In this document: positions 1 through 64,000 of the stretch, one piece after another | How the letters are laid out: the number at the start of each line of letters is the position of its first letter | Numbering within the stretch: the stretch's first letter is position 1 | DNA from: Armatimonadia bacterium | Lineage (GTDB): Bacteria > Armatimonadota > Zipacnadia > Zipacnadales > JABUFB01 | Length of the DNA stretch: 64,000 bases | Reading direction: 5' to 3' | Assembly: GCA_039679385.1 (NCBI GenBank) | Contig: JBDKVB010000121.1 | Coordinates: forward strand, 1-64,000 | Made by a program: the position numbers and the translations under genes | The notes under the pieces: model-generated | The model's input: the letters and a program-made list of their open reading frames with translations, nothing else | Databases searched by the model: none | Told to the model about the DNA's origin: nothing

Positions 1-903
1 GGCATGGACCGCATCCCGGTTCCGAAGGGACGGACGGATGTGGTGCAGTGGACCGCAGGCTCCAAGGACCTGCCCTTCCTGCGTGTGATCACGGCCCTTG
101 AGGGGAACCGGGTGACCGTGGATGCGCCGCTGGTCAACGCCCTCCAGGCCGAGTACGGCGGCGGTCTGCTGTACAAGTACGAGTTTGCCGGTGGTGTCTC
201 ACAGGTTGGCGTGGAGAACCTGCGCGGCGACTCGGAGTTCAGCAAGCCCGACGACGAGGACCACGGCTGGAATCTGGTCAGCCTGGATAGCTGTGAGGAC
301 TGCTGGGTGCGCGACGTGACCTCGGTGCACTTCGGATATAGCTGCGTCAACGTGGGGCGCTGGGGGACCCGGTCGACGATCCGGGACTGCACGTGCCTCG
401 ACCCGGTCTCCCAGATCACCGGCGGGCGACGCTACTCTTTCGCTCTGGCCGGGCAGCTCAACCTGGTGCTGCGCTGCGTGGCTCGCGACGGACGTCATGA
501 CTTCGTGATGCATGCGGTCGTACCGGGGCCCAATGCCTTCGTCGATTGCTCGGCGACGCGGGCCCATGCGGACACCGGACCGCATCACCGCTGGTCAACG
601 GGCACGCTGTACGACAACGTGAGCGTCGAGGGCAATGCGATCAATGTGCAGAACCGGGGCGCCTCCGGTACTGGTCATGGCTGGGCCGGTGCGCAGATGG
701 TGTTCTGGAACTGCACGGCAAAGTCGATGGACGTGCAGAGGCCGCCGACGGCGCAGAACTGGGCTATCGGCTGCAGCGCGGGCACGCACAAGGGAAGCGG
801 GTTCTGGGAGAGCTTCGGTACTCCCGTGGAGCCCCGGAGCCTGTATCTGAAGCAGTTGGAGGACCGGCTCGGGCCACAGGCTGTGGCTAACCTCGCCCGG
901 TAG
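1..903 (+). CDS. Right-handed beta-helix (pectate-lyase-like) secreted protein, 5' end outside window
   Basis: The frame is open from the first base, and the first ATG (position 4) has no ribosome binding site in view, so this is the C-terminal part of a longer protein. About 300 residues are visible. They are rich in short Asn-, Cys- and Gly-containing turns such as NVSVEGN and VFWNCTA, repeated at roughly 20-25 residue intervals, which is typical of right-handed parallel beta-helix proteins. No catalytic residues can be assigned. The stop lies 11 bases before the start of the PL6 lyase and the two are probably co-transcribed. This suggests a secreted carbohydrate-binding or carbohydrate-cleaving partner for that enzyme. 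The exact family and substrate are unknown. Confidence 0.7.
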   Translation, partial: GMDRIPVPKGRTDVVQWTAGSKDLPFLRVITALEGNRVTVDAPLVNALQAEYGGGLLYKYEFAGGVSQVGVENLRGDSEFSKPDDEDHGWNLVSLDSCEDCWVRDVTSVHFGYSCVNVGRWGTRSTIRDCTCLDPVSQITGGRRYSFALAGQLNLVLRCVARDGRHDFVMHAVVPGPNAFVDCSATRAHADTGPHHRWSTGTLYDNVSVEGNAINVQNRGASGTGHGWAGAQMVFWNCTAKSMDVQRPPTAQNWAIGCSAGTHKGSGFWESFGTPVEPRSLYLKQLEDRLGPQAVANLAR

Positions 904-914
904 GAGGGGTCGCA

Positions 915-2369
915 ATGAAGGTAGCGCGCAGGGCTGTGCGTGTGCTGATAGTGGGTCTGGTAGCGTCCCTGGGGTCACTGGCGATGGCTGCAACGGTGCG
1001 CGTCTCGACGCAAGCGGAACTGGATGCCGCGATTCACGCCGCCGGGCCAGGCGACACAATCGTCATGTCCGCCGGCGACTGGAAGGACACGGCGATCCTG
1101 CTCGAGGCAGAGGGTGAGCCGGATCGGCCGATCACGCTGCGGGCCGAGACACCGGGCAAGACGGTCCTGTGTGGCCGCTCGAAGCTGAGGATCGCCGGTG
1201 GCTATCTGCAGGTCGAGGGGTTGATGTTCACGCGTGGCGGCCTGCCCGGGGAAGACCCGATCGCCTTCCGCAAGGACCCCTCCAAGCTCTCTCATCACTG
1301 CCGCCTGACAGAGTGCGCGGTCGTGGACTACGACGCACCCGGCAGCGACAAGGACTGCAAATGGGTGTCGGTCTATGGCACTCACAACCGGGTGGATCAC
1401 TGCTACTTCGCGGGGAAGACCTCAGGAGGAACGCTGCTGGTGATCTGGGTCGGCCCGGAGCCCAATGAGCACCGCATCGACCACAATCACTTCGGCCCAC
1501 GGCCACCTCTCGGCCGCAATGGTGGGGAGACCATCCGCGTCGGAACGAGCGATGTGTCGATGAGCGTCTCGCGCACCGTGGTGGAGGGCAATCTCTTCGA
1601 GCGCTGCAACGGCGAGACCGAGATCATCTCCAGCAAGTCCTGCGAGAACGTCTACCGCTACAACACCTTCGTCGAGTGCGAGGGAGCCCTGACGCTGCGC
1701 CACGGTAACAGGTGTCTGGTGGAGGGCAACTGGTTCCTGGGGAAGGGCAAGAAGAACACCGGCGGCGTGCGCGTCATCGGTGAGGATCACCGGGTGGTGA
1801 ACAACTACTTCTGCGGCCTGACGGGGCGCTCCGGACGCTCGGCGGTCTCGCTGATGAACGGCCTGCCCAACTCGGAGCTGAGCGGTTACTTCCAGGTCAA
1901 GCGGGCCGTCGTCGCCTTCAACAGCATCATCGACTGCGACACGCCGATCACCCTTGGGCTCAAGACAGGCTCCGACCCGGCAAAGGACCTGCCGCCCATG
2001 GACTGCACGATCGCCAACAACCTGATCCGCGGCACCAGGGCCCCGCTGGTTACCGTGCAGACGGCGCCGACCGGCACGGTCTGGCACGGCAACCTGGTGA
2101 GTGGTGGCGATACGGGACTCGGCGACGAGCCCGGCCTCCAGAGCGTTGACCTGCGTCTTCGCGAGGCGCCCGACGGTCTGTGGCGGCCTGCACCTGACAG
2201 TCCGGTATGTAGTGCGGCGATCGGCGGCTTCCCCTTTGTCACCGAGGACATCGATGGGCAGCCCCGCGGGACAACCTATGATGTGGGTTGCGATCAGCTC
2301 GCCACAGGGCCGGTGACACGCCATCCCCTGACGCCCGCGCAAGTCGGGCCGTCCTGGAGACCACAGTAG
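915..2369 (+). CDS. Polysaccharide lyase family 6 (chondroitinase B / alginate lyase type)
   Basis: This 484-residue protein has a signal peptide (residues 1-25, ending AMA). A beta-helix follows, with the PL6 signature. The segments around SSKSCENVYRYNTF and LTLRHGN supply the catalytic Lys241 (the Bronsted base in the family) and Arg262 (the acid). PL6 enzymes cleave alginate or dermatan sulfate by beta-elimination, usually with calcium. An AGGAGGGG ribosome binding site sits just before the ATG, overlapping the end of the upstream beta-helix gene, so the two are probably one operon. The gene converges on a heparinase II/III-like lyase, giving a small cluster for uronate-containing polysaccharide breakdown. 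Family assignment is firm. Alginate versus glycosaminoglycan specificity cannot be read from the sequence. Confidence 0.9.
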   Translation: MKVARRAVRVLIVGLVASLGSLAMAATVRVSTQAELDAAIHAAGPGDTIVMSAGDWKDTAILLEAEGEPDRPITLRAETPGKTVLCGRSKLRIAGGYLQVEGLMFTRGGLPGEDPIAFRKDPSKLSHHCRLTECAVVDYDAPGSDKDCKWVSVYGTHNRVDHCYFAGKTSGGTLLVIWVGPEPNEHRIDHNHFGPRPPLGRNGGETIRVGTSDVSMSVSRTVVEGNLFERCNGETEIISSKSCENVYRYNTFVECEGALTLRHGNRCLVEGNWFLGKGKKNTGGVRVIGEDHRVVNNYFCGLTGRSGRSAVSLMNGLPNSELSGYFQVKRAVVAFNSIIDCDTPITLGLKTGSDPAKDLPPMDCTIANNLIRGTRAPLVTVQTAPTGTVWHGNLVSGGDTGLGDEPGLQSVDLRLREAPDGLWRPAPDSPVCSAAIGGFPFVTEDIDGQPRGTTYDVGCDQLATGPVTRHPLTPAQVGPSWRPQ

Positions 2370-2396
2370 TCGGCATACCCGCCGGTCAGCCCAGGC

Positions 2397-4967
2397 TTAG
2401 CGGTTCAGGATCACATCGCCATCGGCGGCCTGGAAGACCACCGAGAGCTTGTCGCCAAGGGTAACGGTGATCGTGTCTGCGGTCGCCACTGCCTTCACGG
2501 GTGGACAGGGATCGACCGACAGCACTGTCACGAAGTTCGCGGACTGCGCCGCGGGTGCGCCGGCCTTGAGCACCGTACCCCGATCCTTGCCCTCCAGCAC
2601 GTCCTTGTCGAGAGTTGCGCTGAGGCCCTCGGGTAGCGCGAACTGCAGGTGCAGGGTCTGCTCGCCCTTTGTGAGGTCGTAGCCGCTGCCGGTCTGCGTG
2701 CAGGTGGCGCCGGAGTGCATGAGCCACTCGAAGCGACGCGGTCCTGAGGCTGATTCGAGGCGGTCGCAGAGGATGACGTACTTGTCCTGGACCACGGCCA
2801 GCCACCGGTACATGGTCTTCATCTTCGAGTAGTACGCCGAGGCATCTCCCCGCACGGCGAAGAGGCCCTCACGCTGCACGACCTTGTCGATCTTGCCCAT
2901 CTTGGCCTGGTTGGCGATGGGCTGCAGCCAGCCACCACCTCGCTGCGTCGGTCCCTGACCGTCCACCAGGATCAGGTTGTGGTTGGCGCCCGCCTTGTTC
3001 TGCTTCGGGTAACCATCGTCGGTCGCCCACATCTGGCCCTTCCAGAAGAGCATGAAGTGGTTGGCATCTGGGTGGTCGTGGGCGATGTTCACCCAGCCGC
3101 GCACCAACTCGTTGAGGCGATGGCCACCATAGGGGCCGCACTTGAGCAGCACCGCGAGGGAGTTCGGGTCGGTCCAGGAGGTGCGGTAGGTGGCCAGCTC
3201 CAGGTCCTCGAAGTAGCGCGAGGTCGGGATCTGGTCGAGCGGCGTGGGCTTGAGGTCGGCGTCATACCACAGGATGCACCAGGGGTAGTAGGAGAAGGAG
3301 CCGGGCTCGGCGTCGTAGGCGGCCTTCATCAGGGCCTGGGCGGCCGGGTCCTTGTAGTAGGAGGCCAGCCGGAACAGGTAGTGGTTGAAGTAGTACACGC
3401 CGGTGCCGCAGTCGCCGAAGTTGAAGGTGTCATGGAAGCCCGGTGTGAGCAGGTGTGCGCGGAAGAAGGGAACGTTGCGCAGTCCCGGCGTGCTGCTGAA
3501 CAGGTCGACGTCGGTGCAGTGCCGCAGGGCCTCGAAGAGCAGGACCACGTAGTTGTAGCCGAAGGCCGAGTAGTGAGGGCCCTCGTGGCTGGCTCCGTCG
3601 GGCGGGATCGCGTCGGAGACTTTCCGAGCGAAGCCCAGCGCAGCAGCCACATAGCCCTCGGCCTCGGGGACCTCGCCATCAATCGCCAGCGCCCCCAGCG
3701 TCAGCCCACTCAGACGATGGTGCACGTGGTTGTTCTGCTCGTCGCCCTTCCAGTACCCGGCGGTAGTCCCATCCATGAAGCCGGTCCAGTAGAGCTCGGC
3801 GACCTGTCGGAGGAGCTTGTCACGGACCTTCTGCCTCTGCTCCTCGGTCATGAGCCCGTAGCACCAGTCATAGGCGCAGGCGATTCCGGTGAGCATGTTC
3901 GCGGCGCCCATGGACTGGTTGATCTCCTCGCCCGTCCCCCAGTCAGGGTAGGAGGTGAGCACGTCCATCCACTCGATGGCCTTCTTGGCGTAGGCTTCGT
4001 CACCGGTCGCGATATACCCGAAGGCCAGGGAAGTCAGCCGCCACCAACCCCACTGCTGCATGTCCTGATCGTTCGAGCATTGCGCAGCGTTCGCCGGCGG
4101 CATCTGCTGCACGTAGCTGTTCGCGCTGCCCATGAGGCGGTCGAAGAAGTCCTTGTGGGTGGTCTTGCAGCGCTCGCGGATTGCGGGGAGGTCCTCGGCG
4201 GTGAAGAACAGTCGCGGGTGCTTGCCGACGAGTTCCGGCTTGAGGGGCACGGGCGTCACCTGCGGTGGCTTGCGCTTCTCACCCGGTAGCGGTCGCGTGC
4301 GCTCGCTCAGCACCGCCGGCTGGTACGTGACCGAGATGTCGTCGACGAGTACGGGCTCCTCGAGCTCCACCGGACCGCGCAGGTAGATGCCGGAGAAGCC
4401 GCGGAAGAACTTGCTGGCCATGATGTCGAAGGCGCTGGCGACTCTGCCGTCGACGGAGACCACGATGTCCGTCTCATTGCTGACCACGAACTTCCACTCG
4501 TGCCAGCCGGGCCTGCGTGGCGCTCGGGCATAGCGACGGCTTGCCCAGCCGCTGCCGTCGGCGGTGCTGACCCAGCCGTAGGAGTCATTGCCCGCCAGGT
4601 ACGGGGCATAGAGGAGGCCGAAGACGAGTTGCTGGGAGGCGGAGTTGGCGATGCCCCAGACGGGACCGTAAGCCCGCCCTCGGGCGGCCTCACCCTCGAG
4701 CTTGAATCCGGAATCGTACACCCACAGGGTCACGGTCCCGAAGCCGTCGGTGGGGCTGACGGGGATCAGCACTTCGCCGCCCTTACCGACCCGCAGAGCG
4801 CGGGCACCGGAATGCACCACATCGGCGACGACCTGCACATCGCCCTTCTGGGTCACCCCGGCGGGGAGGCCGGCTTCGAAGTCGAAGCTCACCGTGTCGC
4901 AATAGGTCTGTGGGGCAAGCAGAGCGAGCAGAAGAGCGGCCATTCCGACGAGGGTAAAGCGCGTCAT
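2397..4967 (-). CDS. Heparinase II/III-like polysaccharide lyase with N-terminal LamG-like domain
   Basis: This is an 856-residue secreted protein with a signal peptide of about 23 residues. Residues ~25-215 form a jelly-roll resembling LamG or carbohydrate-binding domains. Residues ~240-560 carry the alpha/alpha-toroid lyase domain, beginning with HPRLFFTAEDLPAIRER and including SHEGPHYSAFGYNYV at about residue 455, which supplies His/Tyr candidates for catalysis. From about residue 610 a beta-sandwich with HDHPDANHF and DGYPKQNKAGANHN matches the heparinase II/III C-terminal family. The start has a GGGAG site 10 bases upstream. The gene lies 73 bases downstream of the sugar dehydratase in the same direction, probably one operon. 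The likely role is eliminative cleavage of acidic polysaccharides at the cell surface; the substrate is unknown. Confidence 0.87.
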   Translation of the reverse strand: MTRFTLVGMAALLLALLAPQTYCDTVSFDFEAGLPAGVTQKGDVQVVADVVHSGARALRVGKGGEVLIPVSPTDGFGTVTLWVYDSGFKLEGEAARGRAYGPVWGIANSASQQLVFGLLYAPYLAGNDSYGWVSTADGSGWASRRYARAPRRPGWHEWKFVVSNETDIVVSVDGRVASAFDIMASKFFRGFSGIYLRGPVELEEPVLVDDISVTYQPAVLSERTRPLPGEKRKPPQVTPVPLKPELVGKHPRLFFTAEDLPAIRERCKTTHKDFFDRLMGSANSYVQQMPPANAAQCSNDQDMQQWGWWRLTSLAFGYIATGDEAYAKKAIEWMDVLTSYPDWGTGEEINQSMGAANMLTGIACAYDWCYGLMTEEQRQKVRDKLLRQVAELYWTGFMDGTTAGYWKGDEQNNHVHHRLSGLTLGALAIDGEVPEAEGYVAAALGFARKVSDAIPPDGASHEGPHYSAFGYNYVVLLFEALRHCTDVDLFSSTPGLRNVPFFRAHLLTPGFHDTFNFGDCGTGVYYFNHYLFRLASYYKDPAAQALMKAAYDAEPGSFSYYPWCILWYDADLKPTPLDQIPTSRYFEDLELATYRTSWTDPNSLAVLLKCGPYGGHRLNELVRGWVNIAHDHPDANHFMLFWKGQMWATDDGYPKQNKAGANHNLILVDGQGPTQRGGGWLQPIANQAKMGKIDKVVQREGLFAVRGDASAYYSKMKTMYRWLAVVQDKYVILCDRLESASGPRRFEWLMHSGATCTQTGSGYDLTKGEQTLHLQFALPEGLSATLDKDVLEGKDRGTVLKAGAPAAQSANFVTVLSVDPCPPVKAVATADTITVTLGDKLSVVFQAADGDVILNR

Positions 4968-5040
4968 CGGGCATCACTCCCGGGCGACCAGAGGTAGAGT
5001 CGTCGTGTTCCAGGGGTCCGGTGCGGCTCGTCGTCCGCGG

Positions 5041-6129
5041 TCAGTCCGTCCATCGCACCTTCAGAGTTGACGCGACCTTCAGGTGCTTGTTCAGTATCTC
5101 GCCGGTGAGCTCGCGCAGGGCTCCGGGTGCGGGGTCCTGCGACTGGCGCTTGTACCACTCGACGACGGCGGCCAGTCCGTCCCTGAGCTCGAAGGCCGGT
5201 CGCCACCCTAACAGCCGGTCGGCCTTGGTGCAGTCCAGGCTCTGGTGCACGAAGGGCTCGGCACGCTCACTGCCACGCTTCCAGGTGAGGCCGGAGCCCC
5301 ACAGGTCGCACATCATGGTGGCGAGGTCACCGTTCGGCACTCCGCGCCCCTCGCGCGGGCCAAAGTTGAAGGCCTGCCCGTCGATGGGTTGCTGGTCACA
5401 CTGTGCCAGCAGCGAGAGGTAGCCCGTGACCGTATCGCCGACGAAGGTGTAGGGGCGAGTGAAGGCCGGGTTGAGAATGATCGGCTGCTCGCCCCTGGAC
5501 AGGGCGAGGGCCACATCGACAAAGATGCGTCCGGCGTGGTGGTCGCCGGGGACGAGCACGTTTCCGGCTCGGGCAATCCCCAGGTGCTGCCCCGCGGGTT
5601 GAAGGTAACCGGTGTAGTAGTCGCGGGTGATGAACTCGGCGCAAGCCTTCGAGACGGCATAGGGACCCGTCGCCACGAGCGGGTCGTCCTCGGTCCAGGG
5701 CTCTCCGCCTTTGTCGCGGTAGACCTTATCGGTGGTGACCACAACGGCGCGCGGAACCTCACACCGGCGCACGGCCTCAAGGAAGGTGGCGGTGCCCAAG
5801 ACGTTGATGGCGTAGGTGTCGAGGGGTCGCTGCTTGCACTCGCCGACGATCGCCATGGCTGCAAGGTGAAGGGCGGCGGTGACCTTCTCGGTCTTCATCA
5901 CGTGCTGCAGACCCTCCAGGTCGCGAACATCCAGCTCGCAGGTCAGCACGCGCTCGTCCTCACCCAGACCGGAGGACTGGTAGCAGGTGCCGGGAAGGCT
6001 GAAGGAGCGGTCGACGCCGACGAGCTTCTCCACACCCGCAGCGAGAAGGTACCAGCCCAACCAGGTGCCCTTGGCACCCGCGAGCCCGGTGACGAGTACC
6101 GTCTGACCCTTGAGACGACCCTGGAACAT
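5041..6129 (-). CDS. NAD-dependent NDP-sugar 4,6-dehydratase/epimerase (CDP-glucose 4,6-dehydratase-like)
   Basis: This 362-residue extended short-chain dehydrogenase has an N-terminal Rossmann fold. The glycine motif is G15-LA-G18-AK-G21-TWL, close to the GFKGSWL form typical of CDP-glucose 4,6-dehydratases. The TTDK segment (132-135) and Tyr157-xxx-Lys161 are the expected catalytic residues. The downstream substrate domain carries the GNVLVPGDHH-type signature. These enzymes form 4-keto-6-deoxy sugars, the first step to many surface deoxysugars. An AGGGGAG site precedes the ATG. It shares direction with the heparinase-like lyase 73 bases downstream. RfbG-like function is the best guess; a different nucleotide-sugar epimerase or dehydratase is possible. 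Confidence 0.82.
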   Translation of the reverse strand: MFQGRLKGQTVLVTGLAGAKGTWLGWYLLAAGVEKLVGVDRSFSLPGTCYQSSGLGEDERVLTCELDVRDLEGLQHVMKTEKVTAALHLAAMAIVGECKQRPLDTYAINVLGTATFLEAVRRCEVPRAVVVTTDKVYRDKGGEPWTEDDPLVATGPYAVSKACAEFITRDYYTGYLQPAGQHLGIARAGNVLVPGDHHAGRIFVDVALALSRGEQPIILNPAFTRPYTFVGDTVTGYLSLLAQCDQQPIDGQAFNFGPREGRGVPNGDLATMMCDLWGSGLTWKRGSERAEPFVHQSLDCTKADRLLGWRPAFELRDGLAAVVEWYKRQSQDPAPGALRELTGEILNKHLKVASTLKVRWTD

Positions 6130-6141
6130 CGCTATCTCCCC

Positions 6142-7998
6142 TCAGTCCCGGCAGCATAGGTTCATCATGGAGTTGACTTTCGTGGCGTTTCTGGGTATAA
6201 TGTTCTTGTCCGACCGTGTCCGCCCTAACCCGCGGGGCATTTGGACGAGCCGAAAGGTTGGCCGAGCATCGACGCGAAGAGGCGGGTTGCTACGCACGGA
6301 ACTCGGAGGGCACGGCTCTAAGGAGCCCTGAAGAAAGGCCTTTGAAAGAGGGCCTTTTTTTGGTTCTCCCTTCTGGCGGCCAGGGCAGTCTGATGTCTCA
6401 GGTCTGAAGCCAGTCAGAAGTACCGTGCGTTCCCCTGTGTCACGAGCGAAGGGAACCAAGCCCTCCTCTAGGGAGGAGGTGCCGGGTCGCGAGACGGTGC
6501 GGCGGAACAGGATGAAGGACTTGAACTGCGGCAGGTTGAGCCGCTCGTAGTCGCCGCTCTGCGAGCACCGATAGACATACCCCAGTGCTGTAGGCAATTC
6601 GGCGCTGCCCTCGGCAATCCTCTTGTCGTACTCCTGGTCGAAGACGAGCCAACGCGGAGGGGACTTGGCAAAGCCCTCGGACACCTCGCGCAGCGCCCAG
6701 GGGTGAGTCAGGTGATCGTCCATGGCGAAACGCGTGGGCGCCACGCGGTCACTGTAGAGGTAGACGCCCGTGGTCATGTTGTCGGCGTAACCCACGCAGT
6801 AGATGGTGTCGCTCGGTGTGGTGTCGGCGTCGATGATCCGTGCAACCTCCAGGGCCTCCTTGGGCCACGCCTCGCCCTCGAGGAAGTGCACAGTCTTCTT
6901 GACGGTCGGCAGCTCGTTACGCGCCACAGGCAGAAGCGTGACGACCAGGGCTGCGAGTACTGCCAGACGGGCCAGGTGCGACCGGCGGCTTGCCCACTCC
7001 CACACCCAGGCCATTCCGAGAGCGCCCAGGAGGCAGAGGGGCGCAACGACGGCACCCATGTGATGAGTGTACCGGGGCCCGCTGGACCAGGGCGAAGCGA
7101 TGGACAGCACCAGCCAGACCCACAGGCTGCGACGCACGAGCACGCTCTGAGGAGGCAAGGCGCGGAGCGCCGTGATCACGCCGCCCAACAACAGGGGCAA
7201 GGAAGTGACGGCGAACTCCGTCCACGTGGGGAGGAACTGAAGGCGGTGAAGGCCGTCCGAGTAGCTCGCGGCGGACTCCTGGCCCAGAAACCCGATCTGC
7301 ACGAGATTCGCAAGCTGCCCGGCGGCGGCGAACCAAACCGCGACGACAGCATTGAGCGCCACGGCTCCGGAGAGGAACCAGAGGGCACTGCGCCAGCCTC
7401 CGGCAGCCATCCAGGCAAGAATCGTCAGGGCGACGAGGTCGAGGACAGCGGTCTGGCGGGACTGCAGGGCCAGTCCGCCGAGGACTCCCGCGATCACCAG
7501 ATAGGGGCGGGTTCGGCCACACAGAATCGCGGCGACGGCAGCCACCACGAAGACCGACACCAGGAGCTCAGTGGTCACCGTGCCCTTGATGCCCACGGTC
7601 TTCTGGCTGATGCAGAGGACATAGGCGATCGCGGCGAGAACGCCGACGGAGCGAGACTGCAGCCGCTTCCCGATCAGCATCATCAGGCAAGCCGCCAGCC
7701 ACACCAGGGCCATGCCGACGCAGCGGACGCCGATAATGCCCCAGCCGGCGCGGAACACCAGCCCATAGAGGAGCCAGATGACAGGAGGTTTGCCGTCGAA
7801 GATCGCGTCATAGAGGGGACGGCCGTGGATCAGCCACTCGCGGCCGCCGTAGGCCCAGTAGCCTTCGTCCCAACCGATGGGATAGGCCAGTTCGTGGAGC
7901 CGCACGAGGACACTGAGCGCACCGAGAGCAAGGACCCAGCCCAGCGTCCGCTGACGACTGTCGGAGGCGCTAAGGGGGCCCTCGGACGAGGTGGTCAA
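6142..7998 (-). CDS. GT39-like integral membrane glycosyltransferase with an unusual C-terminal tail
   Basis: The predicted 618-residue protein begins with a cytoplasmic tail, then a first membrane helix. An external loop carries the Asp44-Glu45 pair (GWDEGYWAYGGR), the usual metal/donor-site motif of the PMT/ArnT superfamily. About ten further hydrophobic segments follow, then a soluble C-terminal part ending near YERLNLPQFKSFILFRR. Such enzymes transfer a sugar from a polyprenyl-phosphate donor onto an acceptor on the outer face of the cytoplasmic membrane. The start appears to be TTG with a weak binding site. The last ~110 codons (6,142-6,480) look unlike a protein domain and lie opposite the small RNA promoter, body and terminator, so the true end may be near 6,480 or a stop may have been lost. 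Confidence 0.75.
   Translation of the reverse strand: MTTSSEGPLSASDSRQRTLGWVLALGALSVLVRLHELAYPIGWDEGYWAYGGREWLIHGRPLYDAIFDGKPPVIWLLYGLVFRAGWGIIGVRCVGMALVWLAACLMMLIGKRLQSRSVGVLAAIAYVLCISQKTVGIKGTVTTELLVSVFVVAAVAAILCGRTRPYLVIAGVLGGLALQSRQTAVLDLVALTILAWMAAGGWRSALWFLSGAVALNAVVAVWFAAAGQLANLVQIGFLGQESAASYSDGLHRLQFLPTWTEFAVTSLPLLLGGVITALRALPPQSVLVRRSLWVWLVLSIASPWSSGPRYTHHMGAVVAPLCLLGALGMAWVWEWASRRSHLARLAVLAALVVTLLPVARNELPTVKKTVHFLEGEAWPKEALEVARIIDADTTPSDTIYCVGYADNMTTGVYLYSDRVAPTRFAMDDHLTHPWALREVSEGFAKSPPRWLVFDQEYDKRIAEGSAELPTALGYVYRCSQSGDYERLNLPQFKSFILFRRTVSRPGTSSLEEGLVPFARDTGERTVLLTGFRPETSDCPGRQKGEPKKGPLSKAFLQGSLEPCPPSSVRSNPPLRVDARPTFRLVQMPRGLGRTRSDKNIIPRNATKVNSMMNLCCRD
6173..6201 (+). promoter_or_regulatory. 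Strong sigma-70 promoter for the small RNA at 6208
   Basis: TTGACT at 6173-6178 and a perfect TATAAT at 6196-6201 are separated by exactly 17 bases. Transcription would begin near 6208 on the + strand. No + strand protein gene follows; the next elements are a structured region and a terminator. Confidence 0.75.
6208..6361 (+). ncRNA. Candidate structured small RNA, about 154 nt, family unknown
   Basis: This interval is bounded by a near-consensus promoter and a Rho-independent terminator and holds no + strand open frame. The two ends pair to make a long interrupted rod. Bases 6209-6213 pair with 6303-6307, 6214-6219 with 6294-6299, and 6227-6233 with 6282-6288. An internal loop lies between the second and third helices. 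The distal part includes a GCC-GAAA-GGU hairpin (6249-6258) with a GNRA tetraloop. A second hairpin, GGCUC/GAGCC (6314-6327), precedes the terminator. The rod with internal loops resembles 6S RNA in outline, but I recognise no conserved 6S, SRP, RNase P or riboswitch core. It lies wholly antisense to the tail of the GT39-like frame. Confidence 0.6.
6334..6361 (+). terminator. Rho-independent terminator of the small RNA
   Basis: A seven-base-pair stem AAAGGCC / GGCCTTT (6334-6340 and 6351-6357) runs directly into a seven-T tract (6355-6361) on the + strand. The opposite strand carries matching A residues, so it might also act weakly in reverse. Confidence 0.8.
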
Positions 7999-8068
7999 AA
8001 CCGGTCACTCACTTCGGAAGAGGGTGCCTGGAGGAGTCCGCCGCCACGCTCGACCACCACTCATGGTA

Positions 8069-10018
8069 CTAGGTCAGGCTCTGCTCGACGCGCTCCCACA
8101 AGTCGTAGATCTCGGCCAGCTCGGCATTGAGCTTCTCGTACTCGACCTCGAGCGCCTGCACCCGCGCGGGCAGGGAATAGGTGTCGGCGCGCCCCAGGAT
8201 GTCGCGGATCTTGGCGAGCTGCGTCTCGAGGTAATGCGCCCGCTGCTCGATCTGCTCCAGGGACGGCAGCGATTCCTCGCCCTGCTGAGCGGCCTGCTGT
8301 CGGCGCCGTTTCTTCTCCTGTCGGGCGAGACGGTCCAGCCGCAGATTCTCCTGGCGCTTGGCCGCCTCGGCCTCGGCGGCAATACGCTCCGCCTCCGCCT
8401 CCACCTCCTGCCGGTGAGCGACGTACGCGCTCCAGCTTCCCTCGTGCACGATCGCCCGGCCATCATGGATAAGGAGCAGGCGGTTTGCGACGGCGTCCAG
8501 GAAGTAGCGGTCATGGGAGACCACCAGGATGGTGCCCCGGTACTCCCGCAGGGCCGCCTCGAGGGCACTGCGAGAGTCGATGTCCAGGTGGTTGGTGGGC
8601 TCGTCCAGCACCAGGACCGAGGGACGCCGGAGGATGAGCTTGGCCAGCGACAGGCGGCTCTGCTCCCCGCCGGACAGGTCGGCCACGCTCTTGAAGACAT
8701 CGTCCTCGACGAAAAGGAACCGCGCCAGCAGACTGCGAATCTCGGTCTGCTCGGCATCGGGCATGAGCTCCTTGAACTCCTCGTACACGGTGTGCTCGGG
8801 GTTCAGGCCGAACTCATCCTGCCGGTGGTAGCCGATCTCCACGCTGGTACCGAGACGTGCCTCGCCCTCCGTGGGCTTCTGGTATCCCAGGGCGATGCGC
8901 AGCAAGGTCGTTTTGCCGCAGCCATTGGGGCCGACGATTCCCACTCGCTGGCCCCGGCGGACGAAGAGGTTGACGTCCTCAAACAGGCGCTTGCCGCCGT
9001 AATGCATTCCCAGGTGCCTGAGTTCGAGCACCTCGTCGCCGCCGCGCACACGGGGCTCGAAACGAAGGGTCATCTTCCGCCGCTGGGAGGGAGGCGGATC
9101 AACGTAGTCCATCTTCTCCAGGAGCTTGAGGCGGCTCTTGGCGGCCTTGACCTTCTTCTCCTGAGCGGTCCCCAGGGCCCAGCGGATGAAGGAGAGCTGC
9201 TTCTTCAGCTCCTCCTGCTGCCGCTCGTAGGTGCGCTCGTAGGTCAGGAGGCGCTGCTCCTTCTGCTCGAGGTACTGCGAGTAGCCGCCCGCGTACTCGG
9301 CGAGAGTCCGGCCTTCGAGCTCCAGGATTCTGGTGACGGCGGCATCCAGGAAGCGTCGGTCGTGAGAGATGGCGATGACGGCGCCCTGGTAGTTGCGCAG
9401 GTACTGCTCGAGCCACTCGATGCCGGTGATGTCCAGGTGGTTGGTCGGCTCGTCCAGGAGCAGGAGCTGGGGCTGAGAGAGCAGCAACCGGGCCAGGGAC
9501 ACGCGACGCTGCTCGCCACCACTGAAGCTATCCAGCGGGCGCTCGAAGTCCACCTCGGGAACACCAAGCCCGGTGAGGATCGCCGCCGCGCGATGGCGGA
9601 ACTCATGGCCTCCGGCCGCCTCGTACTCCGCGGCAAGCTGTGAGTGATCCTCCAGCAGAGCCTCGGTCTGAGCATCGTCGGAGGCGGCTGCCATGCACTC
9701 TTCGACGCTGTGCAGCCTCGCTTCCAGCTCCAGGAGGTTGGCGAAGACCGCCATGACTACCTCCCAGGGAGTGTTGGCGTCGCCGAAGTTCACATCCTGG
9801 GACAGGTAGCCGACCGTCATGGTGCGGGCGAAGTGCAGCTCCGAGTCGTCCTCGTAGGGCTCCTGGCCCATCAGAATCCGGCACAGCGTGGTCTTGCCGG
9901 TGCCGTTTGCGCCAATCAAGCCCAGACGCTCACGGTGATCGATGGCGAAGCTGATATGGTCGAGGAGCAGCTCGGTCCCGTAGTATTTGGTCAGATTGTG
10001 AACGGTAATGAGAGGCAT
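8069..10018 (-). CDS. ABC-F family ATPase (EttA/Uup/ribosome-protection type)
   Basis: This soluble protein of about 649 residues has two ABC ATPase cassettes and no membrane segments. The first has Walker A GANGTGKTT, signature SGGEQRR and Walker B LLLLDEPTNHLD. The second has GPNGCGKTT, LSGGEQSR and VLVLDEPTNHLD. A charged linker lies between them (around KKVKAAKSRLKLLEKM). A C-terminal coiled coil rich in Glu, Arg and Gln follows. ABC-F proteins bind the ribosomal E site and act on stalled ribosomes. The open frame extends to a TTG at 10,075, but family members begin like MPLITVHNLTKYYG, so ATG at 10,018 is chosen. It is divergent from the aconitase gene. Confidence 0.9.
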   Translation of the reverse strand: MPLITVHNLTKYYGTELLLDHISFAIDHRERLGLIGANGTGKTTLCRILMGQEPYEDDSELHFARTMTVGYLSQDVNFGDANTPWEVVMAVFANLLELEARLHSVEECMAAASDDAQTEALLEDHSQLAAEYEAAGGHEFRHRAAAILTGLGVPEVDFERPLDSFSGGEQRRVSLARLLLSQPQLLLLDEPTNHLDITGIEWLEQYLRNYQGAVIAISHDRRFLDAAVTRILELEGRTLAEYAGGYSQYLEQKEQRLLTYERTYERQQEELKKQLSFIRWALGTAQEKKVKAAKSRLKLLEKMDYVDPPPSQRRKMTLRFEPRVRGGDEVLELRHLGMHYGGKRLFEDVNLFVRRGQRVGIVGPNGCGKTTLLRIALGYQKPTEGEARLGTSVEIGYHRQDEFGLNPEHTVYEEFKELMPDAEQTEIRSLLARFLFVEDDVFKSVADLSGGEQSRLSLAKLILRRPSVLVLDEPTNHLDIDSRSALEAALREYRGTILVVSHDRYFLDAVANRLLLIHDGRAIVHEGSWSAYVAHRQEVEAEAERIAAEAEAAKRQENLRLDRLARQEKKRRRQQAAQQGEESLPSLEQIEQRAHYLETQLAKIRDILGRADTYSLPARVQALEVEYEKLNAELAEIYDLWERVEQSLT

Positions 10019-10135
10019 GTTCGCACGATTCAGGGCCCACGCCGACGGGCGCAAGCTCCGACAGGACCTATCCAATCCCTAAGATGATGGTGTGCATGAT
10101 ACGCGACGCGGCACCTCGGAGGCAAGGCCCGCGCC

Positions 10136-10164
10136 TTGCGCCATGTTCTGCGGACGTGTAAGAT
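10136..10164 (+). promoter_or_regulatory. Putative promoter of the aconitase gene
   Basis: TTGCGC (10136-10141) and TAAGAT (10159-10164) are 17 bases apart, about 57 bases before the chosen GTG start. No other promoter-like pair is obvious in the divergent intergenic region. Confidence 0.5.
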
Positions 10165-10220
10165 GGTCCAAGGGCCCGGACAGGCCGTCCGGGTGACTTC
10201 GGTTCTTGGAGGTTGGCTTC

Positions 10221-12143
10221 GTGAAAGGCACTGTTACCAGCAAGGTTCTGAGCCCTCACCTCGTGTCCGGTGAGTTGACGCCCGGAAGCGAGATTGCGAT
10301 CCGCATTGACCAGACGCTGACCCAGGATGCCACGGGCACCATGGCCTACCTGCAGTTCGAGGCCATGGGGGTACCCCGTGTGAGGACCGAGCTCTCGGTC
10401 AGCTATGTTGACCACAACACGCTGCAGACGGGCTTCGAGAACGCCGACGACCACCTGTACCTGCGCACGGTGGCGGCAAAGCATGGCGTGTACTTCTCGC
10501 GACCGGGCAACGGCATCTGCCACCAGGTCCACCTGGAGCGCTTCGGCGCACCCGGCAAGACACTTCTGGGCAGCGACAGCCACACTCCCACGGGCGGCGG
10601 CCTTGGCATGATCGCCATCGGCGCCGGTGGCCTGGACGTTGCCTGCGCCATGGCCGGTGAGCCCTTCTACCTAACCTGCCCGAAGGTCGTCGGTGTGCGC
10701 CTGACGGGAAACCTCTCCTCCTGGGTCGCGAGTAAGGACGTGATCCTGGAGCTTCTGCGTCACCTGTCGGTCAAGGGTGGCGTGGGCAAGGTCATCGAGT
10801 ACCTGGGCCCCGGTGTTGCGACCCTCTCGGTGCCGGAGCGTGCGGTCATCACCAACATGGGCGCCGAGCTTGGGGCGACCACCTCGATCTTCCCCAGCGA
10901 CGAGGTGACCCGCGAGTTCCTCGCCGCACAGGACCGCGAGGAGGTCTGGCAGCCCCTCAGCGCCGATGCGGATGCGGAGTACGACGAGGTCATCGAGATT
11001 GACCTCTCGTCCCTTGAGCCGATGATCGCCCAGCCGCACAGCCCGGACAAGGTGGTAGCTGTGCGCGAACTGGCGGGCAAGAGGGTCGACCAGGTCTGCA
11101 TCGGTAGCTGCACCAACTCCTCGCTGCGCGACATGATGACCGTGGCGGCGGCCCTCAAAGGCAAGATGGTTCCGCCGGAGGTCAGCCTGACGGTCTCGCC
11201 CGGCTCGCGCCAGGTCTGCGAGATGCTGGCACGCAACGGAGCGCTGGCGGACATCCTCGCCGCCGGAGCGCGAGTGCTGGAGACCGCCTGCGGGCCCTGC
11301 ATCGGGATGGGACAGTCACCCATGACCAAGGCGGTGTCGATCCGCAGCTTCAACCGCAACTTCGAGGGTCGCAGTGGGACCCTGAGCGCCCAGGTGTATC
11401 TCGCCAGTCCCGAGACCTGCGTCGCCGCCGCCCTTAAGGGGCAGATCACCGATCCTCGCGAACTGGGCGAGCCGGCGGCCCTGGATCTGCCCGACCACTT
11501 CGATGTTGATGACCGGATGGTCGTGGCACCCCCGGCGGACGGATCGGAGGTGGAAGTCGTGCGCGGGCCGAACATCCGCTTCGTGGAGCCTCGCGACGGC
11601 CTGGCGGACACCATCCACTGTATGGTACTGCTGCGAGTCGGCGACAACATCACCACCGACCACATCGCCCCGGCGGGCGCGAAGGTCCTGCCCTACCGGA
11701 GCAACATCCCCAAGATCGCCGAGTTCGCTTTCGAGAACGTCGACGGGAGCTTCTACGAACGCGCTCGCGAGGCCGGGGAAGGCGTCATCGTCGGCGGCGA
11801 GAACTACGGACAGGGCTCCAGCCGGGAGCACGCCGCCCTTGTGCCGATGTATCTGGGCGTGCAGGCGGTGCTGGCCAAGTCCTTCGCCCGGATCCACAAG
11901 GCCAACCTGGTGAACTTCGGGATCCTGCCACTGGTCATCGACGACGCGACCTACCAGGCCCTGCAGAACGGGGACGAGATCGAGCTCAGCGCGGTCCATA
12001 CCGCGATTGCCGGCGATGGCTGCATCGCCGCCCGCAATCTGACGCAGGGCGCCGACTTCACTGCGAAGGCCGAGCTCACGCCCAAGCAGGTCGAGGTGCT
12101 CATGACCGGCGGGATGCTGAACTACGTGCGTTCGCGAGCCTGA
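10221..12143 (+). CDS. Aconitate hydratase, Aquifex-type
   Basis: This 640-residue enzyme interconverts citrate and isocitrate through a [4Fe-4S] cluster. The cluster ligands are visible as Cys297 in GSCTNSS and Cys357/Cys360 in ACGPCIGMG. The N-terminal substrate region has LLGSDSHTPTGGGLGM. The C-terminal swivel domain has the active-site GSSREHAAL loop. Length and motif spacing fit the compact Aquifex-type aconitases rather than AcnA (~890) or AcnB (~865). The frame opens at TTG 10,206, but a GGAGG site at 10,208-10,212 lies eight bases before GTG 10,221, so the latter is chosen. Homoaconitase or a related hydro-lyase activity is a less likely alternative. Downstream is the terminator shared with convergent uvrC. 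Confidence 0.9.
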   Translation: MKGTVTSKVLSPHLVSGELTPGSEIAIRIDQTLTQDATGTMAYLQFEAMGVPRVRTELSVSYVDHNTLQTGFENADDHLYLRTVAAKHGVYFSRPGNGICHQVHLERFGAPGKTLLGSDSHTPTGGGLGMIAIGAGGLDVACAMAGEPFYLTCPKVVGVRLTGNLSSWVASKDVILELLRHLSVKGGVGKVIEYLGPGVATLSVPERAVITNMGAELGATTSIFPSDEVTREFLAAQDREEVWQPLSADADAEYDEVIEIDLSSLEPMIAQPHSPDKVVAVRELAGKRVDQVCIGSCTNSSLRDMMTVAAALKGKMVPPEVSLTVSPGSRQVCEMLARNGALADILAAGARVLETACGPCIGMGQSPMTKAVSIRSFNRNFEGRSGTLSAQVYLASPETCVAAALKGQITDPRELGEPAALDLPDHFDVDDRMVVAPPADGSEVEVVRGPNIRFVEPRDGLADTIHCMVLLRVGDNITTDHIAPAGAKVLPYRSNIPKIAEFAFENVDGSFYERAREAGEGVIVGGENYGQGSSREHAALVPMYLGVQAVLAKSFARIHKANLVNFGILPLVIDDATYQALQNGDEIELSAVHTAIAGDGCIAARNLTQGADFTAKAELTPKQVEVLMTGGMLNYVRSRA

Positions 12144-12224
12144 CACCCTAACGGCCCGAGGTCCTCACGGCGCGGGGCTCCGCCCCTGCGGGGAGCGCAC
12201 ACATCTGACTTGGCGATAGAACCG

Positions 12225-12268
12225 AAAAAAGGGACGGGAGCGGGCCCTCTGGTGGCCTACCCCGTCCC
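12225..12268 (-). terminator. Rho-independent terminator after uvrC (facing aconitase)
   Basis: The inverted repeat GGGACGGG (12231-12238) / CCCGTCCC (12261-12268) is followed on the minus strand by six T residues (12225-12230). On the + strand it is followed by a T-rich CTCTTCTTT, so it may also stop aconitase transcription. Confidence 0.75.
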
Positions 12269-12286
12269 CTCTTCTTTGTGCCAGAG

Positions 12287-14212
12287 CTATTCCTCGACGA
12301 CCCTGGTGAGATGCCGCAGTAAGGCCTCGGCGGCCGCGCGACTCATCCCCGGCACCGCCGCCAGTTCCTCGACCGAAGCCCGTGCCATCTCCTGCACCGA
12401 AGTGAAGCGCTTGAGTAGCGCCGTCCGTCGTGCCGGGCCAATGCCGGGCACCTCATCCAGCGCCGACCGGGTCATCTGCGCGTCCCGCAGGCCCCGGTGA
12501 TGAGTGATGGCGAACCGGTGGGCCTCGTCACGCAGACGCTGCAGCAGGAACCGCGCCGTCTGGTGGTCGGTCATCTCCACGGGCTCTGAGCGCCCGGGGA
12601 CGAAGACCTCCTCCTCCTGCTTGGCGAGAGACGCCACAGGAAGGTCGCCCAGACCGAGTTCCTCCAGGACCTCGACAGCTACGTTCAGCTGGCCCTTGCC
12701 TCCGTCAACCATCAGCAGGTCCGGAAGCGGGGTGAACTTGGGATCGCCGGCGAGACCGTTGCGCAGCCGCCGCCGGAGCATCTCCCCCATCATGGCGTAG
12801 TCGTCGGGCTTGCCCTGCTGGAGACGGATTCGATAGCGGCGATAGGAGCGCTTGTCAGGGAGTCCGTCGCTGAAGGTGACCTGCGAGCCGGTCGAGTCGC
12901 GACCCTGGGTCGTCGAGATGTCGTAGCACTCAATTCGCCGCGGCGGAGCTTCCATCCCCAGGGCCTCGGCCAGGTCACCCAGAGCCTGCTGAATGGCGCG
13001 ATGTTGCTCCGCGCGACTCTTGGCGACGGCAGCCAGGCCCACCTGTGCGTTTTTGGTGGCCAGCTCAGTGAGCTTGCGCTTCTCCCCTCGCTGGGGCCGA
13101 TGCAGGCGAACGTTTGCACCCCGCGCCTCGGTGAGCAACTCGGCCCAGGCGTCCATGTCCTCGACTTCCTCGGAGAGCAGCACCTCCGCCGGGACATGGG
13201 TCGCCCGCGAGTACTGCTGCACGAGGAAGGCGTCGAGGACCTCACTCAGCGTGCGCCCGGACACGTGCCCGAAGACGTACTGGTCCTGCTTGACCAGGCG
13301 GCCTCCGCGCACCTGGAACAGCACCACCAGGGACCGGTCGCCGTCGATGGCGGCAGCGATCACGTCCTGATCGCGGTTCTCGGTGGCCACCATGACCTGC
13401 TCCTCGGTGGCCCGATGGACGGCCTTGAGCTTGTCGCGCAGCTTTGCGGCCCGCTCGAACTCCAGGTTCGCAGCCGCCGCCTTCATCTGCGCCTCAAGGT
13501 CCCGGGCGATCTCCCCGGAGCGTCCCTCAAGGAAGCGTGTCGTCTCGCGGACAGCCTCGTCGTAGGCCTCCGGAGTCACGTCCTCTCTCCCACGACAGGG
13601 CCCCAGACAGCGGCCGATGTGGAAGTTGAGGCAAGGCTTCCCGTTCAGCGTCCCGTCGAGGTTCCGCCGGCAGCTCCGCAGGCCAAAGAGCTGCGGTACC
13701 AGTCGCAGGATTCGCCACATCGAGTTCGCGTCAGGGTAGGGCCCGAAGATGCGTCCGGGATCGGGACGGTACACCTCATGGCGCTTCGGATCGTGAAAGC
13801 GCGGATTGCGCCGCTGGTCGCCGGGAAGGTGGGCGTTCCGCGGCAAGTCGCGAAGGACCATCAGCCGCGGGTAGAGGTCGTCGGTGAGCTTGAGGTAGGG
13901 GTAGCTCTTGTCGTCGGTGAGCCGGATGTTGTACTTCGGCCGGTGCTCCTTGATGAGGTTGGCCTCAAGGATGAAGGCCTCCAACTCGGAATCCGTGACC
14001 GTGTACTCGAAGTCGACTGCGTTCGCGTAGAGCTGCTCCGTCCAGCCATACTGCGCGGCGTTCTCACGGAAGTGCTGGCGCAGCCGCTTGCGCAGGCTCC
14101 GCGCCTTCCCCACGTAGATGATCTCGCCCTCGGCGTCCCGCATCAGGTAGGCGCCGGGCAGGTCAGGCACTAACGGTAGCTTCTTCTGGATGGTCTCAGT
14201 CGGTTCGGGCAC
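12287..14212 (-). CDS. uvrC: Excinuclease ABC subunit C
   Basis: This 641-residue protein makes both incisions in nucleotide excision repair. An N-terminal GIY-YIG nuclease domain (residues ~12-95, with PGAYLMRD and IIYVGKARSLRKRL) gives the 3' cut. A UVR motif ([14 protein letters not shown], ~220) binds UvrB. The RNase-H-like C-terminal endonuclease has ECYDIS, the KRSYRRYRIR segment and DDYAMMGEMLRRR. Tandem helix-hairpin-helix motifs (VPGIGPARR and VPGMSRAAAE) close the protein. Length is normal. The GTG start lies three bases after the uvrB stop codon, with GGAAGGA overlapping the uvrB end, so the two are translationally coupled. Confidence 0.95.
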   Translation of the reverse strand: MPEPTETIQKKLPLVPDLPGAYLMRDAEGEIIYVGKARSLRKRLRQHFRENAAQYGWTEQLYANAVDFEYTVTDSELEAFILEANLIKEHRPKYNIRLTDDKSYPYLKLTDDLYPRLMVLRDLPRNAHLPGDQRRNPRFHDPKRHEVYRPDPGRIFGPYPDANSMWRILRLVPQLFGLRSCRRNLDGTLNGKPCLNFHIGRCLGPCRGREDVTPEAYDEAVRETTRFLEGRSGEIARDLEAQMKAAAANLEFERAAKLRDKLKAVHRATEEQVMVATENRDQDVIAAAIDGDRSLVVLFQVRGGRLVKQDQYVFGHVSGRTLSEVLDAFLVQQYSRATHVPAEVLLSEEVEDMDAWAELLTEARGANVRLHRPQRGEKRKLTELATKNAQVGLAAVAKSRAEQHRAIQQALGDLAEALGMEAPPRRIECYDISTTQGRDSTGSQVTFSDGLPDKRSYRRYRIRLQQGKPDDYAMMGEMLRRRLRNGLAGDPKFTPLPDLLMVDGGKGQLNVAVEVLEELGLGDLPVASLAKQEEEVFVPGRSEPVEMTDHQTARFLLQRLRDEAHRFAITHHRGLRDAQMTRSALDEVPGIGPARRTALLKRFTSVQEMARASVEELAAVPGMSRAAAEALLRHLTRVVEE

Positions 14213-14215
14213 GGC

Positions 14216-16201
14216 CTATCCTTCCACCAGGGTCTTGAGCTCTCTGATCTCGTCGCGCAACTGGGCCGCGCGCTCGAACTCCAGATTCTCCGCAGCCTCC
14301 GCCATCTCCGTCTCCAGCGCGACGATGATCGAGGTCAGGTCTTCCTTCTCGAGGCCGCCGGCGAGGTCATCCGGAGCGACCGCAGCCACGGCGCGCTTTG
14401 TCTGCTCCTGCGTGGCACGAAGGGTGTCGCGAACGGCCTTGCGGACGCCCTGCGGGGTGATCCCATGGGCCTCATTGTAGGCGACCTGCTTCTTGCGGCG
14501 GCGATCCGACTCGCCAATCGCAGCCTTCATGGAACGGGTCATCTCGTCGGCATACATGATGACCCGGCCGTCGAGATGACGCGCAGCGCGGCCCATTATC
14601 TGGATCAGCGAGGTCTCGGAACGCAGGAAGCCCTCGCGGTCTGCATCGAGGATCGCCACCAGTGAAACCTCGGGCAGGTCAAGGCCCTCACGCAGGAGGT
14701 TGATGCCGACGAGCACGTCATACTCGCCAAGGCGCAGGTCGCGCAGCAGCTCATGGCGATCGAGGGTATCCACTTCGCTGTGAAGGTAATGCACGCGGAT
14801 CCCGATCTCCGCGAGGTAGTCGGTGAGGTCCTCGGCCATGCGTTTCGTCAGGGTGGTCACCAGTATCCGCTGGTCGAGGGCGATTCGCTTACGGATCTCG
14901 GCGATGAGGTCGTCGACCTGGCCCTGAGTCGGGCGGACTTCGACCGGCGGGTCGACAAGCCCTGTGGGGCGCACGATGAGCTCGGCGATCCCCGACGCAT
15001 GGCTCAGCTCATAGGGTCCGGGCGTTGCCGAGGTGTAGATGACGCGGTTGATGCGCTGCTCCCACTCATCGAAGGTGAGCGGCCGGTTGTCGTAGGCTGA
15101 GGGTAGCCGGAAGCCGAACTTGACCAGGCTGTCCTTGCGCGACCGGTCGCCCTGAAGCATCGCGCGTATCTGCGGGATCGTCTGGTGCGACTCGTCGACG
15201 ACCATCAGGTAGTCACTCGGGAAGTAGTCCAGCAAGGTGTAGGGTGGCTGCCCCGCCTGGCGACCGTCGAAGTGGCGCGAGTAGTTCTCAATGCCGTTGC
15301 AGTAGCCGATCTCGCGGATCATCTCGAGGTCGTACCTGGTTCGCTGCTCCAGCCGCTGGGCCTCCAGCACACGGCCCTGGGAGTGGAAGGACTCCAGGCG
15401 CTGCTCGAGCTCCTCCTCGATGGACACCAGCGCCGCGTCGATCCGTGCCCGCGAGGCGACGTAGTGCGACGCCGGGAAGACGATCAGCGCCTGCTTCTCC
15501 TCCATCAGCTCGCCGGTCACAGGGTCCAGAACGACGATTCGATCGATCTCGTCGCCGAAGAGCTCGATGCGTGTGATGGCGTCCTCATCCATCGCGTGGA
15601 CCTCGACGACATCACCGCGCACGCGGAAGGTCCCTCGCTCCAGCGCAAGGTCATTCCGCGTGAACTGCATGCTCACAAGTTGCTTGAGGATTGCATCACG
15701 GTCGAGGTGGTCGCCACGCTTCAGGCGGAGTGTGATCTCCTCGTACTGGTCTGGCGACCCGAGGCCGAAGATGCAGGAGACCGAGGCGACCACCACCACG
15801 TCGCGCCGGGTCATGACCGCCTGTGTCGCAGAATGGCGCAGGCGGTCGATCTCCTCATTGATCTGCGAGTCCTTCTCGATGTAGGTGTCTGTCTGCGGCA
15901 GGTAGGCCTCGGGCTGGTAGTAGTCGTAGTAGCTGACGAAGTACTCGACGGCGTTGTTGGGGAAGAAGTCGCGGAACTCGGAGCAGAGCTGGCCGGCGAG
16001 CGTCTTGTTGTGGGCTATCACCAGGGTCGGGAGCTGTACGCGCTCAATGACCTTGGCGACCGTGTAGGTCTTGCCCGACCCCGTGATTCCGAGCAGAATC
16101 TGCTGCCTTCTCCCGGTGCCGACGCCGGACGTCAGGTCCTCGATGGCCTGCGGCTGATCGCCCGCCGGCTCGTATTCCGACACCACCTTGAACTCGCCCA
16201 C
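14216..16201 (-). CDS. uvrB: Excinuclease ABC subunit B
   Basis: This protein of about 661 residues is the damage-verification helicase of nucleotide excision repair. It shows Walker [14 protein letters not shown], the beta-hairpin region [21 protein letters not shown] that clamps DNA, the DEAD-like VDESH, helicase motif VI around QIMGRAARH, and a C-terminal UVR motif ([14 protein letters not shown]) that binds UvrC. The frame continues to ATG 16,225, but GGAGGG at 16,208-16,213 lies six bases before GTG 16,201. The ATG would leave almost no leader after the TATAAT at 16,240. The GTG is therefore preferred. It forms an operon with uvrC and has a possible LexA site at the promoter. Confidence 0.95.
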
Positions 16202-16225
16202 GGCACGCCCTCCGGTGCGAAGCAT

Positions 16226-16239
16226 GAAACCGATGTTCT
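16226..16239 (-). promoter_or_regulatory. Possible LexA (SOS) operator at uvrB
   Basis: On the minus strand, GAAC-ATCG-GTTT lies directly downstream of the uvrB -10 box, across the predicted transcription start. It matches the GAAC-N4-GTTY palindrome used by many Gram-positive-type LexA proteins, although the central bases fit less well. uvrB is a standard SOS gene, which makes the placement sensible. A single site is weak evidence. Confidence 0.4.
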
Positions 16240-16267
16240 ATTATAGCACACGGAACCCGGGTGGTAA
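16240..16267 (-). promoter_or_regulatory. uvrBC promoter with extended -10
   Basis: On the minus strand TTACCA (16262-16267) is 16 bases from a perfect TATAAT (16240-16245). The -10 is preceded by TGC, giving the extended form TGCTATAAT. The sequence GTGTGCTATAAT is identical to that of the promoter at 34,916. Confidence 0.7.
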
Positions 16268-16296
16268 GGTGCCTGACTACCTTGCGCAGAACAGCA

Positions 16297-16321
16297 AAAG
16301 GACGCCCGTCAGGCGTCCTTT
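16297..16321 (-). terminator. Rho-independent terminator of the seven-gene surface cluster
   Basis: A perfect ten-base-pair stem AAAGGACGCC / GGCGTCCTTT with a five-base loop ends in TTTT on the minus strand. It lies 30 bases after the stop of the LptD-like barrel gene and just upstream of the uvrB promoter, separating the two units. Confidence 0.85.
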
Positions 16322-16350
16322 GGTGGTGGACCGGCGTTGCTTCGACCTCG

Positions 16351-18342
16351 CTACTGCTTGTTCAGACCAAGGCCACCGACCTCGAGGGAGATCCGGTGCC
16401 CATCCATCGAGTAACGCAGGCCGAGCTCGCGACCGCCCAGAGACCGCGCGAGCTCGAACTCGAGATCGCTGAACTCGGTGGTGTCGAACTCATAATGCGT
16501 GCCGATGATCCCGAGACGCCACTCCGGTTTGAGGTAGTAGTCGATCGCGCCGTAGCCGTAGGTGTCGCCGGAGGTGATGTCCCAGCTACCGCTCAGGGAG
16601 GCGTCCCACTTGACCCCGTGAGCCATGGCGAAGTCGAGACCGAGTTCGTGGCCAACGCCCGTGTTTGACGCGTCGCCGCTGTTGTAGGTCACACTGTAGT
16701 TGAGGCCCAGTCGCGTGGTGGCGCCGAAATCGCGGTTCAGGCGCAGCTCACCGCGAAGGCTGTTGGCCGAATACTCGTTCGTGTCCCAGTTGTAGACGTT
16801 GCTGATGGACGGCCGGATTCTCGTGTTACGGCCCAGACGCCACCCGTTCAGATCTACAGAACCGTACAGTTCGTTCTCCAGGACCCACTCGTGGTCCTCG
16901 CTGGCCCGCCGTCGCGTGCCGACCGATGAACCGAGGCGGAAGGAGGCTCCCCTTCCCAGGGGCCGCGGCTCCGTAAGGAAGTCCACCCCGAGGCTAAAGT
17001 CGTCGTCCGCGTCCTGCGGGTTGTCGTACTGACCGCGCAGGCTCAGTCGGTACTTCTGCGCATAGTGGTAGATGCTGGCATCGGCAAAAAGGCTCTGGTG
17101 GTCGGGCCAGGCGACATTGAAGAAACCGTCATCCTCACCGAAAAGCCGTCTCTCATCGCGCCACTCGATACCCCAGTCATCGCGCAGGATGCCGCCGACC
17201 TCAATGACGCCCTTGGCCTTGCCGGTATCGTACTCCTCGGAGAGTCCGACGCTCCACCCGTCCCTCGCGATGAAGCTTGACCCGGACACACCGCGCTGCA
17301 GCTTGATCGACCCAGACCACTCGTCGCTTACGCTGAAGAAGAAGGGGAAGTCGACGGCAAGGCCGCCCTGGCTGCTGACCCCGAGGACCTGCGAGTTGCT
17401 CGCACCTGAGTAGCCAGCCAGACCGATCACCCAGTAGGGAGGGAAGCTGAAGACCTTCTGGCCCTCGGTGTACAGCGCCGCATGCCGAACAACGACCCTC
17501 TGGCCGACGAAGTACGAACAGCTCTTGCATACCAGCCAAGTGCTGCCCTCCTCCTGGCCGACGCGGAAGGCATCGTCGGGGATCTCCCAGGTAGTGGCGC
17601 AAGGCTTGAGGTTTCGTAGGAGGAAGTAGACGCGCTCGACGCCGTTCTCGCCGAACCGGCGCATGACTCCACGGCCGCCGGCCACATCCACGTACACGTC
17701 TTCGCCCTCAAGTATGTCCTTACCGTGCGTCATCCGAACGCCCCAGGCCTTCAGGACCTGCGTCTGCAGGTCCAGCTCGAGCCCGTCGGCGGCATCAATG
17801 ACAAGGGCGCCGGACTGAGCCCTGGCCGAGTCGCGGGCGCGGATCGTGTTCAGGTCCATCGAGTAGCCGACCCACCCACCACGGATGTTGACCACCCGCG
17901 CCTGGGCCCCTTCGCCCTCGCCCTCCGCGAGGAAGTCGAGGACGACCTGGTTACTGCTATCCTGGACCTTCACGACCACGGTAGCAGGTCCAGCCTCCTC
18001 GCTCTGGCAGTAGACCGTCGCATAGCCGCCCTCGCAGGAGACGGTCAGAGACTGGCGCTTGTCACCCTCGTCCGTGCTCAGCAGGCCAGTGTCGCTGTGG
18101 CATAGGATGGGGGTACCGTCGGGCAGAGCCTGGTTGTTCCGGTCCTTCACTTCGATCAGGATCCGGGCCTTGCTCTTCCCATCTGCGGGGAGGCTCGTCC
18201 TGCTGGGACGCAAGAAGATGCGAACGCTTCCAGCTCGGACCGCCTGCGCGTCGGCGGGCACCCCCGCACAGGCGAGGAGACCGCCCGCCACGAGCAACGC
18301 CAGCCAAGCTCTTAAGGAGAAATGGGGGAACCGAGCCTGCAT
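16351..18342 (-). CDS. LptD-like outer-membrane beta-barrel with N-terminal Ig-like domain
   Basis: This is a protein of about 663 residues. A signal peptide (1-33, ending ADAQA) is followed by a bacterial Ig-like (invasin Big-1 type) domain at ~36-135, with SRTSLPADGKSKARILIEV. Residues ~155-260 form a beta-rich stretch resembling the OstA/LptA jelly roll of LptD. From ~330 to the end there are alternating polar/aromatic strands (RLSLRGQYDN, TRLGLNYSVTYNSG, WRLGIIGTHYEF) typical of a transmembrane barrel. The frame opens 20 codons earlier, but the hydrophobic signal begins cleanly at this ATG. It is the last gene of the surface cluster and is followed by a strong terminator. It could be an LPS-assembly homologue or the outer-membrane pore of the cluster; no classic LptD disulfide pattern is evident. 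Confidence 0.7.
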   Translation of the reverse strand: MQARFPHFSLRAWLALLVAGGLLACAGVPADAQAVRAGSVRIFLRPSRTSLPADGKSKARILIEVKDRNNQALPDGTPILCHSDTGLLSTDEGDKRQSLTVSCEGGYATVYCQSEEAGPATVVVKVQDSSNQVVLDFLAEGEGEGAQARVVNIRGGWVGYSMDLNTIRARDSARAQSGALVIDAADGLELDLQTQVLKAWGVRMTHGKDILEGEDVYVDVAGGRGVMRRFGENGVERVYFLLRNLKPCATTWEIPDDAFRVGQEEGSTWLVCKSCSYFVGQRVVVRHAALYTEGQKVFSFPPYWVIGLAGYSGASNSQVLGVSSQGGLAVDFPFFFSVSDEWSGSIKLQRGVSGSSFIARDGWSVGLSEEYDTGKAKGVIEVGGILRDDWGIEWRDERRLFGEDDGFFNVAWPDHQSLFADASIYHYAQKYRLSLRGQYDNPQDADDDFSLGVDFLTEPRPLGRGASFRLGSSVGTRRRASEDHEWVLENELYGSVDLNGWRLGRNTRIRPSISNVYNWDTNEYSANSLRGELRLNRDFGATTRLGLNYSVTYNSGDASNTGVGHELGLDFAMAHGVKWDASLSGSWDITSGDTYGYGAIDYYLKPEWRLGIIGTHYEFDTTEFSDLEFELARSLGGRELGLRYSMDGHRISLEVGGLGLNKQ

Positions 18343-18389
18343 CGAGTTACCTGGTCCACTCCCCTCGGACGATCCCGAGGGATAGGGTA

Positions 18390-18419
18390 CCGCCCTCTGC
18401 ACCAGAGTACAGAGGGCGG
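18390..18419 (-). other. Perfect intercistronic hairpin
   Basis: A ten-base-pair inverted repeat CCGCCCTCTG / CAGAGGGCGG with a ten-base loop lies between the CsgG/TolB-like gene and the barrel gene. There is no T tract, so it is more likely an RNA-processing, stability or partial-attenuation element than a terminator. Confidence 0.6.
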
Positions 18420-18481
18420 CGGCAAGGTGCTAGGGCGCTGGGGCTATAGGCCGAAGCGCACCAGAAGGCCGAGATCGGGCT

Positions 18482-19561
18482 CTAGAGGCCAACGGCGGCG
18501 AAGTTCTGCCAGGCCGAGTACTTCTGGTTCGTATAGACGACACGGATCCGGTAGGCGTAGGAGTTGCCGGTGGACACGTCGAAGTCCGGCCACTCGCTGG
18601 TTCCGGCGCTGATGTTGCTCGTCGAGTTACCAGAGCCGAAGAAGGCATACGGGCCGCCGTTCACCGCGCGCTGCAGTTGGTACCGCAGGACGGTGAAGGT
18701 GGTTCCGGTTGGCGCGACCCATCTCACGCGGATCGTGTCTGTCCCCTCGACCTGCAAGGGCAAGGTGGTCGGTGGCACAGCTTCGGCACTCGGGCCGGTG
18801 TCGCTGTCGCCGCCGCCACTGCTCACTGCCCAGGCGAGGAGGCCAGTGACGGCCAGGACGCCGAGGACACTTACGAGCTTGTTCTTCTTCTTCGCGGCGG
18901 GCTTGGGCTCTGACACGCTGCTGATACTCGCGCCGCCCATGACCTTCGCGACACGGTAGGCCGCATCTTCGGCCGCTTCGCGCGCCAGCGGCCGATCACT
19001 GCCACCGTAGCCGGGAAGCTTGCGGCTCGCCCCGACGACACCGAAGGCCTGTGCGACGATCGGCTTCTCAACGGGGTCACCGGCCTCTACATCGTAGTTC
19101 GGCTTCACATCATAGACCTGACCGGAGACGATGATCTCCACCGACCGCGGGTTCTGCGGGCTGCGGTACGACTGAATGCTGGACACGACTACCGTGTCAA
19201 CATTCAGCGCATACCCGATCTTGACTGCCTCGCGGGCGCTCGTCGGCCCGTTCGCAATCTCGGTCTGAAGCAGCCGCCCCTCGGACTCCGCACGGCGAAC
19301 CAGCGGCGAACTCGCCGAGAACTCCGTGCACTCCGTGTTCGGCAGCGCGTCGATCGCCATCTGGAGCGAGTCGGTGGCGATCTTGCGGAGGTCGGCCATG
19401 CCACTCGAACTCTCGTCAACTACATTGAAGACCAGTACGGACCGCGGGCGCACCTGCGCGCACGCACTGACGGCTCCCCAGGGCGCCAGGGGAAGCACGA
19501 GGGCAACCAGCAGAAGATAACTGAGGGCCCGACCGTGCCGACTCTTGCGGAGTGCGGACAT
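18482..19561 (-). CDS. CsgG/TolB-N-like protein with membrane helix and fibronectin III-like domain
   Basis: The 359-residue protein starts with a signal peptide (1-36, ending SACAQ). An alpha/beta domain at ~38-190 opens with a PRSVLVFNVVDES strand and a helix of the kind seen in CsgG and TolB-N folds. A single strongly hydrophobic helix preceded by KKKNK follows (229-247), then an SGGGDSD linker. The C-terminal part (~263-359) resembles fibronectin type III (TIRVRWVAPTGTTFTVLRYQLQR). A larger protein of the same plan is encoded at 27,391-29,307. CsgG-type proteins form outer-membrane secretion channels; whether this one does is inference. The ATG follows AAGGGGGAACAGG. Confidence 0.65.
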   Translation of the reverse strand: MSALRKSRHGRALSYLLLVALVLPLAPWGAVSACAQVRPRSVLVFNVVDESSSGMADLRKIATDSLQMAIDALPNTECTEFSASSPLVRRAESEGRLLQTEIANGPTSAREAVKIGYALNVDTVVVSSIQSYRSPQNPRSVEIIVSGQVYDVKPNYDVEAGDPVEKPIVAQAFGVVGASRKLPGYGGSDRPLAREAAEDAAYRVAKVMGGASISSVSEPKPAAKKKNKLVSVLGVLAVTGLLAWAVSSGGGDSDTGPSAEAVPPTTLPLQVEGTDTIRVRWVAPTGTTFTVLRYQLQRAVNGGPYAFFGSGNSTSNISAGTSEWPDFDVSTGNSYAYRIRVVYTNQKYSAWQNFAAVGL

Positions 19562-19663
19562 TACACCTGTTCCCCCTTGCTAGTATTGCTAGGGTTTGGG
19601 ATGGCTGCTAGATTGCTACCTACGGCTGACCCGGGGCCAAGGCCCTGCAACCCCGCTGTTCGG

Positions 19664-22489
19664 TTAGCGACTGATCTGGAAGGAGCGTACCAGGCTGTGT
19701 TGCTCACCCGTCTGCGGTGACCGTGCAGTGACTTTGCACAGGTACCGTCCCGCCGGGACGCGGCTGCCCTGACTGTTGCGTCCGTCCCACGCGAGCGTGT
19801 TGGCACCGGAGGTCGCTACTTTGCCACTGGCGACCTGTCGGATCGGCACGCCCGAGATGTTTCTGATCTCAACGTCCACGCTCGAGTCGCTCGCCAGACT
19901 ATAGCTTACAACCACGCCCTGAGCAGTCGAGCTGACCGAGGCGCTCGTGACCAGAGTCCTCTCGCTTCCGCGCGGCTGGACGGTGATGCGGAAGGTCCGA
20001 CTGCCGCCGCTGTCACCGGAGCGGAAGGTCATGGCGTTCGTCGTGCGCATATAACGTCGCTCGCCGGAGGTCAGGTCCTCGCACACCGCAGTGAGATCGG
20101 CGGGCAGGCTGCTCAGGTCCGGCCACGACACCGTGATCGGCGTGTCCGCAGCGTTCGTATCAACGACCAGATTCCACTGCGTCGCGCTCGAGGAGGCCTT
20201 ACGGATGTCCTGCATCAGCCGCACGCCCGTCTGAGGCTGCTCGACACACGCACTCAGATTGACCCCGTCGGTGAGACACGCCGGCGGCGCCAGGACGTCG
20301 TTCGCATCGATACCGTCCGTAGCAGCGGAGGCCGCCCCGATCACTCGCCCGGTGCGGGTCCTGCCAGCGCCCGAGACCACGAGGGGAAGACGCCAGCCGT
20401 CCCCGGCGGAGGAGCCACTTGCCGCCGCTGTCTTCGGCGCAGCAGCCGGCGAGAACAGCGTCGGCGGTGGGATCACGAGGGAGATGTCGTCCATGGCGTA
20501 GATCCAGTAACCGACGTACGGATCGAGACGCACGTCAGACAGTTCGGTCTCCCAGTCGTAGTCATTTGCAGCCGCGTCGTACCAGAAGAGCGTGGGCAGC
20601 AGGAGGCCGCGACCGATGCCCTCCTTCATCGACCACTCCTTGCCGTTGGGGTCGATCACGCGTATGTCGCTCAGGTTCACAGGCCCCACGAAAGGATTGC
20701 CAATCTGATTCCAGTTCTCACTCAGGTTGATCGTCGCCGAGTCGCTGGTGTTCAGCGCGGCGGCATCGCTCGGGAAGTACACCGTCTGCCGGTTCCGGTT
20801 GAGGAGCCAGTAGCCATAGCCGGGCTCGACATTTGTCACGAAGGAGTCCGGGAAGTACTTGTATATCCGGCTCTCGGGGTCGTAGCGAACCAGAGCGTTA
20901 GCCCCGCCGGGGTACAGCGAGCCGAGGGTCGCGAAGACGTGCTCGGCATCCGTGTTAGCGAAGGTATAGGGGATCGCCACCATCTCGAGGCCCTTGAGTG
21001 ACGTAAGGGGCGTCAAGATTGGCACTGCCGGGATGTAGACCTTCCGCTCGACGACCTTCCCCTGTGGACCAGTGAACTTGATCACGGCGGGTCCAGGACG
21101 CGTCACACTTGCCCGCACCGTCCAGCTCACGGATTTGTCTTCGTTCCGGCGGACGGTCCCCAACGACTTGCTCAGCGACTGTGTCGCCGGATCGAGTTCC
21201 AGGCCGGTCGGCAGACTGATTCGGACGCTCGCACTCAGCAACGATGCCGGGAGGAAGTTGTCGGCATAGGCCGTCACGGTGAAGGCCGACTTCCCCTGGC
21301 TGTCGGTAAGGTAGTACGTCTCCACCTCGTCCGTCGTCGGGTCGTCGCCGCTCTGGACCTTCAGTGTACTCGGGGAGTAGGCTGCAAACCCATAGGGTGA
21401 GTCGTAGTCGGCCGCCGAGGCGCCCACGCCGAAGTACGTCACGTAGCGCCGCGACTTCCCCGCCGCCAGCGGCTTCTCGTTCCAACGCGTGAAGTACGCC
21501 CAGTCCTCGCCATCGAGCGCCAGCACTGAGTTCGGCGTGAAGTCCCACTGGGCATCGGCCCCGACGTTGCGGAAGAGGCCCCAACCGATCAGATCTGGCT
21601 TGCCTGCGCTCGAGTTGGCCAACCCCGCGTCGAGCACGTCGTCGCCCGCGACCGTCCCCCGGATAAAGACCACTGGCGAATCCGCGTTGTCGACGGTCAC
21701 CCATGTGTCCGGCATTGCCGTGGTTTCGGCGTCTGGGATAACCTTCTCGTAGTTGATGACCGTGCCATTCGGCAGATATACCTCGGTGCCGTCGCGGTTT
21801 GTGCCACTGCCGAACAGCCCGTCGAATACCTGGCGAATCCCTACCTGCCGCTCCTGCGAAGAGCTGTTCGTGACGACGTACTCAACGCGCAGAGTGTCAT
21901 GGATGAGGGTGAAATAGTGCTGTACATTGATGAACTCGGTCGCAAGCGCCGGATCGGTATTATCCAGCGGGACGCGGCCCTCCAGATACACATCGCGGCT
22001 CCCCACGACACATGCGGTTGGGAAGTAGCTGTGCACAGCGTTGCTGCCAGTGACGTCGACGGCCGCCGCTGCAAGCTGGTGCATGTCGTAGTGCGTCCCG
22101 TCCACCGAGACCGTCAGCTTGGAGGTGAACACGGGATAGGGAATGCTGTTTGGCCCAGTGGAGACAGACCAGGCGCTCGCGATGGCCCTGTCCTCGTCCC
22201 CGGCGACCGTTGGGTCGCCACCCGTCGGCGCTGTCGGTCCAGTGAGCAGGCGGAACCTGCCGCCAGGCCGCTGCCAGGAGTGGGTTACCGGCGGACGTGC
22301 GGTGTCGGTGTAGGTGACGACCTGTGGGTCCTCAACCTGCAGCACCGTGATACCAGCCGGGTGGGTGACGCTCACGGTGCCGACCTGAGCGAAGACCGGC
22401 AAAGCGATCACCGTCAGAATGGAGGCGATGACTGTGCTGTAAAGACTCCACCGACCTGTGTTGGCGAGTGAGTCTCGGTTACGCTGCAC
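19664..22489 (-). CDS. Giant secreted protein with C-terminal FlgD-like Ig domain (member C of three)
   Basis: This is a secreted protein of about 941 residues. The open frame begins at TTG 22,642, touching the protease stop, but AGGAG lies 11 bases before GTG 22,489 and the signal peptide (WSLYSTVIASILTVIALPVFA) follows shortly after, so this start is preferred. Residues ~25-490 form an unclassified beta-rich region. From ~20,990 down to ~20,470 lies a GLEMVAIPYTF ... YGYWLL ... WNQIGNPF module. Next is a module with WPDLSS and RYMRTTNAMTF, and finally a FlgD-like Ig domain (VDVEIRNISG, LAWDGRNSQGSRVPAGRY). The same three modules end the subtilisin and the 1,728-residue protein. It is probably a cell-surface or sorted substrate. 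The specific function is unknown. Confidence 0.75.
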   Translation of the reverse strand: MQRNRDSLANTGRWSLYSTVIASILTVIALPVFAQVGTVSVTHPAGITVLQVEDPQVVTYTDTARPPVTHSWQRPGGRFRLLTGPTAPTGGDPTVAGDEDRAIASAWSVSTGPNSIPYPVFTSKLTVSVDGTHYDMHQLAAAAVDVTGSNAVHSYFPTACVVGSRDVYLEGRVPLDNTDPALATEFINVQHYFTLIHDTLRVEYVVTNSSSQERQVGIRQVFDGLFGSGTNRDGTEVYLPNGTVINYEKVIPDAETTAMPDTWVTVDNADSPVVFIRGTVAGDDVLDAGLANSSAGKPDLIGWGLFRNVGADAQWDFTPNSVLALDGEDWAYFTRWNEKPLAAGKSRRYVTYFGVGASAADYDSPYGFAAYSPSTLKVQSGDDPTTDEVETYYLTDSQGKSAFTVTAYADNFLPASLLSASVRISLPTGLELDPATQSLSKSLGTVRRNEDKSVSWTVRASVTRPGPAVIKFTGPQGKVVERKVYIPAVPILTPLTSLKGLEMVAIPYTFANTDAEHVFATLGSLYPGGANALVRYDPESRIYKYFPDSFVTNVEPGYGYWLLNRNRQTVYFPSDAAALNTSDSATINLSENWNQIGNPFVGPVNLSDIRVIDPNGKEWSMKEGIGRGLLLPTLFWYDAAANDYDWETELSDVRLDPYVGYWIYAMDDISLVIPPPTLFSPAAAPKTAAASGSSAGDGWRLPLVVSGAGRTRTGRVIGAASAATDGIDANDVLAPPACLTDGVNLSACVEQPQTGVRLMQDIRKASSSATQWNLVVDTNAADTPITVSWPDLSSLPADLTAVCEDLTSGERRYMRTTNAMTFRSGDSGGSRTFRITVQPRGSERTLVTSASVSSTAQGVVVSYSLASDSSVDVEIRNISGVPIRQVASGKVATSGANTLAWDGRNSQGSRVPAGRYLCKVTARSPQTGEQHSLVRSFQISR

Positions 22490-22642
22490 GAATGCGTCAG
22501 CTCCTCTCGCCGCCCTGACCACCGTCACGCGGCTGCTTGTTGGCGATGAACCTGAGAGTGCCTTCTGCCCTGCCTTCAGGCCCTCTGCTACCCGTCCCCC
22601 GCACGGCCCGCGTTCCTTTGCGGCCACGCTGCTGAAGGCCAA

Positions 22643-25600
22643 CTACCGTGTGATCTGCAACGCACGGACCGCCTGCGATACCTGCCCGCTGGCCGTCCGC
22701 GCCGTCAACCTCACCATGTAGCGTCCGCTCGGCGCCTTCGTGCCCTGGCCTGTGCGCCCGTTCCAGTACACCGTGTTGGTCGCACCCGCACTCGCGGTCC
22801 GGCTGCCGAGCTGACCAACGACGCGCCCAGAGATGTTCAGAATGTCCACGGAAACGTCAGCGGTCGTGCTCACCGTGTAGCTTAGCTGCACTGTCCCGTC
22901 CGGCGCCTGCGCCGTCGTGACGCCGCTGAGGAGCAGCGGCCGGTCACCGGCAGGTTCCGCAATGACCTTGAAGGAGCGCGCCCCACACTCATCGGCGGCG
23001 TTGTAGGTGTATGCGCCCACGGTCCGCATGTACACGTCACGGTCCGCGGCTTCGTCGCGCAGGATGAGGTTCACGCTCGACGGCACCGCGCGGTTGAGTT
23101 CCGGCCACGAGAGCGTGACATCAGAGCCCGGTTGCGAGCATTCCACGGTGACGTCCCATTCCTGTCGACTCCCTACGGCACCACGCACGTCACGAGCATA
23201 GGAACCCGACTGGTCGCCCCAGTCCGCATGCGCCAGGGAGACTCGCACGGGGCTGTTCACGGCAGGCGGCTTCGGTACGTCCTTACCGGCGTCGAAGCCG
23301 TCGGAAGCGCCCGCGGCCACAGCGATCACGTTTGCAGGGTCGTAGCCGCCGGCACCCGAGGCCACGAGCTTCAGGCTCCAGTCGCCGTCGCTCGGCGCCT
23401 TTGCCGTGCTGACAGTGTGCCGGTTCGACTGGCTGGAGGACACATTGCTGTTGTAGACGACCAAGGTGGTGGACTTGAGCACGTGCAACCAGTAGCCAGA
23501 CCACGGCTCCAGGGTTCCGGCCAGTGGATCAGAGGGGAAGTCGTAGTAGACCGTGCTGCCCACGCGCTTCAGCTCGAAGAGCATCCCCTCAGTCACGCCC
23601 GCGTCGATTGCGTCGCTCAGGTCCTGCCGCACACCGTTGGTGATGAACTGCACGCCACCCCACGTGACTGCGTCTGGGAAGGGGCAACCGATCATGTTCC
23701 AGCCACGGGGCGAGGTGTAACCGTAGGAGAGCTGGATCTCGTACTTGGCCTGGTCAGACAGACTCGTCCCGGCCACGTTCAGCGTCGCATCGCTTCCGAG
23801 ATTGATGAAGTAGCCCAGCCCGGCCGGCGCGGCGCTTACGACATAGGGAGACTCCACGGTGTCCTGCGGCACGAAGCTCGCATAGGCGTCCTGAGCACCT
23901 GTGGGCCCTCCGTAGTAGTGGTACTTGTTGGTAGGTGTCGTATCGGTCGGCAGCCACCGTGCGACCGTCACCTGGTCGGACGGGAGACCGAAGATTGCCG
24001 TCGGAAGCTTCTCCGCATCCGCCAGCCCCGCGAAGCTGTAGGGGATGGAGAACATGTGGATGCCAGAGGAGATGGTCGGCGGCGACACCCGGAAGCTGGC
24101 CGTTGCCTGATCAGCAGCGTTCCCGGCGAGGTCTGACACAGCCACCGTCACCTGGTGGCTAGTCCGCGACAGAGCGGCCTGGTTCGGCGGTCCCGCTACG
24201 TAACGAAGCACGCCGGTCGTGGCGTCGTAGGCGTACCCGGTGACCTGGACACCATCGATCTTGACCACGATAGTCGACGCATCGATCCCAGCACCGACAT
24301 CCGTAAGAACGGCCATGATGATGGGCGACGTACTCGTGATCGTGTCGCCGTTTCGCGGGGCAGTGATCGAGATCTGCGGCTTGGAGACGTCAGTACCCAT
24401 CCGCAGGCTGACGCGGCCATAGCCATACGTGTTGTTGGGAAGGGGTTCGGGCTTCGCCGAAGCCGGTGGCACGGCGACCGCCAGCCGGTACAGAGCAGTG
24501 ACCAACTCATTGCGTGTCCGAGTGTTGTTCTCACTGTATAGCAGCGCCGCAGCCCCTGCCACGTGTGCGGCCGCGAAGGAGGTCCCGTATGCCTGCTGGG
24601 CGATCCACTCGCCGCCTTCCATCACCGGGGCCGCAGCAAGGCTCGTACGACAGCCATCGGGGCCCATCAGGTTCGGCTTTAGCACACCATTGAGGGAGGG
24701 ACCCCGCGAGCTGAAGGGCTCCACGACGTCGCGCCCCGGGTTTGGGAGGGCGTACGCCCCTGCGTCAGCCAGGGTACCGCGCACGGCGCCCACGACGAAG
24801 GCGTTCGGGGACTCGGCAGGGATCGGCAGGCTGCTGTCCGGGCGCTGCAGCGTTGCAGGGGATATGTCGTAGTCGGGCAGATAGAGCTGAAACTTGTCGG
24901 GGTAGGTGGGGTGGCCAGCGATCCGCACGATCTCCAGCGTGTACGTGCCCGCAGTGGTAACCTGCGCCAAGAGCCGTTCCTTCGGCGCATCACTACCGTT
25001 CTGCCCCATGATCGACTGTGCGACAATGTACCCGGTGGCGTCCTTCAGTACCAGATCATAGTCACGGTTCGTTAGCGACCCGGCGGTTTCGTACCAGCTT
25101 AGGTCGGCCTCAAAGACTCCGGCGGCCAGGTTGAGCGCGATGCCCTCAACGCCGGAGGAGAACTCGTGAAGCAGGTCGCCATCGACGTCGGTGAAGGTTC
25201 CATTCCAGTGCCGCAGCGCGAAGTTGCCGGCTGCTTGTACCCACAACACACCTGCGCTGCAGGCGGCCTCCACGGCGCGCGTGACCGAGTGGGTACCATC
25301 GAAGGGCCCATCGATCAGCGTCAGACCCATCACCGCTACAGGGATCCCCTGCGCGATGACATAGTTGATGGCCGACTCGATACTCATCGGAGTGTCGACC
25401 GCGATCAGCACAAGGTTAGCGCCCGGCGCCATGTCCTGGACCTGCTCCGCAATCGCAGTTCCGTGGCGATTCGCGTTCGTGGCCCCATCGCTCCGGAAGC
25501 TCATCAGCGCGGTCGGATCAGCGACATCGATGTTCACTTCCGTGCTCGTGACGCCCCCGAAGCCCAGGTCGATCACAGCGACCGTGCAACCAGTGCCGTC

Positions 25601-26089
25601 GATGCCGTTCGCCTGCATGGACGAGGCGTAGGTTATCTGGACGGCTTCGCTTACGGTGTTGCCGAAGCCAGGAGTGAAAGCCTGGCAGGGGATCACCCGC
25701 GCCGGCGGCGCTATGGAAACCAGCCCAGGCATCCGTGCGACGGAACACAGTTCCTTCGCCGGCACCGCCGCCTGTGCCCGAGCGCCTGACCGGAACTGGA
25801 CGCTCGCCCCGCAGGAGGAGAGGTCAGCGCCGGCGCAGGAGGCCGCCGAGTCAAACAGCAACTCAACAACGACTCTGCCGTCTGGAGTTCGAGTGAGATA
25901 CCTGGCCGCACCGGCGCCCGCAGCAGTGCCTCCCGAGGCACACTCCCGAAGAATACCTCCGAGCTTGCGAGAACAGCCGGTGTCTGTCTGTGCGCCCGCC
26001 TCGAACAGACTCGCAGCGCACAGGAGAGCCACAACCAGTCCGGCGACGTGGCAGCGTGCTTTGTCGCTTCGTCGGCCAAGAAGGCTCAC
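22643..26089 (-). CDS. Secreted subtilisin-like (S8) protease with shared C-terminal modules (member B of three)
   Basis: This is a secreted protease of about 1,148 residues. A GGAGGAGG site at 26,097-26,104 selects GTG 26,089 over an upstream ATG, and a signal peptide (~1-33) follows. The catalytic triad is Asp174 (VIDLGFGG), His209 (NRHGT) and Ser504 (GTSFAAAHVAG), with oxyanion Asn289 (AAGN). A beta-rich insert at ~299-405, like a prepeptidase C-terminal domain, lies between Asn289 and Ser504, as in some large S8 enzymes. The region before Asp174 is unusually Cys-rich. An Ig-like domain at ~590-690 precedes the shared modules: FSIPYSF / GWNMIGCPF, then WPELNR / VYMRT, then the FlgD-like end (VDILNISG, YWNGRTGQG). 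It probably processes or matures surface proteins of the cluster. Confidence 0.85.
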   Translation of the reverse strand: MSLLGRRSDKARCHVAGLVVALLCAASLFEAGAQTDTGCSRKLGGILRECASGGTAAGAGAARYLTRTPDGRVVVELLFDSAASCAGADLSSCGASVQFRSGARAQAAVPAKELCSVARMPGLVSIAPPARVIPCQAFTPGFGNTVSEAVQITYASSMQANGIDGTGCTVAVIDLGFGGVTSTEVNIDVADPTALMSFRSDGATNANRHGTAIAEQVQDMAPGANLVLIAVDTPMSIESAINYVIAQGIPVAVMGLTLIDGPFDGTHSVTRAVEAACSAGVLWVQAAGNFALRHWNGTFTDVDGDLLHEFSSGVEGIALNLAAGVFEADLSWYETAGSLTNRDYDLVLKDATGYIVAQSIMGQNGSDAPKERLLAQVTTAGTYTLEIVRIAGHPTYPDKFQLYLPDYDISPATLQRPDSSLPIPAESPNAFVVGAVRGTLADAGAYALPNPGRDVVEPFSSRGPSLNGVLKPNLMGPDGCRTSLAAAPVMEGGEWIAQQAYGTSFAAAHVAGAAALLYSENNTRTRNELVTALYRLAVAVPPASAKPEPLPNNTYGYGRVSLRMGTDVSKPQISITAPRNGDTITSTSPIIMAVLTDVGAGIDASTIVVKIDGVQVTGYAYDATTGVLRYVAGPPNQAALSRTSHQVTVAVSDLAGNAADQATASFRVSPPTISSGIHMFSIPYSFAGLADAEKLPTAIFGLPSDQVTVARWLPTDTTPTNKYHYYGGPTGAQDAYASFVPQDTVESPYVVSAAPAGLGYFINLGSDATLNVAGTSLSDQAKYEIQLSYGYTSPRGWNMIGCPFPDAVTWGGVQFITNGVRQDLSDAIDAGVTEGMLFELKRVGSTVYYDFPSDPLAGTLEPWSGYWLHVLKSTTLVVYNSNVSSSQSNRHTVSTAKAPSDGDWSLKLVASGAGGYDPANVIAVAAGASDGFDAGKDVPKPPAVNSPVRVSLAHADWGDQSGSYARDVRGAVGSRQEWDVTVECSQPGSDVTLSWPELNRAVPSSVNLILRDEAADRDVYMRTVGAYTYNAADECGARSFKVIAEPAGDRPLLLSGVTTAQAPDGTVQLSYTVSTTADVSVDILNISGRVVGQLGSRTASAGATNTVYWNGRTGQGTKAPSGRYMVRLTARTASGQVSQAVRALQITR

Positions 26090-26096
26090 GTTCCTG

Positions 26097-26104
26097 CCTC
26101 CTCC
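26097..26104 (-). promoter_or_regulatory. Ribosome binding site deciding the subtilisin start
   Basis: GGAGGAGG on the minus strand lies seven bases before GTG 26,089 and inside the longer open frame that begins at ATG 26,155. This makes the GTG the likely start and leaves a clean signal peptide. Confidence 0.7.
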
Positions 26105-26267
26105 TGGAGTCTCGGTCCGCCCATGGGCCTGCAGACTCGCCGGCCTGCGCAGCATGGCCGATCCAGGTAATGCGTTCGTTAATCGCTTCGTGCTGACAAC
26201 AGCAGCTACCGCCTACACCCTCTACCCACCACACACTCAGCCCATCTTGTCCTACACAACACAAACC

Positions 26268-27416
26268 TCACGGTACCCGCAACGGCACCAGCTCTCGTCC
26301 ATAGCGCAGATACCTCTCGACGAAGCTCGCCCAACCCGCGCCAATCCTCGCCCCTGCCCGGGCTGCGTAGCCGTCGATTGTCTCCGTCCCGATTGACGGC
26401 ATGAAGACCGTGACCCCACCACGCCCGGATCGCGCCCGATCAGTCCCAGTCATCATGGGGATATTTGCCCGCACAGACGCCTCTACGGCAACTCGCAGCT
26501 GGCTACACGCCGTCCGTACCGATAGCGACCCGCAGCTGCCCTCAAGCCCGACCGATAGATCCAGGAGATCGCAACTCGCGCCGAGCGTCTCGCTCAGAGC
26601 AGACCGCTCCCTCGCCCACTGAACACCCCGCGCCGCCCCGGCGATCTCGCGACCTGCCTCCTCGCCCACCTGATTCACGAGACGCTGCAAATCCCCTACC
26701 CCAGCCATGTCGATAACCGAGATGGACCATGGGAAGCCGCCCCTGGGCCCCGACCCGGAGATAGCACCACAGAGCGCCTTGACGACGGCACCAGGGGACC
26801 TCTCTCTCCCGCGCTCCAGGCCCGCGATCCCTGATGCGACCTCCCCCCACGGGAAGCCTTCCCCCAGCGCCTCGCCCGGTATCCCAACCAGCACGCGGCA
26901 GGTCCCGGCAAGGTCCACCAGGACCTCTAGGGACGCGCTGTAGCAAGCCTCAAGGATCACGACATCTATCTGCTCGCCCTTCAGTGCGCTCTTCAGGTCA
27001 CAAACACTGCACTCCGCCTGGCCCCCAGGACCGAAAAGCCGGTACTCGCCGCGCCGGAGGTCTCGCCCACTCCGAGGCGGCTCGCCGTGCCCCCGAAGCC
27101 ACAGAACGGCGTGTCCTCCCTCTCGCGCCCAAGCCGCAGCGGCTCCAACCTGGGCGCTCACTCGTTCCCGGTCGCCCTTCGGCTCCCCCACGAGTTCGAT
27201 CAGGGACACTCCAGTGTCGCCCGCGCCGGCGACCAGTTCCGACGCCATCCTGTGTGCGGATGGTGCCAGGGCGTCACGCGCATCGACTATCGCAAAGATC
27301 GCCCAGCCCCGCCACTCATCATTGGAGACGGCCTCCCCGCTCCCGCCCATCGTCAGGCAGACTGCGACGAGGAGGCCCCGCAGTAGTAGCCTATCGCTTG
27401 GAGGCCGGCGTCTCAC
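26268..27416 (-). CDS. Clostripain-like (C11) caspase-fold cysteine protease
   Basis: This is a protein of about 382 residues with a hydrophobic N-terminal export signal (LLLRGLLVAVCLTMGGSGEA). The caspase-fold dyad of clan CD is visible: His110 in LWLRGHGE and Cys158 in VVILEACYSASLEV. The latter matches the D-x-C-x-M-x-x-x-E pattern of family C11, followed by the VLVGIPGEALGEGFPW segment that corresponds to the family's SE-x-x-x-GW-P-Y. Near the end GVTVFMPS matches the SIYFP strand. The open frame extends to 27,587, but that part overlaps the upstream gene. GTG 27,416, overlapping the upstream stop by 26 bases, is the plausible start. Clan CD members include gingipains and the PorU sortase, so cutting of cluster proteins is a reasonable idea but unproven. 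Confidence 0.75.
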   Translation of the reverse strand: MRRRPPSDRLLLRGLLVAVCLTMGGSGEAVSNDEWRGWAIFAIVDARDALAPSAHRMASELVAGAGDTGVSLIELVGEPKGDRERVSAQVGAAAAWAREGGHAVLWLRGHGEPPRSGRDLRRGEYRLFGPGGQAECSVCDLKSALKGEQIDVVILEACYSASLEVLVDLAGTCRVLVGIPGEALGEGFPWGEVASGIAGLERGRERSPGAVVKALCGAISGSGPRGGFPWSISVIDMAGVGDLQRLVNQVGEEAGREIAGAARGVQWARERSALSETLGASCDLLDLSVGLEGSCGSLSVRTACSQLRVAVEASVRANIPMMTGTDRARSGRGGVTVFMPSIGTETIDGYAARAGARIGAGWASFVERYLRYGRELVPLRVP

Positions 27417-29307
27417 GCCACCAGCCGGAACGCCCAGCCGGACGATCCGAGGACACAGCGGAAGTGCCCGGAGGTGTCGGCGGGGTCGGCGCGGTGGTGA
27501 AGGTGTACGGGCCTGCCAGCAGCCAGCCGCGCTTGTTGATAGAGGAGACATAGGGTGCTGTTTCCCCGCTCTTCTTCGCTCCGACAAACCAGTAGTACGT
27601 CGTGCTGGAGGCCAGAGCGGTCGGCAGCCGCCAACTCATGGTACCAGTCGAACTCGTGTTGGTCAGTTCGGGGCTGAGTTTGACGGGAGTACCACTCGCG
27701 AGCTGGTTCTTGTAGATCATCACCTGGTAGGTGTCCGCTCCGACTGAGGGCTCCCAAGTGAACATCGTCGTGTTCGCGGTCGGGTCTACGGCGGCGTTGT
27801 TGTTCGACGGCAGCTCAAGTGTCGGCGGATAAAAGAAGGTCACGGGACCGGCCGGTTCGCTCTGCTCTCCCAGGGCGTCGGTGGGGTCGATTGTGAAGGT
27901 GACGTTGGCGCGAACAGCCGCCTGGCCCGTATTCACACCGGTGGTTGTGGTCGGCAGAATGACGCGCCCGGGGTCCACGACCCTGCGCAGCTTGTAGAAG
28001 TAGGACTGCCCGGCGGTAAGCCCGTTGTGGTTGTAGGTGGCGTCGCAGTTGCCGTCCTGCTGGTCGCCGGTCTCGTCGTTGTAGGTGAAATCGAGAGAGA
28101 AGTCGATGTTGTAGGTGGTAGCCGGGCTATCCTCGTAGTAACCGAGCTTCTGTCCCTGGACGCCGGAGATCAGGTAGTCGCGGTCATCGGCCATCGCGGG
28201 GAAGCCCGCGTAGTCGCCACGGTAGACGAGCCAGCCGAAGGTCTTGGTGTTACCCGGCACCCCACCGACGCTCGCGTTGACGCGTACCCGCGGTTCAGAA
28301 CCTGGCATCGTCTGCGTCAGGTAGGCGGACACGCCGGGAGCGCTCTGGTTGTCCGAGCCGGTTGCGGTGTTGTAGATACCGACCAGGGCACCGAAGCCGA
28401 TCGCATACAGCGTGTACGTCTTCATGCGCGACTTTGCGGCGGCCTTCTGAACGGTCTGTGTCGGCCGGTACATGACGTAGACCTTGTCGCCCGTCCGCGG
28501 GGCCATGCCGCTGGTCACCGAACACCGCGAGAAGGTGGTGTCAATCTGCTTCGCTTCGACGACACCGATCTTGCGCAAGACGACCTTTTCGGTCGCGGCG
28601 TTCCAGATGCCGCGCACTACGAGGAACTCGGTGCCGACCTCGATGCCGTCTTTGAAACCGAGGTTGACCAAGACCTGCCCGGTCTGCTCGACGTTGTCAA
28701 CGTTGCCGCGCGGCCGACGGGTAGTCTGGATCTTCCGAATGCACTCCTCCGCTGCGCTGCGGAAGGCCTCGTTCATCACAGAGGCCTCGTCGCCCTCCCA
28801 GCCGGGGATTGGCTTCGTCGTGTAGTCCGAGGTGGCACCGTCGAGGTACTCCTCGGTCCCCACGTCCAGGAGGCGCAGAGTGATCCGGCAGCGGCATCGA
28901 CCTGACTTGTCGATGCTCAGGGCCTCGACAACGCCATTGCAGACCTTGGAGACACGCAGGCGCTCGCCCAGTCGCACCATCTGCTCCTCCGAGAGGCCAT
29001 ACAGCGGTGAGGAGGCGTTTGCGGCACCCAGGGCATCCATCTCCCTCTGGGTGTCGGCACGGGGCATGACCACGTATTCCTTGGACGCGTCAAGTGCGAG
29101 AGCCGCGGCATCGGTTGCCTTGGTGGCAATCATTTCGCTGTTGCGTCCGGTGTGATCCGCGAAGGGGACGATGGCTACAGCGACGGCCTCGCTGATCCTT
29201 TGTGCGTGCGCGGTGCTCATTGGCGCGAGGCCAAGGTAAAGCACCGTAAGCACAGCGATAGAGGTGGCCACGAGAGGCCTCAGCATGGACTGTTGCAAGC
29301 GCTGCAT
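27391..29307 (-). CDS. CsgG/TolB-N-like protein with internal membrane helix and Ig/fibronectin-like domains
   Basis: This is a 638-residue protein with a signal peptide (1-36, ending TAHAQ). Residues ~38-195 form an alpha/beta domain (VAVAIVPFADHTG, then helices and VVMPRADTQ) like the TolB-N/CsgG fold. A beta-barrel-like segment at ~205-280 (GQVLVNLGFKDGIEVGTEFLV, GDKVYVMY) resembles the FlgT C-terminal domain. A hydrophobic stretch lies at ~297-312. Two or three Ig or fibronectin-III-like domains follow to the end. It shares this plan with the 359-residue protein at 18,482-19,561. It has its own promoter at 29,364-29,393 and its end overlaps the C11 protease start. Its place in the cluster suggests an envelope assembly or secretion component. 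Confidence 0.7.
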   Translation of the reverse strand: MQRLQQSMLRPLVATSIAVLTVLYLGLAPMSTAHAQRISEAVAVAIVPFADHTGRNSEMIATKATDAAALALDASKEYVVMPRADTQREMDALGAANASSPLYGLSEEQMVRLGERLRVSKVCNGVVEALSIDKSGRCRCRITLRLLDVGTEEYLDGATSDYTTKPIPGWEGDEASVMNEAFRSAAEECIRKIQTTRRPRGNVDNVEQTGQVLVNLGFKDGIEVGTEFLVVRGIWNAATEKVVLRKIGVVEAKQIDTTFSRCSVTSGMAPRTGDKVYVMYRPTQTVQKAAAKSRMKTYTLYAIGFGALVGIYNTATGSDNQSAPGVSAYLTQTMPGSEPRVRVNASVGGVPGNTKTFGWLVYRGDYAGFPAMADDRDYLISGVQGQKLGYYEDSPATTYNIDFSLDFTYNDETGDQQDGNCDATYNHNGLTAGQSYFYKLRRVVDPGRVILPTTTTGVNTGQAAVRANVTFTIDPTDALGEQSEPAGPVTFFYPPTLELPSNNNAAVDPTANTTMFTWEPSVGADTYQVMIYKNQLASGTPVKLSPELTNTSSTGTMSWRLPTALASSTTYYWFVGAKKSGETAPYVSSINKRGWLLAGPYTFTTAPTPPTPPGTSAVSSDRPAGRSGWWRETPASKR

Positions 29308-29363
29308 GACGGTCGGTTCCCTCCCACGAGGCTTCGACGATTAGCCCGACGCAACGGCCCGGC

Positions 29364-29393
29364 AGTATAACACACTACTTTTCCTCTTGTAAA
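29364..29393 (-). promoter_or_regulatory. Promoter of the 638-residue CsgG/TolB-like gene
   Basis: TTTACA (29388-29393) and TATACT (29364-29369) on the minus strand are 18 bases apart. TGT before the -10 gives an extended -10 resembling those at 16,240 and 34,916. Transcription would start about 50 bases before the ATG. Confidence 0.65.
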
Positions 29394-29482
29394 CCGCGCC
29401 CACCTGCCCCCAACGCCCCCGTGGCGGTCTGACTCTCGCCGCTTCCTCGCCCACACGGGCGTCAGCAGCGCGAAGCTTCCGA

Positions 29483-32400
29483 CTAGCGGCCCACCATCAC
29501 TGGAGCAACCACTTGCGTCCGTTGCCCGTCCTGGGTCCTCGCCGCCAGGCGCACCAGGTACCGGCCGGCGGCGGCACGAGTTCCGGCAGCCGAACGGCCA
29601 TCCCAGGTTGCGACGTTCGCACCCGCGGTCTGCGCGGCCCCGGAGGTGACCTTTCGGATCGATCGACCGGCGATGTTCAGGATCTCGACTTCGACGTCGG
29701 CGTCCTTCGACAGCGTGTAGGCGATCCTGCACTGCCCGCCGCCAACTTGCTGCGTCGAGACGCCCGACAGCGTCAGAGTTTCGCCATCGGCTGCAGCGGT
29801 GACGCTGATCTCGAAGGTCCGCGACGTGCCATCGGCCCTGAAGGTGTAGCCGGTGTTGGTGCGCATGTACACCGACTTGCCCGAGGCCAAGTCCTTAAGG
29901 ACGGGACGGACACTCGCAGGAGCCGATCCGAGATTCGGCCAGCGGACCGTCACATCAGCATCCTGCAAGTTCGTGTCAACCTTCAGCAGCCAGGTGGACT
30001 GCGCCGCCGAGGCCGACCGCACGTCAACTGAGTAGTTCCCGCTCTGAGCGTCCCAGCCCTTGTTGACGAAGGCGGCATAGACATAGGGTGCGAAGTCTGG
30101 AGCAGGCGGCTTGGCCATGTCGACGCCCTTGTCGTATCCCGCGTGGGCAGTCGCTGCCGCCCCGAAGTGCGTGGAGCTATCCAGGAGTTGACCGGCCGAT
30201 ACCTCCAGGCTGGTGAGCCACCCATCCTTCGGAGTGCTCACTGCCGGGCGCTCGACATTGGCAGCGGACGTGCCCGCCGTCTTCGTCACATGAAGCGTCA
30301 CGTTGTCCGAGGTCTTCAGCCAGCCCCCTACCCAGGGCGTCAGTACCGAGGCGTTCTGGTACCCGCCAAGGGCGTAGACGAAGAGCCCGCTCTGCAGGAG
30401 GCCCGACGACAGGGCTTGCTGAACCGAGTAGGTGACTCCTGCACGGTCCTCGACCGTGATGCCGTAGAAGTCGGTCACTGAGGTGAAGGGATCACCGACA
30501 AGGTTCCATCCCGGTCCGAGAGAGATGGGCATCGGGCTCGGTGCGCTCTGCCCCTGGGTCATCAGGTCCACGAGTGAGGTCAGCCGCATCCAATAGCCGC
30601 TGCCGAGGCGGAAGCGATCGGCCGGCGCCTGCGGGTAGATTCGGTACCGCTGAGTCGAGGCTTCCCAGGCTGCCATCAGCATGTTTCCCGGGAGCACTCC
30701 GAGCAGCGTTGCCGGATCAACGGTGCTGTAGTCGTAGGGAAGCGATACCAACTGCAGCCCAGTCGGGAAGCTATGCAGGCTACTGAGGCCGAAGTTGACG
30801 TTCCCCGTAGTCCTCGCGGCGGTCACCGTCACCGTGCGCTGCGTCGGGTTGACCGTGAAGCCGTAGGGAACCGGCTTGACGACCAGCTGTCCCGTGGGAG
30901 CGTTGTCGAAGCGGAAGTTGTAGGAACCGCTGCCATCCGACGGCGTGGTTAGCGTTGAGGCGGTCGTCGTCTGTGCAAGGAGCGTGGTCCCGCTGTAGAG
31001 CTCAACGGTGATGCCGCCAACAGGAGTCGAGCTACTTGCGGCGAGGATGCGTCCGCTGATCGCGCCGGGCTCCTCGGCCTCGAGCGCGAAGGCGATCGTC
31101 ACCTGCGTGGCCGAGACCACTGTCACGCTCTGTGCGGCCGGGGTCTTGTAGCCAACGGCGGCAACTGTTGCCGTATAGGTTCCCGGCTGCAGGCTCAGTG
31201 TCACCTGGCCCGCGATGTCCGTTCGTCCACTCGCGACGGTCACGCCCTGCGTGGAGGTGAGCTGCACCAGAGCGTTCGCAATGGCTGTTGCGGGCGTCGT
31301 GTTCGCGACGGTCACGGTTGCGAGAACCGTGCCATCAGCGGCGCTGAGCTGGAAGTCCTGTGTCGTCACATTCCCAGCCGTGACAGCCACCTGTGCCCAG
31401 GCGGTCCCATAGCCAGTCGCTGAGCCGTCAGCGCGAACCAGGTAGTCGCCCTCGGGCAGGCTATCGATCTGGTACTTCCCATCGATGCCGGTAGCGGCCG
31501 AGGTACCCGCGGGGGTTCCGAGGGTGGACCAGTCGGGCTCGCCGCCGGCGTAGCCAGTCGGGACTGTCCAAGCCTTCACGACGGTCTGGGCTACGGGATC
31601 GCCGGTTGCCAGCGAGGTGATGGTCCCCGCGATAGATCCCGGCCGTGCTCGGGACAAGGTCAGGTCAAGCGTCGCCGGGCTGCCGCCGCCGTGGATGGCG
31701 TTGGTGGTTCCGGGGTCGTGGGCGATCTCATACCCGGGCCGAGTTGCATCCAGACTGTAGGTACCGGGAGCGAGGCCCCGCACGACGAAGCTGCCGTCGT
31801 CTTCGCAGCGGACCGCAAAGTCGGCCACCCTTGTGCGGTCGCCGACCCGGTGTCCGCCCCGGTACACGAGGACAACCGGGTTGGGGCCGGTGACGGGCTG
31901 CATCGCATCCGAGACTGAGAGAACGCGGCCCTGGATGGTGCCTGTGCTGGCCCAGCACAGGAAGTTATGCATGAGGTGGCTGCGGTGGTTCTCGCAGTGC
32001 GCCACGTTCGTTGCGGTGTAGATGTTGTGCGAGTGATAGCCGCGATGGATTGACTCGAACCCAAAGGCGAGGTAGACCACCCGCGCGCTGGTCGTCGGGT
32101 TCTGGTACCACAGGGCAGCCGTTGGGCCTGCGTAGGAGCCGTACCCGTACATCTTGTGGGTGTTCGTGTCGGCCGCCCAGGCGGGATCGATGTTGATGAC
32201 GTCCGGCCGATAGGACCAGTCGGAGGCGTCTTCGTAGGTCGGTGTCCGGACATCGGTCCAGGCCCAGTACGACTGCGGAGAGTTGAGATCCAGGGGCGCG
32301 TCGGCCTCGGTGTGGCCGCCCCATCCTTCCCAGTGGCTCCCGTTCCACGGGCCGTCTGCGACCAAGTCGCCGCTCTGGCCGTGCACGGTGAAACCGTACG

Positions 32401-34663
32401 CCGGTGGATTGAGGAAACCGCCAGGGTAGTCGGCCTCGAAGCCAGCGTGCAGGTAGTTGCTCAGGAAGCTATTCGCGGCGGTCCCGTTGAGCGTGAGTGC
32501 CCACGCCAAGTCGGGGCCGCTCATGAAGAGGCGGCCGCCCTTGTCCAGGTACCCGCCGAGGTCGGTCTGGACGCTTGCGTCCACGATGGAGCCGTCCGCG
32601 ACGTAGACGTCACCGGCGTGCGGAGTGGCCCAGATGACGGCCTTGTTGGAGAGCTGCACGAGCCGGGTCGGTAGCGCCGTCCCCGGATTGGTCGTGGCCT
32701 CGGTGGGATCCAACTGGTACTCTGCGCTGGGCAGGTAGAAGTTGTAGACGCTCGCCGGAACCGGGCCACGGCAGATGACACGCCACACGTCCACGGCGAC
32801 CTGGCCGCTGCCCCAGAAACTGTTCGAGTCGCGGATGCTGTCGTAGTCGATCCAGCCCGCGGCCTGCGGCGAGTAACTCGGGTTGCGCAGGTAGTAGCTC
32901 TCGGCGTACCACGCGACGTGGTAGTCGTTGTAGCTGGAACTGCGGTTGTAGATGAAGCGCTGGCCCTCGCAGTAGTCGTTCACGAAGAGCACGTTGCCGC
33001 TGGGCGCGAAGACCAAGGAGGAGAAGCCATATACGCTATCATAGTTCTCGGAGTTGCCGGTCTTGTCTACCGTGAAGATGTCGATGACCCAGTCGTTGGT
33101 AGCGCCGTCCGGCACCGTCCACTTGCAGCTATAGATGCCGTCTCCGGCAACCGTATCACCGTTCGCCGGGTCGCCGTCGTCGTACATCTCTACCTGGGCG
33201 ACCTGCTGGTACCCGATCTCACGGTACTGATAGCCGTCGAAGTTGGACTCCCACTGGTAGTTGCCGTTCCATAGAAGTCCACCAGAGGGCGAGTACAGCT
33301 TCATGTCCGGATTGGTGATCAGCAGCAGAACCTGCTGAACGCCGGAGTCGGCGTCGTAGACCTGCGCATGGATCGTCGCGTCGGCACCAGGCGACACGAC
33401 GCGAGAGTCCATGGTGACGGGGAACTGCGTGTTACCGGGCAACCCGAGGACGGGCGGCTCAGTGTCGCTGCACAGCGTCGACCAGATGTCGCGCTGCGCC
33501 GGGGCCGCGGGCTTGGCGCCGTCGTAGAAGAAGCGCATCGGCTGGCGGGCTGTAACAGCCGACCAGGAGGGGTTGTGCGTGCCGACAACATTCTGCGCAT
33601 TGGTGTTGGTCACCAGCGTTGCGGCGGTACCGTTGACCTCGCCCACGGCATTCATGCGCCAGATGTTATAGGTTGCCGCCTGGCCCAGGCCCGGGTCACG
33701 ATCGCTGGCGAAGGCCAACTCGAGGCCGTCCTTGCTCCAAGCCGGTTCGGAGTCGGTCACCGTGGCACTGCCGCCGCCGTCAGTGAGGGCTTCGGGTGCT
33801 CCGGGGTTATCAGCGTCAATCCAGTAGACGCGGGTCACGCCGCCGCTCCTGCCCGTGTAGGCCACTGCAGCACCAGTCGGGCTCAGAGTATTCGCGCCCG
33901 GCGTCCAGGCGGGATCCGTGTCGTCTTCCGCGGAGGTGGTCAGTTGAACGTAGGCGGTCGGCTGTGCGACGGGCATCCGGTAGATGTCCCAGTTGCCGGC
34001 AGCATTGCACTGATAGGCGAGGGAAGTGCCGTCCTGGTTCCAGGTCGGGTGCATCTTGTCGCCGCTCTGGGCGGTCGTGAGCACCCGGATGGTCTGCTGC
34101 AGGACGTCGTAGATTGCGATCTCGTAACGGTTGGTGGTCGACTGCTTGGAGGCGAAGGCGATGAGGGCGCCGCTGGGGCTCATGGCCGGCTGGACCTCGT
34201 CGCCGTCCAGGCTGGTCAGCCGCCGCTGCTCCGAGCCGTCCGAACGCATCATCCAGATGTTGAAGTTGGCAACGAAGGTCGGATCGGTGGGAAGAGTGGG
34301 ATCGATGAGGAAGTCGCCGTTGCTATCGACGCCGTTGCTGGCGAAGACGACACAGCTAGTGGCACCTGAGGGCGAGCCGTCGGGATCGCGCTCTACACTG
34401 GCGAGCGCAGTGGGCGTGAGGTCGGTATCCGGGTTCGGCCCCGACTGCGCGGTGCTCACACCGGTGCCCAGTGCGCGAATCGGGAGGCGATGCGCCAGAT
34501 AGGTATGCGACGCCAGGGCACCCATATCTTTGAGCCCGAGGGTTCCGACACGCCCGGGAGCACCGAGGGCGGATACCTGGAGCATCAAGGATAGCCCCAG
34601 GAAAGTGGCCAACGCGAGCATCCACAGAGACACCGACGATCGGGCGTGGCCCTTTGGCAACAC
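29483..34663 (-). CDS. Giant multidomain surface protein with TolB-type propeller and FlgD-like C-terminus (member A of three)
   Basis: This is a protein of about 1,726 residues with a signal peptide (~1-37). The start is GTG 34,663 (AAGGGAG five bases upstream) or GTG 34,669. Residues ~75-390 carry PD40/TolB propeller repeats (SDGSEQRRLTSL, HPTWNQDGTSLAYQ, DSEPAWSKDGLELAF). An Ig-like domain follows (~410-520). Next is a ~400-residue region containing FVNDYCEGQRF and YLDKGGRLFMSGPD, an alpha/beta fold of unknown function. Three or four carboxypeptidase-regulatory-like repeats (GTIQGRV, GSIAGTI, GAISGRI) come next. Last come the three shared modules: LVSLPYDY / GWNLVGDPF, RWPNLG / VYMRT, and FlgD-like (VEILNIAG, TWDGRSAAGTR). 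It is the first and largest gene of the surface cluster, with a strong promoter and a long leader. Probably cell-surface; function unknown. Confidence 0.8.
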   Translation of the reverse strand: MLPKGHARSSVSLWMLALATFLGLSLMLQVSALGAPGRVGTLGLKDMGALASHTYLAHRLPIRALGTGVSTAQSGPNPDTDLTPTALASVERDPDGSPSGATSCVVFASNGVDSNGDFLIDPTLPTDPTFVANFNIWMMRSDGSEQRRLTSLDGDEVQPAMSPSGALIAFASKQSTTNRYEIAIYDVLQQTIRVLTTAQSGDKMHPTWNQDGTSLAYQCNAAGNWDIYRMPVAQPTAYVQLTTSAEDDTDPAWTPGANTLSPTGAAVAYTGRSGGVTRVYWIDADNPGAPEALTDGGGSATVTDSEPAWSKDGLELAFASDRDPGLGQAATYNIWRMNAVGEVNGTAATLVTNTNAQNVVGTHNPSWSAVTARQPMRFFYDGAKPAAPAQRDIWSTLCSDTEPPVLGLPGNTQFPVTMDSRVVSPGADATIHAQVYDADSGVQQVLLLITNPDMKLYSPSGGLLWNGNYQWESNFDGYQYREIGYQQVAQVEMYDDGDPANGDTVAGDGIYSCKWTVPDGATNDWVIDIFTVDKTGNSENYDSVYGFSSLVFAPSGNVLFVNDYCEGQRFIYNRSSSYNDYHVAWYAESYYLRNPSYSPQAAGWIDYDSIRDSNSFWGSGQVAVDVWRVICRGPVPASVYNFYLPSAEYQLDPTEATTNPGTALPTRLVQLSNKAVIWATPHAGDVYVADGSIVDASVQTDLGGYLDKGGRLFMSGPDLAWALTLNGTAANSFLSNYLHAGFEADYPGGFLNPPAYGFTVHGQSGDLVADGPWNGSHWEGWGGHTEADAPLDLNSPQSYWAWTDVRTPTYEDASDWSYRPDVINIDPAWAADTNTHKMYGYGSYAGPTAALWYQNPTTSARVVYLAFGFESIHRGYHSHNIYTATNVAHCENHRSHLMHNFLCWASTGTIQGRVLSVSDAMQPVTGPNPVVLVYRGGHRVGDRTRVADFAVRCEDDGSFVVRGLAPGTYSLDATRPGYEIAHDPGTTNAIHGGGSPATLDLTLSRARPGSIAGTITSLATGDPVAQTVVKAWTVPTGYAGGEPDWSTLGTPAGTSAATGIDGKYQIDSLPEGDYLVRADGSATGYGTAWAQVAVTAGNVTTQDFQLSAADGTVLATVTVANTTPATAIANALVQLTSTQGVTVASGRTDIAGQVTLSLQPGTYTATVAAVGYKTPAAQSVTVVSATQVTIAFALEAEEPGAISGRILAASSSTPVGGITVELYSGTTLLAQTTTASTLTTPSDGSGSYNFRFDNAPTGQLVVKPVPYGFTVNPTQRTVTVTAARTTGNVNFGLSSLHSFPTGLQLVSLPYDYSTVDPATLLGVLPGNMLMAAWEASTQRYRIYPQAPADRFRLGSGYWMRLTSLVDLMTQGQSAPSPMPISLGPGWNLVGDPFTSVTDFYGITVEDRAGVTYSVQQALSSGLLQSGLFVYALGGYQNASVLTPWVGGWLKTSDNVTLHVTKTAGTSAANVERPAVSTPKDGWLTSLEVSAGQLLDSSTHFGAAATAHAGYDKGVDMAKPPAPDFAPYVYAAFVNKGWDAQSGNYSVDVRSASAAQSTWLLKVDTNLQDADVTVRWPNLGSAPASVRPVLKDLASGKSVYMRTNTGYTFRADGTSRTFEISVTAAADGETLTLSGVSTQQVGGGQCRIAYTLSKDADVEVEILNIAGRSIRKVTSGAAQTAGANVATWDGRSAAGTRAAAGRYLVRLAARTQDGQRTQVVAPVMVGR

Positions 34664-34669
34664 GATCAC

Positions 34670-34909
34670 TCCCTTGGCGGGTGCTACTCACATACCTAGT
34701 TGGTTACTGTGCTCCGTACGCCCGGCCTGGCCTCCCCGCACCCAAGACACCCTGATCTACCATCAAAGGACCGATGAGCACGCACATGATGCCCCGCACA
34801 CCTGTCAGGGACGACAGGAGCGGCGGCGCGCCAGGCATCGGTCACTTCCATTGATGAGAACCGTAAGCTTAGTTCCCGATTCCGCCCCACTGCTACCACT
34901 CGTAGGAAT
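34670..34909 (-). promoter_or_regulatory. Long, possibly structured 5' leader of the surface cluster
   Basis: From the predicted transcription start near 34,909 to the GTG there are about 240 untranslated bases. Nested inverted repeats are present: CATCAA (34761-34766) with TTGATG (34851-34856), CCGATG (34771-34776) with CATCGG (34836-34841), and CCTGTC (34801-34806) with GACAGG (34813-34818). Together they could form a three-helix RNA domain of about 96 bases. I recognise no known riboswitch core. The short open frames here have no binding site and do not look like proteins. Confidence 0.4.
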
Positions 34910-34915
34910 GGGCGG

Positions 34916-34945
34916 ATTATAGCACACGCTTTCAAGCCTTGGCAA
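34916..34945 (-). promoter_or_regulatory. Strong promoter of the surface cluster
   Basis: TTGCCA (34940-34945) and a perfect TATAAT (34916-34921) on the minus strand are 18 bases apart. The extended -10 element GTGTGCTATAAT is identical over 12 bases to that of the uvrB promoter. Confidence 0.75.
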
Positions 34946-35119
34946 GCAAAGAGCACTGTCTCGCGGCTCTAGAGCGGCCCACGGGTCATTTCCCTCTGCC
35001 CTGCAGCTTCACCTTCGTCTCACTCAAAGGTTTTGCAAACAATCGGCGAGACCCCCAGGCGGCCCCTGCCTGGCTGTGGAAGGGCCTGCCAGGCCGCGGG
35101 TGACAGGTTCCGAAGAGTA
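34946..35119. other. Intergenic stretch without a gene
   Basis: Between the surface-cluster promoter and the aspartokinase terminator I see no open frame with a binding site. The only structure is an inverted repeat GCCTGGC (35068-35074) / GCCAGGC (35088-35094). Together with the leader and terminator, it completes the only gene-free stretch longer than 300 bases (34,670-35,242). Confidence 0.5.
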
Positions 35120-35162
35120 CCAAAGAAGCGCACGGCGTCCCCTCGTTGAGAGGACGCCGTGC
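35120..35162 (-). terminator. Rho-independent terminator after the aspartokinase-like gene
   Basis: A perfect 11-base-pair stem GCACGGCGTCC (35130-35140) / GGACGCCGTGC (35152-35162) is followed on the minus strand by the T-rich GCTTCTTTGG. It lies about 80 bases after the stop codon. Confidence 0.75.
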
Positions 35163-35242
35163 AAGGCCAAAGGAGGATGGGCAGAGGCATAGAGGGCATA
35201 CCCGTCCAGAGGCGACACCAAACAGCCGGCACGGAGGCCCCT

Positions 35243-36109
35243 TCAGCCCCGGCAGATGATCCTTGTGCCGGGGACCTGTGGGTCGAAGCCGTCGCGGATC
35301 CAGACGTCGATGCCACGGTCGTGGGCATAGATCACGGCCTCTCGCTGAATGACCTGCGGGAAGGGGTCCCAGTTGAGGAGCTGTGTCGCATGGATCGAAC
35401 TGAGTTTGCGAGCATCTTTGTGTTTGAGCGGATCCTTGTCATACAGGCCATCTACATTTGTGAACATCGTACACTCTGGTTGTCCCAGAGCGTCGGCGAT
35501 GGCGACGGCAGTGAGATTCGAGCCGCCGCGGCCCAGGACCGACACCTCATCCCGGTGGCTTCGCTCATCCCAGAAGTGGCCCTGGAAGCCCGCAACCACT
35601 GGGACCACGCCCGCTCGCAGCAGAGATACCAGGTACTCCTCATCGACGTGGTCAACGAGCGCGTCCACTGCCTGCGGGGTTGTCTCGACGCCTGCCTCGC
35701 GCCCCGTCAGTGAGTACGCCGGGCAACCTACAGCCCGCAGGGCCATGGCCAGCGTCGAGTTTGCTCGCAGCTCGCCGGACATGAGCAACCGCGCGAACTC
35801 CCGCGGGTCCGGCTCGTCATCCACCGCAGCGGCCAGGTGTTCCAGCTTGTCCGTTGCCCAGTCGAAGGCCGAGACGACCACCACGGGCACGACGCCTTCG
35901 TCCCGTAGAGGAAGGATGAAATCACGGCACAACTCACGCAGTCGCTGGGCTCGCGCCAGATTCCGGCGCATGGCAAGGAGACGGTAGATCTCGTTGACCG
36001 ATTCCTGTCGCCGGCACTCTTCCAGGAGCCGCTCCTCGTGAGGACCGAAACGGTTCGCGCCCTGCAAAGTCAGGCCGCCAAACTTCAGGACGGGCACCCT
36101 CTGTGGCAT
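35243..36109 (-). CDS. Aspartokinase-like amino acid kinase lacking an ACT domain
   Basis: The protein is about 288 residues. It has the amino acid kinase fold: an N-terminal VLKFGG strand-loop that binds ATP, VVVVSAF, a central helical region, GRGGSNLTAVAIADALGQ, and FTNVDGLYDKDPLKHKDARKL, a typical aspartokinase nucleotide-binding segment. The family's KFGGTS motif reads KFGGLT here, and there is no C-terminal ACT regulatory pair, so the protein ends about 120-170 residues earlier than usual aspartokinases. AGGAGG ten bases upstream selects ATG 36,109 over an earlier GTG. It could be an unregulated aspartokinase or a kinase for another carboxylate. A cupin and a metallo-hydrolase gene lie upstream in the same direction. 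Confidence 0.75.
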   Translation of the reverse strand: MPQRVPVLKFGGLTLQGANRFGPHEERLLEECRRQESVNEIYRLLAMRRNLARAQRLRELCRDFILPLRDEGVVPVVVVSAFDWATDKLEHLAAAVDDEPDPREFARLLMSGELRANSTLAMALRAVGCPAYSLTGREAGVETTPQAVDALVDHVDEEYLVSLLRAGVVPVVAGFQGHFWDERSHRDEVSVLGRGGSNLTAVAIADALGQPECTMFTNVDGLYDKDPLKHKDARKLSSIHATQLLNWDPFPQVIQREAVIYAHDRGIDVWIRDGFDPQVPGTRIICRG

Positions 36110-36256
36110 GTTCAGCTCGCCTCCTGCCCGCACGGATAAGTCTACCTCCGTACTTCGACGTCGAGGTCGATGGGCCTACCGAAGACGTCCCGGTTAGGCT
36201 CAAGATCGCCTGCAGGTCTTGCGGGCGGGTCGCAGACGGCCCCTGACCACAGACAG

Positions 36257-36610
36257 CTACCGCGCTGTCGCCGGCCCGTTCGGCACCATGCACAGAAACT
36301 CCAGGGTGCCATCCGGAAGGGCGCAGAACTGGTGCCGCTCGTTGGGCTCGACCAGGATGGCCTCATGTGGGCCGATCTCGCGCTCACCCGCATCCGTTAC
36401 CAACAGTCCTCGACCTCTGAGCACAAACACCTCGTGCTCCCAGGCGTGCCCGTGGAAGGGTGTACGTCCGCCCGGTTCGATGACGAACCGTCGCATGGAG
36501 AAGTTGGGGGCACCCCGGGTCTCATCAATCAGCCACTGGATGGTTGCGCCGACTGCGCCCGGCGAACCCACTGGAGTTGCCTCTGCCTGACATGCGTCGA
36601 CCCTGTACAT
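36257..36610 (-). CDS. Small cupin-domain protein
   Basis: This 117-residue protein is a single cupin barrel. Motif 1 reads PFHGHAWEHEVFVLRGRG, and motif 2 lies around PNERHQFCALPDG. The His and Glu residues would bind one metal ion. GGGAGGT about nine bases before ATG 36,610 fixes the start, 20 codons inside the open frame. Such proteins include sugar-binding regulators, isomerases and dioxygenase-like enzymes, so the role cannot be named. Confidence 0.75.
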   Translation of the reverse strand: MYRVDACQAEATPVGSPGAVGATIQWLIDETRGAPNFSMRRFVIEPGGRTPFHGHAWEHEVFVLRGRGLLVTDAGEREIGPHEAILVEPNERHQFCALPDGTLEFLCMVPNGPATAR

Positions 36611-36697
36611 GGCACGGTACCTCCCTGAACAGGATGTGAGCTTCACAGCAGTCCTGGCTACCGAGTTCACGCGCGTCGGCCCACTTCGGCGGCGTCC

Positions 36698-37510
36698 CTA
36701 GAGCTCCATGCCGTCATAGCCGACGTCGATCCCGTGAGGAGTGAAGAACTCCTCGAGCTGATGGTGGAGCCATCCGCCGTTGTGCGAGAAGTGGTTTACC
36801 ACGAACCGGCAGTCCCCGGCAAGGGCGCCTCGGGCGGCCAACTCCTTACGCGCATCGAGCACATCCGGCGCGCCAAGATGCCCGCCGCGGTTCTGCTTGG
36901 GGCCATAGGTGCAGTCCATGACGACGAGGTCTAGTTCGCGGCCGCTCAGGAAGTCCCAGGTCTGTTCAGACCACCAGCCGGTGTCGTGACCGATCAGGAT
37001 CCTGCGGTCACCCGTGTCGAAGATGAAGTTCAGCGGACCCGAGGACGGATCGTGCTCGCCCGGTATCGCAGTGAGCGTCACGCCGTCGCACAGTGGGTGA
37101 TCGCGGTACGGCTCGACCAACTCGAAGGCGAGACGGAACCGGTCGAAGTCCGGTACGGTCTGCTGCAGCGCATCACCGATGGCAGTAGCCCCGTGGACCG
37201 TCAGGATGCTCTCCTCCGGCACCAGGGAGAAGCCCGGTCGGCGGAAGCCCAGCTCGGCCGGCGTGAAATGGTCCTGATGGCTGTGAGTGAACACCAGGTC
37301 CGTCAGCGTGGACATGTCGAGGCCCTGGGCGATGCTCGCCGCGTAGGTGTCGGGGCCCCAGTCGATCTGAAGGTGGTCGCCGAGCCGGTAGCTCGTGCGA
37401 TGCCGCAGGTCCTTGCCGCGTCGAAGTCGCGCCTCGCGGCATACGTCACAGGTGCAAAACAGCGCCGGCCATCCCTCGGCGGCCGCGCTTCCCAGAATGA
37501 TGAGTTTCAA
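36698..37510 (-). CDS. Metallo-beta-lactamase-fold hydrolase, PhnP-like
   Basis: This is a protein of about 270 residues. Its N-terminus reads LKLIILGSAAAEGWPALFCTCDVC, with a Cys cluster like that of PhnP-type phosphodiesterases. The metal-binding motif THSHQDHF is present, further ligands lie in IGHDTGWW and DCTYG, and a late NHFSHNGG supplies the last His. PhnP hydrolyses cyclic phosphodiesters; related proteins act on other phosphoesters or thioesters. AAGGAG at 37,519-37,524 lies eight bases before TTG 37,510, which fits the family start better than the earlier ATG 37,534. It is divergent from the GHL10 lipoprotein gene. Confidence 0.75.
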   Translation of the reverse strand: MKLIILGSAAAEGWPALFCTCDVCREARLRRGKDLRHRTSYRLGDHLQIDWGPDTYAASIAQGLDMSTLTDLVFTHSHQDHFTPAELGFRRPGFSLVPEESILTVHGATAIGDALQQTVPDFDRFRLAFELVEPYRDHPLCDGVTLTAIPGEHDPSSGPLNFIFDTGDRRILIGHDTGWWSEQTWDFLSGRELDLVVMDCTYGPKQNRGGHLGAPDVLDARKELAARGALAGDCRFVVNHFSHNGGWLHHQLEEFFTPHGIDVGYDGMEL

Positions 37511-37668
37511 AACCGTCGCTCCTTCTGCTAACATGCTCCCTCGGGAGGACATCCGTTCGCTCCCCGAGGGTTGTACTGTTCGCTTCGGCTCCGCCCTTTT
37601 CCTTGCGTCCGAATCGGCCTCGGCCGTGATCCGGTCGGGGCAACAGCCGCACATCGGAGGACTCTGAC

Positions 37669-39996
37669 GTGTCGTCTCCGTCGGTGACGAGACCGGCCCT
37701 GCGGCTGGTCCTGGCAGCGGGTTTTCTGTGCTCCCTGACTGCTCTGGGAGGCTGCCGTCGCGCCCCGACAAAGCCGGTCTACCGCAGCACCGCCATCGCC
37801 CTGGTTCAGTCCCCGGTGCCGATCGACGAGAACAACCCGGACAGCAAGACGCGGCTGCAGTACTTCAATGTGGTGGCCGATGCGCTGACGCGGGCGGGCG
37901 TCACTTACCACGTGCTCAGCGAGCAGGAAGTGGCCCAGGGCGCCCTGGACCGCTTCGCAGTAGCGATCTTCCCCTACGTGTACAGTTGGACGCGCGAGGC
38001 CGAGGGTGCCGTTCTACGCTATCTGCGCTCCGGGGGCAAGGTCTTTGCGTGCTACCGTCTTCCCGACAGCCTGGCGAAGGAACTCGGCGTCAAGATCACG
38101 GGCGCTCGCTTCGACAGCGGGGATCACTTCGACCGTTGCGTGCTGAGCAGTCCCGGCCTGCCGGGCGCGCCGGAGGTCTTCGTCCAGCATTCCTGGCACG
38201 TCACGCTCGTGCGGCCGGACAGCCCCGATGCGCGGGTCCTATACACCTGGCAGGACGCTGACGGCAAGGGCAGCGGCGAGCCCGCGCTGATCCTCTCGCA
38301 CAACGGCGCGTACATGAGCCATGTGTTCACCAAGACCGATCGCGAGGAGAAGGCCGGCGCCCTGGTTGCACTCCTCGGCTACTTCCTCCCCGGGATCTGG
38401 CAGAAGTGTGCGCAACGGGCTGTGATGGATGTGGGGCGCATCGGGACGGCCCGCAACCTGGCGGAACTGCGCACCCTGGTTGCCGAGGCCCAGGAGCAGA
38501 AGCGCGCCAAGGGCGCTGACGAGTTCCTCGATGACGTGGAAGACCTGGTGGGCCGCGCCGAGCAGGCTGCGCAACATGCCCGCTATGCGCGCTCGATTCA
38601 CCTGTCGATGGCAGCACACCGGCTGGCCGTGTACGCCTACGTCAGGACCTTGCCGACCCGCGTCTGCGAGATGCGCGGCGTGTGGATCAGTAACCCGCAG
38701 GGCATCAAGAGCTGGGGCTGGGATCGCACGATTCGGCAGGTAAGCCGCATGGGCTTCAACGCCGTCTTTGCCTTCATGGGGTCCGCCGTCGAGGCGGCCT
38801 ACCCGAGTGTGGGGCTACCCCGTTCGCCGGCGGCGAAGGACAAGGACCGTCTCGCCGAGTGCCTTGAGGCCTGTCAGGAGTACAACGTCGAGTGCCATGT
38901 GTGGAAGTACATCTTCTACCCGGGGCGTCTCTCGCCGGAGCTGTACAAGCGCCTGCGCGACGAGCAGCGACTGCAAGTAGACCGCTACGGGAACACGGTG
39001 CCCTGGCTGTGTCCCTCCGACCCGCGCAACTTCGAACTGGAGCGCAAGGCCATCGTCGAGATCGCCCGCAACTACGACGTGGCCGGGATCCATCTGGACT
39101 ACATCCGCTTCCCCAACGTTGACTGCTGCTATTGCCCGCGCTGCAAGCGGCTCTTTGAGGCCGCCCTGGGTCTCCCCTTCCCGCGCTGGCCGCAGCAGTT
39201 GTTCAACAGCAACTACTATGGCCAGTACCGGCGCTGGCGACGCGACTTCATCTCGCGCTTCGTGCGCACCGTGCATGCGGAGGTCGAGAAAGTCCGCCCG
39301 GACGTGAAGCTGTCGGCGGCGGTCCTGCCCTCGCTGAACGTCGAGGCTGACCGCTGCGGGCAAGAGTGGCAGACCTGGGTGCAGAGCCACTTCCTGAGCT
39401 TCGTCTGCCCGATGGACTACGCGCTGGATGTCGACTACTACCGCCGACTCGTGCGAAGCCAGGTACAGCACGTGAACGGTGAGGTGCCGGTGTACGTGGG
39501 TCTCGCCTCGTGGCTGGCGCAGGACCTGACCGACCTGGCCGAGCAGATCCGCCTGGCTCACGACCTCGGGGCAGATGGGTACGTACTCTTCCACGGCGAG
39601 GACCTGACGCTGGTGAACGACTGGATGCCGGAGCTGCGCAACGGGCCGACCATGATCAACGCTGTCACTCCGCACTCGGGACCGCCCACGGGACTGCGGT
39701 TCACGGCCGGGGTGACACCCGGTAGATTCGGATGGGAAGCAGTGCGTGGCAAGCCGGTCACTGTGGCCGCCTGGGTCGCTCGTCGGGCCGGCGTCAGCAG
39801 CGCCCGACTGCAACTGCAATACCTCGATGGAACCCTCGCCGAGCAAGGCCCGTGGCTGCGTCTGGATCGTCGCAGGGAAGCCGAGTTCACGCCGCCACCG
39901 GGCGAGTATCGTCCGGTGATCGTCGGCCGATTTCGCTCGCGACCCTTTGAGAGTCGAGGGCGTATCTTGCGGGTTCTGGAGCCCGGCGAGAGGTAG
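37669..39996 (+). CDS. GHL10-type glycoside hydrolase lipoprotein with N-terminal glutaminase-like domain
   Basis: This 775-residue lipoprotein has the lipobox LTALGGC (Cys29). Residues ~40-250 form an alpha/beta domain (AIALVQSPVPIDENN, YLRSGGKVFACYRL) resembling the class-I-glutaminase-like trimerisation domain of some beta-galactosidases. Residues ~330-640 are the DUF187/GHL10 TIM barrel: EMRGVWISNPQGIKSWG, GFNAVFAFMG, VWKYIFYPGR, GIHLDYIRFPN and VKLSAAVLPSL. Acidic residues at strand ends (HLDYIRFP) are the probable catalytic region. A small beta domain ends the protein. GGAGG eight bases before GTG supports the start. It is followed in the same direction by a GH63-like enzyme. It should act on oligosaccharides at the outer envelope; the substrate is unknown. 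Confidence 0.85.
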   Translation: MSSPSVTRPALRLVLAAGFLCSLTALGGCRRAPTKPVYRSTAIALVQSPVPIDENNPDSKTRLQYFNVVADALTRAGVTYHVLSEQEVAQGALDRFAVAIFPYVYSWTREAEGAVLRYLRSGGKVFACYRLPDSLAKELGVKITGARFDSGDHFDRCVLSSPGLPGAPEVFVQHSWHVTLVRPDSPDARVLYTWQDADGKGSGEPALILSHNGAYMSHVFTKTDREEKAGALVALLGYFLPGIWQKCAQRAVMDVGRIGTARNLAELRTLVAEAQEQKRAKGADEFLDDVEDLVGRAEQAAQHARYARSIHLSMAAHRLAVYAYVRTLPTRVCEMRGVWISNPQGIKSWGWDRTIRQVSRMGFNAVFAFMGSAVEAAYPSVGLPRSPAAKDKDRLAECLEACQEYNVECHVWKYIFYPGRLSPELYKRLRDEQRLQVDRYGNTVPWLCPSDPRNFELERKAIVEIARNYDVAGIHLDYIRFPNVDCCYCPRCKRLFEAALGLPFPRWPQQLFNSNYYGQYRRWRRDFISRFVRTVHAEVEKVRPDVKLSAAVLPSLNVEADRCGQEWQTWVQSHFLSFVCPMDYALDVDYYRRLVRSQVQHVNGEVPVYVGLASWLAQDLTDLAEQIRLAHDLGADGYVLFHGEDLTLVNDWMPELRNGPTMINAVTPHSGPPTGLRFTAGVTPGRFGWEAVRGKPVTVAAWVARRAGVSSARLQLQYLDGTLAEQGPWLRLDRRREAEFTPPPGEYRPVIVGRFRSRPFESRGRILRVLEPGER

Positions 39997-40006
39997 TCGG
40001 GGCTCG

Positions 40007-40033
40007 CACGGCGCAGTAACCTGCTGCGCCGTG
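40007..40033. other. Perfect hairpin between the two glycosidase genes
   Basis: A ten-base-pair inverted repeat CACGGCGCAG / CTGCGCCGTG with a seven-base loop lies 11 bases after the GHL10 stop. No T tract follows on either strand, so it is probably an mRNA stability or attenuation element, not a full terminator. Confidence 0.55.
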
Positions 40034-40099
40034 GCATGAGATGGATAGGTACTGCAACCGTGCGCCTGCACAAGGCCGCGGGAGAAAGGAAGCTGCTTC

Positions 40100-41770
40100 A
40101 TGACCGCCACAACACCAAACCTACCGAACCTCTGGGGACGCGGACAGCTCCTGGCGTTCTCGGGTCTTGACGGCCATACCGATCACGACCGGCCCTTCGT
40201 GCTGCACACCGGAGCGGCTCTGGGTGAGTTGCTGCTGCGTCTCCCGGCGACCGCAGAGATCAACTTCCAGGGCCTGCCGGCACTCGAGACGAACCTGCTG
40301 CTGGGCGACTGCTTCGAGGCCACAGGGCCTGGTGGGAGACTTGCTTTCGCCTTCGCCGACCATCACACGCTTGCCGGAGAGATGCCGCAGGGGGTCACAC
40401 TGGTGGCTGGTGGTGCTCCTGTCACTTCCGAGCCGGCGATCGTTGCTGCCGGGATGGGCCTGAAGGTCTTCGCCTGCGTCCGAGGGACTCGCTGGTGCCT
40501 GCTGGCCGCTGAGGACGAAGCGCAGGTGGCAGGCCGAGTCGACGCTGCCCTGGCGGCAGACCTCGATCGACTGGTGGCCGAGCGCTCGCGGTACGTCCGG
40601 GAGTTCCAAGTGCCCGCGGGTCTCGACTCCGGTGACGAGCGCCTGCTGCGCAAGGCGGTCTCCGTGATGAAGGTGAACACGGAAGCGCCCTGTGGGCGGA
40701 TTGGCCGGCGCTGGACGACTCCGGACCGATGGCCGCACCGTCACATGTGGCTCTGGGACTCGGCCTTCCACGGGATCGGTCTCTCCTACGTTGACCCCGA
40801 CCTGGGCAAGGAGGCCGTTCTGGCGATGCTCGAGCAGGTACAGCCGGACGGGATGCTCCCGCACATGGTGCTGCCCAAGGACCCGCCTTCGAAGATCACG
40901 CAGCCGCCGGTGCTGGCCTGGTCGGTCCTACGCTTGCTTCAGGCGACCGAAGACCACGCCTGGGCGGCCGAGTGCATGCCCTACCTGATGCGCTACCTGG
41001 ACTGGATGCGGCTGAACCGCGATCGGAACGGGAATGGACTGCCGGAGTGGTTCATTGAGGGGGAGCCGCTCTGTCGCTGTGGGGAGTGCGGCCTGGACAA
41101 CTCGCCGCGCTTCGATGCCGCAACTTTGCTGGATGCAACGGACTTCTCGAGCCTGCTGGCCTCCGACTATGGGTGCCTGGCGCAGATCGCCCGGCAGGTC
41201 GGAAAGCAGGGGATTGCGGAGCCCTGTGAGGCCTACACCGACAGAATCCGGACAGCCGTGAACGAGTTGCTGTGGTCGGAGGCAGCGGGGCTGTACATGG
41301 ACCGCGACTTCGAGGGTCACCTGTCCGAGGTGAAGGCGGTCACGGGGTTCTTCCCGCTCTTTGCCGGCATCCCCTCAGCCGAGCGTGCCGAGAGGCTGCG
41401 CCAGCACCTGCACGATCCACGGACCTTCGCTGCGCCGGTGCCGATCCCCAGCGTCTCGCTGGACTGCGGCCGCTATTCGAAGGACATGTGGCGTGGACCG
41501 GCGTGGATCAACACTAACTACGTGGTCTGCTCCGGGCTGCGACGCTATGGCTTCAACGAAGAGGCAGACCGGCTCAAGGAGCAGACCATCGCCGAGGTAC
41601 GACGCTGGTATGAGACCGAGGGCTGCGTCTTCGAGTACTACGACTCCCTCGGGGTAACCTCACCGAAGGACCTCGACCGCAAGCAGCGGCTCATCAGCGG
41701 CAAGGGCATGGCGCCGATCTCGGATTACCACTGGACGGCGGCTCTCACCGCGGCTTGGCTTATGGAGTGA
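40100..41770 (+). CDS. GH63-family alpha-glucosidase-like enzyme (mannosyl/glucosylglycerate hydrolase or oligosaccharide glucosidase type)
   Basis: This is a 556-residue protein without a signal peptide. Residues ~1-180 form a beta-sandwich. Residues ~190-556 form an (alpha/alpha)6 barrel with hallmark segments HMWLWDSAFHGIG, DGMLPHMV, RNGNGLPEW, GFFPLFAG and MWRGPAWINTNYVV, as in GH63 and trehalase-like enzymes. The Asp of LWDSAF and a C-terminal acidic residue are the probable acid and base. AGAAAGGAAG precedes the ATG. The cytoplasmic location suggests it hydrolyses imported glucosides or a compatible solute such as glucosylglycerate. The stop codon overlaps the convergent membrane protein gene by 11 bases. 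Confidence 0.82.
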   Translation: MTATTPNLPNLWGRGQLLAFSGLDGHTDHDRPFVLHTGAALGELLLRLPATAEINFQGLPALETNLLLGDCFEATGPGGRLAFAFADHHTLAGEMPQGVTLVAGGAPVTSEPAIVAAGMGLKVFACVRGTRWCLLAAEDEAQVAGRVDAALAADLDRLVAERSRYVREFQVPAGLDSGDERLLRKAVSVMKVNTEAPCGRIGRRWTTPDRWPHRHMWLWDSAFHGIGLSYVDPDLGKEAVLAMLEQVQPDGMLPHMVLPKDPPSKITQPPVLAWSVLRLLQATEDHAWAAECMPYLMRYLDWMRLNRDRNGNGLPEWFIEGEPLCRCGECGLDNSPRFDAATLLDATDFSSLLASDYGCLAQIARQVGKQGIAEPCEAYTDRIRTAVNELLWSEAAGLYMDRDFEGHLSEVKAVTGFFPLFAGIPSAERAERLRQHLHDPRTFAAPVPIPSVSLDCGRYSKDMWRGPAWINTNYVVCSGLRRYGFNEEADRLKEQTIAEVRRWYETEGCVFEYYDSLGVTSPKDLDRKQRLISGKGMAPISDYHWTAALTAAWLME

Positions 41771-43532
41771 CGCCCGCCGGACCGACGTCCTTCCAGTCGA
41801 TACGGAAGACCCGTACGCTCGGCTGGTAGTTCCCGGTAGCCTGCACGCCCTGCAGCCAACGGTCGCGGTCGATCTCGAAGCAGGCGATCTCGGTCATGTG
41901 GAATAGCGGGCTGCGGTCGAGGCCGAGATAGGCGGCGAACTCGAACAGCGCCTGGGCATCTCCCGTCTGCCGACTGGGCAAGGCCAGATACTGGGCACCC
42001 CGGTCCTTCAGGTACTGGTCGACCTTGTCGTCAAGCTGGTAGCGGACGAACTCGGTGTCGGTGAGGCCGCCCAGGTCGATGATCGGGTGATTGCCGAAGT
42101 AGCGCAGAGCACCGATGTCGTAAGCGCCCACCGGAGCCCCGGGCGGGAGCTCGCGTGCCAGGTACTCGGCGGCTGCGATTCGTGCGTTGCGCATGTGGTC
42201 GAGATTCGCCCCATACACGCCGCGCCAGTAGCCCACGTCGGCGACCACGATCAGCGCCACTGCGAGGGCAGCGGCAGTTGCCTTCCACTGCTTGCGCCAC
42301 GGGACCATCAACCCCAGCCCGACCAGCCACCACAGTAGCAGGTGATTCACGGCCTGGTAGCGGGTGGCGGTGCCTGTGTCCGGCAGCAGGACCAGGTAAG
42401 TGAGGTTGTGCAGCAGAGCCCAGACCCAGACGCCGATGGTGCCAAGGACGAGCGGGCTGGTGGGCCGAAGGTCGCTCCCTCCCGGGGCCTGCAAGTCGCG
42501 GGAGCGCAGGAACCGCGCCACCTCGCGTGCCCCCCGCACAAGCAAGGGGATGACCACGAAGACGAACAGCGCCAGTCCGAGCACCGACAGCCGCACCGCA
42601 ACCGCAGCGCCCAGATTCTGCTTGAGCATCAGCGCCGGTCCGGGCATCGCGACCGTCCCGAAGACATAGGCGACCAGGTAGCCCAGCCACAGGAGCACGA
42701 ACAACGGCTGAGCGGCTCCCGTCCACAGCCCCAGCGCCGGGACCTTCTGTAGGAAGTGCTCGATTGCGTCGCCATGAACGACACGCTTGCCCGCGAAAGT
42801 CGTCGGGAGCCAGTGCCCGGTGTTCTGGTGGACGTAGAGCACCCAGGGTGCCGCCACCACCGCTGCGAGGATTGCCGCCGTCAGCCAGCTTCCCCAGCGC
42901 ACCGAACCACCACGGCGCAGGCGCAGCACCTCAAGCAGCAGCACCGTCGGCGCCAGGACCAGACCCTCGGGTCGGCACCAGAAGGCGAGACCGATCCCCA
43001 CGCCGACAGCCCACCACGAATCGCGCTGATAGCAGGCCAAAGTCAGCAACCCCAGCGCGAGGAACATCGTCGTCTCCATCCCCGAGAGCGTGAACCAGAG
43101 GACGTTGCCGGAGAGCGCAAAGAGCCCGGCGATCAGCACTGCGCCGAGGGGCACGCGATCCGGCTCACTCTCCGGGCGCAGGAACATCGGCCGAGCCAGT
43201 GCGCACACACACAGGGTCGCTACGAACAGCGACAAGATGCCCAGCACGTTGGCGCCGATCACGGGGTCGATGCCGAGCTTGATGCCGCCCGCCAGAAGCA
43301 GCGGCCACAGAAGGCTGGTGGTTCCAAGGCCCCGGAACTCGCCGGGATTGAACTCCAGCGTCCCGCGAGCGGCGAGACTCTGGGCGTACTGGAAATGGAT
43401 GTAGGCGTCATCCATGGGGAAATAACGTTGATGACCGGCCAGGAGTATGGCCGGCCCGAGCAGCGAGATTCCCAGCAGGATGAGCCAGGTGGCGCAACGG
43501 GGAAACGACAAGGAAGAGGTTTTCAACAGCAA
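41760..43532 (-). CDS. GT39-like integral membrane glycosyltransferase
   Basis: This 590-residue protein begins with a membrane helix, then a loop with the Asp41-Asp42 pair in YFPMDDAYIHFQYAQ, the donor/metal motif of the PMT/ArnT superfamily. About ten more hydrophobic helices follow, then a C-terminal soluble domain ending FEIDRDRWLQG. It probably glycosylates lipid or protein outside the cytoplasmic membrane using a polyprenyl-linked sugar. It resembles the glycosyltransferase at 6,142 in layout. The start is a TTG near AAGGA; the exact codon is unsure. It is the last gene of the minus-strand run from 50,821. Confidence 0.8.
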   Translation of the reverse strand: MLLKTSSLSFPRCATWLILLGISLLGPAILLAGHQRYFPMDDAYIHFQYAQSLAARGTLEFNPGEFRGLGTTSLLWPLLLAGGIKLGIDPVIGANVLGILSLFVATLCVCALARPMFLRPESEPDRVPLGAVLIAGLFALSGNVLWFTLSGMETTMFLALGLLTLACYQRDSWWAVGVGIGLAFWCRPEGLVLAPTVLLLEVLRLRRGGSVRWGSWLTAAILAAVVAAPWVLYVHQNTGHWLPTTFAGKRVVHGDAIEHFLQKVPALGLWTGAAQPLFVLLWLGYLVAYVFGTVAMPGPALMLKQNLGAAVAVRLSVLGLALFVFVVIPLLVRGAREVARFLRSRDLQAPGGSDLRPTSPLVLGTIGVWVWALLHNLTYLVLLPDTGTATRYQAVNHLLLWWLVGLGLMVPWRKQWKATAAALAVALIVVADVGYWRGVYGANLDHMRNARIAAAEYLARELPPGAPVGAYDIGALRYFGNHPIIDLGGLTDTEFVRYQLDDKVDQYLKDRGAQYLALPSRQTGDAQALFEFAAYLGLDRSPLFHMTEIACFEIDRDRWLQGVQATGNYQPSVRVFRIDWKDVGPAGVTP

Positions 43533-43587
43533 GTCCTTAGTTACTCTGCGGTCGCAGATCGCCCAGGCCGGTTGGGTCGCGACGCCG

Positions 43588-43956
43588 CTACTCGATGGCC
43601 CTTGTCAGGCGGTTTGACGCCGAGTAGCAGACGACCATCACCACCGGCGTGTCGCCCGTGTTGACCGCGTTGTGCTCAGTGTTCGCAGGGATGCGGATCA
43701 GGTCTCCGGCCTGCAGCGTCACCACCTGTTCGTTCAGGTAGTGCTCGCAGCGGCCCTCGACCACGTACAGCAGCTCCTCGCAGTTCGGGTGCGAGTGTAG
43801 AGCGTTGGCGACCCCGGGGTCAATCCGCACGGCCCCGAAGGTCTGCTCGGCGTCCGGGCAGATCCGGTCGTTCATTAGCCAGGTGATCGATCCCCACGGG
43901 AAGGACTCGCGGGGCATGCTGTCCAGACTCGTCACGCAGGGCTTCTCGCCGAACAT
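43588..43956 (-). CDS. Small cupin-domain protein
   Basis: This 122-residue single cupin barrel contains ALHSHPNCEELLYVVEGRC as motif 1 and PANTEHNAVNTGD as motif 2, so it has the usual His and Glu metal ligands. GAGG eight bases before ATG 43,956 is preferred to a TTG six codons earlier. No specific enzyme can be named. It lies between a glycosyltransferase and an esterase, suggesting a role in carbohydrate or small-acid metabolism. Confidence 0.75.
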   Translation of the reverse strand: MFGEKPCVTSLDSMPRESFPWGSITWLMNDRICPDAEQTFGAVRIDPGVANALHSHPNCEELLYVVEGRCEHYLNEQVVTLQAGDLIRIPANTEHNAVNTGDTPVVMVVCYSASNRLTRAIE

Positions 43957-44008
43957 CCTCCACACCTCGCGCAAGTCTTGAGATCAACCGGACAGCCTGA
44001 GAGGGAGC

Positions 44009-45181
44009 TCAGAACTCCACCCGAAACTCATGCCGTCCCGGACCGGGACTGGCGACCAGGTGAGTGCCCTCGACCTGCATACCCTCGGGCAAGGTCTTGG
44101 GTGCTGCCAGACCCAGTGCCGAGAGGTCGACGCGAAGCTGAGCCACGTCGGTCGCCTCGAGAGTCAGGACCGTCGTCTGTGCCCTGGTGTCCCTGGTCAG
44201 GACGTCACCGGCGCGGACAAGGATGGCCGTGCAGCGGCCAAATGTCAAGGGTGCGCTCGGTCCGAGCTCCAGCCAGAAGTAGCTTTTGGCCTCGTCGGTC
44301 ACGAGGTCCAGCCTCTTCGGCGGCACCAGGGATCGCACCTTCGTCGCGGCCCAGTCGAGGCCCTCACTGACCCGTCCCTCATGCCCGGCATCCCAGGAAT
44401 GGAAGATCACCTGATGGCCTGGAACGTCGCGCAGTCGGTAGTAGCTGCGCCAAGTCTGGTCGGTCCAGATGATCGGATCCTTGTCGCCATGGCCGATGTA
44501 CAGCGGGACGTTCGCAGCGTTGGTGATCAGCGTTCGAGGCGACCGGCGAGCGTACTCGAAGTCGACCGCCGGACTCGCACCGGGCTCGCCACCACAGACC
44601 GCAGCGATATGCGGAGCGTAACTGTTCTTCTGGGCGAACCAGTCGGCCAGGTCCGTCACCGGGCACCAGGCTGTGCAGGCAGCGAAGATATCCGGATACT
44701 TCGCGGCCATCATGCAGGTCATGTGGCCGCCGCCGGACTCGCCCACCATATAGATGCGACGGTCGTCGACCGGATAGTGGGCCTTCATGTAGTTGATCGC
44801 GTCCAGCACATCGTGCTGGGCCAGGATCGACCCACCGGCCTCCGTCGGCGTGGGGTTCGTGCTCAGGTTCGGCCCACGGAAGTCCGGGCAGACCAGAAGC
44901 CAACCACGCCGGGCAGCTTGCCGGCCATAGTCCCCCACTCGCTGCAGGTAGTTGGCCGACCAGGTGTGCAGGCCCACCAGCAAGGGCAGCTTCTCCCCTG
45001 CCTTCTCAGGCTCGGGAGCGCCGCAGACGACGGACTGCAGCTTCCCGTCCACGGAGGAGGGGATGCGGACTTCGCTCAGCGTGAGGCTCTCGACGACGGG
45101 CAAGTGGGTGCCGGGAACGTCCGCCGTCACGGACACGATGGGGCCCGTAAGTGCAAGGACGGTCAGCGCATGCTGCAGCAT
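44009..45181 (-). CDS. Secreted alpha/beta-hydrolase (PHB depolymerase / acetyl-esterase-like)
   Basis: This is a 390-residue protein with a signal peptide (~1-20, ending SVTA). The nucleophile elbow is GESGGG (Ser149). Asp233 or Asp235 in IGHGDKD and His267 in WDAGHEG complete the triad. A LLVGLHTW oxyanion region lies near residue 68. After the hydrolase, residues ~290-390 form an extra beta-sandwich. GAGGAG about eight bases before ATG 45,181 selects this start over one 16 codons earlier. Such enzymes deacetylate xylan-like polymers or cut feruloyl or polyester bonds. It lies just downstream of the large jelly-roll protein, likely in one operon. Confidence 0.8.
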   Translation of the reverse strand: MLQHALTVLALTGPIVSVTADVPGTHLPVVESLTLSEVRIPSSVDGKLQSVVCGAPEPEKAGEKLPLLVGLHTWSANYLQRVGDYGRQAARRGWLLVCPDFRGPNLSTNPTPTEAGGSILAQHDVLDAINYMKAHYPVDDRRIYMVGESGGGHMTCMMAAKYPDIFAACTAWCPVTDLADWFAQKNSYAPHIAAVCGGEPGASPAVDFEYARRSPRTLITNAANVPLYIGHGDKDPIIWTDQTWRSYYRLRDVPGHQVIFHSWDAGHEGRVSEGLDWAATKVRSLVPPKRLDLVTDEAKSYFWLELGPSAPLTFGRCTAILVRAGDVLTRDTRAQTTVLTLEATDVAQLRVDLSALGLAAPKTLPEGMQVEGTHLVASPGPGRHEFRVEF

Positions 45182-45257
45182 CAGCCATCTCCTCGGTACC
45201 TGAAGCAAGGGTGCGGAGGCAGCCCGCAAGCCACCTCCGCACCATCGGTCTGTAAGG

Positions 45258-48200
45258 CTATTGGGTCGGCTTGGCCTCGCGCTTCACGAGCCGAACCCAG
45301 TCGATCTGCAGCTCGCAGGGAGCCGCAGCGCAGTCCAGACGCAGTTGGGTGATCATGCCCGTCCACTCCGGGTTGTCGGACAGGTTGACGGTTACCTCAT
45401 GGAACTGCCCATCGGCCGGGAGATCGAAGGACTTGCTTCGCGTTGCCGACATCCCACCCTTGGCAGCGAAGAACACCTGGCCGCCGGGCAAGGTCGCCTT
45501 CGCCCGGAAGGTGACGCCGGAGTACTTCGAGGCGTCCACGAGCAGGGCCGGTGAGCCGATGTAGGGATCCCCACCGGTGGCCTTGACGATGAGGTTTCCA
45601 TCGCGGACCTCGAGCCCCTCGACGTCGTTCATCCCGATCCAGCCCTGCACTCCCTCGTTGAAGTCCCAGGAGGTCTCGCCAAAGCTCGGCTCCATGACTG
45701 TTGCCCGGGTGATGCGGACGGTCCGCGCTGACTGACCATACTGCAGCTTGAGGGTCACGCAGCCGATGTCGGCGCGGTAGGACCAGCCCTCCGGGGTGTC
45801 GATCGTGCCGGGGCGCTTGGACAACTCAACGCCATCGACCTCGATCTGCGTCGGCTCGGCAATCGCCATCACGGTCGTGTAGGCGGTGTGGCCGGCATCG
45901 TAGCGCAGGCCGAAGCTCAGCACACCCCGATCGAGTTTGGGGTCGGAGATGCGCGGCGCCGAGCTGATGCTGATGCTGATGCGCTTGCCGCTGTCGCGCA
46001 CGACCTCGGTATCGACGCCCACGGGAGCGCCCAGGATACCGAGGGCATTGGTCATGATCCGTCCGGGGGCGAGCATGCAGCCGACGCATTCGACGTCGCT
46101 GATGACTTCCCAGTTGTCGGTGTAGGTGCCGTAGTCTTTTTCGCGCGTGCTCTGCTGGTTCATGCCCGAGATCGTGACCATCTCGGCGAAGTGCTTCCAG
46201 GGCATGGACTTGTCCCAGCGGTCGAGCTCAAGCAGAACCCGAGCCCATTCCAGGCCATTCCACTGCACCGGTCGCGCGAACCAGCTTCCGGTGTAGAAGG
46301 TGGCGCCGAAGACCGGGATCGAACCGCCGAGCATCAGCGGCCGCTGCTCCGGAGCCTGCCACATGTACACGAAGGGCAGTCCGGTGCGGGCCCAGTAGAT
46401 TGCATCGTCCAGGTAGCTCTTGTCACCCGTGAGCTGGTAGCCCAGCAGGTAGACTTCGCAGGCATCGGCGGAGGCGAGGATGTCCGGCGTGTGCACCGGC
46501 ACTTCCCAGACCTGTGACGCACGCGGGATCTTGAACCGGCGCATGAACTTGAGGGTGCGCAGACCGGCGTCCAGGGCCTGTTGATCGCCGGTGCGCAAGG
46601 CGTCAGTGAGCAGGCCACGTACATCGCGAGCGCAGATACCGGACTCCGCTGCACCCTCGACACCAAGCACAGCGGTCTTCTCGTTGGGATGGAAGCTGTA
46701 CTTCCCATCCTCGGGAGCGCCGAGGGCACCGGAGCGGGCCCTCGTGAGAGCACTCGACATCGCCGGCGCGGGATTGCCGAACTCGTGCAGAGCAAAGCCC
46801 AGGTCAGACTTGTCGGCCAGTGAGAGACCCTTCTCGGTGAGCTTGTCGGCCCAGGGTCGATCCATCAGCCTCCGGGCGGCAATCACATAACCGTTGAGCG
46901 CAACGTCCATGTTGCGACCGGGTGCCCAGCCGATGACCCCCATCCAGCCTTTGGCCTCTTCGTTCCAGAGGATGTCCTCGTAGGCCTTGAGCGACATCGT
47001 AAGGGTGTCTTCGTAGCTGCGGGCCTTCGGCGGGAGATCAGGCAGCCCGAAGCGTTGGAAGTACAGGTCCATCGACTGCAGGACCTCGCCCTTCGCCAGG
47101 GCATACAGGCTGGCGGTCAGTGTCAGCCCCTTGCCTGCCTTCAGCTCGTAAGGGGTCGCGGCCAGCAACTCGTTCGCCTTCATCCAGTCCGGGATCGAGG
47201 GCAGGCACAGGCCGAGCAGATGGTTGCCGTGGCCCTCGACGAAGTTCGGCGAGGCGAAGACCGCCGTCGGCTTCTGGTGCTCGCCGTCCCACTTCTGCAG
47301 CGGGTTCCACATCAGCCCGGCGATGGCGCCATCCTTCTGGATCGCCATGCTGGGCACGGTGACGGTGTTGGGATGCGGCGCAAACCTGACGTTCTTCGGC
47401 GCTGCGATGTCCAGGGTGCTGGAGGACTTCTCGCCGGCCTCCATGTACTCGACGCCCGGGAACAGCGCGAGGTCCTGCTTGTCGCCGAAGCTGCCCTCGC
47501 CGACCCACATCCACGGTCCGCGCAGGGCGCTCAGGCTCAGGTCCTTGTCGGTCGCAAGCGCGTAGGTGGCGTCGATCCACGGGTACTCGCCGGAGACCGA
47601 GAGGATGACTTCGCTCCGCACCTGTGCCCCGGCAATCTGCGCAGTGCCGGTCAGGCGCAGCGTCGCCTTGCCCTCGCCGACCTCTGCCTTCGCCTCCTGA
47701 GCCGGAAGGTCGAGGAGCTTGCCGTCACCCGCAAGGGCTACCGACATCAGCTCCGGCACGACCGCCATGAGCTTCGGCTCTCCGGTACTCAGGGCGTAGA
47801 GCCGCCCGGAGAGGTACCCGGACTTGCCCTTCGCCCAGACCAGCATCACCTTGTTGTTTGCGATCCAGGCGCTTGAGGTCGACACCTGGGCATCCGGTTT
47901 CTGGGTCGGCTTGACCGCCGCCGCTGGAGGTGCAGCCATGACTTCGACGGTGCCCACATCGGCGCGGCCGTCATTGAGGGTGAAGCTGATTCGTCCCTCG
48001 GTGAGCGGCGTGTACTCCCAGGTCACTTCAGTCGTCTCGAAGGGCTTCAGGGACCGCACGGCGCGGCTCGCGCCGCCGATGGAGACTGCTCCCGCAGGGC
48101 CGGCGACCTTCACGGTGGCTCCAGTCAGGACCTCGCCGCCGCTGTTGCGCAGCTTGGCCACCAGTCGACTCCGCTGGCCACGGGAAGGCAGCGCCTCCTG

Positions 48201-49157
48201 GGTCGTGAGGGAGAGCAACTGCAACTGGGCCGGACCCAGGGGACGATCGCTCAGCGTCATCCGGCGGAGAGTGACCTTGGTTCCTACCGGGCCGGACAGT
48301 TCCAGAGAAAGGCGCTTGAGGTCGCCGCTGTAGTACTGGCACTCCCGCGGATCCAGGTTGACGCTCTGGGTTCCGGCAGGGATCTTCAGCTCGACCGAGT
48401 TGCGGGCCGGGAAGGTGGCCTCCTCCGTCGCGCTCCAACTCAAATGGCCGGTGAGCGGCGCATCGCTGGTGAGCTGCAGGTAGAGGTACTTGAAGTCGGC
48501 GGCCTTGAGATCCAGCGCCGAACTGACAAGCTGAGCCCGCTCCGCGGAGAACTGCGTCTGTGCCCCGCCATCGCCCGGGAGCAGCGGGTTGCCGCCCGAG
48601 CTGCAGACCCAGCCGGCTACGTCGCGAGAGAAGTCCCAATCGCCGCTCTTCGGGTCATGCTGGGTGATGGGGCCCTGCACGATCCGGAGGTAGTCGATCT
48701 CGAAGGTGGCGTCCTCCGGTGGGTCCATCCGCAGGCGAGTGATCTGCCCGTCCCACAGCGGGTACAGGTAGTACACATGCCACTGGTTGTCGGGAAGGCA
48801 GGCGAAGGACCGTTCCTTGCCCGCCACAAACCCGGCGTCCGTCCCGGCTGTGGTGTTGGCCCAGAAGAACTCAGCCGACTTGCCCTTGTCGTTCTTCATC
48901 CGGATTTCGATGTACTGGAAGCTGTTGCCCTGAATATCGAAGGCATTCTCTCGGGAGGCATGCATGTAGGGGTCGCCGTCGGTAGCCGCGCCCTTGAGAC
49001 TGCCACCCGTCACCTCGAGTGCGCTGAGGGAGTGAGTCGGCGACCAGCCCTCGGTGTCACCGTCCTTGTTGAACTCCCACTGCTTGAGTATCTGCTGGCC
49101 CGAGGCCAGCGAACACGCCAACAGCACGAGCAGACCTGCGACTACCAAACGCCTCAT
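45258..49157 (-). CDS. Giant secreted protein with three jelly-roll domains around a toroid-like catalytic region
   Basis: This is a 1,299-residue secreted protein with a signal peptide ending LASG. Two tandem beta-sandwiches at the N-terminus (QWEFNKDGDTEGW at ~25-155 and DWDFSRDVAGW at ~170-310) and one at the C-terminus (SWDFNEGVQGW at ~1,165-1,295) share the pattern W-x-F-x(5-7)-GW and look like carbohydrate-binding modules. The middle has a beta-sandwich (~410-690) and a helical region (~710-1,000) with features of an (alpha/alpha)n toroid (WMGVIGWAPGRNMD, HEFGNPAP, WARTGLPFVYMW). No family motif is certain. GGAGGTG before ATG 49,157 selects the start. It is probably a polysaccharide-active enzyme of an unassigned family. 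Confidence 0.7.
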   Translation of the reverse strand: MRRLVVAGLLVLLACSLASGQQILKQWEFNKDGDTEGWSPTHSLSALEVTGGSLKGAATDGDPYMHASRENAFDIQGNSFQYIEIRMKNDKGKSAEFFWANTTAGTDAGFVAGKERSFACLPDNQWHVYYLYPLWDGQITRLRMDPPEDATFEIDYLRIVQGPITQHDPKSGDWDFSRDVAGWVCSSGGNPLLPGDGGAQTQFSAERAQLVSSALDLKAADFKYLYLQLTSDAPLTGHLSWSATEEATFPARNSVELKIPAGTQSVNLDPRECQYYSGDLKRLSLELSGPVGTKVTLRRMTLSDRPLGPAQLQLLSLTTQEALPSRGQRSRLVAKLRNSGGEVLTGATVKVAGPAGAVSIGGASRAVRSLKPFETTEVTWEYTPLTEGRISFTLNDGRADVGTVEVMAAPPAAAVKPTQKPDAQVSTSSAWIANNKVMLVWAKGKSGYLSGRLYALSTGEPKLMAVVPELMSVALAGDGKLLDLPAQEAKAEVGEGKATLRLTGTAQIAGAQVRSEVILSVSGEYPWIDATYALATDKDLSLSALRGPWMWVGEGSFGDKQDLALFPGVEYMEAGEKSSSTLDIAAPKNVRFAPHPNTVTVPSMAIQKDGAIAGLMWNPLQKWDGEHQKPTAVFASPNFVEGHGNHLLGLCLPSIPDWMKANELLAATPYELKAGKGLTLTASLYALAKGEVLQSMDLYFQRFGLPDLPPKARSYEDTLTMSLKAYEDILWNEEAKGWMGVIGWAPGRNMDVALNGYVIAARRLMDRPWADKLTEKGLSLADKSDLGFALHEFGNPAPAMSSALTRARSGALGAPEDGKYSFHPNEKTAVLGVEGAAESGICARDVRGLLTDALRTGDQQALDAGLRTLKFMRRFKIPRASQVWEVPVHTPDILASADACEVYLLGYQLTGDKSYLDDAIYWARTGLPFVYMWQAPEQRPLMLGGSIPVFGATFYTGSWFARPVQWNGLEWARVLLELDRWDKSMPWKHFAEMVTISGMNQQSTREKDYGTYTDNWEVISDVECVGCMLAPGRIMTNALGILGAPVGVDTEVVRDSGKRISISISSAPRISDPKLDRGVLSFGLRYDAGHTAYTTVMAIAEPTQIEVDGVELSKRPGTIDTPEGWSYRADIGCVTLKLQYGQSARTVRITRATVMEPSFGETSWDFNEGVQGWIGMNDVEGLEVRDGNLIVKATGGDPYIGSPALLVDASKYSGVTFRAKATLPGGQVFFAAKGGMSATRSKSFDLPADGQFHEVTVNLSDNPEWTGMITQLRLDCAAAPCELQIDWVRLVKREAKPTQ

Positions 49158-49270
49158 GGGGCACCTCCGACTCGTAGTGGGGCGGTCTTGGCTGTACAGG
49201 AGCTTCAGCTTCGCCGTCGAGGCCCGCGCTCTGCGGGTCCCGGGTACGGTCATGTCTCAGAGGCAGGCGG

Positions 49271-49897
49271 CTACTCGGACTCCTCGGCGCCGGCAGTCTC
49301 GACCTCTCCCCGAGGAAGTCGCCAGCCGAAGATGATACTCAGGACGCGAAGGATGATCGTGAGTCCGGCGGACACACAGATGGCGGCGGTGTCTCCGGCG
49401 CCGATGCGGAGCACAGCCCAGAAGGCGAGAGCCCCCAGGATACTGGCCGAGGCATAGATCTCCTCGCGCAGCACCACCGGCACGTCACCGGCCAGCAGGT
49501 CACGCAGAAGCCCGCCGCCGACGCCGGTCAGGCAGGCCATGGTGACGATGCCGACCAGGCCCGTGTCTGCCTGCTGGGCCTTCATCGCCCCGATAGCGGT
49601 GAAGACCCCGAGACCGATGGCATCGAACAGAAGCAGCGGTCGCTCGGTTCGGGCAAAGAGCCGGTACAGCAGGAACACCGCTCCGGCCGTCACCACCGAC
49701 AGCAGGACGTAGGTGGGGTCTTCGAGCCAGAAGAGGCGGTTGTCCAGCAGCGCATCGCGGATCGTACCGCCACCGATGGCGGTGACCAGCGCCAGCACGG
49801 CGATACCGAAAGCATCCAGGCCCTTGCGCACCCCTTTTAGAGCGCCCGATACGGCAAAGGCCGTGGTGCCGAGGTAGTCGAGCAACTGCAAAATCAA
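49271..49897 (-). CDS. TRIC-family cation channel (UPF0126, YicG-like)
   Basis: This 208-residue membrane protein has seven hydrophobic segments arranged as two related halves. Each half carries the family glycine motif: AIGGGTIRDALL and GVGGGLLRDLLAG. A prokaryotic TRIC channel conducts monovalent cations as a trimer in the cytoplasmic membrane. The length is typical. The start lies 30 bases after the permease stop, so the two are likely co-transcribed, but no functional link between them is evident. Confidence 0.88.
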   Translation of the reverse strand: MILQLLDYLGTTAFAVSGALKGVRKGLDAFGIAVLALVTAIGGGTIRDALLDNRLFWLEDPTYVLLSVVTAGAVFLLYRLFARTERPLLLFDAIGLGVFTAIGAMKAQQADTGLVGIVTMACLTGVGGGLLRDLLAGDVPVVLREEIYASASILGALAFWAVLRIGAGDTAAICVSAGLTIILRVLSIIFGWRLPRGEVETAGAEESE

Positions 49898-49927
49898 GGG
49901 CGTCCTCCATCGTGGCCCCGGTGGAAC

Positions 49928-50821
49928 TCAAGCTGCTTCGAGGCCCGTCTTTGCACAGACCCGGGTATAGACGATCGAGAAGGCCAGCAGGAAGGCAAAG
50001 GTCAAGGTGGCCATTGCATAGCCGGGACCGTAGTCGCGGTTCCACAGAGCGGTCTTGTATAGATAGGTAACGATGATGTGAGTCTCGTTCGCCGGTCCGC
50101 CCTCGGTGAGGGTCCAGATGATCGGGAAGGAGTTGAACACATAGATGGTGTTCAGCAGCACCGCCACCAGGAGCACCGGCTTCAGCAGTGGCAAGGTGAT
50201 GCGGCGGAAGCGCTGCCAGATCCCGGCGCCGTCGATCACTGCGGCCTCGTACAGGTCCTCGGTGATCGACTGCAGCCCCGCGAGCAGCACAACCGAGGTG
50301 AAGGGAATCGAGACCCAGATTCCCACCAGGATCACCATCACCAGGGCCGTCGTCGGGTAAGCCAACCAGGCAGGCTCAGTACCCAGCTTCACCAGCCCCA
50401 GGTTCATCAGGATTCCGTTCAGCGGCCCCTGGGTGGGGTGCAGAATCCACTTCCAGATCGCTGCACTGATGACCAGCGAAGTAGCCCAGGGCAGCAGGAT
50501 GATACCCCGCATAAGCCGCTGTCCGGGCAGCTTCTCGTGGAGCACCAGCGCCACCAGAATCGAGATAGCGATCGTGAAGGCCACGACCGCAAGGGTCCAG
50601 ATCAGCGTGTGGGGAACGACCCGCCGAAGGAAATGCTCGTCGGTGAGCAGCCAGCGGTAGTTGTCCAGAGTGCCGAAGTGCTGGGGGTTGCCCAGCTTGT
50701 CCACCTGGCAGAAGGACGCCACCACGGTCCGGCCGATGGGGTACAGGATCACCCCACCCAGCAGGATCGCGGCAGGTGTGAGACACAGATACGCGAGTAT
50801 CGCTTCTGACCGCTTCTTCAT
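49928..50821 (-). CDS. Sugar ABC transporter permease (MalF/UgpA type), apparently orphan
   Basis: This is a 297-residue permease with six membrane helices. The conserved EAA loop (EAAVIDGAGIWQRFRRITLPLLKP) docks with the ATPase. The N-terminal helix and FTSVVLLAGLQSI region fit the MalF-like half of carbohydrate importers. AAAGGTGG before ATG 50,821 supports this start over one 41 codons earlier. No second permease, binding protein or ATPase lies nearby: the upstream gene is divergent and the downstream gene is a TRIC channel. It must use partners elsewhere, or be an operon remnant. Confidence 0.85.
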   Translation of the reverse strand: MKKRSEAILAYLCLTPAAILLGGVILYPIGRTVVASFCQVDKLGNPQHFGTLDNYRWLLTDEHFLRRVVPHTLIWTLAVVAFTIAISILVALVLHEKLPGQRLMRGIILLPWATSLVISAAIWKWILHPTQGPLNGILMNLGLVKLGTEPAWLAYPTTALVMVILVGIWVSIPFTSVVLLAGLQSITEDLYEAAVIDGAGIWQRFRRITLPLLKPVLLVAVLLNTIYVFNSFPIIWTLTEGGPANETHIIVTYLYKTALWNRDYGPGYAMATLTFAFLLAFSIVYTRVCAKTGLEAA

Positions 50822-50872
50822 CGCTGCCACCTTTCCCCGTCGGGCCCGAAGCGACCTGCCCGGCATCGGCCA

Positions 50873-50902
50873 TTGACCCTTCCCTACAGACTCCGATACA
50901 CT
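50873..50902 (+). promoter_or_regulatory. Putative promoter of the LarA gene
   Basis: TTGACC (50873-50878) and TACACT (50897-50902) are 18 bases apart in the divergent region. The start codon is about 40 bases downstream. Confidence 0.5.
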
Positions 50903-50942
50903 CGGTGTGCCCAAACCGATAGGAAAGGCCCAGGCAAAGCTC

Positions 50943-52265
50943 ATGCAGATACAGTTGCGCTACGGCAAAGATGGTCTTGTGGTCGAAGTGCCTGACGGGA
51001 ATCTCGCCCACCTCCTGCGGCTGAACCATCTTCCGATCCTCGAAGACGCGCCGGCAGCCACCCGACAGGCTCTCGCCGAACCGATCGACACGCAGCCTCT
51101 CGCTGAGCTCGCTCGCGACCGTCGCGACGCCTGCATCGTGGTGTCCGACATCACGCGTCCCGTGCCCAATGGACTGCTGCTGCCGCCGATTCTGGAGGCC
51201 CTGGAATCCGCCGGACTGCCACCCGAGCGCACCACCGTGCTGATCGCCACGGGCCTTCATCGGGGCAACACTCCCGAGGAGTTCGCGGTCATGGGTCTTG
51301 AGGCGGCCCTTGCCAGGGGTGTTCGCGTCGAGAACCATGAAGCCCGCAACCGCGACCACCACGAGTACCTTGGGCAGACCTCGCTGGACCTTCCGGCCTG
51401 GGTTGACCGGCGCTACGTCGAGGCGGACCTGCGGATTCTCACCGGCCTGGTCGAGCCGCATTTGATGGCCGGATACTCCGGCGGTCGCAAGGCCATCTGC
51501 CCCGGTCTGTGTGCGGTGGAGACCGTTCTACGCTGGCACAGCCCGCAGATCCTTCAGGCGCCCGAGGCCTGCGCCGGGAATCTGCGCAATAATCAGGTGC
51601 ACGCCCAGGCGCTGGAGATTGCTCGACTCGCGGGCGGAGCGGACATGATCGTGAACGTGACCCTCGACGAGAAGCGCAACGTCACCGGGGTCTTCGCCGG
51701 GGAACTGGAGGCTGCACACCTGGCGGCAATGGAAGTGGCCGAGAGGCAGACCAAGGTGGTGCTGGAGGAGCCGGTCGACATCGTGCTCACCACGGCCGCC
51801 GGGTACCCTCTCGACCTGACCTTCTACCAGGGCGTCAAGGGCATGATCGGCGCTGCTCCGATCGTCAAGCAAGGCGGCACGATCCTCATCGCCCAGGAGA
51901 ACGCCGAGGGCATCGGTGGTCCCGAGTACACGGAGCTCATGCTGGGGATGACCAGCCCTCAGGAGTACCTGCAGCGAGCCTTCCGAGGCGAGGTGTGCTG
52001 CATTGACCAATGGCAGGTGCAGATGCAGGAACGGGTGCTACGCAGGGCCGAACTGATGCAGTATTGCACCGGGCTCGACCGCGCCACCCTCGAGAAGCTC
52101 TTCGTCAAGCCCGTGTCCAGCGTCGAGGAGGGTCTCAAGGAGGCCCTGGCGCGTCACGGGTCACAGGCCCGCATCGCCGTGATTCCCGAAGGGCCCTATG
52201 TTCTGGCCTGCCTGCGTGACGACCCCGTCGGGTCGCGCTCTGTGCGCGAGATGGTGGAAAGCTAG
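50943..52265 (+). CDS. larA: LarA-type nickel-pincer racemase/epimerase
   Basis: This 440-residue enzyme has the two-domain LarA fold. Residues equal to those of the Lactobacillus plantarum enzyme are all present: His106 (TGLHRGNT), His173 (EPHLMAGYSGG), Lys183 (GGRKAICPG), which holds the nickel-pincer nucleotide covalently, and His199 (RWHS), a nickel ligand. A GAGTPH-like SDITRP segment lies near residue 68. The ORF opens 12 codons earlier, but ATG 50,943 gives the family N-terminus. LarA homologues racemise lactate or other 2-hydroxy acids and sugar acids. No larB, larC or larE maturation genes lie here. Given the sugar-rich context, an aldonate or other hydroxy-acid substrate is possible. 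Confidence 0.85.
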   Translation: MQIQLRYGKDGLVVEVPDGNLAHLLRLNHLPILEDAPAATRQALAEPIDTQPLAELARDRRDACIVVSDITRPVPNGLLLPPILEALESAGLPPERTTVLIATGLHRGNTPEEFAVMGLEAALARGVRVENHEARNRDHHEYLGQTSLDLPAWVDRRYVEADLRILTGLVEPHLMAGYSGGRKAICPGLCAVETVLRWHSPQILQAPEACAGNLRNNQVHAQALEIARLAGGADMIVNVTLDEKRNVTGVFAGELEAAHLAAMEVAERQTKVVLEEPVDIVLTTAAGYPLDLTFYQGVKGMIGAAPIVKQGGTILIAQENAEGIGGPEYTELMLGMTSPQEYLQRAFRGEVCCIDQWQVQMQERVLRRAELMQYCTGLDRATLEKLFVKPVSSVEEGLKEALARHGSQARIAVIPEGPYVLACLRDDPVGSRSVREMVES

Positions 52266-52297
52266 AGACACCATATCGAGTTGGAGGTGCGCAGACG

Positions 52298-52972
52298 GTG
52301 CGCTCCTGGGACGATCTATTTGAGCAAGCTCGTTTTCACTGGCGCGAACCCGACCCCGGGGTCGTGACCTGCGCTTCTCGCTGGAAGGCGGAGGGCCGTC
52401 ACAAGGTCTATGACCTGGGCTGCGGTGCCGGTCGGCATCTGGCGTACCTGGGTGCCGAGGACTTCGAGGTGTACGGCACCGATGTGGCGCCGAAGGGACT
52501 GGCGGCCTGCCGCCGGTATCTGGACGAACTCGGGCTCGAGGCGCGTCTCGTCCAGGCCGACATGATCGCCGCACCCTTCGCCGATGAGTCCTTCGAGGCG
52601 GCCATCAGTACCAATGTGTTGAACCACGGCTCGCGAGCGAGGCTGCAACTGGCTGCGAACGAGCTGTTCCGGGTCCTGATGCCGGGGGCGGAGGCCTTCC
52701 TGACCGTGCTCAACACCCGTGACTGGCGCCACGGCAACGGTGCGCAGATTGAGCCGGGCTCCTTCGTCCTCGCCGACGGTCCCGAGGCCGGAATCCTGCA
52801 CCACTTCTTCTCCGAGCCGGACCTGCGCGACTGGCTGAAGGCCTTCGAGATCCTGCACCTTGAGCGCGAACGTGGTGAACTCAAGCTCAGCACTCGCCCC
52901 GACGATCGCCCCGTAATCCGCGACGGCTGGGCCGTACTTCTCCGCAAGCCGCGACACCCCAAATCGCCCTGA
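52298..52972 (+). CDS. Class I SAM-dependent methyltransferase
   Basis: The 224-residue protein has the Rossmann methyltransferase core: motif I VYDLGCGAGRHLAYL (~48), an acidic residue at the end of strand 2 (VYGTDVAP), motif II/III around FEAAISTNVLNH, and a C-terminal sheet region. A GGAGGT site about 12 bases before GTG fits the start. It lies 32 bases after the LarA-like gene in the same direction, so it is probably co-transcribed. The acceptor cannot be predicted; small molecules are typical for this subgroup. Confidence 0.82.
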   Translation: MRSWDDLFEQARFHWREPDPGVVTCASRWKAEGRHKVYDLGCGAGRHLAYLGAEDFEVYGTDVAPKGLAACRRYLDELGLEARLVQADMIAAPFADESFEAAISTNVLNHGSRARLQLAANELFRVLMPGAEAFLTVLNTRDWRHGNGAQIEPGSFVLADGPEAGILHHFFSEPDLRDWLKAFEILHLERERGELKLSTRPDDRPVIRDGWAVLLRKPRHPKSP

Positions 52973-53112
52973 GGGCGACCGACAGCGCCGGACTGACCTA
53001 CCGCACCGCCGCCATCAGGGGATTGAGAAGGCAAGCCAGTCGAAGGCGCAGGCGTCTCGGGGCAAGCTCAGCCCGGCCAGTGATAGGAGCGCGACGAGAC
53101 AGCGCAAGTCGG

Positions 53113-53961
53113 TCATACCCAGTCCTTCCTCTCAGGCAGCTTCGCCCTCCAGGGACGACGTGGCGAGACCACCTCTTCCCCCTTCTGCCAGTGCGCAAGG
53201 AGCTCCGGCAGCTCGTTCGGAGTGCCCTTGAGGCCGATGCTGTCGACCTCCGCGAGCAGCACCTGGTGACCCTCCGGTGCAGGCTCGTGCTCGGCGATGG
53301 CAAGGCAGGTCTTTGCCGTGATCCCGCCGGCGGAGAAGGTCCGCCTTGGCAAGCCCACAACAGCCTCAAGGGTGACGTGCTCCAGGAGCCACTCTCGCAC
53401 GAACCGCCAGCGCGTGTTGGAGAAGATGCCCTCCGGCAGCAGAATCGCGAGGTATCCACCGGGGCGGCACAGGCTCACGAACCGCTCGACGAACAGGACC
53501 TCTATTGGTAGGCGACGCAGGCTCTCTGCAGCGCCGACCTTGCCCGCGGTGCGGATTCGGGCCAGTTCGTAACGCTCCAGGATGGTCTGTAGCATACCGG
53601 TCTCGGCTTCCTTGAGCCCGGTGCCTGCGTAGGGCGGATTCCCGACGACCCAGTCGAAGGTCCCATCAGGCAAGTCGCTCAGCAGGCCGTCGGCAACCTG
53701 CAGATGGACCCGCTGCGTCGGGCCCTGGCCCCATTCGCTCCAGGAGTCAGCCAGCGTGGCGTCCTTGTCCACGCCCCAGACGCCGTCAAGCTCGACAAGA
53801 CCAAGCTCGAGGGCGCGGCGCAGGAAGATGCCATCTCCGCAGGCAGGATCGACGAGACGCCGGCAGCCACCACCGGAGCGCCACCTCAGCGTCTCAAGGG
53901 CGAAGTCGACGACGGTCTGCGGAGTGAAGAACTGCCCCAGATGACGTTGGCGAGACCTCAT
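53113..53961 (-). CDS. N6-adenine-specific DNA methyltransferase, solitary
   Basis: The protein is about 282 residues. It begins with the QFFTP segment common to type I and type IIG methylases, then motif I DPACGDGIF (residues 38-46), an acidic VDKD at strand 2, and the catalytic motif IV NPPY (108-111). Motifs VI-VIII follow around LPIEVLFVERFVSLCRPGGYLAILLP. There is no room for a separate target-recognition domain of usual size, and no restriction endonuclease or specificity subunit lies nearby. The frame extends upstream to 54,138, but those codons look non-coding and run into the promoter of the next gene. It may be an orphan regulatory methylase, or act on another nucleic acid. Confidence 0.75.
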   Translation of the reverse strand: MRSRQRHLGQFFTPQTVVDFALETLRWRSGGGCRRLVDPACGDGIFLRRALELGLVELDGVWGVDKDATLADSWSEWGQGPTQRVHLQVADGLLSDLPDGTFDWVVGNPPYAGTGLKEAETGMLQTILERYELARIRTAGKVGAAESLRRLPIEVLFVERFVSLCRPGGYLAILLPEGIFSNTRWRFVREWLLEHVTLEAVVGLPRRTFSAGGITAKTCLAIAEHEPAPEGHQVLLAEVDSIGLKGTPNELPELLAHWQKGEEVVSPRRPWRAKLPERKDWV

Positions 53962-54047
53962 GCCCGTCGGTTCTCCGCCGTGCACCAGGCTTCCTTCCAG
54001 GCTTGTCTGACCTGTTCGGGCGGCAGGTCGTAGGAGGTTCCCGCATC

Positions 54048-54077
54048 TTGACACTTCTCCCCCGGCAGGACTATCCT
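54048..54077 (+). promoter_or_regulatory. Promoter of the aryl-acid operon
   Basis: A perfect TTGACA (54048-54053) and TATCCT (54072-54077) are 18 bases apart. Transcription would start near 54,084, about 53 bases before the ATG. Confidence 0.6.
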
Positions 54078-54105
54078 TTTGCCCCGAAGCGAGGTGACTC
54101 AGGTC

Positions 54106-54136
54106 GGGGTCGAAAAGAGACCCCGGCGCTCTTTTC
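54106..54136 (+). promoter_or_regulatory. Mutually exclusive hairpins in the leader of the first ligase gene
   Basis: GGGGTC (54106-54111) can pair with GACCCC (54119-54124). Alternatively GAAAAGAG (54112-54119), which forms the loop of that hairpin, can pair with CTCTTTTC (54129-54136), which touches the start codon. There is no clear GGAGG site here. The overlap suggests a switch controlling initiation, but the second stem is weak. Confidence 0.35.
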
Positions 54137-55438
54137 ATGGCTGATTACTACGAGGCCGAGTTCCTTACCCGGCGACACATCGAAGAGGTCCAACTTTCCG
54201 CCCTCCGGGGTGCCATCGACCGTGCCAAACGTGCCCCACATTACGCAGAGGCACTGTGCGGCATCTCCCCCGGTGACATCAAGACCCTCGACGACATCCG
54301 CAAGCTCCCCTTCACCACCAAAGACGACCTGCGCCAGGGAATGCCCTACGGGTTCCTTGCGGTCCCCAAGGACGACGTCGTGCGCATGCACTACTCCTCG
54401 GGCACCACGGGCGTCGCGACTGCCATCTATCATACGCGGCAGGACCTTCAGTGGTGGGCGGAGTGCGTGGCTCGGGGCATGCGCGGCATCGGCGTGACCG
54501 AGTCCGACGTTTTCCAGAACATGATGGGCTACGGCCTCTTCACCGGCGGTCTGGGTCTGCACTACGGCGCTGAGCTGGTCGGCTGCATGACGATTCCTGC
54601 CGGCGCCGGCAATACCCAGCGCCAGGTCCATCTGATGCAGAACTTTGGCACGACGGTCGTGCACATCCTCCCCAGCTATGCCATGAAGGTCGTCCACTAC
54701 TGCGAGGAGCACGGCATCGACCCCGCCAAGGACCTGCAAGTGAAGTACGCCTTCCTCGGCGCCGAGCCGCACACCGAGAACATGCGTCGGCGCATCGAGG
54801 AGATGCTGCACTGCAAGGTCTATAACTGCTTCGGTCTCTCCGAGATGTGTGGCCCCGGCGTCGCGCTGGAATGTCCGGAGCAAAACGGCCTGCACCTGCG
54901 CGAAGACCACTATCTGGCCGAGATCATCGACCCCGAAACCCTGGAGCCGGTCGCGCCGGGCGAGCAGGGAGAGCTGGTCCTCACCACTCTCAACCGCCAG
55001 GCGAACCCCTTGATGCGCTACCGGACCCGCGACATCACCTCCCTCATCGAGGAGCCCTGCGCCTGCGGTCGCGAGCACCGGCGCATCACCCGGATCGTCG
55101 GCCGCTCCGACGACATGTTCATCGTTCGCGGCTGCAACATCTACCCGATTCAGGTCGAGCGCATCCTCATGGATGCCGACGAGGTCGGTTCGAACTACCT
55201 CATCACCCTGGAGACCGCCGACGATCTGGACCAGATGACCGTCGCGGTGGAGCTGCGGGCCGACGTGTTCTTTGATGACGTGCGCAAGCTCGACAGCATC
55301 CGGCAGCGCATCGCCGAGGAGCTCAAGCACGAGACGCTGGTCTCGCCCCGGGTGGAGCTCGTTCAGCCCAACACACTTCCCACCACCGAGGGCAAGGCCG
55401 TGCGTGTCGTCGACAAGCGCGAGCGACCCGTCGGCTGA
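54137..55438 (+). CDS. Phenylacetate-CoA ligase-like enzyme, copy 1
   Basis: This 433-residue AMP-forming CoA ligase has the adenylate-binding P-loop YSSGTTGVAT (~residue 90), the GYGLFTGGLGLHYG segment and CFGLSEMCGPG. The core motif lies around YRTRDITSLIEEPCACG, and the C-terminal hinge region reads GRSDDMFIVRGCNIYPIQVE. Length and motifs fit PaaK. It activates phenylacetate or a related aryl acid to the CoA thioester with ATP, giving AMP and PPi. A second copy of the same length lies at 58,181, after iorA-iorB. The shared operon with indolepyruvate oxidoreductase indicates arylacetate substrates; the two copies may differ between phenyl-, hydroxyphenyl- and indoleacetate. Confidence 0.9.
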   Translation: MADYYEAEFLTRRHIEEVQLSALRGAIDRAKRAPHYAEALCGISPGDIKTLDDIRKLPFTTKDDLRQGMPYGFLAVPKDDVVRMHYSSGTTGVATAIYHTRQDLQWWAECVARGMRGIGVTESDVFQNMMGYGLFTGGLGLHYGAELVGCMTIPAGAGNTQRQVHLMQNFGTTVVHILPSYAMKVVHYCEEHGIDPAKDLQVKYAFLGAEPHTENMRRRIEEMLHCKVYNCFGLSEMCGPGVALECPEQNGLHLREDHYLAEIIDPETLEPVAPGEQGELVLTTLNRQANPLMRYRTRDITSLIEEPCACGREHRRITRIVGRSDDMFIVRGCNIYPIQVERILMDADEVGSNYLITLETADDLDQMTVAVELRADVFFDDVRKLDSIRQRIAEELKHETLVSPRVELVQPNTLPTTEGKAVRVVDKRERPVG

Positions 55439-55555
55439 GTTGACCCTCCGTCCCCCAGTTCCCGCCACGCAGCAACTGGGGAGGCGACAAGCACGAAGCA
55501 TTGCCAGACCGCCGCGGAGACCCCGCGGCGCGTCTGACCAAGAGGAGTACTGTTG

Positions 55556-57346
55556 ATGCCGCAACGTATGGTCCTGTCCGGCAATGAAGCGATTGCGAGG
55601 GGAGTCTGGGAGGCTGGAGTCGGCTTCGCCTCCGGGTATCCCGGCACACCCTCTTCTGAGATTCTCCCGGCCCTCAAGTCCCTGGGCGACGCCTATGTTG
55701 AGTGGTCGACCAACGAGAAGTGTGCGCTGGAGGCTGCTGCTGGTGCGTCTCTGGCCGGCGCTCGGTGCCTCGTGACCATGAAGCACGTGGGGCTGAACGT
55801 CGCCGCCGACCCCTTCTTCACTCTCTCCTACACCGGCGTCAAGGGTGGCCTGGTGCTCATCAGCGCCGACGACCCCGCCATGCACAGCAGCCAGAGTGAG
55901 CAGGACAACCGGAACTACGCGCGCGCCGCCAAGGTGCTGATGCTCGAGCCCTCCGACAGTCAGGAATGCTACGACTTCGCGCGGCGGGGCCTGCAGCTCA
56001 GCGAAGACTTCGACACGCCGGTGATGCTGCGCACCACCACCCGCATCGCTCACAGTGACGGCATCGTCGAGGTCGGCGAGCGCACGGCTCTCGATCGGCC
56101 CTGCGAGCCAACTCTGGACCCGCACAAGTATGTCACGATCCCCGCCTGGGCTCGTGAGCGACGCGTGAAGGTCGAGGAGCGGACGGGAGCACTGCGGGCC
56201 TTCGCCGAGGAGACCGACCTCAACCGCATCGAGCCCGGCGATCCCTCCGTGGGCATCATCGCCTCGGGCGCCGCCTACCAGTATGCTCGCGAGGTCATGC
56301 CGCAGGCCTCCTTTCTCAAGCTCGGAATGACCTGGCCGCTACCGCCGGAGAAGATCCGCAGCTTTGCCGCCGGCGTAGAGAAGCTGTATGTCGTGGAGGA
56401 GCTTGACCTCTTCCTCACGGATCAGGTCAAGGCGCTTGGGATCGCTGTCGAGGACCTTCCCGCGGATCTGCAGATCGGCGAGCTCTCCCCGGAGCGTCTC
56501 GCGGCTGCCTTCGGTGACCTGGTCGATCCGGCGCTTGCCGGAAGGGCCTGCCCGGCCGATGCAGACACCGGTGATGCCGCCTGTCTCGTGGGCCTTCCCC
56601 CTCGGCCGCCCGTCTTGTGCCCTGGTTGCCCGCACCGCGGCGTGTTCCTGACTTTGCGCAAGCTCAAGGCCTTCGTCACCGGTGACATCGGCTGCTACAC
56701 CCTCGGTGCCCTGCCGCCGCTCAATAGCCTGCACTCCTGCCTGTGCATGGGAGCAAGCATCGGCGAGGCCCACGGCATTGAGTGCGTGTGCGGCAAGGAC
56801 GGCAAGACAGTGGCCGTCCTCGGCGACTCGACCTTTGTGCACTCGGGAATCACCGGCCTCGTGAACATCGCCTACAACGGCGGAAGCAGCGTCGTCGTGA
56901 TCCTGGACAACTCGACCACCGCCATGACCGGCGGGCAGGATCATCCGGGCACCGGCGTGACGCTCAGCGGTCGCCCCGGCCGCAAGCTCGACCTGCCGGC
57001 GCTGTGCCGTGCGGTGGGTATCGAGGACGTACAGGTGGTCAATCCGCGCGACCTCAAGGCCACAGAGGAGGCGCTCCGCAAGGCCCTGGCCTCCTCGGAG
57101 CCTGCGGTAGTCATCGCGCAGTGCCCCTGTGTCCTGGTCTCACGCAAGCGGGACAAGCCCTACGTAATCGACGAGGACAAGTGCATCCGCTGCGGGTTGT
57201 GTGTGCGCATCGGCTGCCCGGCAATCGGTGTGCGAGCAACTGAGGACCCGAAGAAGCCACAGCCCTTCATCGACAGCGACCTGTGTGTCGGCTGTGCGCT
57301 CTGTGCCCAGACTTGCCCGAAGGCTGCCATCTCGCAGACCGAGTGA
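55556..57346 (+). CDS. iorA: Indolepyruvate:ferredoxin oxidoreductase, alpha subunit
   Basis: This 596-residue subunit interconverts aryl-pyruvates and arylacetyl-CoA plus CO2 with ferredoxin. The N-terminal pyruvate-oxidoreductase-type domain opens GNEAIARGVWEAGVGFASGYPGTPSSE. The thiamine-diphosphate domain at ~340-510 has DIGCYTLG, GDSTFVHSGITGL and DNSTTAMTGGQDHPGTG. Two [4Fe-4S] ferredoxin clusters end the protein (CIRCGLCVRIGCP and CVGCALCAQTCPKA). Length is as expected. The ATG follows AAGAGGAG; a TTG one codon earlier is the frame start. Inverted repeats (CCCAGTT/AACTGGG and CCGCGG/CCGCGG) lie in the 115-base gap after the ligase. Forms a complex with the IorB product. Confidence 0.94.
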   Translation: MPQRMVLSGNEAIARGVWEAGVGFASGYPGTPSSEILPALKSLGDAYVEWSTNEKCALEAAAGASLAGARCLVTMKHVGLNVAADPFFTLSYTGVKGGLVLISADDPAMHSSQSEQDNRNYARAAKVLMLEPSDSQECYDFARRGLQLSEDFDTPVMLRTTTRIAHSDGIVEVGERTALDRPCEPTLDPHKYVTIPAWARERRVKVEERTGALRAFAEETDLNRIEPGDPSVGIIASGAAYQYAREVMPQASFLKLGMTWPLPPEKIRSFAAGVEKLYVVEELDLFLTDQVKALGIAVEDLPADLQIGELSPERLAAAFGDLVDPALAGRACPADADTGDAACLVGLPPRPPVLCPGCPHRGVFLTLRKLKAFVTGDIGCYTLGALPPLNSLHSCLCMGASIGEAHGIECVCGKDGKTVAVLGDSTFVHSGITGLVNIAYNGGSSVVVILDNSTTAMTGGQDHPGTGVTLSGRPGRKLDLPALCRAVGIEDVQVVNPRDLKATEEALRKALASSEPAVVIAQCPCVLVSRKRDKPYVIDEDKCIRCGLCVRIGCPAIGVRATEDPKKPQPFIDSDLCVGCALCAQTCPKAAISQTE

Positions 57347-57412
57347 GGACGTGGGCTCAGGCCGTGTCGGCAGCCCAGGACTTCCCGAACCATGAAGAGA
57401 GGACGCATTGCT

Positions 57413-58063
57413 GTGAGTGCGACCCAATCGAACACAATGGCGGCACCCCAGGAGGGTGTCTTGTCGTCTGAAGCACGACCAACCAACGTTCTGCTCACCG
57501 GCGTCGGTGGGCAGGGCATCATCACCGCCGGCAAGGTGATGGCCGAGGTCGCTCTGGCCGCAGGCTGGCAGATCAAGAAGAGCGAGATCCACGGGATGAG
57601 CCAGCGTGGTGGCTCGGTTGAGAGCCACGTGCGCTTCAGCAAGACCGGCCATGTCTACTCGCCGCTCATTCCCCTGGGCGAGGTGGACCTGGTGATGGCC
57701 TTTGAGGCCGTCGAGGGTCTCCGCGCGATTGCCACAGCCCGGCCCGACGCGCTGGTGCTGGTCGACGACCGGCAGATCATCCCGACCTCGGTGACCTCCG
57801 GGGCCTTCGAGTACCCGCAGGACACGCTCAAACGGCTCTATGCCAGCGGTCGCCGAGTACACGTGGTCAGCAGCTTTGACCTTGCCTGCGAGGTCGGCGA
57901 GCCGCGCGCAGCGAACATCGTGATGTTGGGCGCCGCAAGCCACTTCCTGGACTTTGGCGAGGAGGCCTGGCAGGAGGCGCTTCGGCGTATCGTCCGCCCG
58001 AAGGCGCTGGAGATCAACCTGAAGGCCTTCGCGGCGGGAATCGCAGCGGTACAGGGCGAATAG
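57413..58063 (+). CDS. iorB: Indolepyruvate:ferredoxin oxidoreductase, beta subunit
   Basis: This protein of about 216 residues has the gamma-domain fold of 2-oxoacid:ferredoxin oxidoreductases: NVLLTGVGGQGIITAGKVMAE, then SEIHGMSQRGGSVESHVRF, a hallmark of IorB, and a C-terminal Rossmann-like half. The frame opens at ATG 57,392, but AGAGGA about nine bases before GTG 57,413 makes that the better start. A TTG at 57,461 with AGGAGG is another option and would give a tighter fit to the family N-terminus. It lies 66 bases after iorA and works with it. Confidence 0.92.
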   Translation: MSATQSNTMAAPQEGVLSSEARPTNVLLTGVGGQGIITAGKVMAEVALAAGWQIKKSEIHGMSQRGGSVESHVRFSKTGHVYSPLIPLGEVDLVMAFEAVEGLRAIATARPDALVLVDDRQIIPTSVTSGAFEYPQDTLKRLYASGRRVHVVSSFDLACEVGEPRAANIVMLGAASHFLDFGEEAWQEALRRIVRPKALEINLKAFAAGIAAVQGE

Positions 58064-58180
58064 AGTTCAGCATCAGGCGCCTGTCGGGGCCCGTGCTCGC
58101 GACAGGGGTGACCGGATCGCATCGGGCTGCGAAGGCGGCACGGTGATGGCTGGTCGCACAGACCCTATGGGGGTGCTACC

Positions 58181-59482
58181 ATGATTTGGGACCCGTACCT
58201 CGAGTGCATGGATGTCGAGCAGCGCGCTCAACTGCAGGTTCGGCGTCTCCGCGACACTGTTGCGCGGTTGGCGGTCAACGTTCCGCACTATCGGTCCAAG
58301 TTCAAGGAGCTCGGAATCAATGCCGAGGACATAAGGTCCCTGGACGACTTGCGGCGCCTGCCCTTTACCGAGAAGGACGACCTGCGCGACAACTACCCCT
58401 ATGGGCTGTTTGCCGTACCGATGGAGGAGATCGTGCGCCTGCACGCCTCCTCGGGTACCACCGGCAAGCCGACCGTCGTCGGCTACAGCGCCAGTGACAT
58501 CGAGACCTGGGCGGAGTGTACCGCGCGAGCCATCGGCTGCGCCGGCGGCAGTCCGCACGACATTCTGCATGTCTCCTACGGCTATGGGCTGTTCACCGGC
58601 GGCCTGGGCCTGCACTACGGTGGAGAGCGCATGGGCTGCACCGTTCTGCCGATGTCGGCCGGCAACACCGAGCGGCAACTGATGATGATGGTGGATATGG
58701 GCAGCACCATTCTGGCCTGCACGCCCTCCTATGCTCTGACCCTGGCCGATGCGGCGAAGGATCACGGTGTCGGCCCGGATGACCTCAAGCTCAAGAGCGG
58801 CATCGTCGGTGCCGAGCCCTGGAGTGAGGGCTCCCGCAATGCCGTGGAGCAACTCCTCGGGCTGTCGGCTCATGACATCTACGGCATCAGCGAAGTCATG
58901 GGACCGGGCGTGTCGATGGAGTGCGACGCCAAGAACGGTCTCCACGTCTTCGACGATCACTTCATCCCGGAGATTGTGAACCCGGAAACCGGCGAGCCGG
59001 TGCCTGATGGCGAGTATGGCGAACTGGTCTTCACCTGCATCACCAAGCGCTGCCTGCCCTTGATCCGGTACCGCACGCGGGACGTCAGTTGCCTGCAGCA
59101 CGGCGTCTGCTCCTGCGGACGGACTCACCCGCGCATGGGGCGCATCCGCGGGCGGACCGATGACATGCTCATCATCCGTGGCGTCAACGTCTTCCCGTCG
59201 CAGATCGAGCACGTGCTCTTGGGCATCGAGGAAGCTCAGCCGCACTACCAGCTCATCGTGCGCCGGGAGGGACGTCTAGACGTGCTGGAAGTGCAGGTCG
59301 AGGTGGCGCCGGAGCTGCTCACTGACACTGTCCGGCGTCTGCAAGAGGTCGAGAACAAGATCGCCCACGCGATCTACACAACCTTGGGCATCAGCGTTGA
59401 CGTCAAGCTGGTTGAGCCCAAGACCTTAGCACGCAGCGAGGGCAAGGCCAAGCGCGTCCTCGACCTGCGCGAGGGAGTGTGA
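58181..59482 (+). CDS. Phenylacetate-CoA ligase-like enzyme, copy 2
   Basis: The 433-residue protein carries HASSGTTGKPT as the adenylate P-loop, YGYGLFTGGLGLHYGGERMG, YGISEVMGPG, YRTRDVSCLQHGVCSCG and GRTDDMLIIRGVNVFPSQIEHV. It is the same family and length as copy 1 and probably arose by duplication. The start follows GGGGGTGCTACC. Its stop overlaps the next gene by four bases (GTGA), which couples translation with the ACT protein. It likely activates arylacetates that enter or leave the IorAB reaction. Which copy uses which acid is not visible. Confidence 0.9.
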   Translation: MIWDPYLECMDVEQRAQLQVRRLRDTVARLAVNVPHYRSKFKELGINAEDIRSLDDLRRLPFTEKDDLRDNYPYGLFAVPMEEIVRLHASSGTTGKPTVVGYSASDIETWAECTARAIGCAGGSPHDILHVSYGYGLFTGGLGLHYGGERMGCTVLPMSAGNTERQLMMMVDMGSTILACTPSYALTLADAAKDHGVGPDDLKLKSGIVGAEPWSEGSRNAVEQLLGLSAHDIYGISEVMGPGVSMECDAKNGLHVFDDHFIPEIVNPETGEPVPDGEYGELVFTCITKRCLPLIRYRTRDVSCLQHGVCSCGRTHPRMGRIRGRTDDMLIIRGVNVFPSQIEHVLLGIEEAQPHYQLIVRREGRLDVLEVQVEVAPELLTDTVRRLQEVENKIAHAIYTTLGISVDVKLVEPKTLARSEGKAKRVLDLREGV

Positions 59483-59934
59483 CCCCGGTGACCGACCGTC
59501 TCACCAAGCAGGTGTCCGTATTTCTGGAGAACAAGTCGGGACGGCTGGCGGAGGTGTGCCAGACCCTGGGCGCCAACGGCGTTAACATCCGCGCGCTGTG
59601 CATCGCAGATACCTCGGACTTCGGGATCCTGCGCATGATCGTTGATCTACCCGAGGCTGCCGTCAGTTGCCTGCGCGACTCCGGGTTCTCTGTCGGCGAA
59701 ACCCATGTGCTCGCGGTGCAGATCCCAGACGTTCCCGGGGGCCTGGGCGGTGTCCTGAAGCTGATGGGCGAGCCCGAAGTCAACGTCGAGTACATGTACG
59801 CCTTCTTCACCACGGTCGAGGGCAATGCCGTGGTCGTCTTCCGCGTGTCCGAGGAGCAGACCCAGTCCGTCATCGACATGCTGACTGCCGGCGGTGTACG
59901 GATTCTGCCCGCCGCGGAAGTCTACGCACTCTAG
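59479..59934 (+). CDS. Tandem ACT-domain protein associated with phenylacetate-CoA ligase
   Basis: The 151-residue protein has two ACT repeats. The first is TKQVSVFLENKSGRLAEVCQTLGANGVNIRAL, and the second starts near VLAVQIPDVPGGLGGVLKLMGEPEVNVEYMY. Both show the Gly-containing turn that binds amino acids at ACT dimer interfaces. There is no attached enzyme domain. GTG 59,479 overlaps the ligase stop; GTG 59,488 is an alternative. Stand-alone ACT proteins next to PaaK genes are common and are thought to sense an aromatic amino acid or aryl acid and tune the pathway. That role is inference. Confidence 0.88.
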   Translation: MTPVTDRLTKQVSVFLENKSGRLAEVCQTLGANGVNIRALCIADTSDFGILRMIVDLPEAAVSCLRDSGFSVGETHVLAVQIPDVPGGLGGVLKLMGEPEVNVEYMYAFFTTVEGNAVVVFRVSEEQTQSVIDMLTAGGVRILPAAEVYAL

Positions 59935-59974
59935 CAGCCCGGGCACCAGTCGGCAGCAGGTCGGAGGTGTTTCC

Positions 59975-60721
59975 ATGCAGCCCTCCAAGAAGGCCATGCC
60001 GGGCCCGATCGTGGCCGGCGTGATTGTGTTGCTGGTGGTCATCGGCCTGGTCCTCCATTTCACGCGACCCGGTCCCGAGCCACCAGTCGAAGCCGGCAAC
60101 CTCGAGGTCATGCCGCCAGAGACGGTTCAGAACGCTGAGCCGGCTGAGGCTGTGACCGAGGGCGAGATCGAAGAGCCCGCCGCCAACGAGGAGAAGCGTC
60201 CCGAGAAGGCCTCCGTCGGTCCCAACCTGGAGACCGTCGAGGAGGACATCGTCGCACTGGCCAAGAAGCGCAACCCCACCCTCGTGTATCAGGTGGACGG
60301 TCATCGCCGCGACTGGCAGGAGATCACGCTCTACGCCGGGCCGGAAGAGGGAAAGTGGACGAAGCTGGTCCACTACAAGTGGGAGAACGGCAAGTTCGTA
60401 CACGCCGGCGACGGGCCCTTCCCCGAGGAGAGCAAGTCAGCCGGATCTGCGAGCGAAAAGGCCGAGGCCCCGCTGACCAAGGAGGACTTGGCCGGCGTCC
60501 CGCCGGAGATGCGTCCCAGTGAAAACGCCGCCCTGGAAGCGGCCCTGATGGATGTGCCCAACTGGACCGGGAAGGTCGTCTCGCATAGCTCGGACTGGGC
60601 CCGGGTGACCGTACGGACCGGCCCGCCGAAGGCGGCACCAGTGTCCGAGGTCCGGTTGCAGTGGGACATCAAGAAGCAGTGCTATGACGTGGTCTCGACC
60701 AGGCCGGTGCATGACCAGTAG
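59975..60721 (+). CDS. Membrane-anchored protein of unknown function
   Basis: The 248-residue protein has one N-terminal membrane helix (residues ~10-30, IVAGVIVLLVVIGLVLHF) with a short Lys-rich cytoplasmic end. A Glu/Pro-rich stretch of about 50 residues follows. Two similar small beta-rich halves come next: LVYQVDGHRRDWQEITLYAGPEEGKW and WTGKVVSHSSDWARVTVRTGPPKAAP. Both contain a DW-x(2-3)-T/V pattern followed by a W-containing strand, so the domain is probably an internal duplication. GGAGGT before ATG 59,975 sets the start. It is the last gene of the aryl-acid operon, but nothing ties it to that pathway. Confidence 0.7.
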   Translation: MQPSKKAMPGPIVAGVIVLLVVIGLVLHFTRPGPEPPVEAGNLEVMPPETVQNAEPAEAVTEGEIEEPAANEEKRPEKASVGPNLETVEEDIVALAKKRNPTLVYQVDGHRRDWQEITLYAGPEEGKWTKLVHYKWENGKFVHAGDGPFPEESKSAGSASEKAEAPLTKEDLAGVPPEMRPSENAALEAALMDVPNWTGKVVSHSSDWARVTVRTGPPKAAPVSEVRLQWDIKKQCYDVVSTRPVHDQ

Positions 60722-60759
60722 GCTCCGGCCACAGACCCCAACCCATGCCTCGCAACCTG

Positions 60760-60785
60760 AGCGCTGCCCCCTCGCGGGGCAGCGC

Positions 60786-60786
<1 letters not shown>
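60760..60786. terminator. Hairpin between convergent genes, possibly bidirectional terminator
   Basis: An 11-base-pair perfect stem AGCGCTGCCCC / GGGGCAGCGCT with a five-base loop lies between the membrane-protein stop and the ligA stop, which overlaps its end. There is no T tract on either strand, so termination may be incomplete. Confidence 0.5.
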
Positions 60787-62873
<2,087 letters not shown>

Positions 62874-62979
62874 TCAGGCGCCGGGTCTTGCGACCGGAGC
62901 GCAGGGGCAATCTTCGGCGGATGCAAGCCATCGACCTGCCACCCGGCCCGTGAGGCGCGCGGCACAACAGGCTACCACA

Positions 62980-63013
62980 AAAGGCAGGACCGCCTCCGAG
63001 GAGACGGTCCTGC
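62980..63013 (-). terminator. Rho-independent terminator after the small secreted protein gene
   Basis: A nine-base-pair stem GCAGGACCG / CGGTCCTGC with a 12-base loop is followed by CTTTTG on the minus strand. It lies about 80 bases past the stop of the 63,095 gene and before ligA. Confidence 0.65.
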
Positions 63014-63094
63014 GTTGTCTACCACGTGCCGGCCTGCCGCAAGAGATTGCCCACGGTTCGGCTTCAGGGCCTCCGCGGTGCCGGGGTCTCGTGG

Positions 63095-63487
63095 CTACTT
63101 TGCTCCGCTCTTCGGATGCTTCACGCGTTCAACGAGGCGAACCGCTGTGGCGGTTGCGGCCTTGTCCTTCACTGCCGTCTTGGTCCGGACAACGACCTTC
63201 GCGCCGACAACGACAGAAGCCGAAGTGGCGGTCTCACGGTTCTTGAAGTACTTGGTCTTGTCGGTAACCGAGATGGTCAGATCGGTAGCCGGCTTGTCCC
63301 CCACAGCCGGGGTAGTAAGAACGAAGGACTTCAGCATGTTGCCGTCCTTCACTACGCTCTTGACGACGCCTGTCAGGGCGGGAAGAGCGGCCCGCTCGCC
63401 CCTGCCGGGTTTCCCCGGCGCAGCCACCGCAGCTACAGCCAGAGTCAGCAGGGCAAGAACCACCATGGTGCAAACGACTTTCTTCAT
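63095..63487 (-). CDS. Small secreted protein, single beta-barrel domain
   Basis: The 130-residue protein has a signal peptide (~1-22, ending AVAA), then a Gly/Arg-rich start. An OB-like beta domain follows (LTGVVKSVVKDGNMLKSFVL, DLTISVTDKTKYFK, GAKVVVRTKTAV) resembling DUF5666-type domains of secreted bacterial proteins. GGAGGT about nine bases before ATG 63,487 fixes the start, 27 codons inside the frame. Function unknown. Confidence 0.8.
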   Translation of the reverse strand: MKKVVCTMVVLALLTLAVAAVAAPGKPGRGERAALPALTGVVKSVVKDGNMLKSFVLTTPAVGDKPATDLTISVTDKTKYFKNRETATSASVVVGAKVVVRTKTAVKDKAATATAVRLVERVKHPKSGAK

Positions 63488-63647
63488 CCTACAGGACCTC
63501 CGAGGTCCCCTGAAGGGACCCGAATAACCACGGCCACTCAAAGCGGCCTTCCCTAGAGACGCGACCACTCGGAGGCAAGTTCTATACTACCGGCGCTAGC
63601 ACTTCACTCTTCTCTCGCGCAGCACAAAGCCCTTCGGTCACGTCCGA

Positions 63648-64000
63648 TCAGTCGCCTGTTTCCATCTCGTAGGGCCAGGCGAGCAACCCGCCTTCGAGGA
63701 TACTCATCCCCTCGAAGCCCTGCCCGGTCAGGATTCGGTAGGCTTCATAGGCGCGCAGACTGCTCTTGCAGTACAGCACCAATGGCCTATCACGGGGCAA
63801 CTCACCAGACCGCGAACCGAGAGCGCCCAGCGGGATATGCACTGCTCCTGCGAGCCGGCCCGTCGCGAACTCACCCGGAGTCCGGACATCAACCAGCACG
63901 AAGTCCTCCCCGGCATCTCGCATCGCCTTCAGATCCACCGCAGGGAGACCCGCCACCGTTCCGTCGAGCTTGTTGCGCACCAGGTTGGCCCCGTGAATCA
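63648..64000 (-). CDS. C-terminal rhodanese domain, protein continues beyond window
   Basis: The visible part is a rhodanese domain of about 110 residues with the active-site loop CKSSLRA and the motifs FVLVDVRTPGEF and GAVHIPLGAL. The frame stays open past the first GTG (63,980) to the window edge, reading IHGANLVRNKL before the domain. That resembles the linker found in CoA-disulfide-reductase / NADH-oxidase-like flavoproteins with a C-terminal rhodanese. A stand-alone rhodanese starting at 63,980 is the alternative. It could move sulfane sulfur, but the missing N-terminal part decides the role. Confidence 0.75.
   Translation of the reverse strand, partial: IHGANLVRNKLDGTVAGLPAVDLKAMRDAGEDFVLVDVRTPGEFATGRLAGAVHIPLGALGSRSGELPRDRPLVLYCKSSLRAYEAYRILTGQGFEGMSILEGGLLAWPYEMETGD

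Follow-up and report, generated by a model that had tools for sequence, protein, structure and literature searches.

A predicted stand-alone small RNA with crossing conserved helices in a family of Armatimonadota

The RNA systems closest to the locus described here are the Hfq-class sRNAs (SdsR/RyeB), 6S RNA (RF00013), the HDV-like ribozymes and the CsrB/RsmZ decoys. HDV-like ribozymes form a nested double pseudoknot, whose strand order is P0, P1, P2, P2', P0', P1' in the helix naming that we use below. Stand-alone regulatory RNAs of Armatimonadota appear to be almost unstudied; a search of the open-access literature found no paper devoted to them.

The predicted RNA lies in a 64,000-nt stretch of the genome of an Armatimonadia bacterium (the window; contig C121 of genome G000, 5.6 Mb in 184 contigs). 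In size, in being a stand-alone unit and in its terminator hairpin it resembles the Hfq-class sRNAs, and Hfq is encoded in the window genome; however, no sequence family is shared with them, and the 5' part of the window RNA is taken up by a conserved long-range or pseudoknotted fold. It has the length class and the stand-alone gene in common with 6S RNA, but 6S RNA is a rod with a central bubble and the pairs of the window RNA form none. The order of crossing strands in its 5' domain may be that of the HDV-like ribozymes, with which P0, P1 and P2 agree, although P0 is without compensatory change here, and a CNRA-type motif comes before the closing strand, as CGGA in all three copies (a short motif, and weak evidence). 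Unlike these ribozymes, the window RNA has no cleavable leader (the -10 box ends at 6201 and the first helix begins at 6207), no P1.1 partner and no Rfam match, and it has an extra 7-bp helix formed from the loop. The CsrB/RsmZ decoys are likewise stand-alone sRNAs, and CsrA and some conserved GGA are found here as well; the number of GGA motifs is nevertheless near chance (4-6 vs 3-4 expected), and repeated GGA hairpins are absent.

The RNA gene and its two homologues

The initial annotation had proposed a small RNA with a promoter, long-range pairing and a terminator at this spot, and the analysis supports this, with two homologues added. The elements of the gene are as follows.

6173..6201, + strand: sigma-70-type promoter TTGACT-17-TATAAT; 11/12 consensus matches; -10 region GGGTATRMT kept in both homologues
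6207..6316, + strand: conserved RNA core; 76.6% identity to G000:C14:336-444 and 72.0% to G003:C512:4108-4216
6297..6307, + strand: conserved motif CGGAAMYCGGA; near-identical in the three copies; directly 5' of the P1 3' strand
6331..6360, + strand: intrinsic terminator hairpin, from the fold; 13-bp stem (6331-6343/6348-6360) that runs into the U tract

The predicted transcript is ~153 nt long with a G+C content of 67% (start inferred at ~6208, end at ~6360). The promoter is the sole site with two or fewer mismatches in the 64 kb, where 0.29 would be expected; it is suggestive of an RNA gene and by itself not decisive, because 26% of shuffled sequences also have at least one such site. The terminator hairpin was not picked up by a simple terminator scan because its T tract belongs to the stem. 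The folding energy of the RNA strand is -67.1, compared with a shuffled mean of -56.5 (z -2.5), and 0 of 200 shuffles folded as well. Promoter, terminator hairpin and folding energy taken alone are only suggestive of an RNA gene.

A blastn search of 41 genomes detected a second copy in the window genome (C14:312-442, E 1.6e-14), and a two-sequence covariance model detected a third that comes from the same family but a different genus (on the minus strand at G003:C512:4108-4216, E 1.7e-17). The latter contig is the public JAGPGE010000539 of Armatimonadetes bacterium Gw_SlDig_bin_68. With the window copy labelled A, the C14 copy B and the G003 copy C, the core identities are 76.6% (A-B), 72.0% (A-C) and 75.2% (B-C), and covariance-model matches of the conserved core have E values of 1e-17 to 1e-27. 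The similarity covers the promoter, the core and the terminator position, and the flanks are 54-64% identical vs 52 +/- 5 for random sequence; shared flanks or terminal repeats were not seen among the three copies. A promoter-like site with the -10 sequence GGGTATRMT is equally placed in each copy. Each also has a 3' hairpin, which occupies the same position in C14 and is followed by a poorer U tract in G003. As judged from the alignment, the copies are old and under selection, because they are just 72-77% identical and carry compensatory changes. What began as a promoter and a hairpin spotted by eye in raw sequence is now an evolutionarily supported RNA gene, and we consider it highly probable that the spot holds a real one.

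A model search of 291 Armatimonadota genomes, the nearest 40 of which were searched more sensitively, returned only the 3 copies in 2 genomes. Weak extra matches (L045, L046, L065 and L069) were checked in detail and rejected as lying inside or antisense to protein genes. A strict DNA pattern scan of 85,000 genomes gave nothing; a loose scan of the same genomes yielded 32 stretches, and the covariance model confirmed just one of these, the known G003 contig. Phages, plasmids and viral contigs gave no match. The RNA is absent from the sister genome G002 (98% complete), and this absence and the sparse spread argue against a core regulator. A further genome, G001, has the genes that surround the C14 copy but lacks the RNA. 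Both G002 and G003 have the ABC-F gene directly beside the dehydratase gene, without RNA or glycosyltransferase at that place. Gain by transfer and repeated loss both fit the patchy presence. In the window, the glycosyltransferase and the RNA appear as an extra block (6130-8068) between the ABC-F and dehydratase genes.

The initial annotation had left no room for a protein. This is not entirely accurate, as open frames exist (e.g., 73 aa at 6110-6331), but the evidence speaks against coding. A single + strand frame stays open throughout the three copies; it was examined and rejected for want of a clear third-position excess: the differences between B and C number 7, 9 and 11 at codon positions 1-3, respectively, and the 5' part of the frame has no third-position excess in any copy pair. 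Copy A is frame-shifted relative to B and C in the 3' half, and the nucleotides there are still conserved. We concluded from these observations that the conserved pattern is not coding.

On the minus strand a membrane glycosyltransferase-like ORF (7998 to 6142), named from its sequence by eye and without a Pfam match, stays open for ~120 codons past the end of its paralogue L051, and the extra codons (6142-6506) overlap the RNA gene in antisense. They probably do not belong to the protein, and the RNA gene would be hidden by automatic annotation.

The window copy has this ORF and a sugar-nucleotide dehydratase gene as neighbours, and its next gene is convergent. The C14 copy adjoins DUF6504 and DnaE-type polymerase genes, and the G003 copy adjoins a diversity-generating retroelement (DGR) with bAvd and a reverse transcriptase. 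A cis-acting leader or riboswitch was considered and set aside, given the convergent gene in the window and the different genes beside the other copies; a cis-acting role seems unlikely because the three copies adjoin unrelated genes.

Conserved helices and covariation

When the alignment of the three sequences was scanned exhaustively for stems with at least 5 pairs kept in every sequence, five stems were found. Four of these are listed below together with a small hairpin; the fifth is a 5-pair overlapping alternative to P0.

6227..6233 / 6282..6288, + strand: long-range helix Lr (alignment columns 21-27/76-82); 7 pairs, 100% kept, 3 compensatory changes
6216..6221 / 6308..6313, + strand: closing helix P1, GUGUCC / GGGCAC (columns 10-15/103-108); 6 pairs kept, 1 compensatory change (C-G to A-U)
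6222..6226 / 6234..6238, + strand: tentative hairpin P2 (columns 16-20/28-32); 5 pairs kept, 1 compensatory change
6207..6212 / 6242..6247, + strand: possible helix P0, tentative (columns 1-6/36-41); 6 pairs kept, one-sided changes only; crosses P1
6248..6259, + strand: small hairpin P3 (AGCC-GAAA-GGUU); possible in all three copies if loop length may vary

The loop of P2 is the 5' strand of Lr, and the 3' strand of P0 belongs to the conserved UGGACGAG motif. An Lr-like stem was found in 0 of 1000 column shuffles. The total of 5 compensatory changes was reached in 0 of 2000 column shuffles, and five stems in 1.1% of shuffles. For P0, P1, P2 and Lr taken together, 72 of 72 cells are paired with 5 compensatory changes, which 3 of 500 residue shuffles also achieved; sliding the partner strands left 34-46% of cells paired, with 0-1 double changes. 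P0 and P2 are not individually significant because there are only three sequences and 15% of column shuffles of this alignment contain some stem of at least 6 pairs.

These results redraw the fold that was first proposed. Of its three long-range helices, 6227-6233/6282-6288 (Lr) is the one for which covarying pairs, looked for in relatives as the initial annotation had advised, were found. The other two, 6209-6213/6303-6307 and 6214-6219/6294-6299, break in the homologues (86.7% and 83.3% of cells paired, respectively, with no compensatory change). A hairpin was correctly placed at 6248-6259, but its GNRA loop is particular to the window copy: GAAA there is replaced by CUUGU and CGUUG in the homologues.

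P1 is nested with Lr and P0 is nested with P2, and the P1+Lr set crosses the P0+P2 set. Because the conserved stem sets cross, the fold is best described, from this comparison, as a pseudoknot or two-state RNA; the helices do not stack into the rod that had been suggested. We speak of two states because P2 and Lr fully formed together look sterically tight, as the 7-nt loop would be wholly paired.

Possible functions of the RNA

The features of a trans-encoded sRNA are present: an own promoter-like site, an intrinsic terminator, no conserved ORF and a structure that is not tied to one neighbour gene. We give about even chances to the reading that the RNA acts as a trans-acting sRNA and, jointly with it, that the three or more copies constitute a previously uncatalogued RNA family, so far confined to one Armatimonadota family. 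Independent transcription would produce a non-coding structured RNA of ~153 nt, in which, as the comparison of the copies shows, a compact core closed by P1 and the long-range Lr is followed by the terminator hairpin. Less firmly, the 5' local fold (P0+P2), which crosses P1 and Lr, may generate a pseudoknot, or it may be exchanged for the long-range fold after the 3' half has been made. A regulatory sRNA of this kind would act in trans, with conserved single-stranded candidates around UGGACGAG and CGGAAMYCGGA contacting target mRNAs or protein and with the U-tailed terminator hairpin as the end to which Hfq may bind. All four genomes of the family encode Hfq, and the sRNA is possibly Hfq-assisted. 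The poor U tract after the hairpin of the G003 copy and the very sparse distribution, with the RNA missing even in the 98%-complete G002, weigh against a trans-acting sRNA.

The conserved pairs may also be taken as two exclusive folds, a 5' local double-hairpin with HDV-like strand order and P1+Lr, of a trans-acting conformational switch or of a relic ribozyme fold that now serves in regulation. This would be the first such catalogued sRNA family of Armatimonadota; we see only a slim chance that it is correct. If the alternative folds are real, the RNA would offer a compact model for switching RNAs that act in trans. At present the finding is a small lineage-restricted addition with no surprise in kind, and it provides a concrete RNA family that can be tested and for which three members, a defined fold and a covariance model are available.

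Among the explanations that compete with a trans-acting sRNA, the one that survives best, although unlikely, is that the fold itself is functional, in ligand sensing, in a ribozyme-like role or in switching between the exclusive conformations P0+P2 and P1+Lr. Both crossing pair sets are kept in 3/3 copies, the strand order would match that of the HDV-like nested double pseudoknot, and CGGA precedes the P1 3' strand throughout. However, no Rfam ribozyme or riboswitch matched at E up to 10, the promoter sets the 5' end at P0 and leaves no upstream stretch for cleavage, P0 is followed by AG in 3/3 copies and not by the GG strand of P1.1, and the window copy is without a downstream gene to regulate. 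Self-cleavage of the window RNA would not be expected from a transcript that starts with the first helix and lacks the P1.1 strand.

Rather doubtful is a protein-binding decoy or scaffold, e.g., one that sequesters CsrA or some other RNA-binding protein, in place of a base-pairing sRNA. A CsrA gene is encoded in all four family genomes and every copy has GGA at three conserved positions, but the copies have 4, 5 and 6 GGA where 3.9, 3.1 and 3.0 are expected, the ANGGA form is not conserved, and the arrayed GGA hairpins of CsrB/RsmZ have no counterpart here. CsrA is also found in relatives without a window-type RNA. A CsrB-type sink is disfavoured because the GGA motifs are near expectation.

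We regard it as less probable again that the RNA is carried, or was left behind, by a MITE-like or island-borne segment that is mobile or moves horizontally, with movement, not cell function, accounting for its conservation. The ABC-F/dehydratase junction of G002 and G003 without RNA or glycosyltransferase, the C14-type neighbourhood of G001 without RNA, and the DGR that adjoins the G003 copy would fit such an origin. The copies are just 72-77% identical, though, with compensatory changes; common flanks or terminal repeats were not seen, matches in phages, plasmids or viral contigs were lacking, and losses would give the same pattern of presence. A link with the DGR was rejected: a DGR-type reverse transcriptase is missing from the window genome, and the G003 DGR was therefore taken as coincidence.

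In line with the initial annotation, no known RNA core was recognised. Rfam gave no match for the window at the gathering threshold and nothing significant for the three copies at permissive thresholds (E up to 10); the best score, for the 3' half of the window RNA, was SdsR (E 0.12, not significant), and the homologues had no SdsR match. The 6S-like outline drawn at first reading was rejected, as no copy matched RF00013 at E up to 10, and two of the three helices proposed for a rod with closing stem, central bubble and terminal stem are not conserved and the conserved stems cross. A divergent 6S or other housekeeping RNA, despite that outline and a GC-rich (67%), stand-alone gene, is hardly credible, since the window genome has a separate 6S gene (on G000:C91, with a score of 57.7 bits that exceeds the curated cut-off), none of the copies matches an Rfam housekeeping family, the conserved helices are not rod-like, and the RNA is absent from near-complete relatives.

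Observations at neighbouring loci

The DGR on G003:C512 (L009 1-3910) comprises an FGE-like target protein, bAvd, the reverse transcriptase and an AAC-rich template repeat; it is convergent with the third RNA copy, at a distance of ~200-400 bp. On the same contig (L009 4323-4409) a second, divergent promoter, TTTACA-17-TATAAT, lies ahead of GATCTTGCCCGACC, a sequence similar to the window RNA at its 5' end. Transcription from this promoter would run off the contig end, and its product is possibly another small RNA.

Upstream of the DUF6504 gene, which on C14 adjoins the DnaE-type polymerase gene, a conserved promoter TTGACTNTNGAAC...TTTGATATACT with GAAC/GTTC-like half sites was found in all four family genomes (L003 509-540; L053-L055). 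This promoter looks like an SOS-type operator. In the window, chondroitinase-B-like and heparinase II/III-like genes (915-4967) form a polysaccharide-degradation cluster beside the RNA locus.
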